64,000 bases of DNA from Halarcobacter sp. (lineage in GTDB: Bacteria > Campylobacterota > Campylobacteria > Campylobacterales > Arcobacteraceae). The stretch spans positions 2,790,001 to 2,854,000 of the forward strand of contig NZ_OY780939.1 in NCBI RefSeq assembly GCF_963675975.1, in the 5' to 3' direction. The number at the start of each line of letters is the position of its first letter. Within the stretch, counting starts at the first letter, position 1. Below are positions 1 through 64,000 of the stretch, piece by piece. Both the position numbers and the translations under genes were made by a program. The notes below the pieces were generated by a model, which saw only the letters and a program-made list of their open reading frames with translations, did not search any database and was not told where the DNA came from.

Positions 1-77
1 TATTACTATTAGAATACCCTTATTTGTTATTCTTACGAAATTATTTAAAAAAGAAAAATATAATAAGGAGCACAATT

Positions 78-1538
78 ATGTTTGGTTTTGGTAAAAATGA
101 AGAACAATCAGGAAGATTATCTGCAATGGAAGAAAACTTTGCAATTATTTCTTTTAAACCTGATGGAACTATATTACATGCAAATAAAAATTTTTTAAAT
201 GCATTGGGTTATAACTTAGAAGAGATTGTTGGTCAACATCACAAAATGTTTTGTGATAAGACTTATATATTATCAAATGAATATTCAAATTTTTGGAAAA
301 GTTTAGCAGAAGGTAAATCACAAATTGATGAATTTGAAAGATTTAGAAAAGATGGAAGTTCAATTTGGATTCAAGCATCTTATACACCAGTAAAAGATAA
401 AAATGGGAAAGTTACAAGAGTTGTTAAGTTTGCACAAGATATTACTGATTCAAAAAAAGTTATAAATGCAGTAAAAGAATCTATTGATATAGCTAAATCA
501 GGAATTATGAAACAAAAGATAACACATACAACAACAAATGAAGCAATTGAAGAACTAAAAAATGGAATAAATGAGTTATATAAAATTGTATCAGAAAAAG
601 TATCAGGAGATTTAAATAAAATATCTAACGCTTTAAACTCTTTTCAAGAATTAGATTTTACCCATAGAATAGATGATGAAGGGGAAACAGCTATAGGTCT
701 AAATAATCTTGCAAATGTAGTAAATGAAATGTTAGTAGAGAACAAAGCAAATGGATTAACCCTTGATGATAGTTCGAATATTTTACTTACTAATGTAAAT
801 ACATTAAATCAAAATTCAAATGAATCTGCTGCATCTTTAGAAGAAACTGCTGCTGCATTAGAAGAGATTACAAGTAACATATCATTAAATACTCAAAATG
901 TAATAAAAATGGCAGAATTTGCAAATCAAGTTACTAATTCTGCAAATGAAGGTAAAGACTTAGCACAACAAACAACAACAGCAATGAATGAGATAGATGA
1001 AGAAGTAAATGCAATAAATGAAGCAATAACAATAATAGATCAAATTGCTTTCCAAACAAATATCTTATCTCTAAATGCAGCTGTTGAAGCAGCAACTGCA
1101 GGTGAAGCTGGTAGAGGGTTTGCAGTTGTAGCCCAAGAGGTTAGAAATCTAGCAGCTAGAAGTGCTGAAGCAGCAAAAGTTATAAAAAATCTAGTTGAAA
1201 ATGCAACAACAAAAGCAAATAGTGGAAAAGAAATATCTAATAAAATGATTGAAGGATATAACGGCTTAACAGAAAATATATCAAAAACAATTGAGTTAAT
1301 AGAAAATGTTGAATCTGCTTCAAAAGAGCAAAAGTTTGGGATAGAACAAATTAATGATGCTATCAATAATCTTGATCAGCAAACTCAACAAAATGCTGCA
1401 ATTGCAACCCAAACGTATGATATAGCAATGCAAACAGATGAAATTGCAAAACTTATTTTAAGTGATGCAAATGAAAAAAATTTTATAGGAAAAGATAGAG
1501 TTCAAGCAAAAAACATAGAAGAGCGTCAAGTATCATAA
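78..1538 (+). CDS. PAS-domain methyl-accepting chemotaxis protein (soluble)
   Basis: Cytoplasmic chemoreceptor of 486 residues. The ATG at 78 follows a clear AAGGAG; an in-frame ATG at 24 has no ribosome site, so the shorter start is chosen. There is no membrane segment. A PAS domain fills about residues 15-130 and ends in the typical [12 protein letters not shown] exit, so the ligand or cofactor (redox, oxygen or flavin) would be sensed inside the cell. The signalling hairpin is in the C-terminal half, with the tip around [19 protein letters not shown] followed by [20 protein letters not shown], the contact region for CheA/CheW. No C-terminal CheR-tethering pentapeptide is seen. A strong terminator follows, so it is probably transcribed alone. 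Function is firm; the stimulus is unknown. Confidence 0.93.
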
Positions 1539-1541
1539 ACT

Positions 1542-1573
1542 AAAAAACAGAGTAATAATATACTCTGTTTTTT
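1542..1573 (+). terminator. Rho-independent terminator after the PAS chemoreceptor
   Basis: Perfect 13-bp stem: arms 1542-1554 and 1561-1573 with loop ATAATA. The second arm ends in a run of six T, so the hairpin carries its own A and U tracts and could work in both directions. It lies just after the stop codon at 1538. Confidence 0.85.
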
Positions 1574-1644
1574 ATAATTTATTATTTTATAGTATTATTT
1601 TCCTTTTTTAGGTACTATTTCATAAGACTAAAATAGGAGATAAA

Positions 1645-2634
1645 ATGAAACAAATAGATAAAATAATATTTTCTTTACTCTTTTTTATTCCATTATTTGC
1701 AAATGAACAATTAGATATGCTTTATAAAAAAGCTGATGTTTTTGAAAAAAATGGGGATTATAAAAATGCCTTAGAGATATATAAAGAGATAGCGTTAAAA
1801 GAAAAAAACTCAAGTAGAACATACTTTGATGAAGAAAAAAAGATTGCAAAAGAGATTGCAACTAAGACTTTAGATAAAATTGAAGATAAAGAAACAGAAC
1901 AAACTATTCAACAAATACTTGCAAGTGCTTTTAACCTATATCCATATGAGGAAAACTATTTTATACCTTTTTCATATGATACAAAAAAAAGAGCTGATAG
2001 GAAAAAAGTAGAAGCAAAATTCCAATTAAGTGTAAAAAAACCTATCTTAACTAATTTTTTCAATATGAACGAGAGTATAAACTTTGGATATACCCAAACT
2101 TCATGGTGGCAATTATATAAAGACTCTGCTCCATTTAGAGAAACAAACTATAAGCCAGAGATATTTATGACTATACCTTATGGGAAAAGGGATGAAACAG
2201 CCTTAAAAGGTTTTAAATTTGGTTTCTTACATGAATCAAATGGACAACCAGGAGATGATTCTAGATCATGGAATAGAATCTATCTTACAACTTATTTTCA
2301 AGCAGGAAATCTTTTTATATCTCCAAGGGTATGGTATAGAATCCCAGAAAGTAAAAATGATGACGATAACCCAGACATTGACAAATACTTAGGATATGGG
2401 GATTTAACCTTTGCATATGCTTATAAAAGTCATACCTTTAAACTTCTACTTAGAAATAATTTAAGATTTAATGATGATAATAAAGGGTTTGCTCAACTTG
2501 ATTGGACTTTTCCATTCTTTGGTTCAGATAATACCTTTGGATATATTCAAGCATCAACAGGTTATGGGGATAGTTTAATAGATTATGATAAAGAGGTAAA
2601 TAGAATTGGATTTGGAATATCTTTATCTAGATAA
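1645..2634 (+). CDS. pldA: Outer membrane phospholipase A (OMPLA)
   Basis: Outer-membrane beta-barrel phospholipase of 329 residues that hydrolyses acyl chains of phospholipids displaced to the outer leaflet. A Sec signal peptide covers about residues 1-20 (hydrophobic run ending LFANE). Residues 20-110 are helical and TPR-like, an N-terminal extension to the usual barrel. The barrel starts near residue 125. The catalytic set is visible as HESNGQ (H196, S198) and SWNR (N210); the spacing of 2 and 12 residues matches the His/Ser/Asn triad of E. coli OMPLA. Amphipathic strands continue to the C-terminus (FGISLSR). A good AGGAGA site precedes the ATG. In relatives it affects membrane integrity, acid tolerance or haemolysis; that role here is inference. 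Confidence 0.92.
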   Translation: MKQIDKIIFSLLFFIPLFANEQLDMLYKKADVFEKNGDYKNALEIYKEIALKEKNSSRTYFDEEKKIAKEIATKTLDKIEDKETEQTIQQILASAFNLYPYEENYFIPFSYDTKKRADRKKVEAKFQLSVKKPILTNFFNMNESINFGYTQTSWWQLYKDSAPFRETNYKPEIFMTIPYGKRDETALKGFKFGFLHESNGQPGDDSRSWNRIYLTTYFQAGNLFISPRVWYRIPESKNDDDNPDIDKYLGYGDLTFAYAYKSHTFKLLLRNNLRFNDDNKGFAQLDWTFPFFGSDNTFGYIQASTGYGDSLIDYDKEVNRIGFGISLSR

Positions 2635-2656
2635 AGATAAATCCAATCTCTTTTTA
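2605..2656 (+). terminator. Two-part hairpin overlapping the pldA 3' end
   Basis: Nested inverted repeats: outer arms 2605-2613 and 2639-2647 (9 bp, perfect), inner arms 2619-2627 and 2630-2638 (9 bp, perfect), with a 5-nt bulge, then a T-rich stretch from 2651. The pldA stop codon is inside the inner stem. It sits between convergent genes. Confidence 0.65.
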
Positions 2657-2666
2657 TTTTATTATT

Positions 2667-3232
2667 TTATAAATGTATTAATGATTCTTTGTGCATTTTT
2701 ATATAATCATCATCTAAATCACCAACATACTTATAAAGCTTAACTCCAGCTACTGTAATTGTTGGTTCTAGATCATTTTCAACTTTATTTAAAAACTCTC
2801 TTGTTCTATCTAGTTTTTCTATAAAATTTTCTACTCTTGGTGGTAAAAATTAGGACTTATATTCTCTTCATCACAAATAAGCTCACCTGAGTCTTTATTT
2901 GAAGATAAAGCAGAACAATCACTACTTATAAAAAATTGATCAAAATATGGAGATATGGGAAACATTCTACATGCTGGCGGTCTTTCTTCATAAATAGAAC
3001 ATCTTCTATCTATAAAATATTTACAGCTTCCCTCACCTCTATTTATAACCATTAACAGTCTTAATTCATTATTTATATATGCAAACTGAATTAAAAAATT
3101 TTTATATGCATATTCAATATCTTCTAAAATCAAAGGTGCTAAACTAACTAAAGGTGCACTACAACAATCATTTTGACAATTTTCACATGAACTAAAATAT
3201 GTTTCACCTACATCTTTTATATTTACAAACAC
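2667..3232 (-). pseudogene. YkgJ-family cysteine cluster protein, frameshifted near the C-terminus
   Basis: Small protein with the YkgJ/UPF0153 cysteine arrangement: CENCQNDCCSAP near residue 17, then CKYFIDRRCSIYEERPPACR. The family is thought to bind zinc or an Fe-S cluster; its substrate is unknown. The frame begun at 3232 stops at 2831 after 133 residues. Shifting one base at the T5 run (A5 on the plus strand, about 2844-2848) opens a clean continuation with no stop until 2667 (starting FLPPRVENFIEKLDRTREFL, ending SLIHL). One more T restores a 188-residue protein. This may be a read error in a homopolymer, a real mutation, or slippage. The tail would otherwise be an unexplained 160-base gap. 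Annotators may list only 2831-3232. Confidence 0.75.
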
Positions 3233-3341
3233 TTGTTTCCTTATTTTTTTATATATAAATAATATCTCAATTACTATTTAATAGATATAATATTACTCTT
3301 AAAATATTGTCAATTTCTACAAATTTTGAATATTATAGTTT

Positions 3342-3917
3342 TTACTGAGATTTTTTATTTTCTAAAAACCAAAGAAAAGAGAATAATAATCCTGGTGTTT
3401 TTGCTTTACTTTCATCAAACATAAACTCTTTATAATCTTCTAATGGCAGATATAAAAGTTCAATCTCTTCATCATTTATTCCACCACCTTTATGTTTTCT
3501 CATACTTTCATCTATTTTAGCATAATATAAAGTTTGACAACCACCACTTACACCAACATTGGTATAAAAAGAAGTAATTTTTTCAATACAATTTAAAGGT
3601 ACCTCATATCCACACTCTTCATCAATCTCTTCTTGCACAATTTTTTCTAAAGACTTTTCTTTATCAACTATACCTGCACATAATTCATAAGTGCAAACTT
3701 TTGAATTATCATTTAAATAAACAGGTGGTCTAAATTGTTTAACTAATAAAAATGCATTTTTTTCTTCATGAAAAAGCAATACTGCAACTGAATCAAAGCT
3801 TTTTACTGCCTCCCAATTTTTTGAGATACCATTTTGTATATATGATATTTTTACAGGATGTACAAACTTTGTGTCCTCTAAATCAGCTGTTTTAAACTCT
3901 TCAATTTTGTTATTCAT
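3342..3917 (-). CDS. Nudix hydrolase, NUDT14-like (UDP-sugar or ADP-ribose pyrophosphatase type)
   Basis: Nudix-fold hydrolase of 191 residues. The Nudix box is visible after ELCAG: the glycine, the REUxEE-type core read here as EEIDEECGY, and the final glycine are present, so the metal-binding glutamates are kept. The usual Glu at box position 7 is Lys and the usual Arg at position 15 is Glu. The LCAGIVD and TNVGVSGG segments resemble the NUDT14 / bacterial UDP-sugar diphosphatase group more than ADP-ribose pyrophosphatases. It probably cleaves a nucleoside-diphosphate sugar into a nucleoside monophosphate and sugar phosphate. It is divergent from the next gene across an 80-base spacer whose two ribosome sites (AGGTTTT / AAAGG) form an inverted pair. 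Exact substrate uncertain. Confidence 0.8.
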   Translation of the reverse strand: MNNKIEEFKTADLEDTKFVHPVKISYIQNGISKNWEAVKSFDSVAVLLFHEEKNAFLLVKQFRPPVYLNDNSKVCTYELCAGIVDKEKSLEKIVQEEIDEECGYEVPLNCIEKITSFYTNVGVSGGCQTLYYAKIDESMRKHKGGGINDEEIELLYLPLEDYKEFMFDESKAKTPGLLFSFLWFLENKKSQ

Positions 3918-3997
3918 TAAAAACCTTTCGTATATTTTAATTTTATTAGTATAAAATAATAGTAAATTAAATTTTTAAATATACAAAGGTTTTCTAA

Positions 3998-4606
3998 ATG
4001 ATACTTAAATATACAGGTCCTAAAGAGATGATTTCAGCCCATGGAATAAGTTTTAAAAGTGGTAAAGATGATAAATATACTTATATTTACCCAGCTTTCC
4101 AAATATATAAAGCCTTACACCACGATTATGAAAAGGGACATGTTTATTCTCATAATATTGAAGGTAAAAGATTAAATGATGAAGAATTATTAAATGAGAT
4201 TTTAAAATTAAGACCAGATTTGAATGAGATTTGTAAAATAGAGATAGATAAATTAATTGAATATCTAGATGAAGAGATAGAAAAAACTAAAGAGCATAAA
4301 GAGTATACTCAAGAGGAAAAAAGAATTTATAAGAATAATCTAATTATTATGAAAAACTATAGAATTCAAAGAGAAACAAACAAAATTATCTATTATGAAT
4401 TAATAAAAATTATAGTGGATGATATTTTTAAAAATCAAATAAAAGCTATTAATTCTGTATTTAACGAAAGATTTTGGCATGTATTTCAATCACTGCAAGG
4501 GGAATTGTCAAACCATAATCATAGATCAGTAGGTTCAACAATAGACACAGTTCATGATGAAAAAGATATCAAGATACGATTAAATATTAATTCTATAGGG
4601 AAATAA
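3998..4606 (+). CDS. Uncharacterised protein, 202 residues
   Basis: I do not recognise a family. The ATG follows AAAGG by about 8 bases, a normal site. The protein is soluble with no signal peptide. The N-terminal third (YTGPKEMISAHGISF, then YTYIYPAFQIYKALHHDY) looks globular. The middle, about residues 60-145, is lysine/glutamate-rich and helical. The C-terminus has RFWHVFQSLQGELSNHNHRS. Its last 14 bases overlap the 3' end of the convergent histidine kinase. Codon use matches its neighbours, so there is no sign of recent transfer. Confidence 0.7.
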   Translation: MILKYTGPKEMISAHGISFKSGKDDKYTYIYPAFQIYKALHHDYEKGHVYSHNIEGKRLNDEELLNEILKLRPDLNEICKIEIDKLIEYLDEEIEKTKEHKEYTQEEKRIYKNNLIIMKNYRIQRETNKIIYYELIKIIVDDIFKNQIKAINSVFNERFWHVFQSLQGELSNHNHRSVGSTIDTVHDEKDIKIRLNINSIGK

Positions 4607-5765
4607 TTATTTTATTAAAATCTATATAAAAAGTAGAACCTTCATCTACTTTAGATTGTAAAGAGAGCTTTAAACCATAATCATTACAAACTCTTTTTAC
4701 AATATCTAAACCAATACCAAAGCCACCTTCACTATTTATTCCCCTTTTATATCTTTTGAAAATCTCTTCTTGTTCCTCTTTTGAAATACCTATACCAAAA
4801 TCTTGTACTGAAAATATTCCATTTTTTAATTTTATACTTATAATTGAACCATTTTTACTATATTTAACGGCATTTGATATAAGATTGTTTATTAGTTTTT
4901 GTGTTTTTGTTTTATCCATTAATATTTCAAAATTTTCTAAATCAGTTTCTATTTTAATATTTTTAGTAATAGAGATATCATTAAAAAACTCTACACTTTC
5001 GTTTATTAGTGAATCTAAACTAATCTTTTCATCGATATTTTCTTGAAAGTCATTAAAAGCTGAAAAATGTATATCATTGTATATTTGAGAAATTTGTTTT
5101 GAACTACTTAAAATATATTTCATCATCTTTTCAGGATTTTTGCCTTTTTTCAACATTGAAACAGAAGTCATAAGAACTGAAACTGGTGTATTTAATTCAT
5201 GTGCTGAATCTTTGATAAAATTATCTAAATGGGTAACTTTATCTCTAACTGGTTTTAATAATATTCGTGCAAGAAAAATAGCAATTAAACCTACAAATAT
5301 TGAACTAAAAATAAAAGCTAATACGGTATAAATTCTAAGTTGATCTCTACTTTGAACACCTCTACAAGTCTCCATTACAATATATTTTATTGGTATTCCT
5401 ACTTCATCTATTTTTGATACGAAATAATGAAAATCACCATTTTCATAAAAATTATTTCTAAATTTTATAAAATCTTTTCCATCTAGATAAGAATATATTA
5501 CCTTTTTATCTTTATCAAAAAGTGCATATTTAATATCATCCTCTTTAAGTTTTTTTGGTACAAATTTTTTATTATGCATAAAAGAGTTTAATATATCTGT
5601 TTTAATATTCATAGAAGCATTATTTAGCTCCATACTGCATGTTTTTTGTAAAGATTCAATCTCATCTTGATAATATATATAAAGTAAAATTCCTATTAGT
5701 AATATAGCTGAACCCATATATATTGATAAAAAACTAATTAAAGCTTTTTTTTCATCATTATTCAA
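4593..5765 (-). CDS. Membrane sensor histidine kinase
   Basis: Class I sensor kinase of 390 residues. Membrane helix 1 is about residues 8-31, a periplasmic sensor of about 110 residues follows, and helix 2 is about 145-170. The dimerisation box DSAHELNTPVSV carries the phospho-acceptor H189. The ATPase domain has the N box (NNLISNAVKYS), G1 (DFGIGIS) and G2 (GFGIGL). The start appears to be TTG at 5765, overlapping the stop of the response regulator by 8 bases, so the two are translationally coupled. It autophosphorylates and hands phosphate to the regulator at 5758-6417. The stimulus is unknown; the periplasmic part shows no motif I recognise. Confidence 0.9.
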   Translation of the reverse strand: MNNDEKKALISFLSIYMGSAILLIGILLYIYYQDEIESLQKTCSMELNNASMNIKTDILNSFMHNKKFVPKKLKEDDIKYALFDKDKKVIYSYLDGKDFIKFRNNFYENGDFHYFVSKIDEVGIPIKYIVMETCRGVQSRDQLRIYTVLAFIFSSIFVGLIAIFLARILLKPVRDKVTHLDNFIKDSAHELNTPVSVLMTSVSMLKKGKNPEKMMKYILSSSKQISQIYNDIHFSAFNDFQENIDEKISLDSLINESVEFFNDISITKNIKIETDLENFEILMDKTKTQKLINNLISNAVKYSKNGSIISIKLKNGIFSVQDFGIGISKEEQEEIFKRYKRGINSEGGFGIGLDIVKRVCNDYGLKLSLQSKVDEGSTFYIDFNKIIISL

Positions 5766-6417
5766 ATTTATATCCTATGCCTCTTATTGTTTGAATACTA
5801 TCTTTTCCAAGTATTTCCCTAAGGTTTTTTATATATACTCTTATAGTTGCATCAGTTGGCATCTCTTCATAAACCCAAATATTTTGCAACAATTCTTCAC
5901 TTGAGATAACTCTACTTTTATGTTTTATAAAATATTTTAAAATATCTCTTTCTTTTTGAGCAATATTTTTTGTAATATTTCCAATTCTAATTTGACAAGT
6001 TTCAGGTAAAAAACTTGTTGTTTCATTTATGTTTACTTCATTTGATTGCTCAATATAAAACTGCTTACAAAGCTTCATAATTCGTTGGTCTAATTCTTCT
6101 AAATCAAAAGGCTTTTTTATATAATCATCTACACCATTTTCAAAAGATTCTTTTAAATGTTTTGTATCTTGATAAGCTGTTAAAATTATAATTGGTGTTC
6201 TATTCTTATAATCATCTCTTAATGTTTTTAAAACCTCAAGACCAGTCATAAGTGGAGTATTTATATCTAATAAAGCTAAATCATATATATTGTCTATTAG
6301 GTACTCTAAAGCTTCTTGACCATTTGTACAAAGGGTTACTTCATAACCTTTATCTTCAAGATGTTCATTTAATAAGTCATTTAAAGCTGGGTCATCTTCT
6401 AGTAATAAAACTTTCAA
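5758..6417 (-). CDS. OmpR/PhoB-family response regulator
   Basis: Response regulator of 219 residues. The receiver domain (1-120) has the acidic pocket LLEDD, phospho-acceptor D51 in ALLDIN, the switch Thr in ILTAY and the Lys in YIKKPF. The winged-helix DNA-binding domain (about 130-219) has the typical ERDILKYF and the C-terminal TIRGIGYKFE wing. It is the first gene of a two-gene unit with the kinase that overlaps it. It should activate or repress genes in response to that kinase; targets cannot be read from the window. Confidence 0.93.
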   Translation of the reverse strand: MKVLLLEDDPALNDLLNEHLEDKGYEVTLCTNGQEALEYLIDNIYDLALLDINTPLMTGLEVLKTLRDDYKNRTPIIILTAYQDTKHLKESFENGVDDYIKKPFDLEELDQRIMKLCKQFYIEQSNEVNINETTSFLPETCQIRIGNITKNIAQKERDILKYFIKHKSRVISSEELLQNIWVYEEMPTDATIRVYIKNLREILGKDSIQTIRGIGYKFE

Positions 6418-6479
6418 TATATAATCCTTTAATTAGAAAATTAAAATATTATACAAAAAGTTTGTTTATCAAGTGTGTA

Positions 6480-7079
6480 TTAATGTTTTAACACTTTTTT
6501 TATTATATTATAAAGAGTTTTTTCTGCTTCACTTAATGTTTTTCCAAAAGTAACCAATGAGAAATCGTTTCCATCAATAATAAATGAATTATTTAAAAAA
6601 GGGTCTACGTTTTCATATAATTCTTCTAATATATCTTTTTTATCTAAATTGTCATAATCAACTTTCAAAGATTCATTACTATACATTACATCCCAAATTT
6701 TTTCATTGTTTACAACAATAACAGCTTTTATTTGCATATTTAAATTATAAAGATAAGAGTGAATTAACCATTCACTTGAGGGTTTATTAGGTCCAACACA
6801 AAACATTTTTTGTTTATTAAACTCAACTTTTTTTATAAAAGAATAATAGTTTGCATTAAGTTTAGGAAACTCACCAGTATCTTTTCCTGTAATTACAAAT
6901 GAATTTTTATTTTTATTATATCTTATAGAAGCACTCCCAAAACTAGAGCAATTTGAATAAGAACCAATAAGCCCCAAACAAAAAAGTCTAGACCTAATTT
7001 TTTCAATCTTATTACACTCTTTTAGAGCAATCTCTTCTGTTTTTGTATATTTAATTGAATAATCATAGTCTTTCATCAT
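6480..7079 (-). CDS. Class II aldolase/adducin-like protein lacking metal-binding histidines
   Basis: Protein of 199 residues that fits the class II aldolase/adducin fold: SFGSASIRY in place of the GNxSxR loop, FVITGKDTGEFPKL in place of the LITPSG segment, then PSSEWLIHSYLY matching the SSE...H...Y helix. The next strand, which normally holds the zinc-binding HxH (VHTHSP), reads AVIVVNNEKIWDVM, so the usual metal site is absent. It is therefore probably not a standard aldolase or epimerase; a structural, ligand-binding or altered-activity role is possible. The start has AAGGA just upstream of tandem ATGs. It ends 62 bases from the regulator at 6417 in the same direction, so it is probably its own unit. 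The fold assignment is inference from motif order. Confidence 0.6.
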   Translation of the reverse strand: MMKDYDYSIKYTKTEEIALKECNKIEKIRSRLFCLGLIGSYSNCSSFGSASIRYNKNKNSFVITGKDTGEFPKLNANYYSFIKKVEFNKQKMFCVGPNKPSSEWLIHSYLYNLNMQIKAVIVVNNEKIWDVMYSNESLKVDYDNLDKKDILEELYENVDPFLNNSFIIDGNDFSLVTFGKTLSEAEKTLYNIIKKVLKH

Positions 7080-7136
7080 TTAATCCTTAAGTTGAAAGCA
7101 TGTTATCAACTTAAGGTATCATTTTGATTTCAAAGA

Positions 7137-7634
7137 CTATTTAAAATTATCAAATACTAATGGAGATTTGAATTCAAGGCTTTTTAGGTGTTTCATAATT
7201 GTTTGTAAATCATCAATATTTTTTCCAGTAACTCTTATTTCATCACCTTGATTTACTGCTTTTACTTTTAGTTTTAATTTTTTAATTTCAACTTGTATTT
7301 GTTTAGCTTCATCAGCTTTAATAGAATCTACAATTGAATATGTAAACTTTCTATTTCCACCTGAACTATCCTCTTTTCTTAACTCTTCTAAAGAGTTTAT
7401 AGAGATACCTCTTTTGTTCATTTTAGATATTAAAATATCATACATAGCCTCAACTTTATTATCACTTGAAGAGTTCAAAGTAAGAGTTTTAGCACCTTGA
7501 TTAAAATCAATCTCTTTTGCTATACCTTTAAAATCATATCTATTTTCAATCTCTTTTTGAGTTTGTACAACTGCATTTTTCATCTCTTGAAGATCTAATT
7601 TTGCAGAGATATCAAAGCTGTGTTCTTTTGCCAT
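7137..7634 (-). CDS. yajQ: YajQ-family nucleotide-binding protein
   Basis: Complete 165-residue member of the YajQ/UPF0234 family, recognisable from the start (HSFDISAKLDLQEMKNAV), ENRYDFKG near residue 33, and the C-terminal VTGKNIDDLQTIMKHLKS. The protein is two tandem RNP-like alpha/beta domains. Family members bind nucleotides; some bind cyclic-di-GMP and act with transcription factors. That is notable here because the window holds several cyclic-di-GMP enzymes, though a link is inference. It lies between hairpins and is probably a single-gene unit. Confidence 0.93.
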   Translation of the reverse strand: MAKEHSFDISAKLDLQEMKNAVVQTQKEIENRYDFKGIAKEIDFNQGAKTLTLNSSSDNKVEAMYDILISKMNKRGISINSLEELRKEDSSGGNRKFTYSIVDSIKADEAKQIQVEIKKLKLKVKAVNQGDEIRVTGKNIDDLQTIMKHLKSLEFKSPLVFDNFK

Positions 7635-7695
7635 TATAAATCCTGTTTTTAAATATTTATTTTTATTATAAGAAAATGTAAGTTTTAAAAGAGTT

Positions 7696-7718
7696 AAAAA
7701 GGGGCAAATCCCCTTTTT
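7696..7718 (-). terminator. Terminator after uraA
   Basis: Perfect 9-bp stem (arms 7696-7704 and 7710-7718, loop CAAAT) with GGGG/CCCC at its core and A5/T5 at the ends. It directly follows the uraA stop at 7721 on the minus strand and separates it from yajQ. Confidence 0.85.
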
Positions 7719-7720
7719 AT

Positions 7721-8971
7721 TTAAATTATATGGTCGTCTTTTCTTGGTTGTGGTAAGATTAAATTTAAAACAATACCTGTAATTGCTCCAAGTCCAATAC
7801 CAGAAAAAGGAACTCCACCAAAGTTAAATGTCATTCCACCAATTGAAAATACTAAAATTATTGAGATAATAATAAGATTTCTAGGACAATTAAAATCTAT
7901 ATTTGCTCTAACTAATGTTGAGATACCAACACTTGCAATAATTCCAAATAGCAATAACATAATTCCACCCATTACAGGAACTGGAATAGTAGCTAATATA
8001 CCACCTAATTTACCTACAAATGCAAGAATTACAGCTGTAATTGCTGCCCAAGTCATAATTGCAGGATTATATGCTTTTGTAACAGTTACTGCACCTGTTA
8101 CTTCTGAATATGTAGTATTTGGTGGACCACCAAATAATGCTGCAACTGAAGTTGCTAAACCATCACCTAATAATGTATTTTTAAGACCCGGCTTTTTTAA
8201 ATAATCATTTTTTGTAACATTAGAAATAGCTAACATATCCCCAATATGTTCAATAGCTGGTGCAATAGCAATTGGAAGAATAAATAAAATTGCTTGCCAG
8301 TTAAATTCTGGAGCAGTAAAACTTGGAATCGCAAACCAAGCTGCGTTAGTTACAGGTGAAAAATCAACTATTCCCATAAATACAGAAACAACATATCCAA
8401 TAATTATTGCTCCTAAAATAGGAACTAATCTAAAAATACCTTTTGCTAATAAAGAGATAAACATCATTGCAAATAAAGATACCATAGATACTATAATTGC
8501 ACTTTCAAATGGCACTATAACAATTGCACCATCTCCTGATTTACCCATAGCCATGTTTACAGCTGCAGGAGATAAAATAAGACCAATAGACATAATAACT
8601 GGACCAACAACAGTTGCAGGTAATAATCTATGAATAAATCCATCACCTTTTAATCTAATTGCAAAACTAAGTACTACATATAACAAACCAGCTGCAATAA
8701 GCCCTGACATAGTTGCGGCTATTCCCCATGTTTTTACCCCATAAGAAACTGGCGCAATAAATGCAAAAGATGAAGCTAGAAATATTGGCGGAATAGCACC
8801 TCTATTTACTAGTTGAAAAACTAAAGTACCAATACCTGCTGTAAATAATGCTACATTCGGATCAAGTCCTGTCAAAATAGGAACTAATACTAATGCACCA
8901 AAAGCAACAAATAAAAATTGAATACCGATGATTGAGTCTTTGACTCTAAAATTGTAATCTGTAGGTTTCAT
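7721..8971 (-). CDS. uraA: Uracil permease (NCS2 family)
   Basis: Inner-membrane uracil:proton symporter of 416 residues with about 14 hydrophobic segments, the normal length for UraA. Typical NCS2 features are QFLFVAFGALVLVP near the start, the substrate-site glutamate region AIAPAIEHIGDMLAIS, and GGPPNTTYSEVTGAVTVTK, containing the second conserved Glu. The context supports the substrate: upp, which converts uracil to UMP, is divergent across a 127-base shared promoter region. Together they form a uracil salvage module. Confidence 0.92.
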   Translation of the reverse strand: MKPTDYNFRVKDSIIGIQFLFVAFGALVLVPILTGLDPNVALFTAGIGTLVFQLVNRGAIPPIFLASSFAFIAPVSYGVKTWGIAATMSGLIAAGLLYVVLSFAIRLKGDGFIHRLLPATVVGPVIMSIGLILSPAAVNMAMGKSGDGAIVIVPFESAIIVSMVSLFAMMFISLLAKGIFRLVPILGAIIIGYVVSVFMGIVDFSPVTNAAWFAIPSFTAPEFNWQAILFILPIAIAPAIEHIGDMLAISNVTKNDYLKKPGLKNTLLGDGLATSVAALFGGPPNTTYSEVTGAVTVTKAYNPAIMTWAAITAVILAFVGKLGGILATIPVPVMGGIMLLLFGIIASVGISTLVRANIDFNCPRNLIIISIILVFSIGGMTFNFGGVPFSGIGLGAITGIVLNLILPQPRKDDHII

Positions 8972-9098
8972 ACGTCCTCTTCGTGTAGAAATTTAGTCTC
9001 AAATAATATCTAAACTAACATAAGAGATACGGTAAATAAATGTGTAATTTATAAGCAATTTTTCGATAACATAAAAAAAATTCTAAAAGTGAGACAAT

Positions 9099-9719
9099 AT
9101 GTATAAAGAGAGTACAAATATTGTAGTTAAACATCTTGTAAATAGATTAAGAGATGTTAGAACTGCATCAAATGAATTTAGATTAACAATAGAAGAGATT
9201 TCAAGAATTGTTGCATCTGAAGCATTAAATGATTTTAAAACAATAACAACTAATATTGAAACATGGCAAGGTCCTTTAGATGTAGAGATGATTGAGGTTC
9301 AAAAATTAGTTTTAATACCTATTTTAAGAGCTGGGGAACCAATGTTAACAGGTATTTTAAGAACACTACCATATGCTAGAAGTGGATTTTTAGCTATGAA
9401 AAGAGATGAAGAAACAGCTGAAAGTAAACTATTTTATGAAAATGTACCACCATTGGAGGACAAAACTGTTTTACTTCTTGATCCAATGGTAGCAACTGGA
9501 GGTTCATTAATTGATGGTATCACTTATTTAAAATCTAAAGGAGCTAAAAAAATTATCTCTTTAAACATTTTAGGTGCACCTGAAGGGGTAAATGCAGTAG
9601 TTGAAGCACACCCTGATGTAGATATCTATATTGCACAAATAGATGATAGATTAGATGAAAACAAATATATTAGACCAGGTCTTGGTGATGCTGGTGATAG
9701 AGCATTTAATACAAACTAA
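9099..9719 (+). CDS. upp: Uracil phosphoribosyltransferase
   Basis: Makes UMP from uracil and PRPP; 206 residues, close to the usual 208. Seen: the N-terminal KHLVNRLRD, the VPILRAGEPM-type active-site segment (here LIPILRAGEPML), the PRPP loop DPMVATGGSLIDG and the C-terminal GLGDAGDRAFNT, all hallmarks of Upp. It is divergent from uraA. Its stop overlaps the 3' end of the next, convergent gene by 4 bases. Confidence 0.96.
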   Translation: MYKESTNIVVKHLVNRLRDVRTASNEFRLTIEEISRIVASEALNDFKTITTNIETWQGPLDVEMIEVQKLVLIPILRAGEPMLTGILRTLPYARSGFLAMKRDEETAESKLFYENVPPLEDKTVLLLDPMVATGGSLIDGITYLKSKGAKKIISLNILGAPEGVNAVVEAHPDVDIYIAQIDDRLDENKYIRPGLGDAGDRAFNTN

Positions 9720-10477
9720 AGATAATCAAGTGGATTTGGGTACTTATACCTAAATCCTAAACTTTCGATTTTACTTCCATCTATAATTCTATTAGGATAA
9801 TCTTTTTTATCTTTGAAAATAATCTTCGTAAAACCTTCTTTTATGGCATTATGAGTGTAAATCTCTTTTTTTGTTGGATGGTTTTTTGAACATAAATTAA
9901 AAATACCATTTATATTATTTTCAATTACAAATTTTACTGCTTCAATTGCATCATCTCTATGGACATAATTAACTTTTGAATCTTCACAGTCTAAAGTTTT
10001 CCCTGCAAAATATCTTCCTGCAACTCTATTATATCCCATAAGTCCAGAACATCTAAAGATTACATCTGTTTTTGATTTAACTAATTCTTCTGCTTTATAT
10101 ACTAAAGATGAATTTAACTCACACAATAGTGAATCCTCATCATATATTCCCTCTTTATTTGAATATATTGAAGTTGAACTGATAAATATTACTTTTTGAT
10201 TTTTAAGTTTTATTTTTGAGTAGATTTTATCTAAAAAATTAATATAATTTTTTGATTTTCTAGGTGGAAAGTTTATAAATATATAATCAGTATCTAATAA
10301 AGAATCTAAGTTTTCCAAATTATCTTCATCTAATAAATGAGGGATTAATCCCTCACCTAACATAAGTTTTTCTTTCTCCAAAGTTCTAATAGATACTTTT
10401 ACTTTATAATTAGTTTTAAGCTCTTTTGCTAAAGCTAAGCCCAACCATCCAGTACCTAAAATAGAAAAAGTTTTCAT
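9716..10477 (-). CDS. NAD(P)-dependent epimerase/dehydratase-like protein (YeeZ type)
   Basis: Rossmann-fold protein of 253 residues. The N-terminal dinucleotide loop is GTGWLGLALA. Later come YIFINFPPR, a serine-rich SSTSIYS segment in the place of the SDR active-site serine, and FRCSGLMGYNR. The NAD-binding, atypical-SDR layout resembles E. coli YeeZ and related nucleoside-sugar epimerase-like proteins of unknown substrate. The classical YxxxK pair is not evident, so catalytic activity is uncertain. Its ATG overlaps the stop of the channel gene (TAATG), so the two are translationally coupled, and the DUF423 gene is just upstream. Confidence 0.78.
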   Translation of the reverse strand: MKTFSILGTGWLGLALAKELKTNYKVKVSIRTLEKEKLMLGEGLIPHLLDEDNLENLDSLLDTDYIFINFPPRKSKNYINFLDKIYSKIKLKNQKVIFISSTSIYSNKEGIYDEDSLLCELNSSLVYKAEELVKSKTDVIFRCSGLMGYNRVAGRYFAGKTLDCEDSKVNYVHRDDAIEAVKFVIENNINGIFNLCSKNHPTKKEIYTHNAIKEGFTKIIFKDKKDYPNRIIDGSKIESLGFRYKYPNPLDYL

Positions 10478-11280
10478 TATTCTTTTTTATCTTTTAATTC
10501 TTTTACTTCTTCTCTTAAAATTTTTATTTCTGAAAGTAAAGTATCTAATTTTTTACTATCTTCATGCATCTCATCGTGAAAATCAGATTCTTGAATCTTT
10601 TGCATTTCCCCAATAATAACTGCAACAAAAAGATTGAAAAATACAAATGCTGCAATAATAACAAAAGATACAAAGTATATCCATGCCCAAGGATAAACCT
10701 CCATAGCCTCATACATTACATCTGTCCAATCTTCAAAAGTTAATACTCTAAACAAGGTAAGCATTGAAACTAAGAAATCCTTCCATAAACCAGATGGTAG
10801 TTCACTAAAATAGAAGTTTCCTACAATAGCATATATATAGAAAATGATAAACATCAATATAACAATATCAATAATTGAAGGAATTGCTCTAATTAACATA
10901 TCTATAATTGCTTTTAATTCAGGCCTTGCAGTAAATAGTCTTAATACCCTAAATACTCTTAATACCCTTGCAACTGCTGCAAATCCTGATTGCTCTAAAG
11001 GTAAAAGAGTAATAACAACAATAACAAAATCAAAAACATTCCAGCCAGATTTAAAAAAGTTTATAAACTTTTTCTCTGCAACCATTTTTATAGCTATCTC
11101 AAATACGAAATATATTGTCACAAAAGAATCAGCAAAAGTTAAAAATAAAGCATAATGCTCTTCAACTTCACCAATTGTTTTAAAACCTAATACTGAAGCA
11201 TAGGCTAAAATTATAAAAGTTGTTAGATTAGAAAACCATCTAGCATCTCTAATCTCTTCAATCTTTTGAATAATTCCCAT
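10477..11280 (-). CDS. Single-domain voltage-gated cation channel (NavAb/NaChBac family)
   Basis: Homotetrameric inner-membrane channel subunit of 267 residues with six transmembrane helices: S1 about 20-35, S2 50-65, S3 80-94, S4 100-118, S5 130-155, S6 188-212. S4 has four gating arginines at three-residue spacing (R105, R108, R111, R114). The pore loop is TLFRVLTFEDWTDVMY, with the selectivity filter TFEDWTD at 171-177. NavAb of Arcobacter butzleri has TLESWSM there. Here E173, D174 and D177 give extra acidic charge, as in engineered CavAb and in eukaryotic calcium-channel pore loops. S6 is followed by a charged neck and a C-terminal coiled coil (about 235-267), as in NavAb. The gene overlaps the next by TAATG. 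Family firm; ion preference is inferred. Confidence 0.93.
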   Translation of the reverse strand: MGIIQKIEEIRDARWFSNLTTFIILAYASVLGFKTIGEVEEHYALFLTFADSFVTIYFVFEIAIKMVAEKKFINFFKSGWNVFDFVIVVITLLPLEQSGFAAVARVLRVFRVLRLFTARPELKAIIDMLIRAIPSIIDIVILMFIIFYIYAIVGNFYFSELPSGLWKDFLVSMLTLFRVLTFEDWTDVMYEAMEVYPWAWIYFVSFVIIAAFVFFNLFVAVIIGEMQKIQESDFHDEMHEDSKKLDTLLSEIKILREEVKELKDKKE

Positions 11281-11283
11281 TTA

Positions 11284-11670
11284 TTAACCTCTTAAAATAG
11301 AATAAGCTAAAGTAAGCCATCCAATAATCATAAGTGTTCCACCTATTGGAGTAATAGCACCTAATACTGGAATATTTAAAATAACTAAAAGATATAGTGA
11401 AAAAGAGAAGATTATCATACCAATCAAAATTAACCATGCAGCAACTACACTTTTCTTTGAATCTGGTTTTAAATAGATTACAAAAGAGGCTGCAAAAAGT
11501 CCCAAGGTATTGTAAAATTGATATTCTACTCCGGTATGATAAACAACTAACATCTCAGGACTAACTAAAGATTTTAAACCATGTGCACCAAAAGCACCAA
11601 TAGCTATGGCTAAAGCCATCATTATTGAAGCTATAGTTAAAAATTGATTTACTTTTTTATTATCTGTCAT
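11284..11670 (-). CDS. DUF423 family small membrane protein
   Basis: 128 residues with four hydrophobic helices. The family signature is IAIGAFGAHGLKS near residue 20 and YHTGVEYQFYNTLGLF near 45. DUF423 proteins (E. coli YgdD-like) are inner-membrane proteins of unknown function. Only 3 bases separate it from the channel gene, so it leads a three-gene unit (DUF423, channel, epimerase-like). The pairing with a voltage-gated channel is worth noting but may be chance. Confidence 0.9.
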   Translation of the reverse strand: MTDNKKVNQFLTIASIMMALAIAIGAFGAHGLKSLVSPEMLVVYHTGVEYQFYNTLGLFAASFVIYLKPDSKKSVVAAWLILIGMIIFSFSLYLLVILNIPVLGAITPIGGTLMIIGWLTLAYSILRG

Positions 11671-11761
11671 ATATACTTCCTAAATTTTTTTGGAAGTATA
11701 TCAAAAATTTTGTTGAAAATTTATTTAAGTTTTTTTATAAAAAGTTTTATAAAAGCTATTG

Positions 11762-12040
11762 TTATTTTTTATCTTTCTTTTTAGATGAGAATCCTGCACC
11801 CTTTTTCTCTTTTTTCTTTAAATCTAACTCATCCATTAACTCTCTAAAATCCATACCCTCTTGATTCATCTTAGCAAAACAGGCTGCAACAGCTGCGATT
11901 GCATTTGGTACCTCTTCTTTTTTCTTATATGCTTGGATATTTTTTTCACTAACTTTTATTAAAGCTGTGAATTTAGGAATTGTTAATTCAGCATCAAGTA
12001 ATAATTTTTTAAATTCTATAAATGTCATATTCTCGTCCAT
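11762..12040 (-). CDS. Small XRE-like helix-turn-helix protein
   Basis: 92 residues. About residues 10-60 read like an XRE-type HTH: a helix (FKKLLLDAELTI), a turn helix (KFTALIKVSEKNIQAYKK) and a closing helix (PNAIAAVAACFAKM). The C-terminal 20 residues are almost all Lys/Glu/Ser, a basic tail. It could bind DNA or RNA. No partner gene overlaps it. The HTH call is by pattern only; the protein may be a conserved Campylobacterota protein of unknown function. Confidence 0.65.
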   Translation of the reverse strand: MDENMTFIEFKKLLLDAELTIPKFTALIKVSEKNIQAYKKKEEVPNAIAAVAACFAKMNQEGMDFRELMDELDLKKKEKKGAGFSSKKKDKK

Positions 12041-12137
12041 ATATAATTAAGATTTAAATATTATACAATATAAATACTTGAATTTTTAAAAAAACGGTAG
12101 CAAATATGTATAAAATACATATTTTATAGATAATAAG

Positions 12138-12164
12138 TAGAAAATAGGTTAAACCTATTTTCTA
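12138..12164 (-). terminator. Hairpin at the 3' end of the phosphoribosyltransferase gene
   Basis: Perfect 13-bp inverted repeat (12138-12150 and 12152-12164) around a single central base. It includes the stop codon at 12162-12164. No long U tract follows, so termination strength is uncertain. Confidence 0.6.
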
Positions 12165-12608
12165 TTTTACATCAACTTCCCAGAAGAAATCGATCCAACC
12201 TTTAGCTTCTTTTACTGCATAGTCAGGTTGTAAACAAGCAGTCTTTTTATAAAATATTGTTGCAAGTTTAAATTCTACTTTAGGGAATTTTTCTGCTAAG
12301 AGTTTTAAAATCTCTTCCATAGTTTCTCCTGAGTCAACAATATCATCAATTATTAAAACTCTTTTTGCATGGGATACATCTGGAATATTAAAAATATTAA
12401 AACTATTTAGTTTTAATTCTCCCTCATAATGAATAGAATTTAATGAATATAAATTTCTCATATCCAAGGCCTGAGACATCAAGTGCGCAAGAGTTAATCC
12501 TCCTCTTGCTATTGCTAATAAAATATCTGGTTCATAATCCCTACACTTATCAACTAAAACTTGAGTATCTTTTGCGAACTCATCGTAACCATAATAATAT
12601 TTTTCCAA
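12162..12608 (-). CDS. Purine phosphoribosyltransferase (xanthine/guanine type)
   Basis: 148-residue type I phosphoribosyltransferase. The PRPP-binding loop is VLIIDDIVDSGETME and the N-terminal pyrophosphate loop is LLAIARGGLTLAH. Length and the C-terminal GWIDFFWEVDV resemble the Gpt/xanthine phosphoribosyltransferase group. It would convert xanthine, guanine or hypoxanthine plus PRPP into the nucleotide. It lies 9 bases downstream of a purine permease in the same direction, which supports a purine substrate. Confidence 0.85.
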   Translation of the reverse strand: MEKYYYGYDEFAKDTQVLVDKCRDYEPDILLAIARGGLTLAHLMSQALDMRNLYSLNSIHYEGELKLNSFNIFNIPDVSHAKRVLIIDDIVDSGETMEEILKLLAEKFPKVEFKLATIFYKKTACLQPDYAVKEAKGWIDFFWEVDVK

Positions 12609-12617
12609 AAAACTTCC

Positions 12618-13904
12618 TTATAAAATAAATGCTAAAGCACTTATGAATGTAATAACAAAAATTCCAAGATTTAAATCTGAAGTTTGTTTTTTAGCGAACT
12701 TAATAATTGTAAAGATAAGAAAACCTGCTGCTATACCATTTGTAATAGAGAAAGTTAACGGCATCAAAATTACAATTAAAAATGCACCTGCACTTGTTGC
12801 TAAATCTGAATCCTCAAAATTTATTTTACCTAATTCTGTAAACATCAACACCCCAACTACAACTAATACTGGATAAATTGCATTTCCAGGTACTGCTTTA
12901 AATAATGGCAATAAAAATAGTGTAGTTACAAAAAACATTGCAGTAAATACTGCTGTAAGACCAGTTCTACCACCCTCTTCAACACCACTTGCACTTTCAA
13001 TAAAAGCAGTTGTTGTTGAAACTCCAAGTAAAGAACCAGCAGTTGTTGCAATAGCATCTGCTTCTAAAGTTTTTTGTAAAGATTTATCATCTTTATTGTT
13101 TTCTTGAAAAAGATTTGCTCTTGTACCAACACCTGTTAGAGTACCTAAAGTATCAAACATATCTGTAATTAAAAATGTAATAATTACAGGTAATAATGAC
13201 AATGTCAATGCACTAGTTATATCAAGCTCAAATACAATTGGACTAATTGATGCAGGAGCAGAAACTATACCTTCAGGAAGTGTACCAATTCCAAAACTCC
13301 AACCAACAATTGATGTAACAGCAATAGCTAAAATAAATGCTCCTTTAACTCTATATGCATATAAAGTAAAAGAAAGAATAAGTCCTAAAACTCCTAAAAG
13401 AACATTTGGATTTGAAAAATCACCAAGCGACACAAGAGTAGCAGGGTTATCAACTATCATTCCCATTTGTTTTAAACCAATAAATGCGATAAATGAACCA
13501 ATACCAGCACTAATTGCTCTTCTTAAGTTCATAGGAATTGAAGTCATAATCCAAACCCTAAAATTGGTAAACGACAGAATCATAAACAAAATACCAGATA
13601 AAAATACTATACCTAATGCAGTTTGCCAAGGTATTTTCATACCAAGAACTAATCCATATGAAAAGTATGCATTTAGTCCCATACCAACTGACATAGCTAT
13701 TGGAGTATTTGCCCATAAACCACTAAATAGTGTTGCAAGAATAGTAATTAATGCTGTTGCAGTAACAACTGCATCCATTGGTAAACCCGCATCTGCTAGG
13801 ATAAATCCATTTACAGGAACAATATACATCATTGTTAAAAAGGTAGTAAACCCTGCACTAAGCTCAGTACCTACGCTTGTGTTATGTTCTTTTAGTTTAA
13901 ACAT
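12618..13904 (-). CDS. Purine (guanine/hypoxanthine) permease, AzgA-type NCS2 transporter
   Basis: Membrane transporter of 428 residues with 12-14 hydrophobic segments. The N-terminal TELSAGFTTFLTMMYIVPVN and NTPIAMSVGMGLNAYFSY are typical of the AzgA/PbuG/GhxP branch, which imports guanine, hypoxanthine or adenine with protons. The FDTLGTLTGVG motif and STTTAFIESASGVEEGGRTG, also family hallmarks, are present. It leads a two-gene unit with the phosphoribosyltransferase. The 115-base upstream region shows no purine riboswitch that I can recognise. Confidence 0.92.
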   Translation of the reverse strand: MFKLKEHNTSVGTELSAGFTTFLTMMYIVPVNGFILADAGLPMDAVVTATALITILATLFSGLWANTPIAMSVGMGLNAYFSYGLVLGMKIPWQTALGIVFLSGILFMILSFTNFRVWIMTSIPMNLRRAISAGIGSFIAFIGLKQMGMIVDNPATLVSLGDFSNPNVLLGVLGLILSFTLYAYRVKGAFILAIAVTSIVGWSFGIGTLPEGIVSAPASISPIVFELDITSALTLSLLPVIITFLITDMFDTLGTLTGVGTRANLFQENNKDDKSLQKTLEADAIATTAGSLLGVSTTTAFIESASGVEEGGRTGLTAVFTAMFFVTTLFLLPLFKAVPGNAIYPVLVVVGVLMFTELGKINFEDSDLATSAGAFLIVILMPLTFSITNGIAAGFLIFTIIKFAKKQTSDLNLGIFVITFISALAFIL

Positions 13905-14019
13905 AATCTTGTCCTTCTTTTTTCGATATTAAGAGATAATTGTACTTAATCTAAGGTTTATTTATACTAAAAAAGTGTATAAAATGTATAACTTACATAA
14001 ATAAAAAGAGCAACTAATT

Positions 14020-14877
14020 ATGAATATTACCAATGAATGTGTTAACTGTATAATTTATCAAATAGAAAAGGCAACAAAAGTATTAAACCTCGACGAAGAG
14101 CTTTCAAAATCAATTATGAAAGAGGTTAGAAAAAGAGCTGAAAACTTCTCTTTTGATGATACTCCTCCATTTGTTGCAAAAGATGTATATCAATATTTGG
14201 CAAAACGAACAAATCTAAATGACCCACTTGAAGAGATAAAACAATTATCAATCAAACAAGCAACTACATATATTCCATTTATAGAAAAAAGGTTGGAAAA
14301 AAGTGAAGATAAACTTTTTACAGCAATTAAAGCTGCTGTAGCAGGAAATGTTATTGATTTTTCAACAAAAAAAGAGTTTAGTTTAGATGAAGAGATAAAT
14401 TCAATATTTGAAACTTCTTTTGCAATAAATGATTATAAGATTTTTAAAAAAGAACTTGAAAAAACAAACTCTATCATAATACTTTCAGATAATGCAGGTG
14501 AAAATGTATTTGATAAAATTTTAGTAAAAACAATTAAAGCCCTTTATCCTAAACTTACCATCTATTACGCTACAAGAGATAAACCAATTATAAATGATAT
14601 AACAACAAAAGAGGCATATCAGATAGGTATTGATAAATACTGTGAAGTGATTAGCACAGGTGTAGATACACCAGGACTAGAAAAAAAACAAGCCTCAAAA
14701 GAATTTTTAGAATTGTTTGATAAAACACCACTAATATTATCTAAAGGTATGGGAAACTTTGAGTGTTTAGAAAGTTATAAAGATAAAAAAATATTCTTTC
14801 TATTTAAAGTAAAATGTGAAGTTGTAGCAAATACTATTTCAAGAAACTTAGGAGAAATAGTATTAAAAAGAGGATAA
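14020..14877 (+). CDS. DUF89 family protein (metal-dependent damage-control phosphatase type)
   Basis: 285 residues. The N-terminal ECVNCIIYQIEKA carries the CxxC of the AF1104-like subgroup. The core has the metal-site segment ILSDNAGENVFD and the later SKGMGNFE, both typical of DUF89 (ARMT1-like) proteins. The family is proposed to dephosphorylate damaged or excess sugar phosphates and cofactors with divalent metal. It is divergent from the purine permease and convergent with the aminotransferase, sharing a terminator with it. Substrate unknown. Confidence 0.88.
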   Translation: MNITNECVNCIIYQIEKATKVLNLDEELSKSIMKEVRKRAENFSFDDTPPFVAKDVYQYLAKRTNLNDPLEEIKQLSIKQATTYIPFIEKRLEKSEDKLFTAIKAAVAGNVIDFSTKKEFSLDEEINSIFETSFAINDYKIFKKELEKTNSIIILSDNAGENVFDKILVKTIKALYPKLTIYYATRDKPIINDITTKEAYQIGIDKYCEVISTGVDTPGLEKKQASKEFLELFDKTPLILSKGMGNFECLESYKDKKIFFLFKVKCEVVANTISRNLGEIVLKRG

Positions 14878-14897
14878 CTTTAAGCTATCCTCTTTTT
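14865..14897. terminator. Bidirectional terminator between DUF89 gene and aminotransferase
   Basis: Perfect 12-bp stem (14865-14876 and 14886-14897) with A5/T5 on the outer flanks and GAGGAT at the core. It spans the end of the DUF89 gene and touches the stop codon of the convergent aminotransferase. Confidence 0.85.
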
Positions 14898-15991
14898 TAA
14901 GAAAGTAATTTAGCTAACTTTTGAACACCCTCTTCTATTTGTTCAAATGTTGAATTGGTAAAATTAAACCTAGCTTCTTTTGAATCTCTGTTATCATGGA
15001 AAAAAACTTTTGCAGGTACAAAAGCCACGTCTTGTTCTAAGGCTTTTTTCGCCAATTCAAAAGAATTCTCTTCGAATGAACCATAAATAAACATTCCACC
15101 CTTTGGTCTTTCAAATTTAAAACTTGGAATATATTTTTCAAAACAATCAGCCATAAACTTCATTTTTGATTGATATTCAGCTCTTACAAGTTTTATATGT
15201 TCAAACACATCAAACTCTTCCATATATTCATTTAATATCATTTGATTAAATGTAGAAGTGTGTAAATCAATTGCTTCTTTACATACCATCATTTGTTCAA
15301 TCATCTCTTTTTTTGCTCTAATCCAACCTACTCTAAATCCAGGTGCAACAATTTTTGAAAATGAACCTAAATGGAAACTTTTTTCATATAAAGCACTAAT
15401 TGGTTTTCTAATAACACCATCAAAATCGATTAAAGAATAAGCTCCATCTTCTATAAAATAGCATTGTTTTTTATTTAAGATTTTTGCTACTTCTTCTCTT
15501 CTTTCTTGCTCTACAACTCTACCTGTAGGGTTTGTAAAATCACTCATTGCATAAAGTCCATTTGAAGTGTTTAATCTATTTTCTAAATCGTCTAAATCCT
15601 CAAATGATTTAATATCTAAATCTAATACTTTATAAGCACTTAAAGCACCAATATATGTAGGTCTTTGCACATATAATTCTTTATTTAAAAATGATTTAGC
15701 AATAATATCAAAAGCTTGTTGACTACCTGTTGTTATTAATATCTCATCTTTATTTGTTGGAAAATCAAATTTCTCAGTATAGATTTGTGCAATTTTTTCT
15801 CTCAGACCTTCGACTCCTTGTGATTTTGAGTATTGTAAGCATAACTTATTTTCTAATACTTTATTTGTAGCTACTTTTAAATCCTCAATAGGAAATAGGT
15901 TTTCATTTGGTAAACCACCTGCAAAAGAGATTGTTCTTTCATTTATTGCATCTAATATCTGTCTGATATATGATCTCTCAACTTTTTTCAT
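14897..15991 (-). CDS. PLP-dependent class I/II aminotransferase
   Basis: 364 residues, fold-type I. The PLP lysine is in LGSFSKIVAPGFRVGW; the SFAGGLPN start, TTGSQQAFD and TNPTGRV (Asn/Arg contacts) place it with the LysN/AroH-like aminotransferases related to MocR domains. There is no N-terminal HTH, so it is an enzyme rather than a MocR regulator. Likely substrates are 2-aminoadipate, aromatic or branched amino acids; the sequence alone does not decide. It is transcribed alone, convergent with the DUF89 gene. Confidence 0.88.
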   Translation of the reverse strand: MKKVERSYIRQILDAINERTISFAGGLPNENLFPIEDLKVATNKVLENKLCLQYSKSQGVEGLREKIAQIYTEKFDFPTNKDEILITTGSQQAFDIIAKSFLNKELYVQRPTYIGALSAYKVLDLDIKSFEDLDDLENRLNTSNGLYAMSDFTNPTGRVVEQERREEVAKILNKKQCYFIEDGAYSLIDFDGVIRKPISALYEKSFHLGSFSKIVAPGFRVGWIRAKKEMIEQMMVCKEAIDLHTSTFNQMILNEYMEEFDVFEHIKLVRAEYQSKMKFMADCFEKYIPSFKFERPKGGMFIYGSFEENSFELAKKALEQDVAFVPAKVFFHDNRDSKEARFNFTNSTFEQIEEGVQKLAKLLS

Positions 15992-16089
15992 TGTACTGTC
16001 CCTTAAAAAATTTCATAATTATATTAGAATTTAAAAATTAAATCTTTATCTCAAATTTCAAAATATTTGTCTTATATTGCTATTTTCGA

Positions 16090-16095
16090 TATAAT
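16090..16095 (+). promoter_or_regulatory. TATAAT -10 box just before the AraC gene
   Basis: A perfect TATAAT ends 6 bases before the ATG at 16102, and no ribosome-binding site lies between. Transcription would start at or next to the A of ATG, giving a leaderless mRNA. No convincing -35 box is seen, which is usual in Campylobacterota. Confidence 0.5.
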
Positions 16096-16101
16096 CTATT
16101 T

Positions 16102-16959
16102 ATGAAAAAAGAAACAAAGCATTTTAGAAATGATGTAGTTAATAGAACTTTTTATTATATTTATAAAAACTTGGAATATAAAGTTACACTTGATGAATTG
16201 GCAAAAATAAATCATCTAAGTAAATACCACTACCATCGTATAATAAAAGAGGAAACAGGTAAAACCTTATTTGAGATAATTGCTGATGAAAGATTAAAAA
16301 AAGCTGCTAATCTTTTAATCACAAATTCCCATTCAACAATTAGTGAAATAGCAAATCAATGTGGTTATATTTCCCACTCTTCATTTATAAAAGCTTTTAA
16401 ATCTAGATATATTTATACACCAACCCAATGGAAAAATGGAAGTTTTAAAAAATACTCAAAGCAATTACTTCAAGATTTTACATCTAAAAGGGAATTTATA
16501 GATATAGAACCTGAAATAAAAATTTGTAAGCAAATACATTGTGCCTATATAAGACACAAGGGTTATAATAAAACGATAAAAAAAAGTTGGGAAAAACTAG
16601 AAGCTATTGCCTATGAAAATAGTCTTGAAAACTATAAAGAGATTGCCCTATTTCATGATAATCCTGTAATAACACCATTAGAAAATTGCTCTTATGTTGC
16701 TTGTATAAGTGTTGAAAAAGATTTTGATAAAATTAGTACATTTGATATTCCTGAATCTTTATGCGCAGTATTTTATCTAAAAGGAGTATACGGTGATGTA
16801 TTAAATCTACTTAGATATGTGTATCATTACTGGTTACCAAATTCTGGATATGAAGCTAAAATAATACCTGCATATACAATTTATTATAAAAACTATTTTA
16901 CAACTGATCAAAAAAACTTTGAATTGGATTTCTTTATTCCAATTAGAATTGCTTACTAA
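16102..16959 (+). CDS. AraC-family regulator with GyrI-like effector domain
   Basis: 285-residue regulator. Two AraC HTH units occupy about residues 10-110 (LDELAKINHLSKYHYHRI, then ISEIANQCGYISHSSFIKAF with the following YTPTQWK). The C-terminal half, about 125-285, is a GyrI/SOUL-like small-molecule-binding domain (CAYIRHKGYN, later FYLKGVYGD and FFIPI). Such proteins resemble Rob/BmrR-type sensors of hydrophobic compounds and usually control efflux or detoxification genes. No effector operon is adjacent, so targets are unknown. It probably has a leaderless transcript. Confidence 0.92.
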   Translation: MKKETKHFRNDVVNRTFYYIYKNLEYKVTLDELAKINHLSKYHYHRIIKEETGKTLFEIIADERLKKAANLLITNSHSTISEIANQCGYISHSSFIKAFKSRYIYTPTQWKNGSFKKYSKQLLQDFTSKREFIDIEPEIKICKQIHCAYIRHKGYNKTIKKSWEKLEAIAYENSLENYKEIALFHDNPVITPLENCSYVACISVEKDFDKISTFDIPESLCAVFYLKGVYGDVLNLLRYVYHYWLPNSGYEAKIIPAYTIYYKNYFTTDQKNFELDFFIPIRIAY

Positions 16960-17221
16960 AATAATCTTCTTATAATATATAACATTATAAAAATATTATT
17001 TTTTTAAATAATAATAATTATAACTTTATATTAATAACTATTATCATTAACATAATAATTACCTATTATATGGGATTTATCTTAAGATACAAAAAGATAA
17101 ATATTTTTATTATAAATTAAGTTTTATTTAAAAATAATTTTTTTATTTTATACTAGATTTAACAAAATTATAGTAAAATATGTTTATAGCTTGTGACAGT
17201 TGTTACAAAAAAGGGGACATT

Positions 17222-19579
17222 ATGCTTAAAAACTTTTCCATAAAAGTTAAATTACTGTCAACAGTAATTGGATCAATAGTATTAATTGGGTTAATTATGT
17301 TAGTAGAAATGACTTCAACTATAAATGGTGAAGTTGATTTAATCTTAGATGACAGTGAACAAACTGCATACAAAACAAAAGAGAAAGAGCTAGAGAATTA
17401 TGTATCATTAGCTTTTAAGACTGTAGAATCATATTACGCAAGAACTTCAAAAGAAAAAATCAAGAATGAAGTTAAACATTATATAGAAGAACAAACTGAC
17501 TTTTTATTCTCTATAATAACTGCAGAATATGAAAAAAACAAAGATATATTATCTGAAAATGAACTAAAAGATAGAATAAAATCTATAATTGCTTCTACTA
17601 GATATGGTACATCTGGTTATTTTTGGATTAATGATTTTAACTATAAAATGGTTATGCACCCAATCAAACCAGAACTAAGTGGAAAATATTTTAAAGATAC
17701 ACCAAAAGTTCCATTTGTTCAACTAGGAGTAGATGAACTTAAAAAAACAGGAGCTGATACTGGTTATATAGAATACTCTTTTTATAATCCAAGTTCAAAG
17801 AAAACTGTTTTTAAAACATCTATTGTAAAAGTTTTTAAACCATATAATTGGATATTAGGAACAGGAGCTTATATTGATGATATTTCAGAAAAGATGAAAA
17901 AAGAAGCATTAAAAGCTATTACTGATATGAAATATGGAAAAACTGGATATTTTTGGATAAATGATTCAAATCATGTTGTACTTGCACATGGTGCGAATGA
18001 ATCACTTATAGGAAAAAATTTATATGATTTAAAAGATTCAAAAGGTAGCTTTTTATATAGAGATATAGTAAAAACTGCAAATGAAAATAAAGATGGTGGA
18101 GTTGTTAAATACTATTGGCCTATTCCTGGGAAAAAAGGTGACTTCCAAAAATTCTCTTATGTTAAGAAATTTGAACCTTGGGATATGATTATTGGAACTG
18201 GAGCTTATGTTACTGATATTAAAGATTCAATTGATGCAATGGATGCAAGAACTCATGAAAATGTAGAAAGTGTTATTATTAGTAATATAATAATGATATT
18301 AGTATTACTTGTTTTAGTATCAATAGCAGTAACAATATTTATGAAAAAGATTCTTTTTACACCATTATTAAAATTTCAAGATGGTCTTCTAAATTTCTTT
18401 AAATATGTAAATAAAGAGCAAAATGATATCAATGAAATTGAGATTGAGGCAAATGATGAGATAGGAAAAATGTCTACACTTATCAACCAAAATATTCAAA
18501 AATCTAAAGAAATCATAGACCAAGACAATAAACTAATCCATGAAGTAAAAGATATAGTGACAAATGTTGGAGAAGGATATTTAGACAAAAAAATTACTGG
18601 TTCAACAAATAATGAATCTTTAGAAGAATTAAAAACTCTACTAAATGCTATGTTAACAAACCTTCAAGCACTTGTTGGAACAAATATCAATTCTTTAACT
18701 GAAGTTTTAGAAGAGTATGCAAACAGAGATTTTACTAAAAAATTAAATTCAAATTCAAGTGGTAAAATTGGAAATAGTATTATTAATATGCATAAAATGA
18801 TTACAAAAATTCTTCAAGATAATCAAGAAGATGGTCTTTTACTAAGAGATAAATCACAAGAGCTAAGTTCTAATGTTAGAACATTGAGTGATAATGCTAC
18901 TTCGCAAGCTGCTTCATTAGAAGAGACTGCTGCTTCAATTGAAGAGATCACTGGAAATATTAAACAAACAAATGGAAAAGCCCAAGAGATGTTAAAAATC
19001 TCAAGAGACACAAAATCCTCTGCAAATAAAGGTAAAGAGTTAGCTGCAGGTACAGCAAAATCTATGGATGAGATTAACGATACAGTAATGAACATAAATG
19101 AAGCTATTACAGTAATTGATCAAATAGCATTCCAAACAAATATCCTTTCACTAAATGCTGCTGTTGAAGCAGCAACTGCCGGAGAAGCAGGAAAAGGGTT
19201 TGCTGTTGTTGCACAAGAAGTTAGAAACCTTGCAGCAAGATCTGCTGAAGCTGCTAAAGAGATTAAAGACTTAGTTGAAAATGCTACAATTAAAGCAAAT
19301 GAAGGTAAAAATGTAAGTTCATCTATGATTGAAGGTTTTACTGAACTTGAATCAAAAATTCAAGATACAAGTAATTTAATAGATGATGTAACAAATGCAG
19401 CTAGTGAACAAAGTTTGGCAATGTCACAAGTAAGTGATGCAATAAACCAACTAGATAAATTCACACAAGAAAATGCTGCAGTTGCAGATAAAACAAATGA
19501 TATTTCACAAGAAACAAATCAAATCTCTAACGATATTGTTGAAAATGTAAAAATGAACAAATTTGAAGGAAAAGTTTAG
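17222..19579 (+). CDS. Methyl-accepting chemotaxis protein with tandem Cache sensor
   Basis: Transmembrane chemoreceptor of 785 residues. The ATG at 17222 follows AAGGGGA; an upstream in-frame ATG at 17180 lacks a site. Membrane helix 1 is about residues 10-30. The periplasmic part has two Cache_2-type repeats, each with a GYFWIND segment and a W(I/M)IGTGAY-like closing strand (first about 80-220, second about 225-345). Helix 2 is about 360-380, then HAMP-like helices and the signalling hairpin with [19 protein letters not shown]. sCache_2 modules in relatives bind small carboxylates or amines. A hairpin covers its stop codon and runs up to the aat start. Confidence 0.94.
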
Positions 19580-19592
19580 TAAACTTTCCTTC

Positions 19593-20252
19593 ATGGAACT
19601 ACTTGACCCAACTCACAAAATATATCTTCTTGATAATAATAACTTTCTTTTTCCCACTTTAGAGATGATGAGTAATGATTTAGTTGCTGTTGGTGGAGAT
19701 TTTCATCCCCAAAGACTTATTAATGCTTACGAAAATGGTATCTTTCCTTGGTTTATAGATGAATATAATCATATCCATTGGTTTAGTCCAGAACAAAGAA
19801 TGGTTCTATTTCCAGATGAATTTAAAGTTTCTAAAAGTCTAAGAAGAACTATAAACAATAAAGGCTTTATAGTTAAAACAAATGAAAATTTTGAAGAGGT
19901 TATTAGAAACTGCTCAACTATAAAAAGAAAACATGAAGATGACACTTGGATTGATGAAAATTTTATACAAGCTTATACAAATCTTTTTAAACTAGGTTAT
20001 GCTTACTCTATTGAATGTTATTTAGATGATAAGTTAGTTGGTGGTCTTTATGGCATACTTGTTAATGATATTTTTTGTGGAGAAAGCATGTTTGCAAAAG
20101 AAAAAGATGCTTCAAAAGTTGCATTTTATCACCTTTGTAAACAAGCAAAAGAAAATGGAATCAAGCTAATAGATTGCCAAGTATATAATGATCACTTAGC
20201 TAGTTTAGGTGCTAAAGAGATTTCCAGAGAAGAGTATTTTAAACTACTGTAA
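19593..20252 (+). CDS. aat: Leucyl/phenylalanyl-tRNA--protein transferase
   Basis: Transfers Leu or Phe from tRNA to N-terminal Arg/Lys of proteins, marking them for ClpAP via ClpS (N-end rule). 219 residues from the ATG at 19593; a TTG at 19563 would add 10 residues inside the chemoreceptor gene and is less likely. Family marks: FPWF, HWFSPEQRMVLFP, DTWIDENFIQAY, GGLYGI, FCGESMF and IDCQVYNDHLASLGA. No Shine-Dalgarno lies close to the ATG; a GAAGGA is paired in the hairpin just upstream, so translation may be coupled or structured. Confidence 0.93.
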   Translation: MELLDPTHKIYLLDNNNFLFPTLEMMSNDLVAVGGDFHPQRLINAYENGIFPWFIDEYNHIHWFSPEQRMVLFPDEFKVSKSLRRTINNKGFIVKTNENFEEVIRNCSTIKRKHEDDTWIDENFIQAYTNLFKLGYAYSIECYLDDKLVGGLYGILVNDIFCGESMFAKEKDASKVAFYHLCKQAKENGIKLIDCQVYNDHLASLGAKEISREEYFKLL

Positions 20253-20394
20253 TACTTTTATTAAAATCTTCATTTAAAAAACAATTTTTTCCTATTATAT
20301 TAATAATTATTTTTTATATTTAATTAAGAGATTAATCAATATTATTTATTATTGTATTATCGCAACAATATAGATAAAATCAAGGAGAAAAGAG

Positions 20395-20691
20395 ATGAAG
20401 AAAACACTTATAGCACTAACTTGTGCAATTAGCTTATCATATGCCATAGACTACGATCCTGTTAAAGGAAGTATGTTGTCCCTTTCATGTGCCTCATGTC
20501 ATGGAACAGATGGAAAATCTGTTGCAATTACACCACTTATTGCGGGGCTTGGAAAAACAACAATGTATAATATTCTTCTAGATTATAAATATGATAGAAG
20601 ACCAGGTACAATGATGCCAAAACATGCAAAGGGTTTCACTGATGCTGAATTAGAACAAATCAGTTACTACTTTTCAAAAATCAAAAGATAA
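20395..20691 (+). CDS. fccA: Cytochrome c subunit of flavocytochrome c sulfide dehydrogenase
   Basis: Periplasmic class I c-type cytochrome of 98 residues. Sec signal peptide about 1-17, one CASCH heme motif (C32, C35, H36), and a probable axial methionine in TMMPKHAKG (M73 or M74). At one heme it is about half the length of the diheme FccA of purple sulfur bacteria, like the short SoxE/FccA forms. The AAGGAG site is strong. It is followed after 12 bases by the flavoprotein subunit; electrons from sulfide would go from FAD to this heme and on to the respiratory chain. Confidence 0.9.
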   Translation: MKKTLIALTCAISLSYAIDYDPVKGSMLSLSCASCHGTDGKSVAITPLIAGLGKTTMYNILLDYKYDRRPGTMMPKHAKGFTDAELEQISYYFSKIKR

Positions 20692-20703
20692 AAGGATAAT
20701 GTT

Positions 20704-21987
20704 ATGATGAATAGAAGAAATTTTAATAAACTACTTGCTAGCTCATTTGCATTGTCATTTGCAGCATGTTCAAGTGTAACAAGTATGACTTCAACTTTAC
20801 CAAAAGATAGAAAAAGAGTTGTTATAGTTGGTGGTGGATTTGGTGGTGCAACTGCTGCTAAATATATGAAAAGATACTCACCTGAAACAGAAGTAATTTT
20901 AATAGAGCAAAACAAAGAGTATTATACTTGTCCTTTTAGTAATACTGTTATTGCAGGATTAAATGACTTAGAGTATATCAAACATGATTATAAGACTTTA
21001 GAAAAGAAGTATAAAATTACTGTAATTTATGAAAAAGTTGCAAAAGTTGATGGGCAAATGCATACTGTAATATTAGAAAATGGTGATATTATTCCTTTTC
21101 ATAAAGCAATAGTTTCTCCAGGAATTGATTTTAAATATGAAAAAGGTTATATTGAAGGTTCAGAAATGTATGCACCTCATGCATATAAAGCTGGAGCTCA
21201 AACACAACTTTTAAGAGAACAATTAGAAAATATGAAAGATGGTGGTACTTATGTGATGGTTGCGCCAGCTAATCCATTTAGATGTCCTCCTGGACCATAT
21301 GAAAGAATCTCTTTAGTTGCACACTATCTTAAAAACAATAAACCAAATTCTAAAATCATAATTTTAGATCAAAAGAACAAATTCTCAAAACAAGGCTTAT
21401 TTCAAGAAGGATGGGAAAAACTATATGCAGATATGATTGAATGGAGAAGCGCAGAATTTGGAGGAGCAGTTAGTTTTGTTGATCCAATAAAAAAAGAATT
21501 AACAACAGAAGATGGAATTATAAAAGCTGATGTATTAAATTATATTCCATCACAAAAAGCTGGAAAACTAGCCTTTGATTCAGGTCTAACTGAAGGTGAT
21601 TGGTGTCCTGTAAACAAAAAAACATTTGAATCAAAGTTAGTAAAAGATGTACATATAATTGGTGATGCTGCAATAGCAACTAGTATGCCAAAATCTGGCT
21701 TTTCAGCAAATTCACAAGCTAAAATTGCAGTACTTCAAATAAGTAGAATGTTAAAAAATAAACCTGTTGTAAATCCTCCTAAACTTGCAAATACTTGTTA
21801 TAGTTTAGTTGCTCCAAATTATGGTATTTCTGTTGCTGCAGTTTATGAAGCAAAAGAAGATATAATTGAAAAAGTAGCTGGTTCAGGAGGACTAAGTCCA
21901 ATGAATGCAGATGAAGGAGTTAGAGCCACAGAAGCAGAATATGCTGTAGGTTGGTATAAAAATCAAACTGCTGACATCTTTCAATAA
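20704..21987 (+). CDS. fccB: Flavoprotein subunit of sulfide dehydrogenase (flavocytochrome c)
   Basis: Periplasmic FAD enzyme of 427 residues that oxidises sulfide to sulfur/polysulfide and passes electrons to FccA. A twin-arginine signal is visible (RRNFNKLLASSF). The FAD loop is VVIVGGGFGGATAA. C76 in YYTCPFSN matches the cysteine that covalently holds FAD in Allochromatium FccB. C194 (FRCPPGPYER) and C365 (ANTCYSL) match the redox disulfide pair by motif and approximate spacing. GDAAIATSMPKSGFSAN is the second FAD segment. A hairpin follows. Function is well supported by the adjacent cytochrome. Confidence 0.92.
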   Translation: MMNRRNFNKLLASSFALSFAACSSVTSMTSTLPKDRKRVVIVGGGFGGATAAKYMKRYSPETEVILIEQNKEYYTCPFSNTVIAGLNDLEYIKHDYKTLEKKYKITVIYEKVAKVDGQMHTVILENGDIIPFHKAIVSPGIDFKYEKGYIEGSEMYAPHAYKAGAQTQLLREQLENMKDGGTYVMVAPANPFRCPPGPYERISLVAHYLKNNKPNSKIIILDQKNKFSKQGLFQEGWEKLYADMIEWRSAEFGGAVSFVDPIKKELTTEDGIIKADVLNYIPSQKAGKLAFDSGLTEGDWCPVNKKTFESKLVKDVHIIGDAAIATSMPKSGFSANSQAKIAVLQISRMLKNKPVVNPPKLANTCYSLVAPNYGISVAAVYEAKEDIIEKVAGSGGLSPMNADEGVRATEAEYAVGWYKNQTADIFQ

Positions 21988-21994
21988 TTTAAAA

Positions 21995-22020
21995 AGATAG
22001 GATACATTTGTATCCTATCT
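21995..22020 (+). terminator. Hairpin after fccB
   Basis: Perfect 11-bp stem (21995-22005 and 22010-22020, loop ATTT) 7 bases after the fccB stop. It is preceded by A-rich sequence but has no U tract after it, so it may protect the 3' end or terminate weakly. Confidence 0.6.
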
Positions 22021-22081
22021 AACTACATTTAGAAAATATATAAATAAATTTGATACAATCTAAAAAACAAAATGGATACTC

Positions 22082-22660
22082 ATGGCACAAAAAGATAAAA
22101 TAAAATGGGATAACAAATATAAAGAGTTACCAAAACTATTAGAAAAAAGAGACCCTTGTGAGAAGCTTGTAAAATTTATTGATAAAGTATCAAAAGAAAA
22201 AGCTTTAGATGTAGCTTGTGGTTCTGGAAGAAATTCAATATATATGGCAAATAATGGTTTTCAAGTTGATGCTTTAGATATTTCAAGTGTTGCTCTAGAA
22301 AACTTAAATAAACTTAATAACAAAAATATCAATACTTTGTTGGTTGATTTAGATGAATATAATTTTCAAGAAAATACTTATAACTTAATTATTAAAACAA
22401 ATTTTTTAGATAGAGATATCATTCAAAAATTAAAAAAGAGTTTGAAAAAAAATGGGATTATAGTTATAGAAACATATATGGAGGATGAAGAAAATGAAAA
22501 AAAACATTCTAATCCTGATTATTTATTAAAAAAAGACGAATTAAAAAGTTTTTTTACAGATGGTTTTGAAATTTTGGATTATGATGAGTTTTTTAATGAA
22601 ACTTATGAACTATATAGAATGAAGAAACAATCAATTGTAGTAAAAAAATTGAGCCTGTAA
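22082..22660 (+). CDS. Class I SAM-dependent methyltransferase (TehB-like), C-terminus rewritten by IS
   Basis: 192 residues. Motif I is ALDVACGSGRNS, motif II the acidic VDALDIS, and the fold runs to a final beta hairpin (YRMKKQSIVVKK). It resembles TehB/small-molecule methyltransferases; substrate unknown. The last three codons come from the junction with the IS256 element: codon 190 is split by the insertion point at 22650/22651 and the stop TAA at 22658-22660 is inside the IS end. Rejoining the flanks (removing 22651-24006) gives the uninterrupted ending Lys-Leu-Gly-stop, so the insertion only changed the last residue or two. The enzyme is probably still functional, but its own terminator is now beyond the IS. 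Confidence 0.87.
   Translation: MAQKDKIKWDNKYKELPKLLEKRDPCEKLVKFIDKVSKEKALDVACGSGRNSIYMANNGFQVDALDISSVALENLNKLNNKNINTLLVDLDEYNFQENTYNLIIKTNFLDRDIIQKLKKSLKKNGIIVIETYMEDEENEKKHSNPDYLLKKDELKSFFTDGFEILDYDEFFNETYELYRMKKQSIVVKKLSL
22643..22650. repeat. 8-bp target-site duplication, left copy
   Basis: AAAAAATT directly before the IS. The same eight bases lie at 23999-24006 directly after it. Eight bases is the usual duplication length for IS256-type elements. The call is supported because removing one copy restores a sensible gene end and terminator. Confidence 0.7.
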
Positions 22661-23998
22661 AGTAAACTGTGTAAATCACCAGTAAACTTTAAATCACTTA
22701 GTATATTTTTCCATAATCTCACTGAAGAATATACTAAGTTGAGGATAAATTTCACTCCAATTTCTAAGTTTAGTTCTAGTCCACTTTTCTTGAACCTCCT
22801 GTGTTGCTAAATATAATAGTTTAAATGCTGAATCAACTGTTGGAAAGGAGCCTTTAGATTTGATCTTTCTTTTAATATTTGAATTTAGTGATTCTATTGG
22901 GTTTGTTGTATAAATTAAAGTTTGAATAGCTTTTGGATATTTAAAAAATGTAGCAAGTTCTGTCCAATTATTTGTCCAAGATTGGGAAATGTGAGGATAT
23001 TTTTTACCCCAAATATCATTAAATGAAGTCAAAGCTAATTGAGCATCTTCTTCTGTAGAAGCTTGATAAACTGTCTTTAAGTCTTTTGCTACAGCTTTTC
23101 TATCTTTCCAAGATACATATCTTAGTGAACTTCTAATCTGATGAACTATACACCTTTGAATCTCAGCTTTGGGATAAACTGCTTCAATGGCTTGGTTAAA
23201 TCCATTTAAACCATCAATAGCAAATATAAGAACATCATCTACACCTCTGTTTTTAAGTTCGTTTAAAAGTGTTAGCCAATATTTACTAGATTCATTCTCT
23301 CCAATCCAAATACCTATAATCTCTTTCTTACCATCTAGTGTGATTCCAAGCATGATATAAGCAGCTATATTTTTAACAACTCTATCTACTCTTATTTTTA
23401 GAACTGTTGCATCCATAAAGATAATTGGGTAAATTGATTCTAATGGTCTGTTTTGCCACTCTTTAGCTTTTTCGATAATTGCACTTGTAATATTTGATAT
23501 TGTTTGTTCTGATAGTTCATATCCATATAAATCATCTAAATGATGTTGTATATCCCTTACACTCATTCCTTTGGTATAAAGTGATAATATTAAATCTTCA
23601 CTTCCTTTTAAAAGTCTCTCTCTTTTTTGTACTAGTTTTGGTTCAAATGTTCCATCTCTGTCTCTTGGCATGGATACATCAATCTCTCCATACTTTGACT
23701 TTAATGTTTTTTTATTATGTACATTTCTATAGTTTGGATTATCTGATTCTTTATGCTTTTCATAGCCAAGATGTGAAGTAAGTTCTTCTTGCGTTGCTGT
23801 TTGTAAAGCTTCTTTTAGTAATCCTTTAAATTCATCTAAAATACCATCTAATGATACTTCTTTACCTTCTTTTATTTGTCTTCTTAATTCTTCTTTGTTT
23901 AGTATTCCCATAATGTAAATCCTTTAAATAAATCTACTAGATAAATTCTATCTAATAAATTTATATTTTTGGATTTACACAGTTATTTTTACACTACC
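22651..23998 (-). mobile_element. IS256-family insertion sequence (about 1.35 kb)
   Basis: One transposase gene flanked by imperfect terminal inverted repeats. The left end reads GAGCCTGTAAAG, then CTGTGTAAATC; the right end, complemented, reads GGTAGTGTAAAA, then CTGTGTAAATC. The shared core ACTGTGTAAATC is exact in both ends. Boundaries were set by the 8-bp direct repeat AAAAAATT on both sides. The element lies in the T tract of what was a terminator shared by the methyltransferase and the chemoreceptor. Structure looks intact and potentially active. Confidence 0.85.
22694..23911 (-). CDS. IS256-family (Mutator-like) transposase
   Basis: Full-length 405-residue DDE transposase. Catalytic residues are D167 in IIFMDATV, D233 in FAIDGLNGF and E340 in TTNPIESLN; the insertion between the second Asp and the Glu holds the typical CIVHQIRSS (C254, H257). 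An N-terminal DNA-binding part includes a zinc-less HTH region around residues 110-145 (SVRDIQHHL, SEQTISNIT). It moves the element by a copy-paste circle mechanism known for IS256. No frameshift or stop is seen, so the element is probably competent. Confidence 0.95.
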   Translation of the reverse strand: MGILNKEELRRQIKEGKEVSLDGILDEFKGLLKEALQTATQEELTSHLGYEKHKESDNPNYRNVHNKKTLKSKYGEIDVSMPRDRDGTFEPKLVQKRERLLKGSEDLILSLYTKGMSVRDIQHHLDDLYGYELSEQTISNITSAIIEKAKEWQNRPLESIYPIIFMDATVLKIRVDRVVKNIAAYIMLGITLDGKKEIIGIWIGENESSKYWLTLLNELKNRGVDDVLIFAIDGLNGFNQAIEAVYPKAEIQRCIVHQIRSSLRYVSWKDRKAVAKDLKTVYQASTEEDAQLALTSFNDIWGKKYPHISQSWTNNWTELATFFKYPKAIQTLIYTTNPIESLNSNIKRKIKSKGSFPTVDSAFKLLYLATQEVQEKWTRTKLRNWSEIYPQLSIFFSEIMEKYTK

Positions 23999-24006
23999 AA
24001 AAAATT
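23999..24006. repeat. 8-bp target-site duplication, right copy
   Basis: AAAAAATT, identical to 22643-22650, directly after the right IS end. Its last two T are also the first bases of the terminator stem that starts at 24005. Confidence 0.7.
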
Positions 24007-24034
24007 AGGTTAATATAAATCTATATTAACCTAA
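24005..24034. terminator. Former bidirectional terminator split from the methyltransferase by the IS
   Basis: Perfect 13-bp stem (24005-24017 and 24022-24034, loop AATC). Plus-strand T-rich bases follow, and on the minus strand the stem is followed by AATTTTTT. Before insertion it held the methyltransferase stop codon (24011-24013 in that frame). It still serves the minus-strand chemoreceptor that ends at 24041. Confidence 0.8.
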
Positions 24035-24040
24035 ATATTT

Positions 24041-26302
24041 TTAAAAACTTTCCCACTCATCATCGTCATTATTAATGGGTTTAATCTCTTTATTTGTGTT
24101 TTCTTTTGGTGTTTCTTTTTTTGGTGATGGATTATTATGTACTTCCGTTTTTTTGATTACTTTTGTTTGTATCTCTTTTTTATTTGAAACTCTTTTTGTC
24201 TCTTGGATATCATTTTTTCCTACAAACTCTTTTTGATTTGCTTCTTCAATGATTTTATCTGCAATTGTTGATGTATCATTTGCAATATCTTGTGTTTCAC
24301 TTGCAATTCCTGCATTTTCTTGTGTTTGTTGGTCTAATGAGTTAATTGCATCATTTATTTGTTTGATTCCTGTTAATTGTTCTTTACTAGCAATCTCTAC
24401 ACTTGAAATCAATTCTAAAGTTTTTGAAACATTTGTATTTAAACTCTCATAACCACTTATCATAGAATCTGCAATAGTTTTACCATTATTAGCTTTTTGA
24501 GTTGCTTCAGTAACAATATCTTTAATCTCTTTAGCAGCTTCAGCTGATCTTGCTGCAAGATTTCTTACTTCTTGTGCAACAACAGCAAATCCTTTACCAG
24601 CTTCACCAGCAGTTGCTGCTTCTACAGCTGCATTTAGTGAAAGTATATTTGTTTGGAATGCTATTTGATCAATTACAGTAATTGCTTCGTTTATTGCAGT
24701 TACTTCATTGTTAATCTCATCCATAGCTTTTGTAGTTTCAGTTGCTAAGTTTCCACCTTGTGTTGCTGCATTATTCAATTCATTTGCATAACCTGCCATT
24801 TGAATAATCATCTCAGTATTACCTGTTACATTACTTGTAACCTCTTCTAGAGCTGCTGCTGTTTCTTCTAAAGCTGCTGCTGCTTTATTTGAGTTTGTAT
24901 TTAGTGTTTTTATATTTTCAAGTAGTGAGTGAGCAGAATTATTTATTGTTACCCCACTTTTTTTATTTTCTACTAAAATATTTGTAATTGCTCCACCTAA
25001 AGAGTTAACTCCATCAGCAAGTTCTAGTATATGTTCTTTTAAACCTTCTGTTGGAACTTTATTCATAAAATTACTATTTGAATATTGCTCTAAAATATCT
25101 AGTACTGTAGTAATGTTTTTTTCAAGATTTGTACCCATTTGATTAATAAGATTTGTTAACTCATTTAATGATGGATTTGTACAGTGAGCAGTTACTTTAC
25201 TTGCAAAGGCTCCTTTTTCAAACTCTGATAAAACTTCAATTGTATTATCAATTGTATTTCTATCTTCATCTATCATATGTTTTATCTTATTAATATTTTC
25301 ATTTACTGTTGTAGCCATAATTCCCACTTCATCGTGAGAGTTTGCATCAAGTGGTTTTACATCAGAAACTTCTCTATTTAAATATTTAAAAAAGCTTAAT
25401 AATCCCCCTTGAAAATCATTTAATCTTTGAGCAATATTTCTTGAAATAATAAGTGAAAGAATTAAAATTATAAGAATAATAGCAATAGATATAACCAATA
25501 CTGTCATCTCAATTTTATTTATTGAATTTTCAATATAAGTTGAAGCATCACTTGTCATCTTTTTTAAAATAGCTTCTGTTTGATGAATTGTATCTCTCAT
25601 CTGACCTTGAATTCCAGATTTACTATTTAAACCTAAAGCTTTTTCAGCTTCGATAAGTTTTAGAAAATCATTTTTATATTTTTCTAGAAACTGTTTTATT
25701 TGGGCATCTATTAATATCTCATTTACTAATAATTTATCAATTATTTTTGTAAACTTATCAACATATTTTAAATCCCTTCTTAACATAAAATCTTTTTCTT
25801 GCTTTCTTAAATCATACACAATTGCCAATAATTCATTATTTTGAGATTTTTTTGCACTCTCTTGTACTTTTGTGTACTGCTTCTCTTAAACTTCCATATA
25901 AACCATCTTTAGGCGTAAGCCCTATCTCTTGTTGTTTTGATACAAGAGAAAAAAATACTTTTTGATATTGTTCAATTATATTATTAAACTTTATTAAATC
26001 TGAATCATCAACATCTAAATCTTTTAATAATAAGTCTAAGTTCTCAATATTGATTTTAGTATTTGAGTATTTTTTGAAAAATTCTCTTTATATTTTAAAT
26101 CTTTCCTTGCTAGAAAATCTTTTTCATTTCGCCTCAACATTAACATATCTGAATCTAAAGTTTCTACTAATGATTGAGCATTACCTAAGGTATGAACATT
26201 TGAAACAGACTGAAACAAAAGTACACTTAATATACCTAAACCAGTAATTGACAAAATTGCCAATATGTAAAGTTTTACTTTTATTGAGATTTTATTTAGC
26301 AT
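24041..26302 (-). pseudogene. Methyl-accepting chemotaxis protein (HBM-type sensor) with two opposite frameshifts
   Basis: Chemoreceptor that reads as about 753 residues if two one-base indels are corrected. The start at 26302 gives a membrane helix (about 10-30) and the first sensor arm with MLRRNEKDFLARKDLKY, then stops at 26036. Near 26050 one base is missing; the sense continues in another frame from NIENLDLLLKDL to REAVHK. At the T4 run 25868-25871 one extra base returns to the first frame ([19 protein letters not shown]). From there 24041-25828 is open: a second arm [16 protein letters not shown], membrane helix 2, HAMP and a signalling hairpin. Paired EKDF...KY arms are typical of helical bimodular (HBM) sensors. 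The indels cancel, so either read errors or a broken gene. Annotators may list 24041-25828 and 26036-26302 separately. Confidence 0.82.
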
Positions 26303-26531
26303 TCTAAAGCCTTTATTTTTTCTTACTTAATTATATAAAAATAGGAAAAGAAATGCTACTCATTTTTGTAACATTATTTTTTGTAATAATTATCAGATGA
26401 AAATAATTTCTTTATTTCCCATTTTTTAGGAAGTATACTAAATTTATAACTCTAATAAAATTTGGTATTTTTTTAATTATTATAATTTAGTAAACAATAA
26501 GTAATAATATCGAATAATATAAAGTAAAATT

Positions 26532-27467
26532 TTAGTTATAATATATAAAATCTAATAAATAAGATATAGTTTTAGTGTAAGAAGCATCATAATCAAGCTG
26601 TTCACATTTTTTGATTACAATATTACAAATCTCATCAATCTCTATAACTCTACCATTTTCAACATCAACCAACATTGAAGGTTTTATTGAATCAAAATGT
26701 TTTATTAGCTCAAACATTTGTTCAACATCTTTTGGGGATATCTCAATATTATCAACTTTTGCAGCTATTGCTGTTTCTTTCATAAGCCCATAAACTATTT
26801 GGGATAACTTTTCATTTCTCATTACAATACCTGTTTTAACTCTAAGTAAAGCACAAATAGCATTAACACCATTATTTATAATAAGTTTTTTCCACAATTC
26901 AAGTTTAATATCAGAAACAATCTCACATTTAGTTTCAACTTTTTCTAAACTATATTTAAAATCTTCCATAAAAGATTTATTTAAATTATTCTCTTTAATT
27001 GCACCAATTATTGTTTCCACATCTCCTGTTGATTCAATTACTCCAGCTTCAATTATATGTGCACCTATTTTTCTTGATAATCCTCCAATAACCTTTTCTT
27101 CTGGAAAATATTCACATAATATATCTTCATTTTCAACACCATTTTGAAGAGAAACTAAATAAGGAAAAGAAAGATTTTGATTAATAACAGTATTTAATTT
27201 TTGAGCAAGTTCTTTTGTTGAAGTAGATTTAGTAGAAAAAATAATTGCATCACTCTCTTGAATCACCTTAAAATCTAAATCTTCAAAACTGCACACATCA
27301 ATTTTTTCATTAAAAGCAAAAGTGCTGTGAGTTAAACTTAATCCTTTTTCTTTTAAAACTTTTAGGTGTTCACCCCTTGCAATAAATTTTACACTATGAC
27401 CTGCTAAAACTAGTTTTGCTCCATAAAATGCACCAATTCCACCCGTACCTAAAATAATAAAATTCAT
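26532..27467 (-). CDS. panE: 2-dehydropantoate 2-reductase (ketopantoate reductase family)
   Basis: NADPH-dependent enzyme of 311 residues reducing ketopantoate to pantoate for coenzyme A. The N-terminal loop is ILGTGGIGAFYGAKL; the catalytic Lys lies in LWKKLIINNGVNAICALL, and the C-terminal helical domain has FDSIKPSMLVDVENGR with the conserved Ser-Met/Asp-Glu features. Length is normal. The family also includes ApbA-type and related ketoacid reductases, so the exact substrate is likely but not certain. It is divergent from the allophanate hydrolase operon across 120 bases. Confidence 0.87.
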   Translation of the reverse strand: MNFIILGTGGIGAFYGAKLVLAGHSVKFIARGEHLKVLKEKGLSLTHSTFAFNEKIDVCSFEDLDFKVIQESDAIIFSTKSTSTKELAQKLNTVINQNLSFPYLVSLQNGVENEDILCEYFPEEKVIGGLSRKIGAHIIEAGVIESTGDVETIIGAIKENNLNKSFMEDFKYSLEKVETKCEIVSDIKLELWKKLIINNGVNAICALLRVKTGIVMRNEKLSQIVYGLMKETAIAAKVDNIEISPKDVEQMFELIKHFDSIKPSMLVDVENGRVIEIDEICNIVIKKCEQLDYDASYTKTISYLLDFIYYN

Positions 27468-27587
27468 AAAAGCCCCTCATAAAAACTAAGATATTATAGC
27501 ATTTTTAACATATAAAAAATAACAATTTACTTTTAGTTTACCACCTACCTTTACAATTTCACCATAAGAAATTAAAAAAGGCAGAGC

Positions 27588-29384
27588 ATGTTAGAAAAAC
27601 AATTATTTGATATACAAAGTATCCACGATGCATATAAAGGGGGAACTAAAGTTGAAGATATAGTTAAAGAGGTTTATAGAAGAATTGAAGAGGTAAATGA
27701 TGATGGGATTTTTATCCATCTTCAACCAATTGAAGATATTCTAAAAGAGGTATCTTCTTTTGACAATATGAACTTAACAGACAAACCACTTTGGGGTATC
27801 CCTTTTACTGTAAAAGATAATATTGATGTTGCAGGTGTTCCTACAACTGCTGCTTGTGAAGCGTATGAGTACACTCCAGTTGAAGATGCTTTTGTAGTAA
27901 AACTACTAAAAGAAGCTGGTGCTATTTGTATAGGTAAAACAAACCTTGACCAATTTGCCACTGGACTTGTGGGAGTAAGAACGCCTTATGGTGCACCTAA
28001 AAATGCAGTTGATGCTTCGATTGTTCCAGGGGGTTCAAGTTGTGGTTCTGCCGTTGCAGTTTCACATCAAATTGTTTCATTCTCTTTAGGAACAGATACT
28101 GCTGGTTCAGGTAGAGTTCCTGCTGCTTTAAATAATATAGTTGGATTTAAACCAACACTTGGAACACTTTCTAAACAAGGAGTTGTTCCTGCTTGTCTTA
28201 CACTTGATACAATTTCAATTTTTGCACTTACTATTTGTGATGCCTCACAGATTTTTGATATAAGTGCTCAATACAATATAAAAGACCCTTACTCTAAAAA
28301 AAGAGAGCTTGAGGAGCCTAAAAAAACAGAAGATATGATTATTGGTGTTCCAAACAGTGCCTCTAGAATATTTTATGGAGATGACTTAGAAGAGGAATCA
28401 TACGAAAGAACTTTAATAGAATTAAGAGAAAAAGGTTTTACTCTTAAAGAGATTGATTTAGAAGCATTTTTTGAAGTTGGAGAACTTTTATATGAAGGTT
28501 CTTGGGTTGCAGAAAGATATACAGTAATTGGAGACTTAATAGAAAAAGCTCCACAAAAAGTTTTAGATGTAACAAGAAATATCATCTCAAAAGCAAAAAA
28601 CTTCTCATCAAGTGATGTATACAGAGATATATATAAACTAAACGAATTAAAAAGAGAAGTTGAGATTGCTTTAGAAGGTATTGATCTATTAGCATTACCA
28701 ACAATTACTAGACCATATACAGTTGAAGACTTAGAAAATGAGCCAATAGAAGCAAACTCAAGAATTGGACTATACACAAAATTTGTAAATCTTTTAGATT
28801 TTAGTGCTATTGCTATTCCTGTAGAAAGAAGAAAAGATGGTTTTGCAAGTGGAATAACTGCAATGGCTGTTGCTCACAAAGAAGACACACTTTCTTTATT
28901 TTGTAGAACTCTTCAAGAGGGAATGAAACTTTATTATGGAAACTCTAAAGTAGAGATTGATACTTCTACATCAGATTGCAACAAAGATAAAAAAGAGAGA
29001 ATAGAGATTGCTGTAGTTGGTGCTCACCTTAAAAATATGCCTCTAAACTACCAACTAACTGATTTAGATGCAAGTTATGTTTATAGAACAAGAACTGCAA
29101 AGAAATACAAACTTTATAACTTAGTAAATGAAGATATTGCAAAACCAGGATTAATAAAAACTGATGATGGTTATGCAATAGAGATTGAAGTTTGGTCACT
29201 TCCTATAAAAAACCTTGGTGCTTTTGAAAAAAATATATCAACACCATTATGTATAGGAGATATTGAATTAGAAAATGGAAAATATGTAAAAGGTTTCTTA
29301 TGTGAACATATTGCAACTTTAGAAGCGGAAGATATATCTGCATTTGGTGGCTGGAAAGCTTATTTAAACTCAATTGAAAAATAA
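27588..29384 (+). CDS. atzF: Allophanate hydrolase (AtzF type)
   Basis: Amidase-signature enzyme of 598 residues that cleaves allophanate to ammonia and CO2. The Ser-Ser-Lys set is K76 (FTVKDN), S150 (VPGGSSCGS) and S174 (DTAGSGRVP). The 74- and 24-residue spacings equal those of AtzF (K91, S165, S189), and the length matches AtzF (about 605). The C-terminal 130 residues form the allophanate-hydrolase C domain (VVGAHLKNMPLNYQL, and DGYAIEIEVWSLP). No urea carboxylase gene is adjacent, unlike the Dur1,2 pathway. It leads an operon with a peptide-type ABC importer (16-base gap), which may bring in the precursor. Confidence 0.9.
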   Translation: MLEKQLFDIQSIHDAYKGGTKVEDIVKEVYRRIEEVNDDGIFIHLQPIEDILKEVSSFDNMNLTDKPLWGIPFTVKDNIDVAGVPTTAACEAYEYTPVEDAFVVKLLKEAGAICIGKTNLDQFATGLVGVRTPYGAPKNAVDASIVPGGSSCGSAVAVSHQIVSFSLGTDTAGSGRVPAALNNIVGFKPTLGTLSKQGVVPACLTLDTISIFALTICDASQIFDISAQYNIKDPYSKKRELEEPKKTEDMIIGVPNSASRIFYGDDLEEESYERTLIELREKGFTLKEIDLEAFFEVGELLYEGSWVAERYTVIGDLIEKAPQKVLDVTRNIISKAKNFSSSDVYRDIYKLNELKREVEIALEGIDLLALPTITRPYTVEDLENEPIEANSRIGLYTKFVNLLDFSAIAIPVERRKDGFASGITAMAVAHKEDTLSLFCRTLQEGMKLYYGNSKVEIDTSTSDCNKDKKERIEIAVVGAHLKNMPLNYQLTDLDASYVYRTRTAKKYKLYNLVNEDIAKPGLIKTDDGYAIEIEVWSLPIKNLGAFEKNISTPLCIGDIELENGKYVKGFLCEHIATLEAEDISAFGGWKAYLNSIEK

Positions 29385-29399
29385 AAAAAGGATTTAATT

Positions 29400-31013
29400 A
29401 TGAAAAGAAGAGATTTTATGAGAGTTGCTGCAGCAGCTTCAGTTTTACCGTTTTTAAGATATTTACCAGTTGAAGCAAATGCTGCTTCTAGAGATGGAAT
29501 TTTAGTTGTGATTTCAGGACACTCAATTAACAGTCTTGATTTACATAGAAAAGGAACAAATAGACCAAGTTATGAAGTTACAGTAAATATCTATGATAGA
29601 CTTGTTAGATTTGGTACAACTACTTTAGCAGATGGTACACTTGCTTATGATTCTACTAAAATTGAGCCACAAATTGCAAAATCATGGGAATTTTCAGAAG
29701 ATAGAAAATCAATTACATTTAAAATTGATGAAAGAGCAAAATTCTGGGATGGGACACAAGTAACTGCACACGATGTTAAATGGTCTTTTGACAGAGCAGT
29801 TAGTCTTGGAGGTTTCCCAACAGTTCAAATGAAAGCAGGTTCTATGACTGACCCAAAACAGTTTGTTGTAGTTGATGATATGACTTTTAGAATTGATACA
29901 CCCGTTGCTTCTAAACTAACACTTCCAGATTTAGCTGTTCCCATTCCATTTATTATTAACTCAAAAGTTGCAAAAAAACATGCCACTGAAAAAGATCCTT
30001 GGGCAACTGAATATTTACATAAAACACCTGCTGGTTCAGGACCATATAAAATTGCTAGATGGGATGCAGGACAACAATATGTTTACCAAAGAAATGAAGA
30101 TTATGCTGTTGGTCCAAAACCAGCTATTCAAAGAGTTATAGTAAGAGAAGTTCCTTCTGCTTCAACAAGAAGAGCCTTACTTGAAAGAAAAGATGCTGAC
30201 CTTTATACTGATGTACCACCAAAAGATGTAAAAGAGTTCAAAGAGGAAGGTAAAATCAAAGTTCAAGGTGCACCTATTGATAACTGCTTACATGTTTTAG
30301 GTTTAAATGTAAAATACAAACCATTTGATAACAAAAAAGTGAGACAAGCGATTGCTTATGCTATTCCTTATCAACAAATTATTGAAGCTGCTGCTTATGA
30401 AAGAGCTGTTCCAATGTTTGGAGCAAAAAGTAAAAAACCAACTTCAATCAAATGGCCACAAGCTTTCCCTTATGATACAAATATCCAAAAAGCAAAAAAA
30501 CTTATGGAAGAAGCTGGATTTAAAGATGGATTTGAAACAACACTATCTTATAACTTAGGAATGGCAGATTGGCAAGAACCAACTGCACTACTTATTCAAG
30601 AAGCTTTAAAAAAGATTGGTATCAAAGTAAAACTAGACAAAATTCCAGGAGCAAACTGGAGAACAGCGGCACTTATTGAGAAAAGACTTCCAATGCACTT
30701 AGAAAACTTTGGTGGGTGGTTAAACTATCCAGATTACTATTTCTTCTGGGCATACCAATATGGACACCTATTTAACTCATCAAACTACAAAAATGAGAAA
30801 ATTGAAGAGTTAACAGATAAAACTTTATTTATGGAAGTAAATGACCCTGAGTATCAGCCAATGATTAAAGAGATGATTGAGATTGCGTTTGAGGATGTTC
30901 CTAGAATTCCACTATATCAACCATATTTAGATGCAGCAATGCAAAAAAATGTTGATGGTTATTCTTCTTGGTTCCATAGACAGCTAGATTGTAGCACAAT
31001 TACAAAATCATAA
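29400..31013 (+). CDS. ABC transporter substrate-binding protein, family 5 (Dpp/Opp type)
   Basis: Periplasmic binding protein of 537 residues. A twin-arginine-like signal MKRRDFMRVAAAASVLPF covers about 1-32. The SBP_bac_5 layout is clear: NIYDRLVRFG, LAKSWEFSEDRKSITFKI-like segment, FWDGTQVTAHDVKWSFDRA, then SGPYKIARWD and a long C-terminal lobe. Family members bind di/oligopeptides, nickel, opines or other compounds. It follows the allophanate hydrolase by 16 bases and precedes two permeases, so its ligand is probably a nitrogen compound metabolised through allophanate; that is inference. Confidence 0.92.
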   Translation: MKRRDFMRVAAAASVLPFLRYLPVEANAASRDGILVVISGHSINSLDLHRKGTNRPSYEVTVNIYDRLVRFGTTTLADGTLAYDSTKIEPQIAKSWEFSEDRKSITFKIDERAKFWDGTQVTAHDVKWSFDRAVSLGGFPTVQMKAGSMTDPKQFVVVDDMTFRIDTPVASKLTLPDLAVPIPFIINSKVAKKHATEKDPWATEYLHKTPAGSGPYKIARWDAGQQYVYQRNEDYAVGPKPAIQRVIVREVPSASTRRALLERKDADLYTDVPPKDVKEFKEEGKIKVQGAPIDNCLHVLGLNVKYKPFDNKKVRQAIAYAIPYQQIIEAAAYERAVPMFGAKSKKPTSIKWPQAFPYDTNIQKAKKLMEEAGFKDGFETTLSYNLGMADWQEPTALLIQEALKKIGIKVKLDKIPGANWRTAALIEKRLPMHLENFGGWLNYPDYYFFWAYQYGHLFNSSNYKNEKIEELTDKTLFMEVNDPEYQPMIKEMIEIAFEDVPRIPLYQPYLDAAMQKNVDGYSSWFHRQLDCSTITKS

Positions 31014-31017
31014 TATC

Positions 31018-32040
31018 ATGAAAAATCGTGTCGGTCAAATAGCAAATAGGCTATTTCAGTCAATACCTTCAATTATAGGTATTATTATCATCTCTTTTCT
31101 TCTAACAAGAGCCTTACCAGGTGACCCAGCAGTTTATTTTGCTGGGGCAATGGCAGATGAAGAATCGATAAATGAAGTAAGAATAGCACTTGGTTTAGAC
31201 AAAGGGATTATTGAACAATTTTTTATTTATGTTCAAAATCTTGCAGTTGGAGACTTAGGATTATCTTTAAATACTGGACTTCCTGTTTTAGAAGAGCTAA
31301 CAACTAGACTTCCAGCTTCTTTAGAGTTAACTTTAATTGGTTTAACTTTTGCAATTTTTGTTGCTGTACCTTTAGGGATTTTATCAGCAACAAAACCAGG
31401 AAGTTGGATAGACCATTTAACTAGAGTTTTAGTGACAATGGGAGTTTCTCTTCCAACATTTTTTACAGGATTATTTCTTATATATATTTTTTATTTTCTA
31501 TTAGGAGTTGCACCTTCACCAATTGGAAGACTTGATATCATATATCTTTCACCTCCTCATGTGACAGGTTTTTATACTATTGACTCACTATTAGCAAACG
31601 ATATGGAAACATTTTGGGCAAGTGTTAGACAGCTTATATTACCTGCTTTAACTTTAGGTATTTTTGCTTTAGCACCAATTGCTAGAATGACAAGAGCATC
31701 TATGATAAATGCCCTATCAAGTGATTATGTAAGAACTGCAAAAGCAAATGGTTTACCACAAAGAAAAGTTTTAATAACTTATGCTTTAAGAAACTCATTT
31801 CTTTCTATTCTGACAACATTAGGAATGGTATTTTCATTTCTTTTAGGAGCAAATGTTTTAGTTGAAAAAGTATTTTCATGGCCAGGAATTGGTTCTTTTG
31901 CAATTGAAGCTTTAGTTGCTTCAGATTATGCAGCCGTTCAAGGTTTTGTTTTAACTATGGCTTTACTATTTGTTTTAGTAAACCTATTTATTGATATTGT
32001 ATTAACTCTAATTGACCCTAGAGTTTCAATAGATAACTAA
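31018..32040 (+). CDS. ABC transporter permease (DppB/OppB type)
   Basis: Inner-membrane permease of 340 residues with six helices, starting 5 bases after the binding-protein stop. N-terminal FQSIPSIIGIIIISFLLTRALPGDP is the typical DppB start (PGDP motif). The EAA coupling loop is YVRTAKANGLPQRKVL. The C-terminus ends IDIVLTLIDPRVSI, also typical. It pairs with the next gene to form the channel of the importer. Confidence 0.93.
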   Translation: MKNRVGQIANRLFQSIPSIIGIIIISFLLTRALPGDPAVYFAGAMADEESINEVRIALGLDKGIIEQFFIYVQNLAVGDLGLSLNTGLPVLEELTTRLPASLELTLIGLTFAIFVAVPLGILSATKPGSWIDHLTRVLVTMGVSLPTFFTGLFLIYIFYFLLGVAPSPIGRLDIIYLSPPHVTGFYTIDSLLANDMETFWASVRQLILPALTLGIFALAPIARMTRASMINALSSDYVRTAKANGLPQRKVLITYALRNSFLSILTTLGMVFSFLLGANVLVEKVFSWPGIGSFAIEALVASDYAAVQGFVLTMALLFVLVNLFIDIVLTLIDPRVSIDN

Positions 32041-32049
32041 GGAAAGATA

Positions 32050-32895
32050 ATGGAACAATTTTTAAAACACTTTAAATATGTATTAAAAGAAAATCCTGTT
32101 ACAGCATTATCTTTTTTTATGTTTTTTGCACTAATTTTTTTATCAATCTTTGGTTCAGCTATTGCACCTTATGACCCACTTTTAACTGACTCAAAGGCTA
32201 TTTTACAGCCACCATCTTGGGCTCATCTATTTGGGACTGACAATTTAGGAAGAGATATTCTAAGTAGAGTTATTGTTGCAACTAAACTTGATTTGTTTAT
32301 TGCTTTTTCTGCTGTATTTTTATCATTTTTTGCAGGGAGTGCATTAGGAGCTATTTCTGGATTTTATGGTGGTTGGCTTGATAAGATCATAGGTAGAGTT
32401 TGTGATTCTATTATGGCTTTTCCTCTTTTTGTTTTAGCAATGGGTATTGTTGCAACTATGGGAAATTCAGTTGAAAATATCATATATGCAACAGCTATTA
32501 TTAACCTTCCTTTTTATGCAAGAGTTACTAGAGCAGAAGTTCTAATACGAAGAGATGCAGGATATGTTCAAGCTGCAAAACTAAATGGAAACTCAAATAT
32601 GAGAATCTTGGCTTTACAGATTTTTCCAAACTGTTTACCACCTATGATGATTCAAATCTCACTAAATATGGGGTGGGCAATTTTAAATGCAGCTGGTTTA
32701 TCATTTATTGGACTTGGTGTTAGACCACCAGATGCAGAATGGGGAATTATGGTTGCAGAAGGTGCGACATATATAGTATCAGGAGAATGGTGGCTTGCCC
32801 TATTCCCAGGACTTGCTCTTATGCTTGCAGTATTTTGTTTTAATCTACTTGGTGATGGTTTAAGAGATTTAGTTGACCCTAAAAAAAGAACATAA
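32050..32895 (+). CDS. ABC transporter permease (DppC/OppC type)
   Basis: 281-residue permease. N-terminal ALIFLSIFGSAIAPYDP, the HLFGTDNLGRDILSRVI motif, the EAA loop YVQAAKLNGNSNMRIL and LSFIGLGVRPPDAEWG are all hallmarks of the DppC subfamily. It follows the partner permease by 9 bases with AAGGAAAGATA as ribosome site. Confidence 0.93.
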   Translation: MEQFLKHFKYVLKENPVTALSFFMFFALIFLSIFGSAIAPYDPLLTDSKAILQPPSWAHLFGTDNLGRDILSRVIVATKLDLFIAFSAVFLSFFAGSALGAISGFYGGWLDKIIGRVCDSIMAFPLFVLAMGIVATMGNSVENIIYATAIINLPFYARVTRAEVLIRRDAGYVQAAKLNGNSNMRILALQIFPNCLPPMMIQISLNMGWAILNAAGLSFIGLGVRPPDAEWGIMVAEGATYIVSGEWWLALFPGLALMLAVFCFNLLGDGLRDLVDPKKRT

Positions 32896-32904
32896 GGATA
32901 ATAG

Positions 32905-34617
32905 ATGTACTCATTTTTAAATATAGATAATTTAAGTGTAGGCTTCAAAACTAGAAATGGGATTGTTCATGGGGTAAAAAATGTCTCTATGGATATTCAA
33001 AAAGGTGAAATCCTTGGTGTTATTGGTGAAAGTGGTTCAGGTAAATCTGTAACTGCTTTTACTGTTTTAGGTCTTTTAGATGATGCTGGGTTTGTATCAA
33101 ATGGAGATATAAAATATGAAAACTTCTCTTTAACAAAAGCAAAAGAAAATGAACTAAGACTTTATAGAGGAAGAGAAATCTCAATGATTTTTCAAAATCC
33201 AAGAGCCGCATTAAACCCTATTAGATGTGTAGGAAAACAAATAGAAGATGTACTTCTTTGTCACCATCAAGCATCAAGGCAAGATGTAAAAGAAAAAGCA
33301 ATAAAAATGCTTGAAAAAGTAAAAATCATAAACCCTGAACAAAGATATTATTCTTATCCTTTTGAGCTTTCAGGAGGTATGTGCCAAAGGGTTATGATAG
33401 CAATTGCTATTGCTTGCAAACCTAGACTTTTGATTGCTGATGAACCTACAACTGGACTTGATGTTACAACTCAAAAAGTTATTATGGATTTGATACAAGA
33501 GTTAGCACAAAAAGAAGATATGTCTGTTATGCTAATTACACACGATTTAGGGATGGCAGCTTTATATTGTGACAAAATAAGTGTAATGCAAAAAGGGGAA
33601 ATAGTAGAAAAAAACAGTGTTTTTGAACTATTTCAAAACCCAAAACATCCATATACAAAAAAACTAATTGCAGCTTCACCTGGACCAAAATCTAAACTTG
33701 AAGATTTGACAGCTATTCCTGAAGAGATGGAAGATTCTAATGTAGAAGTTGTAAAGTCAACTAGTAAAAAACATATAAAAAGCGATGAAGTTGTTTTAGA
33801 AGTAATTGATTTAGTAAAGAAATTCCCTATTGGCAAAAAGTCATTTTTCAATTTCAAAAAAGAGGAAGAGCCTGTATTTACTGCTGTAGATGGAATCTCA
33901 TTTAGCTTACGAAAAGGTGAGAGTTTAGGTTTGGTTGGAGAATCTGGATGTGGAAAATCAACAACTTCAAATATGATTACAAAACTACTTGAACCAACTT
34001 CTGGAGATATTATTTTAGAAAATGAAAATATAACACCTTATACAGCTACACAATTTTCATCTATGAAACAAAGAAATAAAATCCAAATGGTTTTCCAAGA
34101 CCCAACAGAGAGTTTAAATCCTAGATTTACTGCCTTTGATTCTATTTCTGAGCCTTTAAAAAGGTTACTTAACATCAAAGACAAAAAGCAGATTAAAAAA
34201 AGGGTTGAAGAGTTAAGCTTAATGGTTGGACTTCCAATTCACCTTTTATCTAGATTTCCCCATCAATTATCAGGTGGACAAAAGGCTAGAGTTGGAATAG
34301 CAAGAGCTATTTCAGTAAATCCAAAAATTCTTATTCTAGATGAGCCAACTTCTGCTCTTGATGTATCTGTTCAAGCAGTTGTTTTACAACTTTTAGAAAA
34401 ACTAAAAATAGAGCTTCAAATGAGTTATATTTTTGTATCACATGACTTAAATGTAGTAAAACTACTTTGTGAAAGAGTTATAGTAATGAACAGAGGTGAA
34501 ATAGTTGAACAAGGTGATGTTTATGACATCTTAGAAAACCCAAAAGAGGAGTATACTAAAAAACTTATAGAATCAATTCCACACTTTGAGCCTGAAAAAC
34601 TAAAATATGTGGATTAA
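32905..34617 (+). CDS. Fused double ATPase of a peptide-type ABC importer (DppD-DppF)
   Basis: 570 residues with two complete ABC ATPase domains in one chain. Domain 1 (about 5-265): Walker A GESGSGKS at 41-48, signature LSGGMCQRV, Walker [10 protein letters not shown]. Domain 2 (about 300-565): Walker A GESGCGKS at 345-352, signature LSGGQKARV, Walker [13 protein letters not shown]. Each has the DppD/F C-terminal extension beginning HPYT or near EEYT. Fused forms occur in GsiA-like importers. It completes the transporter with no missing part. It lies 27 bases ahead of a response regulator. Confidence 0.94.
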
Positions 34618-34631
34618 TAAGTTTCATTAGA

Positions 34632-34637
34632 TATAAT
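34632..34637 (+). promoter_or_regulatory. TATAAT -10 box before the operon's response regulator
   Basis: Perfect TATAAT ending 7 bases before the ATG at 34645, with no Shine-Dalgarno between. It could give the regulator and kinase their own, leaderless transcript even though they lie close behind the transporter genes. Confidence 0.45.
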
Positions 34638-34644
34638 TTTGACC

Positions 34645-35325
34645 ATGAAAAATATACTAAAATATTTAACAGTTTTATATGTTGAAGATGATGATGAAGT
34701 AAGACAAAACCTTACAGATACAATCTCAAATATGGTCAAAAAAGTCTATTCTGCATCAAATGTAGAAGATGCTTTGGATATTTATGATGAGATTAAACCA
34801 GATATTATTTTCACTGATATTGATATGCCAGGAAGAAATGGTTTGGAGTTAGTAAGAGAGATTAGAGAAGAAGATAGTACAACACCAATTGTTGTACTAA
34901 CTGCTTATAAAACAGAAAAGTTTTTAATGGAAGCTGTTTCTTTACACCTTGAATCATATATTATAAAACCTATCTCTTACCAAGATTTAAAAGAAGCACT
35001 TTTTAACTGTTCTGAAAAACTATTAGAAAGAAACAGATTTGAAATTGTTTTTCAAAATGGCTCGAAATACAATCTTCACACAAATATTTTTACAAATAAA
35101 AACAAAGAAATAGAAAAACTTCAAAACAAAGAAAAACTTCTGTTAGAAACACTAATCGAGTTTAAAAATGAACTTGTTTTTTATGATATTATAGAAGAGA
35201 ATGTTTGGGAAGGCGATAGTCTTAACAAAGGAACACTAAAAGTTATTGTGGGAAAACTAAGACAAAAAATAGGAAAAACCTCAATAATAAACGAAAATGA
35301 ACAAGGTTACAGGCTTCTAATTTGA
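34645..35325 (+). CDS. OmpR-family response regulator of the allophanate/ABC operon
   Basis: 226 residues from the ATG at 34645 (a TTG at 34639 is possible). The receiver has LYVEDDD, phospho-acceptor D58 in IIFTDID and the Lys in YIIKPIS. A linker and a C-terminal winged helix (about 150-226) with LNKGTLKVIVGKLRQKIG and NEQGYRLLI follow. The stop overlaps the TTG start of the kinase (TTGA). Its place right after the importer suggests it controls that operon in response to the imported compound or nitrogen state. Confidence 0.88.
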   Translation: MKNILKYLTVLYVEDDDEVRQNLTDTISNMVKKVYSASNVEDALDIYDEIKPDIIFTDIDMPGRNGLELVREIREEDSTTPIVVLTAYKTEKFLMEAVSLHLESYIIKPISYQDLKEALFNCSEKLLERNRFEIVFQNGSKYNLHTNIFTNKNKEIEKLQNKEKLLLETLIEFKNELVFYDIIEENVWEGDSLNKGTLKVIVGKLRQKIGKTSIINENEQGYRLLI

Positions 35326-37025
35326 TAAAAAACAGATATAAACTGCATGTATCATCAATAATAATTGTAGGATTCCTACTCTCTTTATTTATTAGTTTTA
35401 CAATAAACAATATTGAAGAAAAAGCTATAAAAAACAGATTTGAAAATGTAGTTGATAATAAAATGAAATCTTTTTATAGAGAGATTTCAGTAAACCTTGA
35501 AACTCTTTATACTTTATCAATTTTATTCAATGAAAACAAAGTACCTTCACGAGAAACATTTCAAAAAGAAGCTCTAAAAATCATAAACAGACACAATGCC
35601 CTACAAGCTTTAGAGTGGATTCCAAGAGTTCCTCACGATAAAAGACAAGAGTATGAAAAAGAGTTTTTCTTTACAACACAAGATAAAAATAAAAAAATGA
35701 TCCAAATTGAAAAAAAAGATGAATATTTTCCAGTATATTATGTAGTTCCATTAGAAAACAATGAAGAAGCATTAGGGTTTGATTTATCAAGTAATAGAAC
35801 GAGAGATATAACTATCCAAAATTCACTTTTAACAAAACAACCTAGGATAACAAAAGCTATAGAATTGGTTCAAAATAAAAATAAAAAAGGCTTTTTAGCA
35901 TTTCTTCCAATATTCAAAAATCATACCCAAGAAATTAGAGGTTTTGTTTTAGGTGTATTTGTAATAGAAGATATATTTACAAAATCTATGTTAAAAGATA
36001 ATTTAGTAAAACAAATAAATTTTAACATTTATGATATAAGTAATAAAATAGAAGAGATTATTTTTAGCCATAAAGCAGAAAATAAGATATATAAGCATAT
36101 GGTTTATAAAAAAACATTTCCGAGTGTTTGGGGAAAACAATGGACTTTCGAAGCAATTCCTAGTGTAACATACATCAATGAAAGAAAAAGTTTAGCTTTT
36201 GAACTTAGTCTCATTATTGGTATATTAATAACAATCATAATCTCATACAGAATAAACAAGTTTCATAATCAAAAGTTTGAATCGATTCAACAACTTAAAA
36301 ACAAAGATGAGATTTTATATATTCAATCAAGATATGCAACTATTGGAGAAACTCTATCAAATATTGAACACCAATGGAGAAGCCCTTTATCTAAACTCTC
36401 TTCAAATATTATCTCAATTCAAAGTGAGATTGAGTTTAAAGGGATGCCAAAAAAAGAGAAACTTCAAACCTCTTTAGAAAATATGCAAAAAACTTTAGAT
36501 TATATGAGTAATATTGTTGATGAGTTTAAAAACTTCCATATCCAAGACAAAACAAAAACTAACTTTATGTTTGATGATACATTAAATGTTGCATTAAAAC
36601 TTTTAGAAAATGATTTTACAAAACTAAATATTCAAATAATTAGACAAAGAGAGAATGATTTATCTCTTTATGGATATCAAAATGAGTTTGCACAAGTATT
36701 AATAAACATCTTATCAAACAGTAGAGATGTATTTATAGAAAGACAAATAAAAAAACCTCTTATACAAATCCAAACATATAAAAAAGATAGAAAAATATTT
36801 ATAAAAATCAGAGACAATGCCCAAGGGATTGAAAAAAAACACATAAACAATATCTTTGAACAATTCTACTCAACAAAACAAAGTTCAGGTATTGGATTAC
36901 ACCTTTGTATGATGATTATAAATAAACATATGGATGGTGAAATAAAAGTTGAAAACACAACTTTTAATGTTTTTAAAGAGAGATATAAAGGTGCTGCATT
37001 TACTATTATTTTGCCAATTACTTAA
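35322..37025 (+). CDS. CHASE-domain sensor histidine kinase
   Basis: 567 residues, start TTG at 35322 overlapping the regulator's stop. Membrane helix 1 about 8-28; a periplasmic CHASE domain about 60-245, with QALEWIPRVPHDKRQEYE and the later YYVVPLENNEEALGFDLSS typical of the fold; membrane helix 2 about 288-308. The H box is NIEHQWRSPLSKL with H350; the N box is FAQVLINILSNSRDV, and GIGLHLCMMI is the G2 region. CHASE domains bind small molecules such as cytokinins or peptides. It probably senses the ABC importer's substrate outside the inner membrane. Confidence 0.9.
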   Translation: MIKNRYKLHVSSIIIVGFLLSLFISFTINNIEEKAIKNRFENVVDNKMKSFYREISVNLETLYTLSILFNENKVPSRETFQKEALKIINRHNALQALEWIPRVPHDKRQEYEKEFFFTTQDKNKKMIQIEKKDEYFPVYYVVPLENNEEALGFDLSSNRTRDITIQNSLLTKQPRITKAIELVQNKNKKGFLAFLPIFKNHTQEIRGFVLGVFVIEDIFTKSMLKDNLVKQINFNIYDISNKIEEIIFSHKAENKIYKHMVYKKTFPSVWGKQWTFEAIPSVTYINERKSLAFELSLIIGILITIIISYRINKFHNQKFESIQQLKNKDEILYIQSRYATIGETLSNIEHQWRSPLSKLSSNIISIQSEIEFKGMPKKEKLQTSLENMQKTLDYMSNIVDEFKNFHIQDKTKTNFMFDDTLNVALKLLENDFTKLNIQIIRQRENDLSLYGYQNEFAQVLINILSNSRDVFIERQIKKPLIQIQTYKKDRKIFIKIRDNAQGIEKKHINNIFEQFYSTKQSSGIGLHLCMMIINKHMDGEIKVENTTFNVFKERYKGAAFTIILPIT

Positions 37026-37133
37026 TAATTTTTAGTCATACTTACTAAGGGTATTTATTATTTTAGCACTTACACTTGACAACTGCTAATTTTATTTGAT
37101 ATAATTTATAATATTTATAAAGAAAGGAAGCTT

Positions 37134-37694
37134 ATGAAAGATTTTAACAGTCAAAAAAATAATGAATCTTTTATAAACTATTATAAAAAAGATTCTATTT
37201 ATGAAAAGTTTTTTCAAAGAAATAATATTATTGATTTGATTACAAAATATGAATTGTATTATCAAATATCATTAGGAAACTTTGTATTTGAGACACTTTT
37301 AGACAATGAAGAAACAGTTAAAAAATTAGAAGAATTAAAGCTTTATGTTAAACCAGAAATTGCTATGTTTAATATATATAAAATAATTGAAGCAAATACA
37401 ACTAACGAGCACCTAGAAAAACAATTGGAATATTTAATCCGGATTGATGCTTCTTTATTGGCTTTAGATGATTTTATAAAAAATGATAAAGATTTAATTG
37501 GTTCAAAATATTATGCAAAAATGAAAAAAGAGAATATCTTAAATGATAACTTTTTTAATAAAATTATGCAATATAACTTTGAAAGCAATTACCAAAGAAC
37601 TTATGAACACTATAATTTAGTTGTAAATGATAAATTTATAGAAAATATCACAAATCTAATAAACACTCACACAAATAAAGAAGTTATTCAATAA
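37134..37694 (+). CDS. Uncharacterised helical protein, 186 residues
   Basis: No family recognised. AAAGGAAG precedes the ATG. The sequence is soluble, helical and rich in Asn, Lys, Tyr and Phe (YYKKDSIYEKFF, then ITKYELYYQISLGNFVFETLL and repeated short helices). There is no signal peptide or membrane segment. It is convergent with recQ and shares a hairpin with it. Composition matches the neighbours. Confidence 0.65.
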   Translation: MKDFNSQKNNESFINYYKKDSIYEKFFQRNNIIDLITKYELYYQISLGNFVFETLLDNEETVKKLEELKLYVKPEIAMFNIYKIIEANTTNEHLEKQLEYLIRIDASLLALDDFIKNDKDLIGSKYYAKMKKENILNDNFFNKIMQYNFESNYQRTYEHYNLVVNDKFIENITNLINTHTNKEVIQ

Positions 37695-37701
37695 CTTCTT
37701 T
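37677..37701. terminator. Shared hairpin between the unknown gene and recQ
   Basis: Perfect 12-bp inverted repeat (37677-37688 and 37690-37701) around one base. It holds the stop codon of the plus-strand gene and reaches the recQ stop at 37700. T-rich bases follow on the plus strand. Confidence 0.7.
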
Positions 37702-39805
37702 ATAACTCTTTTTCAAGATACTCATACAAATATAAATATTGTCTTAGTTGCTTAATAGAATCCAGTCTTAATCCATCTTCTATCCAAAACTTAATCTCAT
37801 TAGGCAAAGTAAAAGGTTTTAGTAATTCTCTTTTTTTACCATCAGATATTTTTTTATGTTCACTTAAAAGTGATATATGTGATAAAACAGAAGAGATATT
37901 TAAATCCCTAATATGAGAAATCTCTTCTATGGTTTTATCTTCACAAATAAGTTCATAGGTATCAAGATATGTTTTAGTAAGCTTTTTAAGAGGAACTCTA
38001 TTTTCAACTTCCTCTTTATACTCCTCTTTTATACTCTTTGAAAGTTCTAAAAAAGGCTCTCCATATTTTTCATATTTTACTAGCCCTACTCCATTTATAT
38101 CAAGCATTTGCTCTTTTGTAATTGGAAGTTTAGTAGCAAACTCTTTTAGAGTTTTATCACCAAATATTACATAAGCTGGAACTTCATATTCTAAAGCCAT
38201 ATCTTTTCTTAGAGTTCTAAACTTTTCAAACAATTGTTCATCAAAACTTAGTTCCTCAACACTCTCTTCAACTTTTTGTGCGATTCCTAATTTATCTGAA
38301 TCTATAAGTAGTTTCTCTTGCCCTTTTAAGATTTGAAATCCAAGATTTGTAATCTTTAAGGCTCTAAACTCACCCAAATCTAAAGCTTGCATATCTATTA
38401 GTTTATCAGCTATTGCAACCCACTCATTTTTACTTTTATCAACACCTAAACCATAAACAGAAAGTTTATCGTGACCAAACTCTAAAAGCTTTTTGTTTTT
38501 TGAACCTCTTAAAATATCAATAATATGATTTAGTCCAAATCTTTGTTCACTTCTATAAATACTTGATAAAAGTTTTTGTGCATCTACACTTACATCAACT
38601 TGCTCAACTTCACCTTTTGTGCAGTTATCACATAAAGTTTTACAATCTTCAATCTCATCTTCAAAATATGAAGCAATAAGTTTATGACGGCAGTTATTAC
38701 TAACACAATATCGATACATCCTTTCAAGCTTCTCAAGCCCTACTTGTTTGTATGAATCATCTATTGCTTCTTCTATTTGGATTTTTCTTTTTACTTCATC
38801 TGCTTTTGAGTAAAGAAGATAAACATAAGACATCTCTCCATCTCTTCCTGCACGCCCAATCTCTTGATAATAGTTTTCTAAAGTTTTTGGAAGTGAAGTA
38901 TGAATTACAAATCTAATATTTGATTTATCTATTCCCATTCCAAATGCAATAGTTGCAACAACAATATCAATTTTTTCATATACAAAATCATCAAAAACTT
39001 TGTTTTTAACTTCATTGCTTAAACCTGCATGATATGCTTTTGCACTAAAACCATTTTGTGCTAAAAACTCTGCTGTTGCTTCTGCTTCTTTTCTTGTAAA
39101 GGTATAGATTATTCCACAAAGTCCTTTGTGGGATTTTAGGAAGTTTAGAATTTGTGTTTTTCCATTTGAGATTCTTGGCTCTACTTTAATATCAAGATTA
39201 TCTCTTACTGTTTTTGCTCTAAAGTGCAAAGGATTGTTTAGATGTAAACTTTGAGCAATATCCTCTTCAACTCTTTTTGTTGCAGTTGCTGTAAAAGCTG
39301 CTATAGCAGTGTTAGGAAAGTACCTTTTTAATCTATCAAGGTTTCTATATTCTGCTCTAAATTCATGTCCCCAACCACTAACACAGTGGGCTTCATCTAT
39401 CACAAAATAGTTTATATCAACCCTTTGTAAAACTCCGACAAACTCATTTGAAGTGAATCTTTCTGGAGCTACATACAAAAACTTTAATTGCTTATTTAAA
39501 ATCTTTTGCAAAGTAAAACTATTCTCTTCTTGAGATGAAAGAGAACTAATCATTCCTGCACTAATATTTAAGTCATTTAAAGCTTTTACTTGATCTTGCA
39601 TAAGAGCAATAAGTGGAGAGATTACAACAGTAAGTCCATCTTGAAGTAATGAAGGCAGTTGATAACACAAAGATTTTCCTCCACCTGTTGGAAGAATTGT
39701 TAATACATCTTTTTTATCTAAAATTGCATCTACAACACCCTCTTGAAAACTTCTAAAGTTGTCGTGTCCAAAAACCTCTTTTAATATTTTATATTTATTA
39801 TCCAT
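37700..39805 (-). CDS. recQ: ATP-dependent DNA helicase RecQ
   Basis: 3'-5' DNA helicase of 701 residues for recombination and fork repair. Walker A is LPTGGGKS (GGGKS at 41-45), DEAH at 137-140, then SAT-type FTATATKRV and the arginine-finger motif QEIGRAGRDG. The RecQ zinc site (CVSNNCRHK...CKTLCDNC) and winged helix follow. An HRDC domain is at about 515-590 (AYVIFGDKTLKEFA, then INGVGLVKYEKYG), and a C-terminal HTH_40-like tail (IEEISHIRDLNISSVLSHI) is at about 615-701. All parts are complete. Confidence 0.96.
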   Translation of the reverse strand: MDNKYKILKEVFGHDNFRSFQEGVVDAILDKKDVLTILPTGGGKSLCYQLPSLLQDGLTVVISPLIALMQDQVKALNDLNISAGMISSLSSQEENSFTLQKILNKQLKFLYVAPERFTSNEFVGVLQRVDINYFVIDEAHCVSGWGHEFRAEYRNLDRLKRYFPNTAIAAFTATATKRVEEDIAQSLHLNNPLHFRAKTVRDNLDIKVEPRISNGKTQILNFLKSHKGLCGIIYTFTRKEAEATAEFLAQNGFSAKAYHAGLSNEVKNKVFDDFVYEKIDIVVATIAFGMGIDKSNIRFVIHTSLPKTLENYYQEIGRAGRDGEMSYVYLLYSKADEVKRKIQIEEAIDDSYKQVGLEKLERMYRYCVSNNCRHKLIASYFEDEIEDCKTLCDNCTKGEVEQVDVSVDAQKLLSSIYRSEQRFGLNHIIDILRGSKNKKLLEFGHDKLSVYGLGVDKSKNEWVAIADKLIDMQALDLGEFRALKITNLGFQILKGQEKLLIDSDKLGIAQKVEESVEELSFDEQLFEKFRTLRKDMALEYEVPAYVIFGDKTLKEFATKLPITKEQMLDINGVGLVKYEKYGEPFLELSKSIKEEYKEEVENRVPLKKLTKTYLDTYELICEDKTIEEISHIRDLNISSVLSHISLLSEHKKISDGKKRELLKPFTLPNEIKFWIEDGLRLDSIKQLRQYLYLYEYLEKEL

Positions 39806-39820
39806 TTGGGGATAGTATCA

Positions 39821-40078
39821 TTATTGAGCTAAAGTAGCTTTTATATATAAGATTGCAGCAAAACCTAAGAATATAACTCCTAGCAAAATCAGGTTTCTTG
39901 ATTGCTCTTTTCTTACAATAGCTTTTTCAACTTCAAAAACTGCAACAGATTTCATAGCACCATTTTCAATAAACTCTAAAAATTTATAACCTTTTTTTTC
40001 ATACTTAGCTTTTACTTTTTCTAATTCTTTTAATCTTTGCTCTTTAGAAAATCCACCAACAACTATAGTTTTCTTCAT
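39821..40078 (-). CDS. Small tail-anchored-like protein, 85 residues
   Basis: Not recognised. Residues 1-60 are soluble and basic (KEQRLKELEKVKAKYEKKGYKFLEFIENG); one membrane helix lies at about 63-82 (NLILLGVIFLGFAAILYI), so the bulk probably faces the cytoplasm with a C-terminal anchor. It starts with a good AAGGA-type site (AAAGGATTTAG upstream) and lies 15 bases upstream of recQ in the same direction, probably co-transcribed. Confidence 0.65.
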   Translation of the reverse strand: MKKTIVVGGFSKEQRLKELEKVKAKYEKKGYKFLEFIENGAMKSVAVFEVEKAIVRKEQSRNLILLGVIFLGFAAILYIKATLAQ

Positions 40079-40132
40079 CTAAATCCTTTAAAGATCTATT
40101 TTAACATACTATCTTTAGAAGAAAAATTAATT

Positions 40133-40786
40133 TTATTGTTGTCTACTAACTTTCTTCTCTAAATATTTTGAGAAAACTGCAATAGTATAAGTCATAACAA
40201 AATAAAAAACTCCAAGGGTTAAATATATCTCAAAAGGCTCATAAGTTCGCACATATATAAGTTGCCCTGCTCTTGTGAGTTCAGTAATTGATAAAACAGA
40301 AACTAAAGAACTGTCTTTTAGTATAGAAGCATAAGTGTTTGTAAGTGGTGGTAAAACTATTTTAAATGCTTGTGGGTAGATTATGTGTATAAACATCTGT
40401 ATTTTGCTAAGTCCAAGTGAATCTGCTGCTTCATATTGACCTTTTGGTATTGCTTGAATTCCAGCTCTTACTATCTCAGCCATATATGCGCCAAAATTTA
40501 AAGACAAACCTATAATAGCAGCTTGATGGCTTGACATAGTTATACCAATTTGTGGTAAACCATAATAGATAAAAAATAGTTGTATAAGTAAAGGTGTTCC
40601 TCTAAAAATCTCTATATATGAACTAATTAGAAGTTTGAAAAAATAGTTTATTTTCAAACTTCTTAGTGTACCTATTATTACACCAATAAATAGTGCAATA
40701 ACAAAAGATACAAAAGATAAATAAATAGTAAGCCATGAGGCTTCTAAAAGAAACCCCAAGTTATCAAATACAGCGTTAAAATTCAC
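40133..40786 (-). CDS. Polar amino acid-type ABC transporter permease (HisM/GlnP family)
   Basis: 217-residue inner-membrane permease with about five helices. Family marks are ASWLTIYLSFVSFVIAL, EIFRGTPLLIQLFFIYYGLP and the EAA loop YEAADSLGLSKIQMFIHIIYPQ. It directly follows the binding protein (ends adjoin). There is no ATPase gene in this operon, so an ATPase encoded elsewhere must be shared. Confidence 0.93.
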   Translation of the reverse strand: MNFNAVFDNLGFLLEASWLTIYLSFVSFVIALFIGVIIGTLRSLKINYFFKLLISSYIEIFRGTPLLIQLFFIYYGLPQIGITMSSHQAAIIGLSLNFGAYMAEIVRAGIQAIPKGQYEAADSLGLSKIQMFIHIIYPQAFKIVLPPLTNTYASILKDSSLVSVLSITELTRAGQLIYVRTYEPFEIYLTLGVFYFVMTYTIAVFSKYLEKKVSRQQ

Positions 40787-41515
40787 TTATTTTACTGCCA
40801 GCCATTTGTTGATTAGTTTGTCGTAAGTTCCGTTATCTTTTAAAGTTTTTAAAGCTTCGTTAACTTGTTTTGTTAACTCATCTTTCCCTTTTTTCATAAC
40901 AACAACTAACTCAGCAGGTGCTAGTTTATCAACGATTTTATACTCAGTATTAAAATCTTTTTGATTTAAAGCATATGCATAACCAACAACTACTGCATCA
41001 ATTCTTTCATGTTTTAAGTCTAAAAATGCTTCTGGATTATAGTTATATCTTGCAACTTTTCCAAGTCCTGATAGCTTATCAACAACTTGTTCACTTCCAC
41101 TTCCAAGTTGAACCCCAACAGTTTTTTCTGCTAAATCTTTTTGTGAAGCAATTTTATCATTATCTTTTTTTACAACTAAAACATCATTTAGTAAGTAGTA
41201 AGTATCTGATAGATTTACATTGTTTTCACCAGCTTCTTGTTTACTCATTGCACTAACTATCATATCGTAGTTATCGTTTTTAAGTCCACCTAATAATGCT
41301 TGCCATTCTGCATCTTTGATTTCAACTTTCTTACCAATGATTTTACCAATCTCATTTGCTAAATCAATATCAAAACCAACAATATTTCCACTCTTTTCAT
41401 CTCTTGACTCAAATGGTGGATATGCTGCACATAAACCAACTGTAATAACATCTTGTTGTGCATTTGCAAAAAGTCCAAATGTCAACAATAACCCTGCGAA
41501 AAATTTCTTCATCAA
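40787..41515 (-). CDS. Polar amino acid-type ABC substrate-binding protein
   Basis: 242 residues, SBP_bac_3 family. Sec signal about 1-19 (FFAGLLLTFGLFANAQ). Family segments are VGLCAAYPPFESRDE, GFDIDLANEIGKIIG, WQALLGGLKNDNYDMIVSAMS and the hinge VGVQLGSGSEQ. It would bind an amino acid or similar small zwitterion. Its ATG overlaps the stop of the upstream desulfidase gene (ATGA), so the three genes form one coupled unit; that suggests a sulfur- or thio-containing ligand. Confidence 0.93.
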   Translation of the reverse strand: MMKKFFAGLLLTFGLFANAQQDVITVGLCAAYPPFESRDEKSGNIVGFDIDLANEIGKIIGKKVEIKDAEWQALLGGLKNDNYDMIVSAMSKQEAGENNVNLSDTYYLLNDVLVVKKDNDKIASQKDLAEKTVGVQLGSGSEQVVDKLSGLGKVARYNYNPEAFLDLKHERIDAVVVGYAYALNQKDFNTEYKIVDKLAPAELVVVMKKGKDELTKQVNEALKTLKDNGTYDKLINKWLAVK

Positions 41516-42060
41516 ATCTCCTTTAATATGTTCTGCACCGATGCAGTTGGGTTTTGTTCATCTAAAGCATAAAAAGTTAAACTTACACCATTTTCTTCAA
41601 GCAACTCAAAAAGTACTTCCATATAAACTCCTGCTTCATCAACCGTTTTTAAAGAGTCAAGATTCTTTTCTAAATCAAATGATTTATCAATCTCCCCTTT
41701 CCATTGGGCTCGGCATGTTTTATTAATACCACAGTTTGGACTTCCATCAATACCTATGCAAGCATTAACTTCATATCCATTATTTTTATAATCAATCACT
41801 TGATTTACTATTGGAAGTAGCATTTTTTTGAATTGTTGTTTATATATTGGTGTTTCATATTGTTCTTTAACCATTCCCCATCTGTTAACTCCACAAGTTA
41901 ACATCTCTGGACAAGGTAATTGCAAAATTCCGTAACCTTTGTCACATAAAGGATTAATAAGTTCAGCCAAACACCCTTTATAGTTTGCTAAGGAATAAAC
42001 TTTTGCATTAGAATTAAGTATACAATGACTTAAAAGTATAATTTTTTTGCTTCGATTCAT
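41512..42060 (-). CDS. TudS-related putative desulfidase
   Basis: 182 residues, resembling the DUF523/TudS group and its CD3072-type branch. Three conserved cysteine positions that would hold a [4Fe-4S] cluster are seen as C13 (LSHCILN), C50 (LPCPEML) and C110 (GSPNCG). TudS removes sulfur from thiolated compounds such as 2-thiouracil using a labile iron on the cluster. Extra cysteines (C39, C56, C101, C116) are present. It leads the operon and overlaps the binding protein by ATGA. A joint role is likely: import a thiolated compound and strip its sulfur. The activity is inferred from family, not shown. Confidence 0.78.
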   Translation of the reverse strand: MNRSKKIILLSHCILNSNAKVYSLANYKGCLAELINPLCDKGYGILQLPCPEMLTCGVNRWGMVKEQYETPIYKQQFKKMLLPIVNQVIDYKNNGYEVNACIGIDGSPNCGINKTCRAQWKGEIDKSFDLEKNLDSLKTVDEAGVYMEVLFELLEENGVSLTFYALDEQNPTASVQNILKEI

Positions 42061-42120
42061 GAAAACCTCAAATAATAGTTTTCCTAAAAAGCAGTTGTTG
42101 ACAAGAAAAGCTTAATTGTC

Positions 42121-42137
42121 GTTCCAAACCTTGGAAC
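42121..42137. promoter_or_regulatory. Candidate operator upstream of the desulfidase operon
   Basis: GTTCCAA, three bases, TTGGAAC: a perfect 7-bp inverted repeat 61 bases before the desulfidase ATG. It is the most GC-rich short motif in an AT-rich leader and has no U tract. A second repeat, TAGAAT/ATTCTA with a 5-base gap, lies nearby around 42152-42168. It could be a repressor site. Confidence 0.45.
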
Positions 42138-42186
42138 TTGCTTAATTTTAGAATGTAAAATTCTAGTTATTTTCTTCTTAATTTCG

Positions 42187-42220
42187 TATAAAATAGTAAA
42201 AAATTATTTACTATTTTATA
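42187..42220. terminator. Long hairpin between unknown gene and desulfidase operon
   Basis: Perfect 14-bp stem (42187-42200 and 42207-42220, loop AAATTA) downstream of the minus-strand gene ending at 42243. No clear U tract follows on the minus strand; it probably still acts as a terminator or insulator. Confidence 0.55.
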
Positions 42221-42242
42221 CTCTTATTTATTTGTTAATAGA

Positions 42243-42845
42243 TTATAGAAGTCCAAAAGTTTTCAATACAGTTCTGGTTCCACCTGATGCGATTGACTGT
42301 TCTGCCCTAAATGTTAAATCAGAGATATCTTTTAAAAGACCATCTAAAAGCTCATCATAATTAAACACAGGATAATCACTTTGAAGGGCAAGTTTATTAA
42401 AATCTGTATCCGTAATACCTTTTTTACTCCATTGTTTTAAAGAATTATGGGAAATAGAATATGCAAACTTTTCTAATCTATTATCACTCTCTTTTGCATC
42501 TATAACTACACCGTTAAACCCTTTTTGGTTAATAATATCAATAAAACTATCATCTAAACTAATTGAGTCTATTACTATTGGCATATTTTCTACTAAATCA
42601 AGTTCATCTACTTTTGATATTTTAAAAGCAATACAATTTTCATCTTTATTCTCTTTAAACTCAATTGGTAAAGTGTATTTAAATCTTTGAATATCAGAAC
42701 ACAACTCTAAAGTTTTTTCCAATTCATCTTTTGTTTTTGGATTTATAATAAAATACTCAACTCTAGTATCCTCTATTAACTCATCTAACTCTTCTAAAAA
42801 ATCCTCATCGATACCATTAAGTTTAATATTCATATCTAAAATCAT
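42243..42845 (-). CDS. Uncharacterised protein, 200 residues
   Basis: No confident family. The chain alternates strands and helices (VEYFIINPKTKDELEKTL, FKYTLPIEF, MPIVIDSISLDD, GFNGVVIDAKESDN) in a way that could fit a TIM-barrel such as the TatD-like group, but no metal-binding His/Asp set is visible. The C-terminus has SIASGGTRTVLKTFG. There is no signal peptide. It is divergent from the C_GCAxxG_C_C gene across about 170 bases. Confidence 0.65.
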   Translation of the reverse strand: MILDMNIKLNGIDEDFLEELDELIEDTRVEYFIINPKTKDELEKTLELCSDIQRFKYTLPIEFKENKDENCIAFKISKVDELDLVENMPIVIDSISLDDSFIDIINQKGFNGVVIDAKESDNRLEKFAYSISHNSLKQWSKKGITDTDFNKLALQSDYPVFNYDELLDGLLKDISDLTFRAEQSIASGGTRTVLKTFGLL

Positions 42846-43017
42846 CTCACACCTTTAAAATCAATGGCAAGTTCCAATGCAATTATTATTCCATATAAAG
42901 CATATAAATTATTTTTTATATTAAGTAATTATAAGTAAAAATCAATTTCAAAAGGGGTAAAATAAAAACCTCACTTACCTTTATATATAACTCATAGTGA
43001 TTAAATAAGGACCCACA

Positions 43018-43458
43018 ATGACTGAACAAAACAGTTTTATTAAAAACAAAGTAAAAGACTATTATTGGGAAGATGACATAAACTGTGCAACAACAATGAT
43101 TAAAACACTAGCAGAAATTTTCAATATAAAAATAGATTCTCAAGTAATTAATGCAGCAACAGCTATGCATGGTGCAGGAGAGTATGGAGCTCAATGCGGT
43201 TTAGTTGAAGGAACATTAATGTTTATTGGTATTTATGGAGATATGCAAAAGCTAGAAAAGACTGATGTTATTAAACTATGTAATAAATTTGCTAAAGAGT
43301 TTGAGACTAGATATACAAGTTTATTATGCAAAGAGCTAAGACCAGAAGGATTTAAAGAAGAGAACCCTCCTCATCTTTGTGAAGATTTTACTGTTGAAGC
43401 AATAAGATTTACAAAAGAATTTATCAATAGAGAGTTTAAAAAACAAATAATGTATTAA
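43018..43458 (+). CDS. C_GCAxxG_C_C family redox-type protein
   Basis: 146 residues. The family pattern is present with variation: NCATTMIKTLAE, then AMHGAGEYGAQCGLVEG, then a C-terminal LLCKEL and PPHLCED. Such small proteins are predicted to bind a metal or Fe-S cluster or act in redox transfer; no function is established. AAGGAC precedes the ATG. It lies 138 bases upstream of a peroxiredoxin in the same direction, which fits a redox theme. Confidence 0.75.
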   Translation: MTEQNSFIKNKVKDYYWEDDINCATTMIKTLAEIFNIKIDSQVINAATAMHGAGEYGAQCGLVEGTLMFIGIYGDMQKLEKTDVIKLCNKFAKEFETRYTSLLCKELRPEGFKEENPPHLCEDFTVEAIRFTKEFINREFKKQIMY

Positions 43459-43596
43459 CAACTAAAAGCCATAATATAAAATTATGGGTAAGAATATATA
43501 AAGGATAATTTTTATCCTTTAGTAAATTTTATTAATATTAATTTAATTTTATTCATGTATACTTTCACATATATAAAAATTATTAAAGGAAAAAAA

Positions 43597-44193
43597 ATGT
43601 TAGTAACTAAAAAAGCTCCAGATTTTACAGCTACAGCTGTATTAGCAGATGGTCAAATCGTAGAGGATTTTAATTTATACAATAATATCGGTGAGAAAGG
43701 TGCAGTTTTATTTTTCTGGCCATTAGATTTTACTTTTGTTTGTCCATCAGAGATTATTGCTTTTTCAAAAAGAGTTGAAGAGTTTGAAGCAAGAGGTATT
43801 CAAGTAATTGGTTGTTCAATTGACTCAGAGTTTTCTCACTTTGCGTGGAGAGAAACTGCTGTTGAAAAAGGTGGAATTGGTAGAGTTAAATTCCCAATGG
43901 TAGCAGATATCACAAAACAAATTGCAAAAGATTATGACGTATTATTTGGTGAGTCTGTAGCACTTAGAGGTTCTTTCTTAATAGATAAAGATGGAACAGT
44001 AAGACACGCAGTTATCAATGACTTACCACTAGGAAGAAATATCGATGAGATGGTTAGAATGGTAGATACTATGATATTTACAAATGAACATGGTGAAGTT
44101 TGTCCTGCAGGATGGAACAAAGGTGATGAGGGTATGAAAGATACTACTGAAGGTGTAGCTGAATACTTAAGTAAAAACTCTGACAAACTATAA
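43597..44193 (+). CDS. Typical 2-Cys peroxiredoxin (AhpC/Prx1 type)
   Basis: 198-residue thiol peroxidase reducing H2O2 and organic peroxides. The ATG at 43597 follows AAAGGA; an upstream in-frame ATG at 43555 lacks a site. Peroxidatic C49 is in LDFTFVCPSE and the resolving C169 in GEVCPAGW. The active-site Thr and Arg (RETAVEKGG, ALRGSFLID) are present. The thioredoxin gene 124 bases downstream is its likely reductant. Confidence 0.95.
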   Translation: MLVTKKAPDFTATAVLADGQIVEDFNLYNNIGEKGAVLFFWPLDFTFVCPSEIIAFSKRVEEFEARGIQVIGCSIDSEFSHFAWRETAVEKGGIGRVKFPMVADITKQIAKDYDVLFGESVALRGSFLIDKDGTVRHAVINDLPLGRNIDEMVRMVDTMIFTNEHGEVCPAGWNKGDEGMKDTTEGVAEYLSKNSDKL

Positions 44194-44201
44194 AATAGAA
44201 A

Positions 44202-44298
44202 GAACAACTAGTTGTTCGCTTTAGAATTTTCTTTTTTTGGTGGATTTTATATCCACCACTAAAAAGAAGACAAAAGAATAAGTCCCTTTTAAAAGGGA
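44202..44298. promoter_or_regulatory. Three palindromes between peroxiredoxin and thioredoxin genes
   Basis: (1) A 16-bp perfect palindrome at 44202-44217 (GAACAACTAGTTGTTC), (2) a 7-bp stem with a 5-base loop at 44239-44257 (GGTGGAT/ATCCACC) inside T-run and A-run flanks, and (3) a 16-bp perfect palindrome at 44283-44298 (TCCCTTTTAAAAGGGA) ending 19 bases before trxA. The first may end the peroxiredoxin message; the third sits where an operator or attenuating hairpin for trxA could be. Confidence 0.55.
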
Positions 44299-44317
44299 TA
44301 TTTTAAAAGGAAAGATT

Positions 44318-44635
44318 ATGTCAAAATATATTGAATTAACACAAGATACTATAGAAGAAACAGTAAAAGAAGGTGTTGCATTAGTTGACTTTTGGGCACC
44401 TTGGTGCGGACCTTGTAGAATGATTGCTCCGGTAATTGAACAATTAGCCGAAGAGTTTGAAGGTAAAGCAAAAATATGTAAAGTAAATACTGAAGAGGAA
44501 CAAGACTTAACAGTAAAATATGGAATAAGATCAATTCCAACAATTTTATTTTTCAAAGATGGAGAGATTGTTGATCAACTTATAGGAGCTACAAATAAAG
44601 CAGCTTTAGAAGATAAATTAAACTCTCTTTTATAA
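44318..44635 (+). CDS. trxA: Thioredoxin
   Basis: 105-residue thioredoxin with the active site WAPWCGPC (C30, C33), the cis-Pro in RSIPTILFF and normal length. AAAGGAAAG precedes the ATG. It supplies electrons to ribonucleotide reductase, methionine sulfoxide reductase and probably the neighbouring peroxiredoxin. Confidence 0.97.
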   Translation: MSKYIELTQDTIEETVKEGVALVDFWAPWCGPCRMIAPVIEQLAEEFEGKAKICKVNTEEEQDLTVKYGIRSIPTILFFKDGEIVDQLIGATNKAALEDKLNSLL

Positions 44636-44724
44636 AAACTTAACATAATTCGAGCAATATGATATAATGAAATATAAATAATATTTTAGTAATTTCTAAA
44701 ATTATTCAAAGGATTGCTTGAATT

Positions 44725-45968
44725 ATGGAAAAACTTACACTAAAAGAATTAGCTATACCTATGATTAAAGCTATTGATAGTTTTAATTATTTACTAAAAT
44801 CCCACCATAGAAAAGTTGCAGTAATCTCATATAACTTAGCAAAAGAATTAAATCTAAAAGAGGAAGAGATTTTAGAATTAGTTATTGCAGCTTCATTACA
44901 TGATATTGGTGCATTATCTGTTCGAGAAAGAGATATGTTAGTCCAAGAAGATGTTGTTAATCCAGAACCACATTGTATAGTTGGACACTGTATGTTATCC
45001 TCTTTTGAAGCTTTTAATAATATTGCACAAATAATAAAACATCATCATATAAAATATGAAGATTCTTTAAATATGACTGATGAAAAATATTTTTCGCAAG
45101 TCATATTATACATTTGGCAGATAGAATTGATGTAATAATCTCTCCTGATGAATTTATCTTAAATCAAAAAGAAAAAGTTACAGAAACAATTAGAAAAAAA
45201 GTGGGTACCCTATTTCATCCCAAAGTTTTTGAAGCCTTTGAAAAAGTTTCAAAAGCAGATATATTTTGGATAGAGATTCCAAACATGAAAATAGAACAAC
45301 TATTTAAAAAACTAAATTTTTCAATGGATTTTGAACTAACTATAGACAATGTTTTAAATTTTGCACTTACAATTTCACATATTATTGATTATAGAAGTAA
45401 ATTTACAGCTACACACTCTACTACTGTGGCTCATCTTGCTGCACTTTTAGGAAAATATTTCAATTTTTCAGAAGAAAGATGCAAAAAATTGATGGTTGCA
45501 GGATATTTACATGATATTGGTAAAATAGGAATTGATCCTGGATTAATAGAAAAAAAAGGCTACTTAAGCCCTGAAGAGTTTAATCTAGTAAAACTTCATC
45601 CTTATTTTACGGGGCAAATTTTAAGTGAATTGAGTTCATCAAAATGGTTTGAAGAGATTATTCACTGGGCAGAATGGCACCATGAAAAAAGAAATAAATC
45701 AGGATATCCATATGCTTTAGATTTATCTGAACTTGATGATGGAGTTAGAATACTTGCATTTTCAGATATTATTACAGCTTTAATGGAAAAAAGACCCTAT
45801 AGAGATAGTTTATCAATAGATGAAACTTTTAAAATAATTGAGGAAAAACTTTCTGAAAATATTTCTACTGAGATGTTTGAAATAATAAAACAGCATAAAG
45901 ATGAAATAAATACTTTAGTTCTTGAATGTCAAGCTAAAAATAAAACAAAATTATGTGGAGGCAATTGA
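44725..45968 (+). pseudogene. Double HD-domain protein (HD-GYP-like) with one frameshift
   Basis: About 414 residues if one base is restored. The frame from 44725 holds a first HD domain (HHRKVAVISYNLA, SLHDIGAL, then IIKHHHIKYED) and stops at 45135. Adding one T at the T5 run near 45090-45094 continues cleanly as YFFASHIIHLADRIDV, joining the frame that runs to 45968. The second HD domain has HSTTVAHLAALL, YLHDIGKIGID, HHEKRNKSGYPYAL and AFSDIITALMEKRPYR, the outline of an HD-GYP cyclic-di-GMP phosphodiesterase with GYP kept. Probable hydrolase of cyclic-di-GMP; the N-terminal HD may be regulatory. Whether the break is real or a read error is open. Annotators may list two genes split near 45114. 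Confidence 0.8.
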
Positions 45969-45982
45969 TTTTAATCAATTGC
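45961..45982. terminator. Shared hairpin over both stop codons (HD protein / LysE)
   Basis: Perfect 10-bp stem (45961-45970 and 45973-45982, loop TT). It contains the TGA of the plus-strand HD gene (45966-45968) and the stop of the minus-strand LysE gene (45971-45973). T-rich sequence follows moderately on the plus side. Confidence 0.65.
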
Positions 45983-46591
45983 TAATTTTACTCCTAAAGC
46001 CCCTAGTAAAGTACCAGCAACTCTATCAATGTATTTTTTAAATTTTAAATAAATCTTTTGAGATTTTTTTGTTGATAATAATATTGTTACTAAACAATAC
46101 CATGTTGTGTCTATTATAAAAGCAGTCAAACATAACAGCAAAGCACCATATTCTGGTAAAGTTTGAGGTAAAAGTGCTGCAAAAATTGAACCTAAAATAA
46201 TTGCTGTTTTAGGATTACTCATTTGTGTTATAAATCCAAAGGCTATAGCTTTTAAAAAACTTTTTGACTTTTTTTCCAATTTCATATTCATATCTAAAGA
46301 TTCACCAGAATGTTTCCAAATAACATAAGCTAAATAGATTAAATATAAAGCACCAATTATTTTAAAACTTTCATACAAAAAAGGAACCATTTCAAATAAA
46401 GTATATAAACCCAAAATAGCTAAGAGAGTAAAAAAAGTAGCTCCTAAGCCCAATCCAATTGAAACCCCTATTCCCTCAGAGATTGGTTTGGACACTGCTG
46501 TTTTTGCTACAAGTATAAAACTTGGACCTGGACTAATTGTCCCAAATATAAAAACTACTGCTATTGCAAGTATAAAAGAATAATCACCCAT
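45971..46591 (-). CDS. LysE/RhtB-family amino acid exporter
   Basis: 206 residues with about six helices. FIFGTISPGPSFILVAKTAVSK is the family start, and AYVIWKHSGE and ITQMSNPKTAIILGSIFAALLP are also typical of the RhtB group, which exports homoserine lactone, threonine or other amino acids with protons. It is transcribed alone, convergent with the HD gene. Substrate unknown. Confidence 0.9.
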   Translation of the reverse strand: MGDYSFILAIAVVFIFGTISPGPSFILVAKTAVSKPISEGIGVSIGLGLGATFFTLLAILGLYTLFEMVPFLYESFKIIGALYLIYLAYVIWKHSGESLDMNMKLEKKSKSFLKAIAFGFITQMSNPKTAIILGSIFAALLPQTLPEYGALLLCLTAFIIDTTWYCLVTILLSTKKSQKIYLKFKKYIDRVAGTLLGALGVKLAID

Positions 46592-46707
46592 TTTTTTCCT
46601 TTAAAAAATGATTATACATTAATTTTAATGACAAACTTGAAAGTAGTCTATTTTTTACACTAATAAAAACTTTACTTTATCTATAAAATATAGTAAAATT
46701 CTATATT

Positions 46708-47541
46708 ATGAAAAAGTTAATTGTAATATTCTTGATTTTATTTGCAAGTATTACTCAAGTTTACGCTTTTACATGGAATGAATGTGTTGAAAAATACGAA
46801 AGGGCAAAGCAATTTAATGATCATACAAGATTATCGTACATATATTTAAAGTCTACAAGAAATTGTATAATTAAATTTAAAGATTTTTTGATACAAAATC
46901 CAAATCCTGATTTTAGCGTAAAATCTATGAGTGAAAATATAACTATGCTTAATAATTACCTAAATCAACTATTACCAGATTATAACTACAATAAAAACAA
47001 TCTTGAACAAATTCCAAAATATCTAAATATAGATTCACAAAATCCAATAAAAAACCAAGAATATAAATATTTTATCAAATTTGATGGCTGCAATGGTGTC
47101 CATGCAAACAACAAAATTTATACTGCAAAACATTGTAAAATAGAAAAATCCAAAAATATACATTATGACCTAAATTATATAGATACAAAAAATACTTCAA
47201 AACTAAAAATTGAAAAACTAGACACATCTAAAAAAGGTACATTTAAATACTATTCCATGTCAAAAGAAGGGATGTTTTACAATGTATTATTGCAAGAGAA
47301 AAATTGCAAATTTTACAAAGCAAAAAATATTCCAACAGGAGTAAACACAAGTTTAGATTTAACAGACCTAAAGAAAAAAGAAGAGATAAGAAGTAACTGC
47401 TTAGCAATACCTTCAAATAGTGGTGGTGGAGTTTTTCAAGAGGGAAAACTTGTAGGAATAATATCAAAAACAGTTTTTAATAACAACAGATTTTTATATA
47501 GTGTTGTAGAACCAATAATTCCATTTAGTCCAAATAAATAA
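46708..47541 (+). CDS. Secreted trypsin-like serine protease homologue
   Basis: 277 residues with a Sec signal (about 1-20, ending VYAF). After a 110-residue N-terminal region comes a chymotrypsin-fold pattern: NGVHANNKIYTAKHC, where the His of TAxHC is present, and SNSGGGVFQEGKLVGIIS, a variant of GDSGGP with the catalytic Ser. The catalytic Asp region is not clear, so activity is uncertain. Six or more cysteines could form disulfides in the periplasm. The ATG has no ribosome site and TAAAAT lies 9 bases before it, so the mRNA may be leaderless. The neighbour downstream is a convergent HiPIP. Confidence 0.72.
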   Translation: MKKLIVIFLILFASITQVYAFTWNECVEKYERAKQFNDHTRLSYIYLKSTRNCIIKFKDFLIQNPNPDFSVKSMSENITMLNNYLNQLLPDYNYNKNNLEQIPKYLNIDSQNPIKNQEYKYFIKFDGCNGVHANNKIYTAKHCKIEKSKNIHYDLNYIDTKNTSKLKIEKLDTSKKGTFKYYSMSKEGMFYNVLLQEKNCKFYKAKNIPTGVNTSLDLTDLKKKEEIRSNCLAIPSNSGGGVFQEGKLVGIISKTVFNNNRFLYSVVEPIIPFSPNK

Positions 47542-47587
47542 AACACAGACTATTTTAACTTAATAGTCTATGTCTTATTTTTAAATA

Positions 47588-47848
47588 TTATTGAGGTTTT
47601 TCCATATAAAGATTACACCAACCTTGAGGACTAATTGAACCTTCAATTATTTTACAGGTATTAGTTTCTGACTCAAAATGGATACAATCTTTACAGGCTT
47701 TACCATTTTTTGGTGTATCTTGGTATTCAAATCTTTTTTTTGAACCTTTTGCATAAAGTGATTTCGTCGAAAAAGTAACCAAACTTAGAAAAGCTAGATT
47801 TTTAAAAAAATCCCTTCTATTTATATTCTCTTTAGATTCATGTATCAT
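47588..47848 (-). CDS. High-potential iron-sulfur protein (HiPIP)
   Basis: 86-residue periplasmic electron carrier. A twin-arginine signal NRRDFFKNLAFLSLVTF leads a mature part of about 50 residues with four cluster cysteines: C52, C55, C65 and C78 (CKDC, NTCK, GWCNLY), the HiPIP spacing for one [4Fe-4S]. HiPIPs pass electrons between cytochrome bc1 and terminal oxidases or reductases. It lies alone. Tat export fits a folded cluster protein. Confidence 0.87.
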   Translation of the reverse strand: MIHESKENINRRDFFKNLAFLSLVTFSTKSLYAKGSKKRFEYQDTPKNGKACKDCIHFESETNTCKIIEGSISPQGWCNLYMEKPQ

Positions 47849-48292
47849 TATATTTCCTTTTATATTGTTACATCGATTCTTCAGATTATACTGAGACCTA
47901 TTCTTTTCTACTAACTAATCCTACAAAAACTCACTTAATTAATAATTATATAAAGTATTTAGGTATTTAATATAATCTATTGAGCAAATAAATACTAACA
48001 TTAAAAAGAAATAGATTAGAATATACTATTTAAATGCACTTTACTACTATAATTCTTTTGTAAACTTTTATTAAATAAAGAGTTTAAGATGAGTATCTAT
48101 TTTGATATAAAACATATATAGTATATGTTACATTTGGATGAATAAGTATAAAAAAATTTATAATTACTTTTATTAATTAAATTATAATGAGCTATTGTTA
48201 AATTTATTCTATTAAGAAACCCTAATATATAAGTTCTATTTAGATAAAATATACCTCTTATAATAGTTTTAAAATCAAAAGGTTTAATAAGA
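47849..48292. other. 444-base intergenic region upstream of glnS
   Basis: AT-rich, no tRNA or believable gene seen on either strand. An 8-bp inverted repeat AACATATA/TATATGTT lies at 48111-48129. A TATAAT at 48259-48264 is the likely -10 for glnS. The minus-strand open stretch 48097-48306 has no ribosome site, odd composition and overlaps the glnS start, so it is not called. Confidence 0.5.
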
Positions 48293-50551
48293 ATGAGTGA
48301 AAACAAAGATTTTTTACGAACAATAGTTGAAGAGGATTTAAAATCTAATAAATACGAAAAGATCGTTACAAGATTCCCTCCTGAGCCAAATGGCTTTCCA
48401 CATATAGGACATGCAAAATCTATATTTATAAATTTTGGTATAGCACGTGATTACAAGGGTTATTGTAATCTTCGAATGGACGATACTAACCCTACAACTG
48501 AAGATACAAAATATGTAGAAGCTTTAAAAGATGCAGTTGAATGGCTAGGTTATAGTTGGGTTGGTGAAGTTAAATATACATCTGATTATTTTCCTAAAAT
48601 TTATGAATATGCAGTAGAACTTATAAAAATGGGTAAAGCATATGTTGATAGTATCAATGAAGAACAAATGAAAGAGTTTAGAGGTACTGTAACAGAAGCT
48701 GGTAAAAGAAGTGAATATGCAAACCGTACAATAGAAGAAAATTTAGACCTTTTTGAAAGAATGAGAAAGGGTGAGTTTAAAGATGGAGAGCATGTATTAA
48801 GAGCAAGAATTGATATGAGTGCAGCAAATATGAAAATGAGAGACCCTCTTTTATATAGAATCAGACACGCGCATCATTTTAGAACAAAAGATGAATGGTG
48901 CATCTACCCAATGTATGATTTTGCTCACTGTTTATCTGATTATATCGAAGGGGTTTCCCATTCTATTTGTACACTTGAATTTGAAAACAATAGAGATATT
49001 TATGACTGGGTTTTAGATGAACTAAACTTAACTCCACCAAGACCATACCAACACGAATTTGCAAGACTTGGTATCAATTATACTGTTATGAGTAAAAGAA
49101 AACTTTTAGAGCTTGTAAATGGAAACTATGTAAATGGTTGGGATGACCCTAGAATGCCAACAATAGCAGGTCTAAAAAGAAGAGGATATACAAAAGACTC
49201 TATTTTAAACTTTTGTGAACAAATAGGTATTGCAAAAGCAAACTCTATGGTTGATGTTTCTCAACTTGAATTTTGTATTAGAGATGATTTAAACCAAAAA
49301 GCACCAAGAGTTATGTGTGTACTTGACCCTATCAAAGTTACAATTGAAAATTATGAAGGAAGTGAAGAGATTGAAGCTTCATATTATCCACACGATGTAC
49401 CAAAAGAAGGTTCAAGAAAAATACCTTTTTCAAATGAAGTTTATATAGAAAGAGAAGACTTTAGTGAAAATCCTGTAAAAGGTTACAATAGATTAACTAT
49501 TGACCAAGCAGTTAGATTAAGACACGCTTATATTATCACTTGTAAAGAGATTATCAAAGATGAAACTGGAAAAATCATAGAGATAAAAGCTATATATAAT
49601 CCTGACTCAAAAAGTGGTCAAGACAAAAGTGGAATCAAAGTAAAAAGTGCTATTCAATGGGTTTGTGCAAAAGAAGCTAAAAAAATTGAAGTTAGACTTT
49701 ATGATAGATTATATAAAAACGAAGCTCCTGAAGGTCTTGAAGATTTAAATCCAAACTCTTTAAATATTATAAAAGATGCATTGATTGAACCAGCCGTAAT
49801 AACTGACAAACCAGATGAAAGATTTCAATTTGAAAGACAAGGATATTTTTATGCTGATCCTATAGATTATAGTGATGAAAAACCAGTATTTAATAAAATC
49901 GTTGGATTAAAAGATTCTTGGGCGAAAAAATCAAAAGAAACTGAAGATAAGCCAAAAGTACAAACTACTGTAAAACAAGAGAAAAAAGAGATTGTTCATG
50001 GGGAAGCAGAGCCTTTAACTATAGAGCAAAAAGAGCTTTTTGATAGATATACAAATGAACTTAATCTAAACAATGAAGTATCAAATATTTTAGCAAGAGA
50101 TGAAAAATTATCATCTTTTTATGAAGAAGCTTTATCTCAATTAAACAGCCCTATTTCATTGGCAAATATTATTGCAAATGATGTAGCTAAAGAGTTAAAA
50201 GAAAAAAATGAATTAGAATTTACTTCAAAAGATATTGCACAACTTGTAAAAATGATTGATGAGGAACTTATCTCAAGTAAAATAGCTAAACAGGTATTTG
50301 AAGAGATGGCGAAAACAGGTGAAAACCCATCAAAAATTGTTGAGGATAAAGGTTTGGTTCAAATTAGTGATCCAGAAACTATTTTACCAATTATTGATGA
50401 AATTATAGAAAAAAATCCAGAAAATGTAGAAAAATATAAAGCTGGAAACAAAAAACTGTTTGGATTTTTTATAGGACAAGTTTTAAAAGCAACTGGAGGG
50501 AAAGCAAATCCAAAAGTTGTAAATGAACTTGTATCAAAAAAACTTAACTAA
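48293..50551 (+). CDS. glnS: Glutaminyl-tRNA synthetase with C-terminal YqeY domain
   Basis: 752 residues. The class I core has HIGH at 37-40 (GFPHIGHAKS) and the KMSKS equivalent MSKRK at 266-270; LRMDDTNPTTEDTKYV and the anticodon beta-barrels (about 340-555, ending FNKIVGLKDSWAKK) are as in bacterial GlnRS. After a lysine-rich linker (about 558-585) comes a YqeY/GatB-tail domain (about 590-752; ISSKIAKQVFEEMAKTGENP, VLKATGGKANPKVV). The same fusion is known in Deinococcus GlnRS, where the tail helps bind tRNA-Gln. Many Campylobacterota instead use GatCAB for Gln-tRNA. It is a single gene with a hairpin behind it. Confidence 0.94.
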   Translation: MSENKDFLRTIVEEDLKSNKYEKIVTRFPPEPNGFPHIGHAKSIFINFGIARDYKGYCNLRMDDTNPTTEDTKYVEALKDAVEWLGYSWVGEVKYTSDYFPKIYEYAVELIKMGKAYVDSINEEQMKEFRGTVTEAGKRSEYANRTIEENLDLFERMRKGEFKDGEHVLRARIDMSAANMKMRDPLLYRIRHAHHFRTKDEWCIYPMYDFAHCLSDYIEGVSHSICTLEFENNRDIYDWVLDELNLTPPRPYQHEFARLGINYTVMSKRKLLELVNGNYVNGWDDPRMPTIAGLKRRGYTKDSILNFCEQIGIAKANSMVDVSQLEFCIRDDLNQKAPRVMCVLDPIKVTIENYEGSEEIEASYYPHDVPKEGSRKIPFSNEVYIEREDFSENPVKGYNRLTIDQAVRLRHAYIITCKEIIKDETGKIIEIKAIYNPDSKSGQDKSGIKVKSAIQWVCAKEAKKIEVRLYDRLYKNEAPEGLEDLNPNSLNIIKDALIEPAVITDKPDERFQFERQGYFYADPIDYSDEKPVFNKIVGLKDSWAKKSKETEDKPKVQTTVKQEKKEIVHGEAEPLTIEQKELFDRYTNELNLNNEVSNILARDEKLSSFYEEALSQLNSPISLANIIANDVAKELKEKNELEFTSKDIAQLVKMIDEELISSKIAKQVFEEMAKTGENPSKIVEDKGLVQISDPETILPIIDEIIEKNPENVEKYKAGNKKLFGFFIGQVLKATGGKANPKVVNELVSKKLN

Positions 50552-50553
50552 AT

Positions 50554-50584
50554 AGATTCTAAGACTTTTTTAGTCTTAGAATCT
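50554..50584 (+). terminator. Hairpin after glnS
   Basis: Perfect 13-bp stem (50554-50566 and 50572-50584) with a loop of five T, directly after the glnS stop. There is no U tract behind it. Next gene follows 20 bases later. Confidence 0.6.
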
Positions 50585-50604
50585 AGACTATTCAAGGATA
50601 ACTC

Positions 50605-51594
50605 ATGAGTGAGACTCCAAAACTTCCAAAAGGTACTTTTAGCACAAAAGATATTCTTATTGCATCTATTATATTTTTATCTTTTTTTATAATTGCTAGT
50701 TCAATATTTATAACTTTTGATATATTTGAGAGGATTTATGAAGTATCAAGAGAACATGAAGATTGGGAATTAGATGAGATAATTTTAACCTTTATCGCAC
50801 TTTTTATTTCCCTTTCTATAAGTCTATTTTTTCTAAGTTTTAGATTTGGGAAAAAAGTACTAATATTAACTAAAAAAGAAATTGAACAACAAAAAAAAAT
50901 ACAAGCAAATAAAAAACTTCAATATATGGGAAGTATGCTAGGTGGATTATCACACTCAATAAATAACCACTTAGTCCCAATTATAACTTTAAGTAAAATT
51001 ATAAAAGAAGACACGCCAAAAAATAGCCCAAATTATGAAGATATATCAAAAATACTTGAAGCAAGTTATGGATTAAAAGATATTGTTAAACAAGTTCTAA
51101 ATTATACAAGAAAAGATAATAATCAGTTAGTAAATAGCTGTTTTATAGATGAGACAATAAATAATTGTTTAAATCTTATAAAAACAACTATCCCTAGTTC
51201 AATATCTTTTGAAACTCAAATAGAAAAAACATCTTTGATTATTCCTATATCAAAAGTTAATATAGAAGTTATAATTTTTAACCTCATCACAAATGCAATT
51301 CATGCTTTAGAAAATAAAAAAAATGGGATTATTAATATCTCTTTAAAGTTAGGTGAGAATAATATTATAGAGATAAAAATAAGAGATAATGGTTCAGGAA
51401 TTAGTAAAGAAAATAAAGAGCTTATTTTTGATCCATTTTTTACAACAAAAGAGCAAGGTAAAGGTACAGGATTGGGTCTTTCTGAAACTTTTGGTATAAT
51501 TTCTAATGCAGGTGGAAAAATCTCAGTTGATTCAAAAGAAAATGAATTTACAGAGTTTACACTAATAATTCCAAGTATAAAAGAGTATAAATGA
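50605..51594 (+). CDS. Membrane sensor histidine kinase (short periplasmic loop)
   Basis: 329 residues. Two membrane helices (about 16-36 and 64-84) enclose a short acidic periplasmic loop (EHEDWELDEI). The H box is MLGGLSHSINNHLVPI with H117; N box IFNLITNAIHALENK; G1 DNGSGIS; G2 GTGLGLSETFGII. The kinase resembles NtrB/hybrid-type NtrC partners. AAGGATA is its ribosome site. Its stop overlaps the ATG of the next gene (ATGA). With a receiver-only partner it forms a two-component pair. Confidence 0.9.
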   Translation: MSETPKLPKGTFSTKDILIASIIFLSFFIIASSIFITFDIFERIYEVSREHEDWELDEIILTFIALFISLSISLFFLSFRFGKKVLILTKKEIEQQKKIQANKKLQYMGSMLGGLSHSINNHLVPIITLSKIIKEDTPKNSPNYEDISKILEASYGLKDIVKQVLNYTRKDNNQLVNSCFIDETINNCLNLIKTTIPSSISFETQIEKTSLIIPISKVNIEVIIFNLITNAIHALENKKNGIINISLKLGENNIIEIKIRDNGSGISKENKELIFDPFFTTKEQGKGTGLGLSETFGIISNAGGKISVDSKENEFTEFTLIIPSIKEYK

Positions 51595-51953
51595 AAAAAG
51601 TATTATTAATAGATGATGACGAATTAGTTTCTTTTGCATTAAATAGATACTTACAAAGAAAAGGTTTTGAAGTTGAAACTCTTCCTTCAGGGAAAAATGC
51701 AACAAAAGTATATAAAACTTTCAAACCAGATATTATCGTTACAGATATAATAATGCCTGATATTGAAGGATTGGAATTAATCTCATCTTTAAGAGCTATT
51801 GATAAAACCGTTCCTATAATTGCCATGTCAGGGGGAAGTAGAAGACTTGATACTTCTTATTTAGCAAGTGCAGAATTAATAGGGGCAAATGCCTCTTTAG
51901 AAAAACCTTTTGAAGAAGAAGAGTTAATTGAACTTATTAACAAACTAATATAA
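51591..51953 (+). CDS. Single-domain response regulator (CheY-like)
   Basis: 120 residues, receiver only. LLIDDDE acidic pocket, phospho-acceptor D52 in IIVTDIIMPD, switch Ser in IAMSGGS and Lys in SLEKPFE. There is no output domain, so it must act by contact with another protein, perhaps one of the diguanylate cyclases nearby or the flagellar motor. It is coupled to the kinase by a 4-base overlap. Confidence 0.93.
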   Translation: MKKVLLIDDDELVSFALNRYLQRKGFEVETLPSGKNATKVYKTFKPDIIVTDIIMPDIEGLELISSLRAIDKTVPIIAMSGGSRRLDTSYLASAELIGANASLEKPFEEEELIELINKLI

Positions 51954-51973
51954 TAATTAGTTTGTTTTATTTT
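51939..51973 (+). terminator. Terminator after the CheY-like regulator
   Basis: 11-bp perfect stem (51939-51949 and 51956-51966, loop ATAATA) followed by TTATTTTTATTT. The stem spans both the plus-strand stop and the 3' end of the next, minus-strand gene, so it serves both directions. Confidence 0.8.
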
Positions 51974-52448
51974 TATTTATAAACTCTTCTAAGCCTTTAG
52001 ATTTAATCTCAATTTTTTTTGTAACCTTAACAATATCTTCATCAATTGGCATACCACCAATTTTTGTTTGCATCAAGTCTATATACAAAAAATCATCTTT
52101 TAAAGAAAATCTAGCATAGTTATAATAAACTGAAATTTGTTTATTCAATTTTTGTAAATTAATAGTTTCAGTTCGTAAAGAGGTATAATCCATCTTACCT
52201 TTTCCAAATATTTGTGTAAAAATATAATATGGAAAAAGATTTGAATCAAGATTTATTTTACTTATTTTTAAATCATTTTGTTTAACAAACATATCATCAA
52301 TAAGTTTAATATAATAATTGTAATTCATAACACCAACATCTTTTAATATCTCATTATTTATAAACTTATATATTAAATTAAAATTCTCTTCAACAAAACT
52401 CTTTAATTGATTTAACTCTACTTCATTTAAAAACTCTTTTTCTTCCAT
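51957..52448 (-). CDS. Uncharacterised protein, 163 residues
   Basis: Not recognised. Acidic and helical at the start (EFLNEVELNQLKSFVEENFN), then strands (KQISVYYNYARFSL, DFLYIDLMQTKIGG) and a Lys-rich end. No signal or membrane segment. It starts 17 bases after the diguanylate cyclase stop in the same direction, so it is probably co-transcribed with it and may modulate that enzyme. Confidence 0.65.
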   Translation of the reverse strand: MEEKEFLNEVELNQLKSFVEENFNLIYKFINNEILKDVGVMNYNYYIKLIDDMFVKQNDLKISKINLDSNLFPYYIFTQIFGKGKMDYTSLRTETINLQKLNKQISVYYNYARFSLKDDFLYIDLMQTKIGGMPIDEDIVKVTKKIEIKSKGLEEFINKNKTN

Positions 52449-52464
52449 TTACTCTCCATAATAT

Positions 52465-55314
52465 CTAATATATAATTGTTCTATTTCTACCTGTTTCTTT
52501 TGCTTTATATAAAGCATCATCAGCTCTTTTTATTATACTATCAGCTGTATCATCTTTTTGATATATAGTAGCGCCAATACTAACAGTTTTAGTTCCTACT
52601 TTTTCAATCTTATGTTTGCTAATTGAAATTCTAATTTTTTCAATTAATTGTTCTAATCCATTTTTATCTATTTCAGGAATGATAAGTAAAAATTCTTCTC
52701 CACCCCATCTTCCAAAATAATCTGTATTTCTAATATTTTTACTTACTACTTTTGTAATATCTATTAAGACTTTATCTCCAATGAGATGTCCAAAAGTATC
52801 ATTTGTATGTTTAAAGTTATCAATATCTATAATAGCACAGGCAAAATCGTTACTATATCTTAAACTTCTATCAAGTTCTTTTAACAATATTTCATCTAGT
52901 TTTGTTCTATTGTATATATTTGTTAACTTATCAGTTGTTGCTAAAATCTCTAACTCTTTATTTTGTTTTTCGATAATCTCTTTAGCTAAAACAATTTTTC
53001 TATTCCAATAATACAATAAAGATAATATAAATGCAGCCCCAACAACTATCTGCCAAATTAAAAAATAGTCTACTACATGTTGATATTTCAAAGTAACCCA
53101 TTTTTTATATATTCTATTGATATCTTTTTCACTTATACTTTCTATAACTTTCTCAAATATTTTATATAGTTTTATATCATCATCTCTTATTCCATATGAT
53201 AAATCATAACTTAAAGGAAGTTGTCCTGCAATTTTTATATCAACAAAGCCATTTTCTTCCATTGTATGACCTATTGTAGAAGCTGAATCAATATAAGCAA
53301 AGGCTTTCCCCTCATTTACTTTTTCTAGTCCCTCTTTTACACTTGAAACCAATTCAAGTTTTATTTTAGGATATTTGATTCGTAAGTCTTCTTCTACTGC
53401 ATAACTTTTAACAACTGCAAATTTTTTATCTTGATAATTGTTAATATCATCAATAAAAAACTGATTGTTTTTTGTTGCAATTACATACTGCAAAGACACA
53501 ACAGGTTTTGTAAAAAGTAAATATTTACTTCTTGTTGGTGTTTTTTTAGCAAAAGATAAAATATCACACTCTTTTGATTTGGCTTTTTCTAGTGATTCTG
53601 TCCAGTTTTTAGTTTTAACCACTTTAATCGATTTATTCAATTTTTTTTCAAGCATTGCTTTAAAATCAGAACCCATTCCATCATGCATACCTTTTGAATT
53701 TATAGCTTCAAAAGGCATCCAATTTGGAGCAACACACATTTTTAAAGTATTATATTTTTTTAAATAAGATATATCATTAGAATCAATTACAGTTTCTAAA
53801 CTCTTTTTTTCATTTACTTCAGTTACCCATTTTGCAATTATTTTATTTTTTTCAAAAGTATCAATTGTTTCAAGACCTTTTTTTATAATAGAAAATAAAA
53901 TTGCTTTATCTTTATTTATATAAAAATGCAGATTTGAGGGAGGAAAACCATTTTGAGGTATCCCTTTTACTCCCACAATAAAATTATTAGCCAAATAATT
54001 TTCTACAACAATTTGTGTATCTAAAAAAGCATCAACTTCATTTGTAAGAAGTTTATTTATTGAACTTTCAATATCTTTTGTCTCAATTATTTGAATTTGG
54101 GGATATTTCTCTTTTACTTTTGTGATTGTGCCATAATCTTTTATGATTGCTAATTTTTTGTTTTTTAAATCTTCAAATGTTTTTATACTATTGTTTTGGG
54201 TATTAACATATAAAAACTCTTTTATACTAAAATATGGTTTTGTAAAAAATCCAAAACTATCCCTCTCTTTAGTAAAATAAGTATCAGGCAATAAATCTAT
54301 TTTTTTATCTTTAAAATCAGACAATAATTCATGAAAAAGCTTATCATGATATTTAACTTTTAAATCAAATTTTTTAACAATCTCTTTAAATATTTCCCCA
54401 CTAAAACCATCTATTAAGTTAGTTTCTTTATTATAAAAAACAACTGGACTCCAACTCTCAACACCAACATTAATAGTATTGTTTTCTATCCATGTTTTTT
54501 CCTCTTCATTTAACTCAAACCTAGTATCTTTTTGTATATTTACTTCAGAGTTAAACCATTTTGATTTTATCTTTTGTATCTCAACATATGATCTATCATA
54601 TGCTTTGTCCAAAGCAGAAACTAATAAAGCATAATCATTTCGCACACCAATTTTAATACTTATGTCTTCTTGTTGTTTAAATTTTGCTTCACCAACTGCA
54701 ATTATCTCATCAATATTTTTTGAAGAGATTAAACTATCAACTACAGGTTTTATATCTATTATGGCATCAGCTTCATTGTTAATCAAAGCATTTATAGTTT
54801 GGTGTGGTTCATCTACTAATAATACTTTTATTTGAGGATATTCCCTTTTTAAAAGTTCTTCATACCAAAAACCTTTTACTACAGCTACAGTGTGACCATT
54901 TAAACTTGATAAATCAAAAAATAAACTTTTATCTTTTTTGGCAAAAATTATTGGTTTTTCATTTATAATAGTATTTTTTGTAAAAGATAGATATTTTTCT
55001 CTATTTGTTGTTTTAGTTATATTTCCAATTAAATCAATCTCTTTATTCTTTAACATTGATAAATAATTAAACCAACTATCACCAGAAACATACTGTATCT
55101 CTATTCCTAGTTTTTTAACAAGCATATTAAGAACATCTACAGTATATCCACTAGGAATACCATTTTCATTGAAATTATAAGGTTTCCAGTTTTGTTCATT
55201 ATGTACTTTTATAATAGGATGATTTTTAAAAAAATCTTTTTCTTCATTTGTTAAATAACTAACAGCAAAAAGGGAATGTATAGTTATAAAAAACATAAAA
55301 ATATACTTCAACAA
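52465..55314 (-). CDS. Diguanylate cyclase with three periplasmic solute-binding domains
   Basis: 949 residues. Signal/anchor about 1-18, then three SBP_bac_3 domains in series (about 25-245, 270-500 and 520-745). Each opens with a WxPxxF-type segment (NWKPYNF, SWSPVVFYN, NWMPFEAIN) and has a VVKGFWYEE-like or VKSYAVEE-like hinge. One membrane helix at about 752-772 and a short coiled coil lead to a GGDEF domain (about 790-945) with GGEEF at 871-875 and an RxxD inhibitory site five residues before it (RNTD). It would make cyclic-di-GMP when amino acid-like ligands bind outside. SBP-3 repeats also occur in BvgS-type kinases. Likely active. Confidence 0.93.
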   Translation of the reverse strand: MLKYIFMFFITIHSLFAVSYLTNEEKDFFKNHPIIKVHNEQNWKPYNFNENGIPSGYTVDVLNMLVKKLGIEIQYVSGDSWFNYLSMLKNKEIDLIGNITKTTNREKYLSFTKNTIINEKPIIFAKKDKSLFFDLSSLNGHTVAVVKGFWYEELLKREYPQIKVLLVDEPHQTINALINNEADAIIDIKPVVDSLISSKNIDEIIAVGEAKFKQQEDISIKIGVRNDYALLVSALDKAYDRSYVEIQKIKSKWFNSEVNIQKDTRFELNEEEKTWIENNTINVGVESWSPVVFYNKETNLIDGFSGEIFKEIVKKFDLKVKYHDKLFHELLSDFKDKKIDLLPDTYFTKERDSFGFFTKPYFSIKEFLYVNTQNNSIKTFEDLKNKKLAIIKDYGTITKVKEKYPQIQIIETKDIESSINKLLTNEVDAFLDTQIVVENYLANNFIVGVKGIPQNGFPPSNLHFYINKDKAILFSIIKKGLETIDTFEKNKIIAKWVTEVNEKKSLETVIDSNDISYLKKYNTLKMCVAPNWMPFEAINSKGMHDGMGSDFKAMLEKKLNKSIKVVKTKNWTESLEKAKSKECDILSFAKKTPTRSKYLLFTKPVVSLQYVIATKNNQFFIDDINNYQDKKFAVVKSYAVEEDLRIKYPKIKLELVSSVKEGLEKVNEGKAFAYIDSASTIGHTMEENGFVDIKIAGQLPLSYDLSYGIRDDDIKLYKIFEKVIESISEKDINRIYKKWVTLKYQHVVDYFLIWQIVVGAAFILSLLYYWNRKIVLAKEIIEKQNKELEILATTDKLTNIYNRTKLDEILLKELDRSLRYSNDFACAIIDIDNFKHTNDTFGHLIGDKVLIDITKVVSKNIRNTDYFGRWGGEEFLLIIPEIDKNGLEQLIEKIRISISKHKIEKVGTKTVSIGATIYQKDDTADSIIKRADDALYKAKETGRNRTIIY

Positions 55315-55562
55315 AGGATACCTTTTTAATGAATTACTTTAATCTTACTTAATTTTAATAAAAACAAATATTAAAAGTAAAAACTAAATATAAAAATAAC
55401 TTTTAATACTTTTTATTTTTTTTTGGGATTATTATTTATTCTAAAGGTTTAATTTATAAATTAATAATAGAATATTCAACATTATTAATATATCATATAA
55501 TTATTAGTTTATATGAACTATTATATATAATAGATATTTTAAAGGTTAATATTTTTATCAAA

Positions 55563-56756
55563 ATGAAACATGAAACTATAAAAATGGCAGCGGCTGTAAG
55601 TTTTACAGTTACAATATTAATATTATATTCCATTTGGAACTACTCTTATGAAAAAGAGCGACTAATTGCCCAAATAGATAAACAACTTTATTCTGCAGCT
55701 GTAGCAGTACCTTTTGTTTTAGAAGATGATTTTCATGATAGAGCAATAGATAACACATCAATTAGTATAAATGAAGATAATCAAAATATAAAAAATCTAA
55801 GTAAACTGAATAATCAATTAGGAACAAAATTTCTTTATACTGTAATACGAGCAAAAAATGGTGTTCATTATCTTACAAGTTCAAGTGCTTTAAATAAAGA
55901 ACTAAAAACAAATACAGAAGTTAGGTATTATACACCCTACCCTGATGCCAGTGAAACTTTAAAAAACAGTTTTGAGCACTTAAGTACAGATTACACTGCA
56001 CCAAATAAAATATACAAACCCTTTTATGTCCCAGTATTTAGTGATAGATGGGGAACTTATCGTTCCATTGTACTTCCCATACAAACAACAAAAGGAAATC
56101 TTTATGTAGTTGGTGTTGATATGGATATCTCTTATGTAAACAAATTGCTCAAACAAAATACAATTCAAACATTATTATCATTTTTACTATTTTTAATAGC
56201 AATTGTTCCTATACTTATTGCTTATAAAAAAATATTAAAAGACAAACATACTGAATATCAAGAGGTTTCAAAAAAATCAATTACAGATTCCCTTACAAAA
56301 CTTTATAATAGACATAAAATTGATAAAGAGCTAGAGATACATTATGCTAGCTTTCAAAACAATAATATTCCTTTTGCTTTACTAATGTTAGATTTAGACC
56401 ACTTTAAAAAGATAAATGACAAGTATGGGCACCAAGAAGGGGATGAAGTATTAAAACTATTTTCAAAAATATTAAAAAACTCTACACGTTTAACTGATAT
56501 AGTTGGAAGATGGGGAGGAGAAGAGTTTATAGTAATCTACCCAAATAGTGATTTAAACAGTGCAACTAAACTTGCAAAAAAACTTCATACAAATCTAAAA
56601 AAATCTAAAGAGATGCAAAAATATGATCTTACTGTTAGTATAGGATTAGGTGTTCCTAAAAAAGATATCTCTTTAAAAGAGTTCATAAAAAATGTTGATG
56701 ATGCACTCTATAAAGCAAAAGATTTAGGAAGAGATCAAACAGTAAAAGTTGACTAA
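55563..56756 (+). CDS. Membrane diguanylate cyclase (GGDEF)
   Basis: 397 residues. Membrane helix 1 about 9-27, a periplasmic sensor of about 165 residues with Cache-like strands (YTVIRAKNGVHYL, YVVGVDMDISYV), helix 2 about 200-222, then a GGDEF domain with GGEEF at 318-322. The RxxD inhibitory site is R309-D312. Substrate residues (DLDHFKKINDKYGH) are present, so it is probably an active cyclase producing cyclic-di-GMP. It is divergent from the triple-SBP cyclase across about 250 AT-rich bases. No good ribosome site is near the ATG. Confidence 0.92.
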   Translation: MKHETIKMAAAVSFTVTILILYSIWNYSYEKERLIAQIDKQLYSAAVAVPFVLEDDFHDRAIDNTSISINEDNQNIKNLSKLNNQLGTKFLYTVIRAKNGVHYLTSSSALNKELKTNTEVRYYTPYPDASETLKNSFEHLSTDYTAPNKIYKPFYVPVFSDRWGTYRSIVLPIQTTKGNLYVVGVDMDISYVNKLLKQNTIQTLLSFLLFLIAIVPILIAYKKILKDKHTEYQEVSKKSITDSLTKLYNRHKIDKELEIHYASFQNNNIPFALLMLDLDHFKKINDKYGHQEGDEVLKLFSKILKNSTRLTDIVGRWGGEEFIVIYPNSDLNSATKLAKKLHTNLKKSKEMQKYDLTVSIGLGVPKKDISLKEFIKNVDDALYKAKDLGRDQTVKVD

Positions 56757-56848
56757 TACAATTTTAAATATTACAAGTTGTAATATTTTAAAGACTAATC
56801 TTTTTTAACTGCTACAATCTATTAATTAATCATAAAAAAGGAAAACAA

Positions 56849-57178
56849 ATGGATGGCAAAATGATTGTAACTTATAAGATATTATGCAAAAATGATTTTA
56901 ATCTAGAATTAACTCTTCAAAAACTTCTTGAAAATGAAAAAGTATCAAAAGTTATAAAAAGTGAATTTGCAAAAGGTATTAGAAATATTGATATTTTTTC
57001 AAAAGAGCTTGATTCAAAAATAAAAATAGAAACACAAAAAGAATTATATCAACTAGAAGTAGATAAAAATGATTTTGCGGATTTAATCACCCTTGCTGAA
57101 GAGGATGCAAAAACAAGAAAACTTACAAAAAAAGATTGTGTTGAAATAGAGCTTGTAAATATTGAAACAATAGATTAA
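56849..57178 (+). CDS. Uncharacterised small protein, 109 residues
   Basis: Unrecognised. AAAGGAAAAC precedes the ATG. Soluble and charged, with a strand-like start (MIVTYKILCKNDF) and two helices (LTLQKLLENEKVSKVI, DFADLITLAEEDAKT). It could be a small binding or regulatory protein. Preceded by a short inverted pair around 56772-56784 (TACAAG/TTGTAA-type) without a U tract. Confidence 0.65.
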   Translation: MDGKMIVTYKILCKNDFNLELTLQKLLENEKVSKVIKSEFAKGIRNIDIFSKELDSKIKIETQKELYQLEVDKNDFADLITLAEEDAKTRKLTKKDCVEIELVNIETID

Positions 57179-57242
57179 TTCTAAAGCTTTTAAACTATAT
57201 AAAGATATTATTTCAAAAATAATTATTCTTTAGGATTATAAT

Positions 57243-57638
57243 ATGAAAATATTTTTATTATTGATACTATTACTTAATTTAACTTTTGCAGATTTTATAG
57301 GGATCACACCTAAAATCCTTCAAGAAAAAATAGATGAAAATGTAGTTGTTATTGATATAAGAACTCCACCAGAATGGAAAGAGTTAGGGGTAGTTCCAAC
57401 AAGTAAAAAAATCATGTTTTTTAACCAAGCTGGAAAATATGACGTAGAAAATTGGCTTAATGAGTTTTCAAAATATGTAAAAGATAAAAATCAAGCTTTT
57501 GTATTGGTTTGTAGATCTGGAAATAGAACTGGTGTAGTTGGTAACTTTTTATCAAATAAATTAGGCTATAAAAAAGTTTTTCATTTAGAACATGGTATTA
57601 AATCATGGATAAAAGAAAATAGAAATACTATAAAATAG
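57243..57638 (+). CDS. Periplasmic rhodanese-like protein
   Basis: 131 residues with a signal peptide (about 1-16, ending TFADF). Rhodanese fold with VVVIDIRTPPEW and the active loop CRSGNRTG, C90 being the persulfide cysteine. Single-domain periplasmic rhodaneses move sulfane sulfur; this may link to sulfide oxidation by FccAB, though the genes are 35 kb apart. AGGATTATA precedes the ATG. Confidence 0.88.
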   Translation: MKIFLLLILLLNLTFADFIGITPKILQEKIDENVVVIDIRTPPEWKELGVVPTSKKIMFFNQAGKYDVENWLNEFSKYVKDKNQAFVLVCRSGNRTGVVGNFLSNKLGYKKVFHLEHGIKSWIKENRNTIK

Positions 57639-57653
57639 TTTAGAAAGACTACT

Positions 57654-58523
57654 TTGAAAGATATTAGAATTCAAGGAATGCTCCTAGCTGCATTGGGAGT
57701 TTTCATAATAAGCTTTGATGCACTACTTGTAAGACTTGCTAATGTTGATGCCTCTGTTATCTCTTTTTATAGAGGCCTTTTTATGGGAATAAGTATGCTA
57801 ATTCTTTTTAAAAGAAGTAAAAATAAATCATGGCTTCCTGTAAATAAAAGAGAGTTTATGAATTTTGCTTTTGTTATTCAACTCTCAGCTTTAGGTACTT
57901 GTTTATTTGTATTTTCTGTAAAATATACAGCTGCTGCTAATACTGTAGTCCTTTTAGCAACCTCATCTTTTTTTGCAGCTATTTTTAGCTATTTCTTACT
58001 AAAAGAGAAAATCCAAAAATCAACTCTTTTTGCTATTGTCATATCTTTTATAGGAGTTTTTATAGTCTTTGGAAACTCTTTTACAATTACAGGAAATATC
58101 TTAGGAGATATGTTTGGAGTAGCCTTAGCTATTACTATGGGTTTAGAATTAACAATGCTTAGGAAATATGCCCACTTTCCTACTATGCTTATAATTTCAC
58201 TTAGTGGATTTCTTGTGGCAATTGTTATGTTTGCTTTCAATGATAAAATATTTAACATCTCTTTAGAAACTCTTTTTTGGCTTAGTATTATGGGATTTGT
58301 TCAAATACCTTTTGCAATGTATTTTATTTTTATCTCAACAAAATATATAAGTTCAGCAGAAGTAAGTCTTTTTACCACAATAGAAACTACCATGGCTCCT
58401 ATTTGGTTATGGATTTTTTTAAATGATATTCCACCTAAAATGACTATAATTGGTGGAGCTTTAGTTGTTTGTGCTATATTTATAAATGCATTGCCAAATA
58501 TAATCAAAATCAAAAAAAAATAA
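57654..58523 (+). CDS. EamA/DMT-family transporter
   Basis: 289 residues with ten helices in two EamA repeats (about 8-135 and 150-283). Family signs are FDALLVRLANVDASVISFYRG and AAANTVVLLATSSFFAAIFS, then the second repeat with SSAEVSLFTTIETTMAPIW. The start is TTG at 57654 or ATG at 57678. It lies 15 bases behind the rhodanese gene, so probably co-transcribed. The substrate is unknown; the family exports amino acids and metabolites. Confidence 0.9.
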   Translation: MKDIRIQGMLLAALGVFIISFDALLVRLANVDASVISFYRGLFMGISMLILFKRSKNKSWLPVNKREFMNFAFVIQLSALGTCLFVFSVKYTAAANTVVLLATSSFFAAIFSYFLLKEKIQKSTLFAIVISFIGVFIVFGNSFTITGNILGDMFGVALAITMGLELTMLRKYAHFPTMLIISLSGFLVAIVMFAFNDKIFNISLETLFWLSIMGFVQIPFAMYFIFISTKYISSAEVSLFTTIETTMAPIWLWIFLNDIPPKMTIIGGALVVCAIFINALPNIIKIKKK

Positions 58524-58629
58524 GCTAAAAGTAAAAATACTCTTAATAAGAAAATATTAATTTTTCCATATAAAATGAATTCAGTAAAATTAATGCTATA
58601 CTATTAAAAATTCTTATAAAGGATATATC

Positions 58630-61116
58630 ATGAGAGTTTTTACATCAATAAAGATATTAGTCCTAAATTTAATTTTTATCTCTCTTATAAGCTCCTATTT
58701 AGAAGCTAAACCAAATGTATTATTACTACACTCCTACCACCCTTCTTCAGTTTGGACAACAAAAGTTAATGACGGAATGGGAACAGTTTTTAACAACACA
58801 AGCAAATATAATATTTACATTGAATATATGGATACTAAAAGACACCGTAGTATTAAACATTTTGATAATCTTAAAAATATATATGAGGAAAAATATAAAA
58901 ATATTAAATTTGATGTTATTGTTTCTTCTGATGATAATGCACTTAATTTTTTAAAAAAATATAATAATAAAATATTTAAAAATGCACCCGTTGTTTTTTG
59001 TGGTGTAAATAATCTTAAAAAAGGTTCATTAAATGATTATAAAAATTTTACGGGGATTACAGAAGAGAATGATATAATAAAAAATTATCAACTAATATTA
59101 AAACTTCATCCCAATACAAAAACTATATACAATCTAGTAGACACTACAATAACAGGTGATTCTGTTAAAAAACTAATTATTAACACTATAAACAAATCAA
59201 ACTATAAAGATGTTAAATTTGAAATAATTGGAGACATGACTATGTCTGAATTAATTAAAAAATTTAAATCTTTTCCTAAAGATAGTGTTCTTTTACATAG
59301 TGCATATTTTAAAACAAAAGATGAATACTATTTAGAATATTCTGATTTACAAGATTTACTAAATCAATATGTTAGTGTTCCAACATATACGTCTGCAGAC
59401 CAAATCGTAGGAGTAAGTGTTATAGGTGGATATATTGTAAGTGGTTATGAACAAGGGAAAACAGCTGCGAAAATGGCTGAAAAAATATTAAATGGTATCA
59501 AAATAAAAAATATTCCTATTGTATATGATAGTCCAAATATATATTTTTTTGATTATAATCAAATAAAAAAATTTAATATAAAAGAAGATCTATTACCAAC
59601 TAACAGTACTATTATTAATAAAGAACTTTCCCCTTTAGATTTATATTTTGAAGAAATTCTAATTACAATAATAGTTTTTATATTGCTAATTCTTTATATT
59701 ATTACCCTATTAATAAATATAAATAAAAGAAAAAAAGCTGAAATATTTATAAGAAAACAATTAAGATTCCAACAAGACTTAATAGATAATGTTAATACAC
59801 CTATTTACTATAAAAATTTAAAAAAAGAGTTTATAGGATGTAATAAAGCTTTTGAAAAACTAATTAATATACCAAAAGAAAATATCATAAATAAAACAGC
59901 CTATGATTTAACTAATTTAGAAACTGCTAAATACTTGCACGAGCAAGATGATATGTTATTACATACAAAAAAAGTTCAAGAGTATGAATCAAGTTTAAAT
60001 ATTGATGGGCAAGGTATAAAAGATTTAGTTTTTTACAAAAACTTATTTTACCATGATGGAGAAGTTGGGGGAATAGTTGGTGTAATATTTGATATAACAG
60101 AATCAAAAGCTTTAACTTATGAACTTAATCGAACACTAGTTACGGTTGATAAAAATGTAATTATCTCTAAAACAGACCAGCATGGTAAAATCATCTATGT
60201 TAGTAAAGCATTTTGTGAAATTTCAGGTTACAAAGAAAATGAGCTTATTGGTAAAACACACACTGTTTTAACAACTGGTTTAATACCAAATAAAACCCTT
60301 GAAGATCTAGTACAAACTATTTCAAATAAACAAATTTGGAGTGGAGAACTTATAAATAAAAGTAAAAATGGGAAATTATTTACTTTATATACTATTATAA
60401 CCCCTGAATACGACAAAAATGGAGAATTTGTAAACTACACAGCAATTAGTCAAGATATTACAGCTAAAAAACAAATAGAACAAGCAAAAAATGAGATAGA
60501 AAAATTAAATATTGAGATAAAAGATACACAAAAAGAAGTTGTATTTAGAATGGGTGCCATTGCTGAAGCTAGGTCGAAAGAAACAGGTCAACATGTAAAA
60601 AGAGTAGCAGAATACTCAAAACTTTTAGCACTTCATTATGGACTTGAGGAAGAAGAAGCAGAAATACTAAAACAAGCAAGCCCTATGCATGATATAGGAA
60701 AAGTTGCAATTCCTGATAATATTCTAAAAAAACCAGGAAAACTAACAGAAGAAGAGTTTGAGATTATGAAAACTCATACAACAATTGGTTATGAGATGTT
60801 AAGAACTTCTACTAGACCTATATTAAAAACAGCTGCAATTGTAGCTTTTGAACATCAAGAAAAATATGATGGAAGTGGCTATCCAAGAGGTTTAAAAGGG
60901 GAAAATATTCATATATATGGAAGAATCTCTGCTTTAGCTGATGTATTTGATGCTTTAGGTAGTGATAGATGTTATAAGAAAGCTTGGGAAGATGAAAAAA
61001 TATTCAAACTATTTAAAGAGGAAAAAGGTAAACATTTTGATCCAAAACTAATAGATATATTTTTTGAACATTTAGATGAGTTTTTAGAAATTAGAGAAAA
61101 GTTTAAAGATGAATAA
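58630..61116 (+). CDS. Periplasmic-binding-domain, PAS and HD-GYP phosphodiesterase
   Basis: 828 residues. Signal/anchor about 1-25, a periplasmic ABC-substrate-binding-like domain (about 28-320; VLLLHSYHPSSVWT, VVSSDDNALNFLKKYN, SADQIVGVSVIGGYIVSGYEQG), one membrane helix about 335-360, two PAS domains (about 370-500 and 505-620; FDITESK, TAISQDITAKK), then HD-GYP (about 635-825). HD at H687-D688 (MHDIGKVAIP), the second His set in EHQEKYDGSGYP, with GYP at 750-752. It should degrade cyclic-di-GMP in response to an extracellular ligand plus a cytoplasmic PAS signal. All catalytic residues I can identify are kept. Confidence 0.93.
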   Translation: MRVFTSIKILVLNLIFISLISSYLEAKPNVLLLHSYHPSSVWTTKVNDGMGTVFNNTSKYNIYIEYMDTKRHRSIKHFDNLKNIYEEKYKNIKFDVIVSSDDNALNFLKKYNNKIFKNAPVVFCGVNNLKKGSLNDYKNFTGITEENDIIKNYQLILKLHPNTKTIYNLVDTTITGDSVKKLIINTINKSNYKDVKFEIIGDMTMSELIKKFKSFPKDSVLLHSAYFKTKDEYYLEYSDLQDLLNQYVSVPTYTSADQIVGVSVIGGYIVSGYEQGKTAAKMAEKILNGIKIKNIPIVYDSPNIYFFDYNQIKKFNIKEDLLPTNSTIINKELSPLDLYFEEILITIIVFILLILYIITLLININKRKKAEIFIRKQLRFQQDLIDNVNTPIYYKNLKKEFIGCNKAFEKLINIPKENIINKTAYDLTNLETAKYLHEQDDMLLHTKKVQEYESSLNIDGQGIKDLVFYKNLFYHDGEVGGIVGVIFDITESKALTYELNRTLVTVDKNVIISKTDQHGKIIYVSKAFCEISGYKENELIGKTHTVLTTGLIPNKTLEDLVQTISNKQIWSGELINKSKNGKLFTLYTIITPEYDKNGEFVNYTAISQDITAKKQIEQAKNEIEKLNIEIKDTQKEVVFRMGAIAEARSKETGQHVKRVAEYSKLLALHYGLEEEEAEILKQASPMHDIGKVAIPDNILKKPGKLTEEEFEIMKTHTTIGYEMLRTSTRPILKTAAIVAFEHQEKYDGSGYPRGLKGENIHIYGRISALADVFDALGSDRCYKKAWEDEKIFKLFKEEKGKHFDPKLIDIFFEHLDEFLEIREKFKDE

Positions 61117-61138
61117 AAGGAAGTTTCCTTTTATTCAT
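61109..61138. terminator. Shared hairpin over both stop codons (HD-GYP / RraA)
   Basis: Perfect 14-bp stem (61109-61122 and 61125-61138, loop GT). It contains the stop codons of the plus-strand HD-GYP gene (61114-61116) and of the minus-strand RraA gene (61131-61133). Plausible bidirectional terminator. Confidence 0.7.
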
Positions 61139-61733
61139 AAAAAGAAGCTATTTTTTTACGATGGTTTTCTGCCCATTTTTCTAAGCCCATAGCAGCTTCC
61201 TCTTCAACTCTTTGTTTTGCATCTTTATATATCTCTTCAGCTTTATCTTTAGGTATTACAGCTACTCCCTCTTCATCTGCAATAATTATATCTCCAGGAT
61301 TTACATCTATACCACCTGCAACTATTGGAGTGTTTAAAGGAAGAACTGCTTTTTTAATCCCTGGCATAGGAATAACTCCCCTACCAAAAATAGGAAATTT
61401 TATTTGTTTAACTTCACCTATATCTCTTACAACACCATCAATGATAAAACCTGCTATTCCTAGATTTTGTGCTATGGCACATACATTTCCACCTGAAACA
61501 GCATAATCCATAGAGTTTGTTTGAGCCACAATAATTGAGCCTTTTGGAGCTTCATAAATAGCTCTATGTAATGCTAAGTTATCACCTGCAACCATCTCTA
61601 CTGTAAAAGCTGGTCCAGCTATTCTTGGTATCTCACTCCATAACTCTTTTATACCTGCATCCATAAAACTTTCTCTTTTTAATGGTCCTGCATAATCACA
61701 TGGGCTAAGCTCTGCAAACTTTTTATAATCCAT
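61131..61733 (-). CDS. RraA-family protein (possible HMG/CHA-type aldolase)
   Basis: 200 residues. The RraA/dimethylmenaquinone-methyltransferase-like fold is seen in MVAGDNLALHRAIY, GSIIVAQTN, GGNVCAIAQNLGIAGFIIDG and VVRDI (R103, D104). Members that act as 4-hydroxy-4-methyl-2-oxoglutarate aldolases keep an R-D pair and a metal site, as here; true RraA inhibits RNase E. With no RNase E context an aldolase role is somewhat likelier. The DjlA-like gene is 8 bases upstream in the same direction. Confidence 0.87.
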   Translation of the reverse strand: MDYKKFAELSPCDYAGPLKRESFMDAGIKELWSEIPRIAGPAFTVEMVAGDNLALHRAIYEAPKGSIIVAQTNSMDYAVSGGNVCAIAQNLGIAGFIIDGVVRDIGEVKQIKFPIFGRGVIPMPGIKKAVLPLNTPIVAGGIDVNPGDIIIADEEGVAVIPKDKAEEIYKDAKQRVEEEAAMGLEKWAENHRKKIASFYE

Positions 61734-61741
61734 CTATTCTC

Positions 61742-62548
61742 CTATACCTTTTTTATATCTTTAATAACTTGATAAGCCTGATTTATCTCTTGGGTTTTTG
61801 CTGTTGCTTCTTCCATATAAGATTCATCTTTTTCTTGTGAACTTATAATATCAGGGTGATATTGACGGATTAACTTTCTATAGGCTTTTTTGATAGTATT
61901 CATATCATCAGTCTCTTTTACACCTAAGATTTTATAAGCTTCAGTTTCACTCATAGTTTGAGTTCTATTTTTCATTTTGTTCTCAAAACTATTTACAATA
62001 GTGTCATAAACATCTGCTGGAATATTTAACTCTTGTACAATCTGCCTTAATAGCTTCTCTTCATCACTACTTATTCCACTATCAATATATGCTAATTGAA
62101 TCAAAAAACTAACATATTGTCTTCTTTTTATTATACTTTTTCCAAGTAGTTCATTTAAAGATTTTGCTATCTCTTTTGTATCCTCAATAGTTTGTTTCTC
62201 TTCATTGAAAATTGCCTTCATAATATCTCTTGCTTTTACTTTTTCATTAAAAACCTTTGAGATATCATCAAACATCATACCTATAAGTTGAGCTTCCAGT
62301 TCATGAACTCTACCATCAGCTTTTGCAACTTTTGCAACAAGAGCTATGAAGTGACCTAATTCACTTTCTCTAAATTTTTCTTTTGAATCTACTAATTTAT
62401 TTAATTTCATTTTTGCATAAAACTTATATAGTTTGTATGCTACTATAAGACCAAATATTATTGAAATTGTTAAGAAGATATTTACTATAAATACATAATA
62501 AAATACCACCAATAAGATTGCTATAAATATCCATTTTTTTAGTTTCAT
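61742..62548 (-). CDS. DjlA-like membrane co-chaperone (TerB plus J domain)
   Basis: 268 residues. One or two N-terminal membrane helices (about 5-40), a TerB-like helical domain (about 60-190; VAKVAKADGRVHELEAQLI, QLAYIDSGISSDEEKLL) and a C-terminal J domain (about 202-268) with the HPD motif at 231-233. It should recruit DnaK to the inner membrane. It shares an operon with the RraA gene. Confidence 0.92.
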   Translation of the reverse strand: MKLKKWIFIAILLVVFYYVFIVNIFLTISIIFGLIVAYKLYKFYAKMKLNKLVDSKEKFRESELGHFIALVAKVAKADGRVHELEAQLIGMMFDDISKVFNEKVKARDIMKAIFNEEKQTIEDTKEIAKSLNELLGKSIIKRRQYVSFLIQLAYIDSGISSDEEKLLRQIVQELNIPADVYDTIVNSFENKMKNRTQTMSETEAYKILGVKETDDMNTIKKAYRKLIRQYHPDIISSQEKDESYMEEATAKTQEINQAYQVIKDIKKV

Positions 62549-62602
62549 TTTTTGTCCATATATTATTAATATGGAAAATTATATCTTCTTAAACTTATAT
62601 TA

Positions 62603-62779
62603 CTAATTTGATAGTTGAGATTTTGCTTTTTTCAGTTTGATTAAGTCTTTAAAGAAACAACCATCAAGATACTTTTTCCCATCAAACTTTTTATTATGAT
62701 TTTTCATCAGTTCCAAGTCATCTTTACGAACATTATAATTTTTTTTACAGTTTTCACAATATAAAGATTCTATACCCAT
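62603..62779 (-). CDS. Small CxxC protein, about 58 residues
   Basis: The likely start is the ATG at 62779 (MGIESLYCENCKKNY), giving a 58-residue basic protein with one CxxC and a later single Cys (DGCFFKD), perhaps a metal-binding knuckle. A longer reading from 62863 adds 28 residues that overlap the promoter of the divergent gene and is doubtful. Neither start has a strong ribosome site. Function unknown. Confidence 0.5.
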   Translation of the reverse strand: MGIESLYCENCKKNYNVRKDDLELMKNHNKKFDGKKYLDGCFFKDLIKLKKAKSQLSN

Positions 62780-62874
62780 AAAAATATATATGCAAGATTT
62801 GTTCTTTTTATCAAATTTTTCATATCTCGTAAATTGTGCTAAAATAAAAAAGACAAAAGCCAAAAGGTTTTAAT

Positions 62875-63543
62875 ATGATTACATCTAATATAAATGAGAT
62901 ATTATTAAAAAGTAAATATAATACAAAAGAGGAAACTAACACAAGTAGTAGCTCTTTTATTGATTCATTAATCTTTTCAAAACAAGAAGAAAATTCACAA
63001 AAAAGTACTGATTTTACATATGAAAATATAAAAAATTTAAGCCTAGAAGAGATAGAAAGTTTATACTCAAATGAAGAGGATAAACAAAAAGCAAAAAATC
63101 TAAAACTTGCTACAATGTTTACAGAAGATAAATATCTAGGACTAGCTTTATTTAATACAGTATTAGGAAAACCTTTTGAATTAGGCTATAGTTTTCTATA
63201 TGACACATATAGTGATAAACACTCATATCTCACTTCTTTAAATAGTAACAACTCAATAAGTGATATTTTACACAAATATATTTCATATAAAGCAAATTCT
63301 GAGACAACAAAAGCAGGTGAAAAAATCCCTCAAGAGTATTTAGATGAGATTCTACTTCAAATAAATTCTGTAAACTTTTTATCTTCTTTATCTCATAGTT
63401 CAAAAGATCAATATGGAAGATATAAAGATAAAGATGACAAATACTCATTTTTGTACAATGATAACTTTCTAAAGTACCAAGAACTTCTTTACAAATACGA
63501 GGATTTAAAGAATTATGAAAAAAATATAATTAAACAATACTAA
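62875..63543 (+). CDS. Uncharacterised protein, 222 residues
   Basis: Not recognised. The first 45 residues are Ser/Asn/Lys-rich and probably disordered (TNTSSSSFIDSLI). A helical core follows (ENIKNLSLEEIESLY, ATMFTEDKYLGLALFNTVLG). No signal or membrane helix is seen. AAAGG precedes the ATG by 7 bases. In the Campylobacterota such proteins with a disordered N-terminus can be flagellar or secreted, but nothing here shows that. Confidence 0.65.
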   Translation: MITSNINEILLKSKYNTKEETNTSSSSFIDSLIFSKQEENSQKSTDFTYENIKNLSLEEIESLYSNEEDKQKAKNLKLATMFTEDKYLGLALFNTVLGKPFELGYSFLYDTYSDKHSYLTSLNSNNSISDILHKYISYKANSETTKAGEKIPQEYLDEILLQINSVNFLSSLSHSSKDQYGRYKDKDDKYSFLYNDNFLKYQELLYKYEDLKNYEKNIIKQY

Positions 63544-63580
63544 AATTAATTATCAATCATAATAAATAAGCAAAATCAAA

Positions 63581-63609
63581 TTGACATCGAATTTTTCTTT
63601 GGATAAGAT
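63581..63609 (+). promoter_or_regulatory. Strong sigma-70-type promoter for the SGNH esterase
   Basis: TTGACA at 63581-63586, a 17-base spacer, and TAAGAT at 63604-63609. The start of transcription would be about 63616, the A of the ATG, with no ribosome site between, so the message is predicted to be leaderless. Confidence 0.65.
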
Positions 63610-63615
63610 AAAAAT

Positions 63616-64000
63616 ATGAAAAAGATAATTTTTATCCTATGTATACTTACTACTCAATTTATATATGCAAAATCAATACTATTTTTAGGCGATTCTCTAA
63701 CAGAAGGACTAGGAGTATCTAAAACTGAAGCCTACCCACATTTAGTGGAAGAATTAGTAAAAAAAAGATTAAACAAAAATATAGATGCAATAAATGGTGG
63801 AGTAAGTGGTTCTACTATAAGTGATGGTTTATCAAGACTAAAATGGTATTTAAGAACAAAGCCTGATATAGTTTTTGTTGCCCTTGGAGCAAATGATGGC
63901 TTAAGGGGTTTAAACCTGCAAGAAAGCCAAAGAAATCTTGAAAAAATAATTGATGAAGCTTTAAAATCTGGTGCAAAAGTATTATTAGCTGGAATGTTAC
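63616..64000 (+). CDS. SGNH/GDSL esterase (TesA-like arylesterase), cut by the window end
   Basis: First 128 residues of a periplasmic lipase/esterase; the gene continues beyond the window. A Sec signal (about 1-18, ending IYAK) is followed by block I LFLGDSLTEGLGVS with the nucleophile Ser, block II with the oxyanion Gly (GGVSGSTISDGLSRL) and block III GANDGLRG. This fits the TesA/thioesterase I-arylesterase group. The final Asp-His block is outside the window. Confidence 0.9.
   Translation, partial: MKKIIFILCILTTQFIYAKSILFLGDSLTEGLGVSKTEAYPHLVEELVKKRLNKNIDAINGGVSGSTISDGLSRLKWYLRTKPDIVFVALGANDGLRGLNLQESQRNLEKIIDEALKSGAKVLLAGML

Follow-up and report, generated by a model that had tools for sequence, protein, structure and literature searches.

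A CD3072-type putative desulfidase encoded with a PAAT-type importer and a candidate leader RNA in Halarcobacter and other Campylobacterota

What does a desulfidase gene do next to the genes of an importer that has no ATPase gene? The question is raised by three genes of a Halarcobacter sp. (family Arcobacteraceae, Campylobacterota) whose 3.27-Mb genome is a single contig; they lie in the stretch of 64,000 nucleotides that was analysed here, called the window below. Little work has been devoted to the bacterial uptake of thiolated bases and other C=S compounds like them, and most TudS relatives are without an assigned substrate. When a desulfidase is inherited together with an importer, its substrate can be approached via the binding protein, the enzyme or the leader RNA. 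An initial annotation of this DNA proposed that a small thio-compound, either a thio-amino acid or a thiolated base, is imported and then stripped of its sulfur.

On the minus strand of the window, a TudS-related gene is followed by the gene of a binding protein (SBP) and by a permease gene (Table 1). The first two genes overlap, as the initial annotation had stated, but not in the ATGA that it gave: the junction reads ...AAAGGAGATTTGATGAAG..., and the TGA stop and the likely ATG start have one base in common (TGATG). In the list of open reading frames the SBP gene begins with a TTG (40787-41515, 242 aa), which would make a 4-base TTGA overlap; the likely start is the ATG given in Table 1, which is preceded by a good Shine-Dalgarno sequence, AGGAG. 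Overlaps of four bases at this junction are found in several relatives. The SBP stop directly abuts the GTG start of the permease gene, so that these two genes adjoin as annotated. Neither an ATPase gene in or adjoining the operon nor a pyrimidine gene near the cassette was found in the window, and in a promoter and terminator scan promoters were no commoner than in shuffled sequences.

Table 1. Positions of the cassette genes, of the elements of the candidate leader and of one decayed cassette copy (window coordinates unless a locus is named)
Feature	Position	Strand	Remarks
CD3072-type TudS-related [4Fe-4S] desulfidase gene, putative, 182 aa	41512-42060	(-)	NF045597, 185.3 bits
Exported family-3 SBP gene, 241 aa from ATG 41512	40787-41512	(-)	PF00497, 127.8 bits; signal peptide by inspection
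PAAT-type ABC permease gene, 217 aa, one subunit type	40133-40786	(-)	PF00528, 83.7 bits; TIGR01726
Leader RNA candidate, 91 nt, ending with the tudS-like ATG	42058-42148	(-)	conserved, covarying hairpins
Leader P1	42143-42139/42093-42089	(-)	pairing in alignment
Leader P2 hairpin	42136-42122	(-)	compensatory changes
Leader invariant CGACA	from 42121	(-)	alignment
Leader P3	42120-42116/42104-42100	(-)	pairing in alignment
Leader P4	42083-42078/42066-42061	(-)	runs into Shine-Dalgarno GAGG 42069-42066
Decayed cassette copy of G006	L041 7841-8059 and next ~300 bases	(-)	desulfidase start joined to permease fragments

The first protein is a full member of the family of NF045597 (CD3072 family TudS-related putative desulfidase), whose curated cut-off is 130 bits; the match covers positions 1-147 of the 148 of the profile. 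With the general TudS model PF04463 it scores 18.3 bits, under the Pfam gathering threshold of 34.7, and it is therefore called TudS-related here rather than TudS. Five residues (C13, C50, E52, S107, and C110) are invariant across 32 homologs and map by motif to Cys10, Cys43, Glu45, Ser101, and Cys104 of TudS_A, which comprise the three [4Fe-4S] cysteines, the catalytic Glu45, and Ser101 (PMC10611767). Lys20 places a basic residue at the position of TudS Arg17, the proposed phosphate holder (PMC10611767). When the AlphaFold (AF2) model of the protein (pLDDT 91.5) was compared with VIA-align, the top four rows were all TudS (Z 10.4-10.5, 140-142 residues aligned, rmsd 3.4-3.5), with 6z96 as the best match (Z 10.5) and the next row after TudS at Z 7.3; Foldseek alone gave no significant match with this model. 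Profile comparison with the canonical TudS of the same genome was weak (11% probability); the relation to TudS rests on motifs and fold. The protein resembles the TudS thiouracil/4-thio-UMP desulfidases (DUF523, PF04463; 6Z92, 6Z96) in its predicted fold, its cluster cysteines, its catalytic Glu, its Ser101 equivalent, and its basic residue at the Arg17 position, and is taken to be a putatively active enzyme. It differs from them in its score, in the adjoining importer of its subgroup, and in two parts of the sequence. The position of TudS Ser103 is occupied by Asn109 (Ser, Thr, Ala, Cys, or Val in other homologs), and the PTPRPPAE stretch is swapped for the family-specific R60-W61-G-x-V-K-x-Q67 (RWGxVKxQ).

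We know of no CD3072-type protein with an activity or a ligand, and a literature search on CD3072 and CD3073 found no papers. The two names come from successive locus tags of C. difficile, a hint that the curators knew of a link to transport: NF045596 (CD3073) is a putative ECF S component. The partner in the window is a PAAT ABC importer, not an ECF system. The window genome also encodes a canonical TudS, whose gene (L001 1450-1953) abuts a TtcA-like PP-loop tRNA thiolation gene (1955-2776, by eye), and a RudS-like protein (gene in L002).

Is the association of the three genes maintained in relatives? The cut-off of NF045597 was passed by 8 of 120 sampled relatives, the window genome counted, and by 6 of 397 genomes across the phylum, and an independent search with an SBP profile found the SBP subfamily in exactly the same 6 of the 397. 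The initial annotation had proposed looking for the same gene order elsewhere. Ten further Campylobacterota genomes have the full gene, and all of them keep the order, with genes that overlap or lie almost without a gap; it also occurs in Bacillota. Within Campylobacterota, SBP and permease are 68-95% identical to those of the window, and the desulfidase goes down to 49%. The flanks of the cassette are mostly unrelated; the recQ side is common to the window and G002 only, and four Arcobacteraceae cassettes have another site in common. In G006 the cassette has decayed as a whole: behind an intact leader, 65 codons from the start of the desulfidase gene are joined to two permease fragments, with the SBP deleted. 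Co-occurrence and conservation rule out a chance gene order. A TauE/SafE family gene lies directly 3' of the cassette in four Arcobacteraceae (L037 9746-10462, with equivalents in L038, L039, L040, and L041). It was considered as a fourth cassette gene and rejected, as it remains in G006 after the loss of the cassette and is absent from the other sites.

A genome-wide scan with the desulfidase alignment yielded 36 loci. The arrangement of desulfidase, then the same SBP and permease, recurs in Clostridium sp. CS001, Syntrophomonadaceae, Pelotomaculum, Lutispora, Sedimentibacter, Sporotomaculum, Formimonas, and one Desulfobacteraceae MAG, and all strong matches to the SBP subfamily in sampled Clostridia are linked to the desulfidase. 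Across 22 loci the pairwise identities of desulfidase and SBP are correlated (r 0.84; none of 2000 permutations as high), and in this comparison the Campylobacterota copies cluster together. The cassette is mobile and has spread horizontally, in bacteria of at least three phyla (Campylobacterota, Bacillota, and Desulfobacterota). A second subgroup has a gene of about 365 codons between desulfidase and SBP (L084 5599-6696, L085 5574-6710, L091 920-2026). Its product, from the Sporotomaculum-type operon, has no match in Pfam, NCBIfam, or PDB sequences, and probably belongs to the same pathway.

Other CD3072 proteins accompany importers of different kinds. They are found beside the CD3073 ECF S component (L090, L105, L110; near it and divergent in L098), beside an ECF ATPase (L099), beside SsuA/NMT1-type ABC operons (L087, L097), and beside a PotA/Fbp-like ABC operon (L100). 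This pairing of one enzyme family with importers of unrelated SBP types is the strongest argument that the desulfidase acts on the imported compound, and we infer that transporter and enzyme share their substrate. A literature search for a pairing of TudS with importers found no paper describing it. Alternatively, the desulfidase could repair or regulate something else, such as tRNA thiolation, with the transporter supplying a precursor. RudS desulfidases do act on tRNA (PMC11417400), and some CD3072 proteins are encoded apart from any transporter (L102, L103, L106-L108, L111). However, the desulfidase of 182 aa has no evident RNA-binding domain, and the overlap of the genes, their joint loss, and the repeated pairing with unrelated importers all speak for a shared task, so that this role appears very improbable. 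At L111, a diverged CD3072-like desulfidase gene is situated within a molybdenum hydroxylase cluster, adjoining XdhC (4953-6548).

The SBP, a family-3 protein, gives the most direct view of what may be imported. Its AF2 model (pLDDT 89) has amino-acid binders as the nearest solved structures. Pocket sites were set by alignment to HisJ, GlnH, and PDB chains; in the numbering of the 242-aa reading frame the pocket includes C29, Y32, and W71, with G96 at the Arg site and G178 at the Asp site. The Arg that holds the alpha-carboxylate (HisJ R77) is replaced by Gly or Ala in the TudS-linked SBPs that cover the site (25 sequences), and in a second subgroup of them the site falls in a stretch without Arg. 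The Asp that holds the alpha-amino group (HisJ D161) has given way to Gly or Ser wherever a TudS-linked SBP covers the site. Among paralogs from relatives, Arg is kept in 22 of 22 and Asp in 20 of 22. Because this clamp is lost in the TudS-linked SBPs, an ordinary alpha-amino acid is an improbable ligand. Of the two ligands first proposed, the thio-amino acid is therefore not supported. A plain amino acid such as glutamine, which the initial annotation named as the ligand that would speak against its reading, is not what the pocket points to either, since as far as the sequence tells the SBP is without the residues by which such a ligand is bound. Nearly all TudS-linked SBPs have Cys at the side-chain position D11. 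Trp71 and Tyr32 are the conserved aromatic residues; Tyr, and sometimes Trp, is also seen there in paralogs. These two aromatic residues, together with the ECF and NMT1 neighborhoods of other family members, lead us to guess that the ligand is a planar thio-heterocycle.

Uptake of a thio- or sulfur-containing amino acid, such as a cysteine derivative, with the desulfidase acting on that amino acid would suit the fold of the SBP and its nearest structures. The permease points in the same direction, as its nearest curated model is that of a cystine permease, although its score is under the cut-off of that model. In G404, moreover, the cassette leader is immediately preceded by a MetNIQ-type operon (L077 4900-7363). 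This reading is nevertheless quite improbable in view of the replacement of both clamp residues, and the known chemistry of TudS is directed at C=S and not at C-SH thiols. A second alternative retains the same logic of import and desulfuration but assumes a non-heterocyclic ligand, resembling a thioamide, thiourea, or dithiocarbamate, for sulfur detoxification or as a sulfur source. Loss of the clamp suits any small neutral ligand, and the TauE/SafE gene 3' of the Arcobacteraceae cassettes would fit as well; but that gene outlasts the cassette in G006 and so looks like a resident of the site, and other CD3072 desulfidases accompany ECF and NMT1-type systems, which typically serve vitamins and heterocycles. 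We regard this second alternative as unlikely.

The PAAT importers HisJQMP, GlnHPQ, and TcyJLN are similar to the cassette in the fold of the binding protein and in the type of permease, and a GlnQ-like ATPase is also usual in cassettes outside Campylobacterota. In contrast to these importers, the cassette SBPs have lost the amino-acid clamp and the Campylobacterota cassettes have no ATPase gene. The permease scores 97.7 bits with TIGR01726 (HEQRo-type), above the cut-off of 42.2, and by our own reading of its sequence it retains an EAA-like ATPase-docking motif, EAADSLG. No ATPase gene was found in the 11 Campylobacterota cassettes, so what the initial annotation had noted for the window applies to them all. 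A GlnQ-type ATPase is the last gene in 9 of 10 loci outside this phylum with sequence past the permease, L092 being the exception. Because the operons of Bacillota and Desulfobacterota usually end with a PAAT ATPase, its absence is lineage-specific; and since the Campylobacterota copies group together, the gene was most likely lost, or never gained, in that lineage. The window genome has three full GlnQ-like ATPases, all within complete PAAT operons, and two PAAT pairs without an ATPase, namely this cassette and one near 1.61 Mb. An ATPase dedicated to the cassette but encoded elsewhere in the genome was sought and rejected: a query with the ATPase of the Clostridium cassette matches just GlnQ-type ATPases, which occur just as much in relatives that lack the cassette. 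The Campylobacterota cassette likely shares the ATPase of another PAAT importer. The other SBP-permease pair without an ATPase (L168; G000:C1:1605000-1616000, ~1609553-1611071) lies beside NifS-like and Suf-type iron-sulfur genes.

We consider it moderately probable that the cassette is a salvage module, which imports a small C=S compound other than an amino acid and then desulfurizes it, and which in Campylobacterota borrows its ATPase and is controlled by its leader. The ligand captured by the periplasmic SBP would be a small thiocarbonyl compound other than an ordinary alpha-amino acid; a planar thio-heterocycle, for instance a thiolated base or nucleoside of the pyrimidine-like kind, is the most likely. 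From the SBP this ligand would pass to a permease dimer, driven in Campylobacterota by the ATPase of another PAAT importer. Inside the cell, the open iron in the [4Fe-4S] cluster of the CD3072-type enzyme would bind the sulfur, and hydrolysis of the C=S bond by this enzyme would yield sulfide and the oxo compound. Points against salvage of this kind are the weak sequence similarity to TudS, the canonical TudS and RudS-like protein that the genome already encodes, the lack of a pyrimidine gene near the cassette, and the CD3072 members that have no importer as a neighbor. The loss of PTPRPPAE and the change of Ser103 to Asn also count against it; the substrate may be far from thiouracil, or the reaction may be another one. 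In Campylobacterota, a structured leader would control expression by hiding the Shine-Dalgarno sequence of the first gene.

The leader was recognized when the 90 bases that precede the start of the desulfidase gene were aligned for 12 genomes, and it lies in front of all 11 Campylobacterota cassettes and the decayed copy of G006. Its consensus is AAGCA - hairpin - CGACA ... UGUC - UGCUU, followed by a hairpin whose 3' arm enters the Shine-Dalgarno sequence. P2 was predicted by RNAalifold from a structure-free alignment; 5 of its 6 pairs show compensatory change, and no pair is broken. In P4, such change is seen at 4 of 6 pairs. In the whole proposed structure, 9 of 21 pairs change on both sides. 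The covariation score of 0.237 (shuffle mean 0.119) was reached by 0 of 500 shuffles, a count that is not a probability because the 12 sequences are related, and sliding the pairing partners drops it to 0.14 or less. P1 and P3, which pair in 83-88% of cells with no both-side changes, are less certain. Folded singly, the sequences of the window, G002, and G009 do better than their shuffles (z about -2.3 to -2.7), but most others do not. A covariance model built from Arcobacteraceae alone placed the leader at the expected position, as the best match in the locus, in three of four held-out genomes (E 1.6e-7, 0.013, and 0.23) and missed that of G107; a sequence-only model found it in G440 and part of it in G107.

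P2 could instead be a DNA operator for a dimeric regulator, as its inverted repeat is perfect, is as long as an operator would be and has a spacer of 3 bases. Its compensation (UUCCAA/UUGGAA to UCCCUU/AAGGGA or GCCCAA/UUGGGC), however, would be poorly tolerated by the operator of a single regulator, and the neighboring P1, P3, and P4 are kept, P4 with compensation too. The operator, which would concern the leader only, is rather unlikely. The pairing pattern makes the leader a candidate for a new regulatory RNA, perhaps a riboswitch, without an Rfam family: neither the window leader nor the loci of six relatives gave a match at gathering score. No leader-like sequence was found elsewhere in the window, and none in the Bacillota loci, where Rfam gave no riboswitch at the tudS-like start and just Moco, fluoride, and CRISPR elements elsewhere. 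Like translation-controlling riboswitches, the leader combines a multi-stem, aptamer-like domain with a downstream hairpin that covers the Shine-Dalgarno sequence; unlike the known ones, it matches no Rfam family. A bolder proposal is that it forms a new riboswitch class, which responds to the imported thio-compound, or to the oxo product made from it, and regulates at the level of translation an operon devoted to importing and desulfurizing that compound; the SBP would belong to a new family-3 subfamily for thiocarbonyl compounds. Taken as a whole, this is possible but doubtful. Such a class would sense a sulfur compound for which no sensor is known. To our knowledge, few riboswitches have been described in Campylobacterota.

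Two neighbors of the cassette in the window complete the picture of the locus. The 200-aa open reading frame upstream of it (42243-42845, minus strand) has no family match and is not seen beside other cassettes. Farther on, the plus strand carries a gene for a putative redox protein of the C_GCAxxG_C_C family (43018-43458), near peroxiredoxin and thioredoxin genes.
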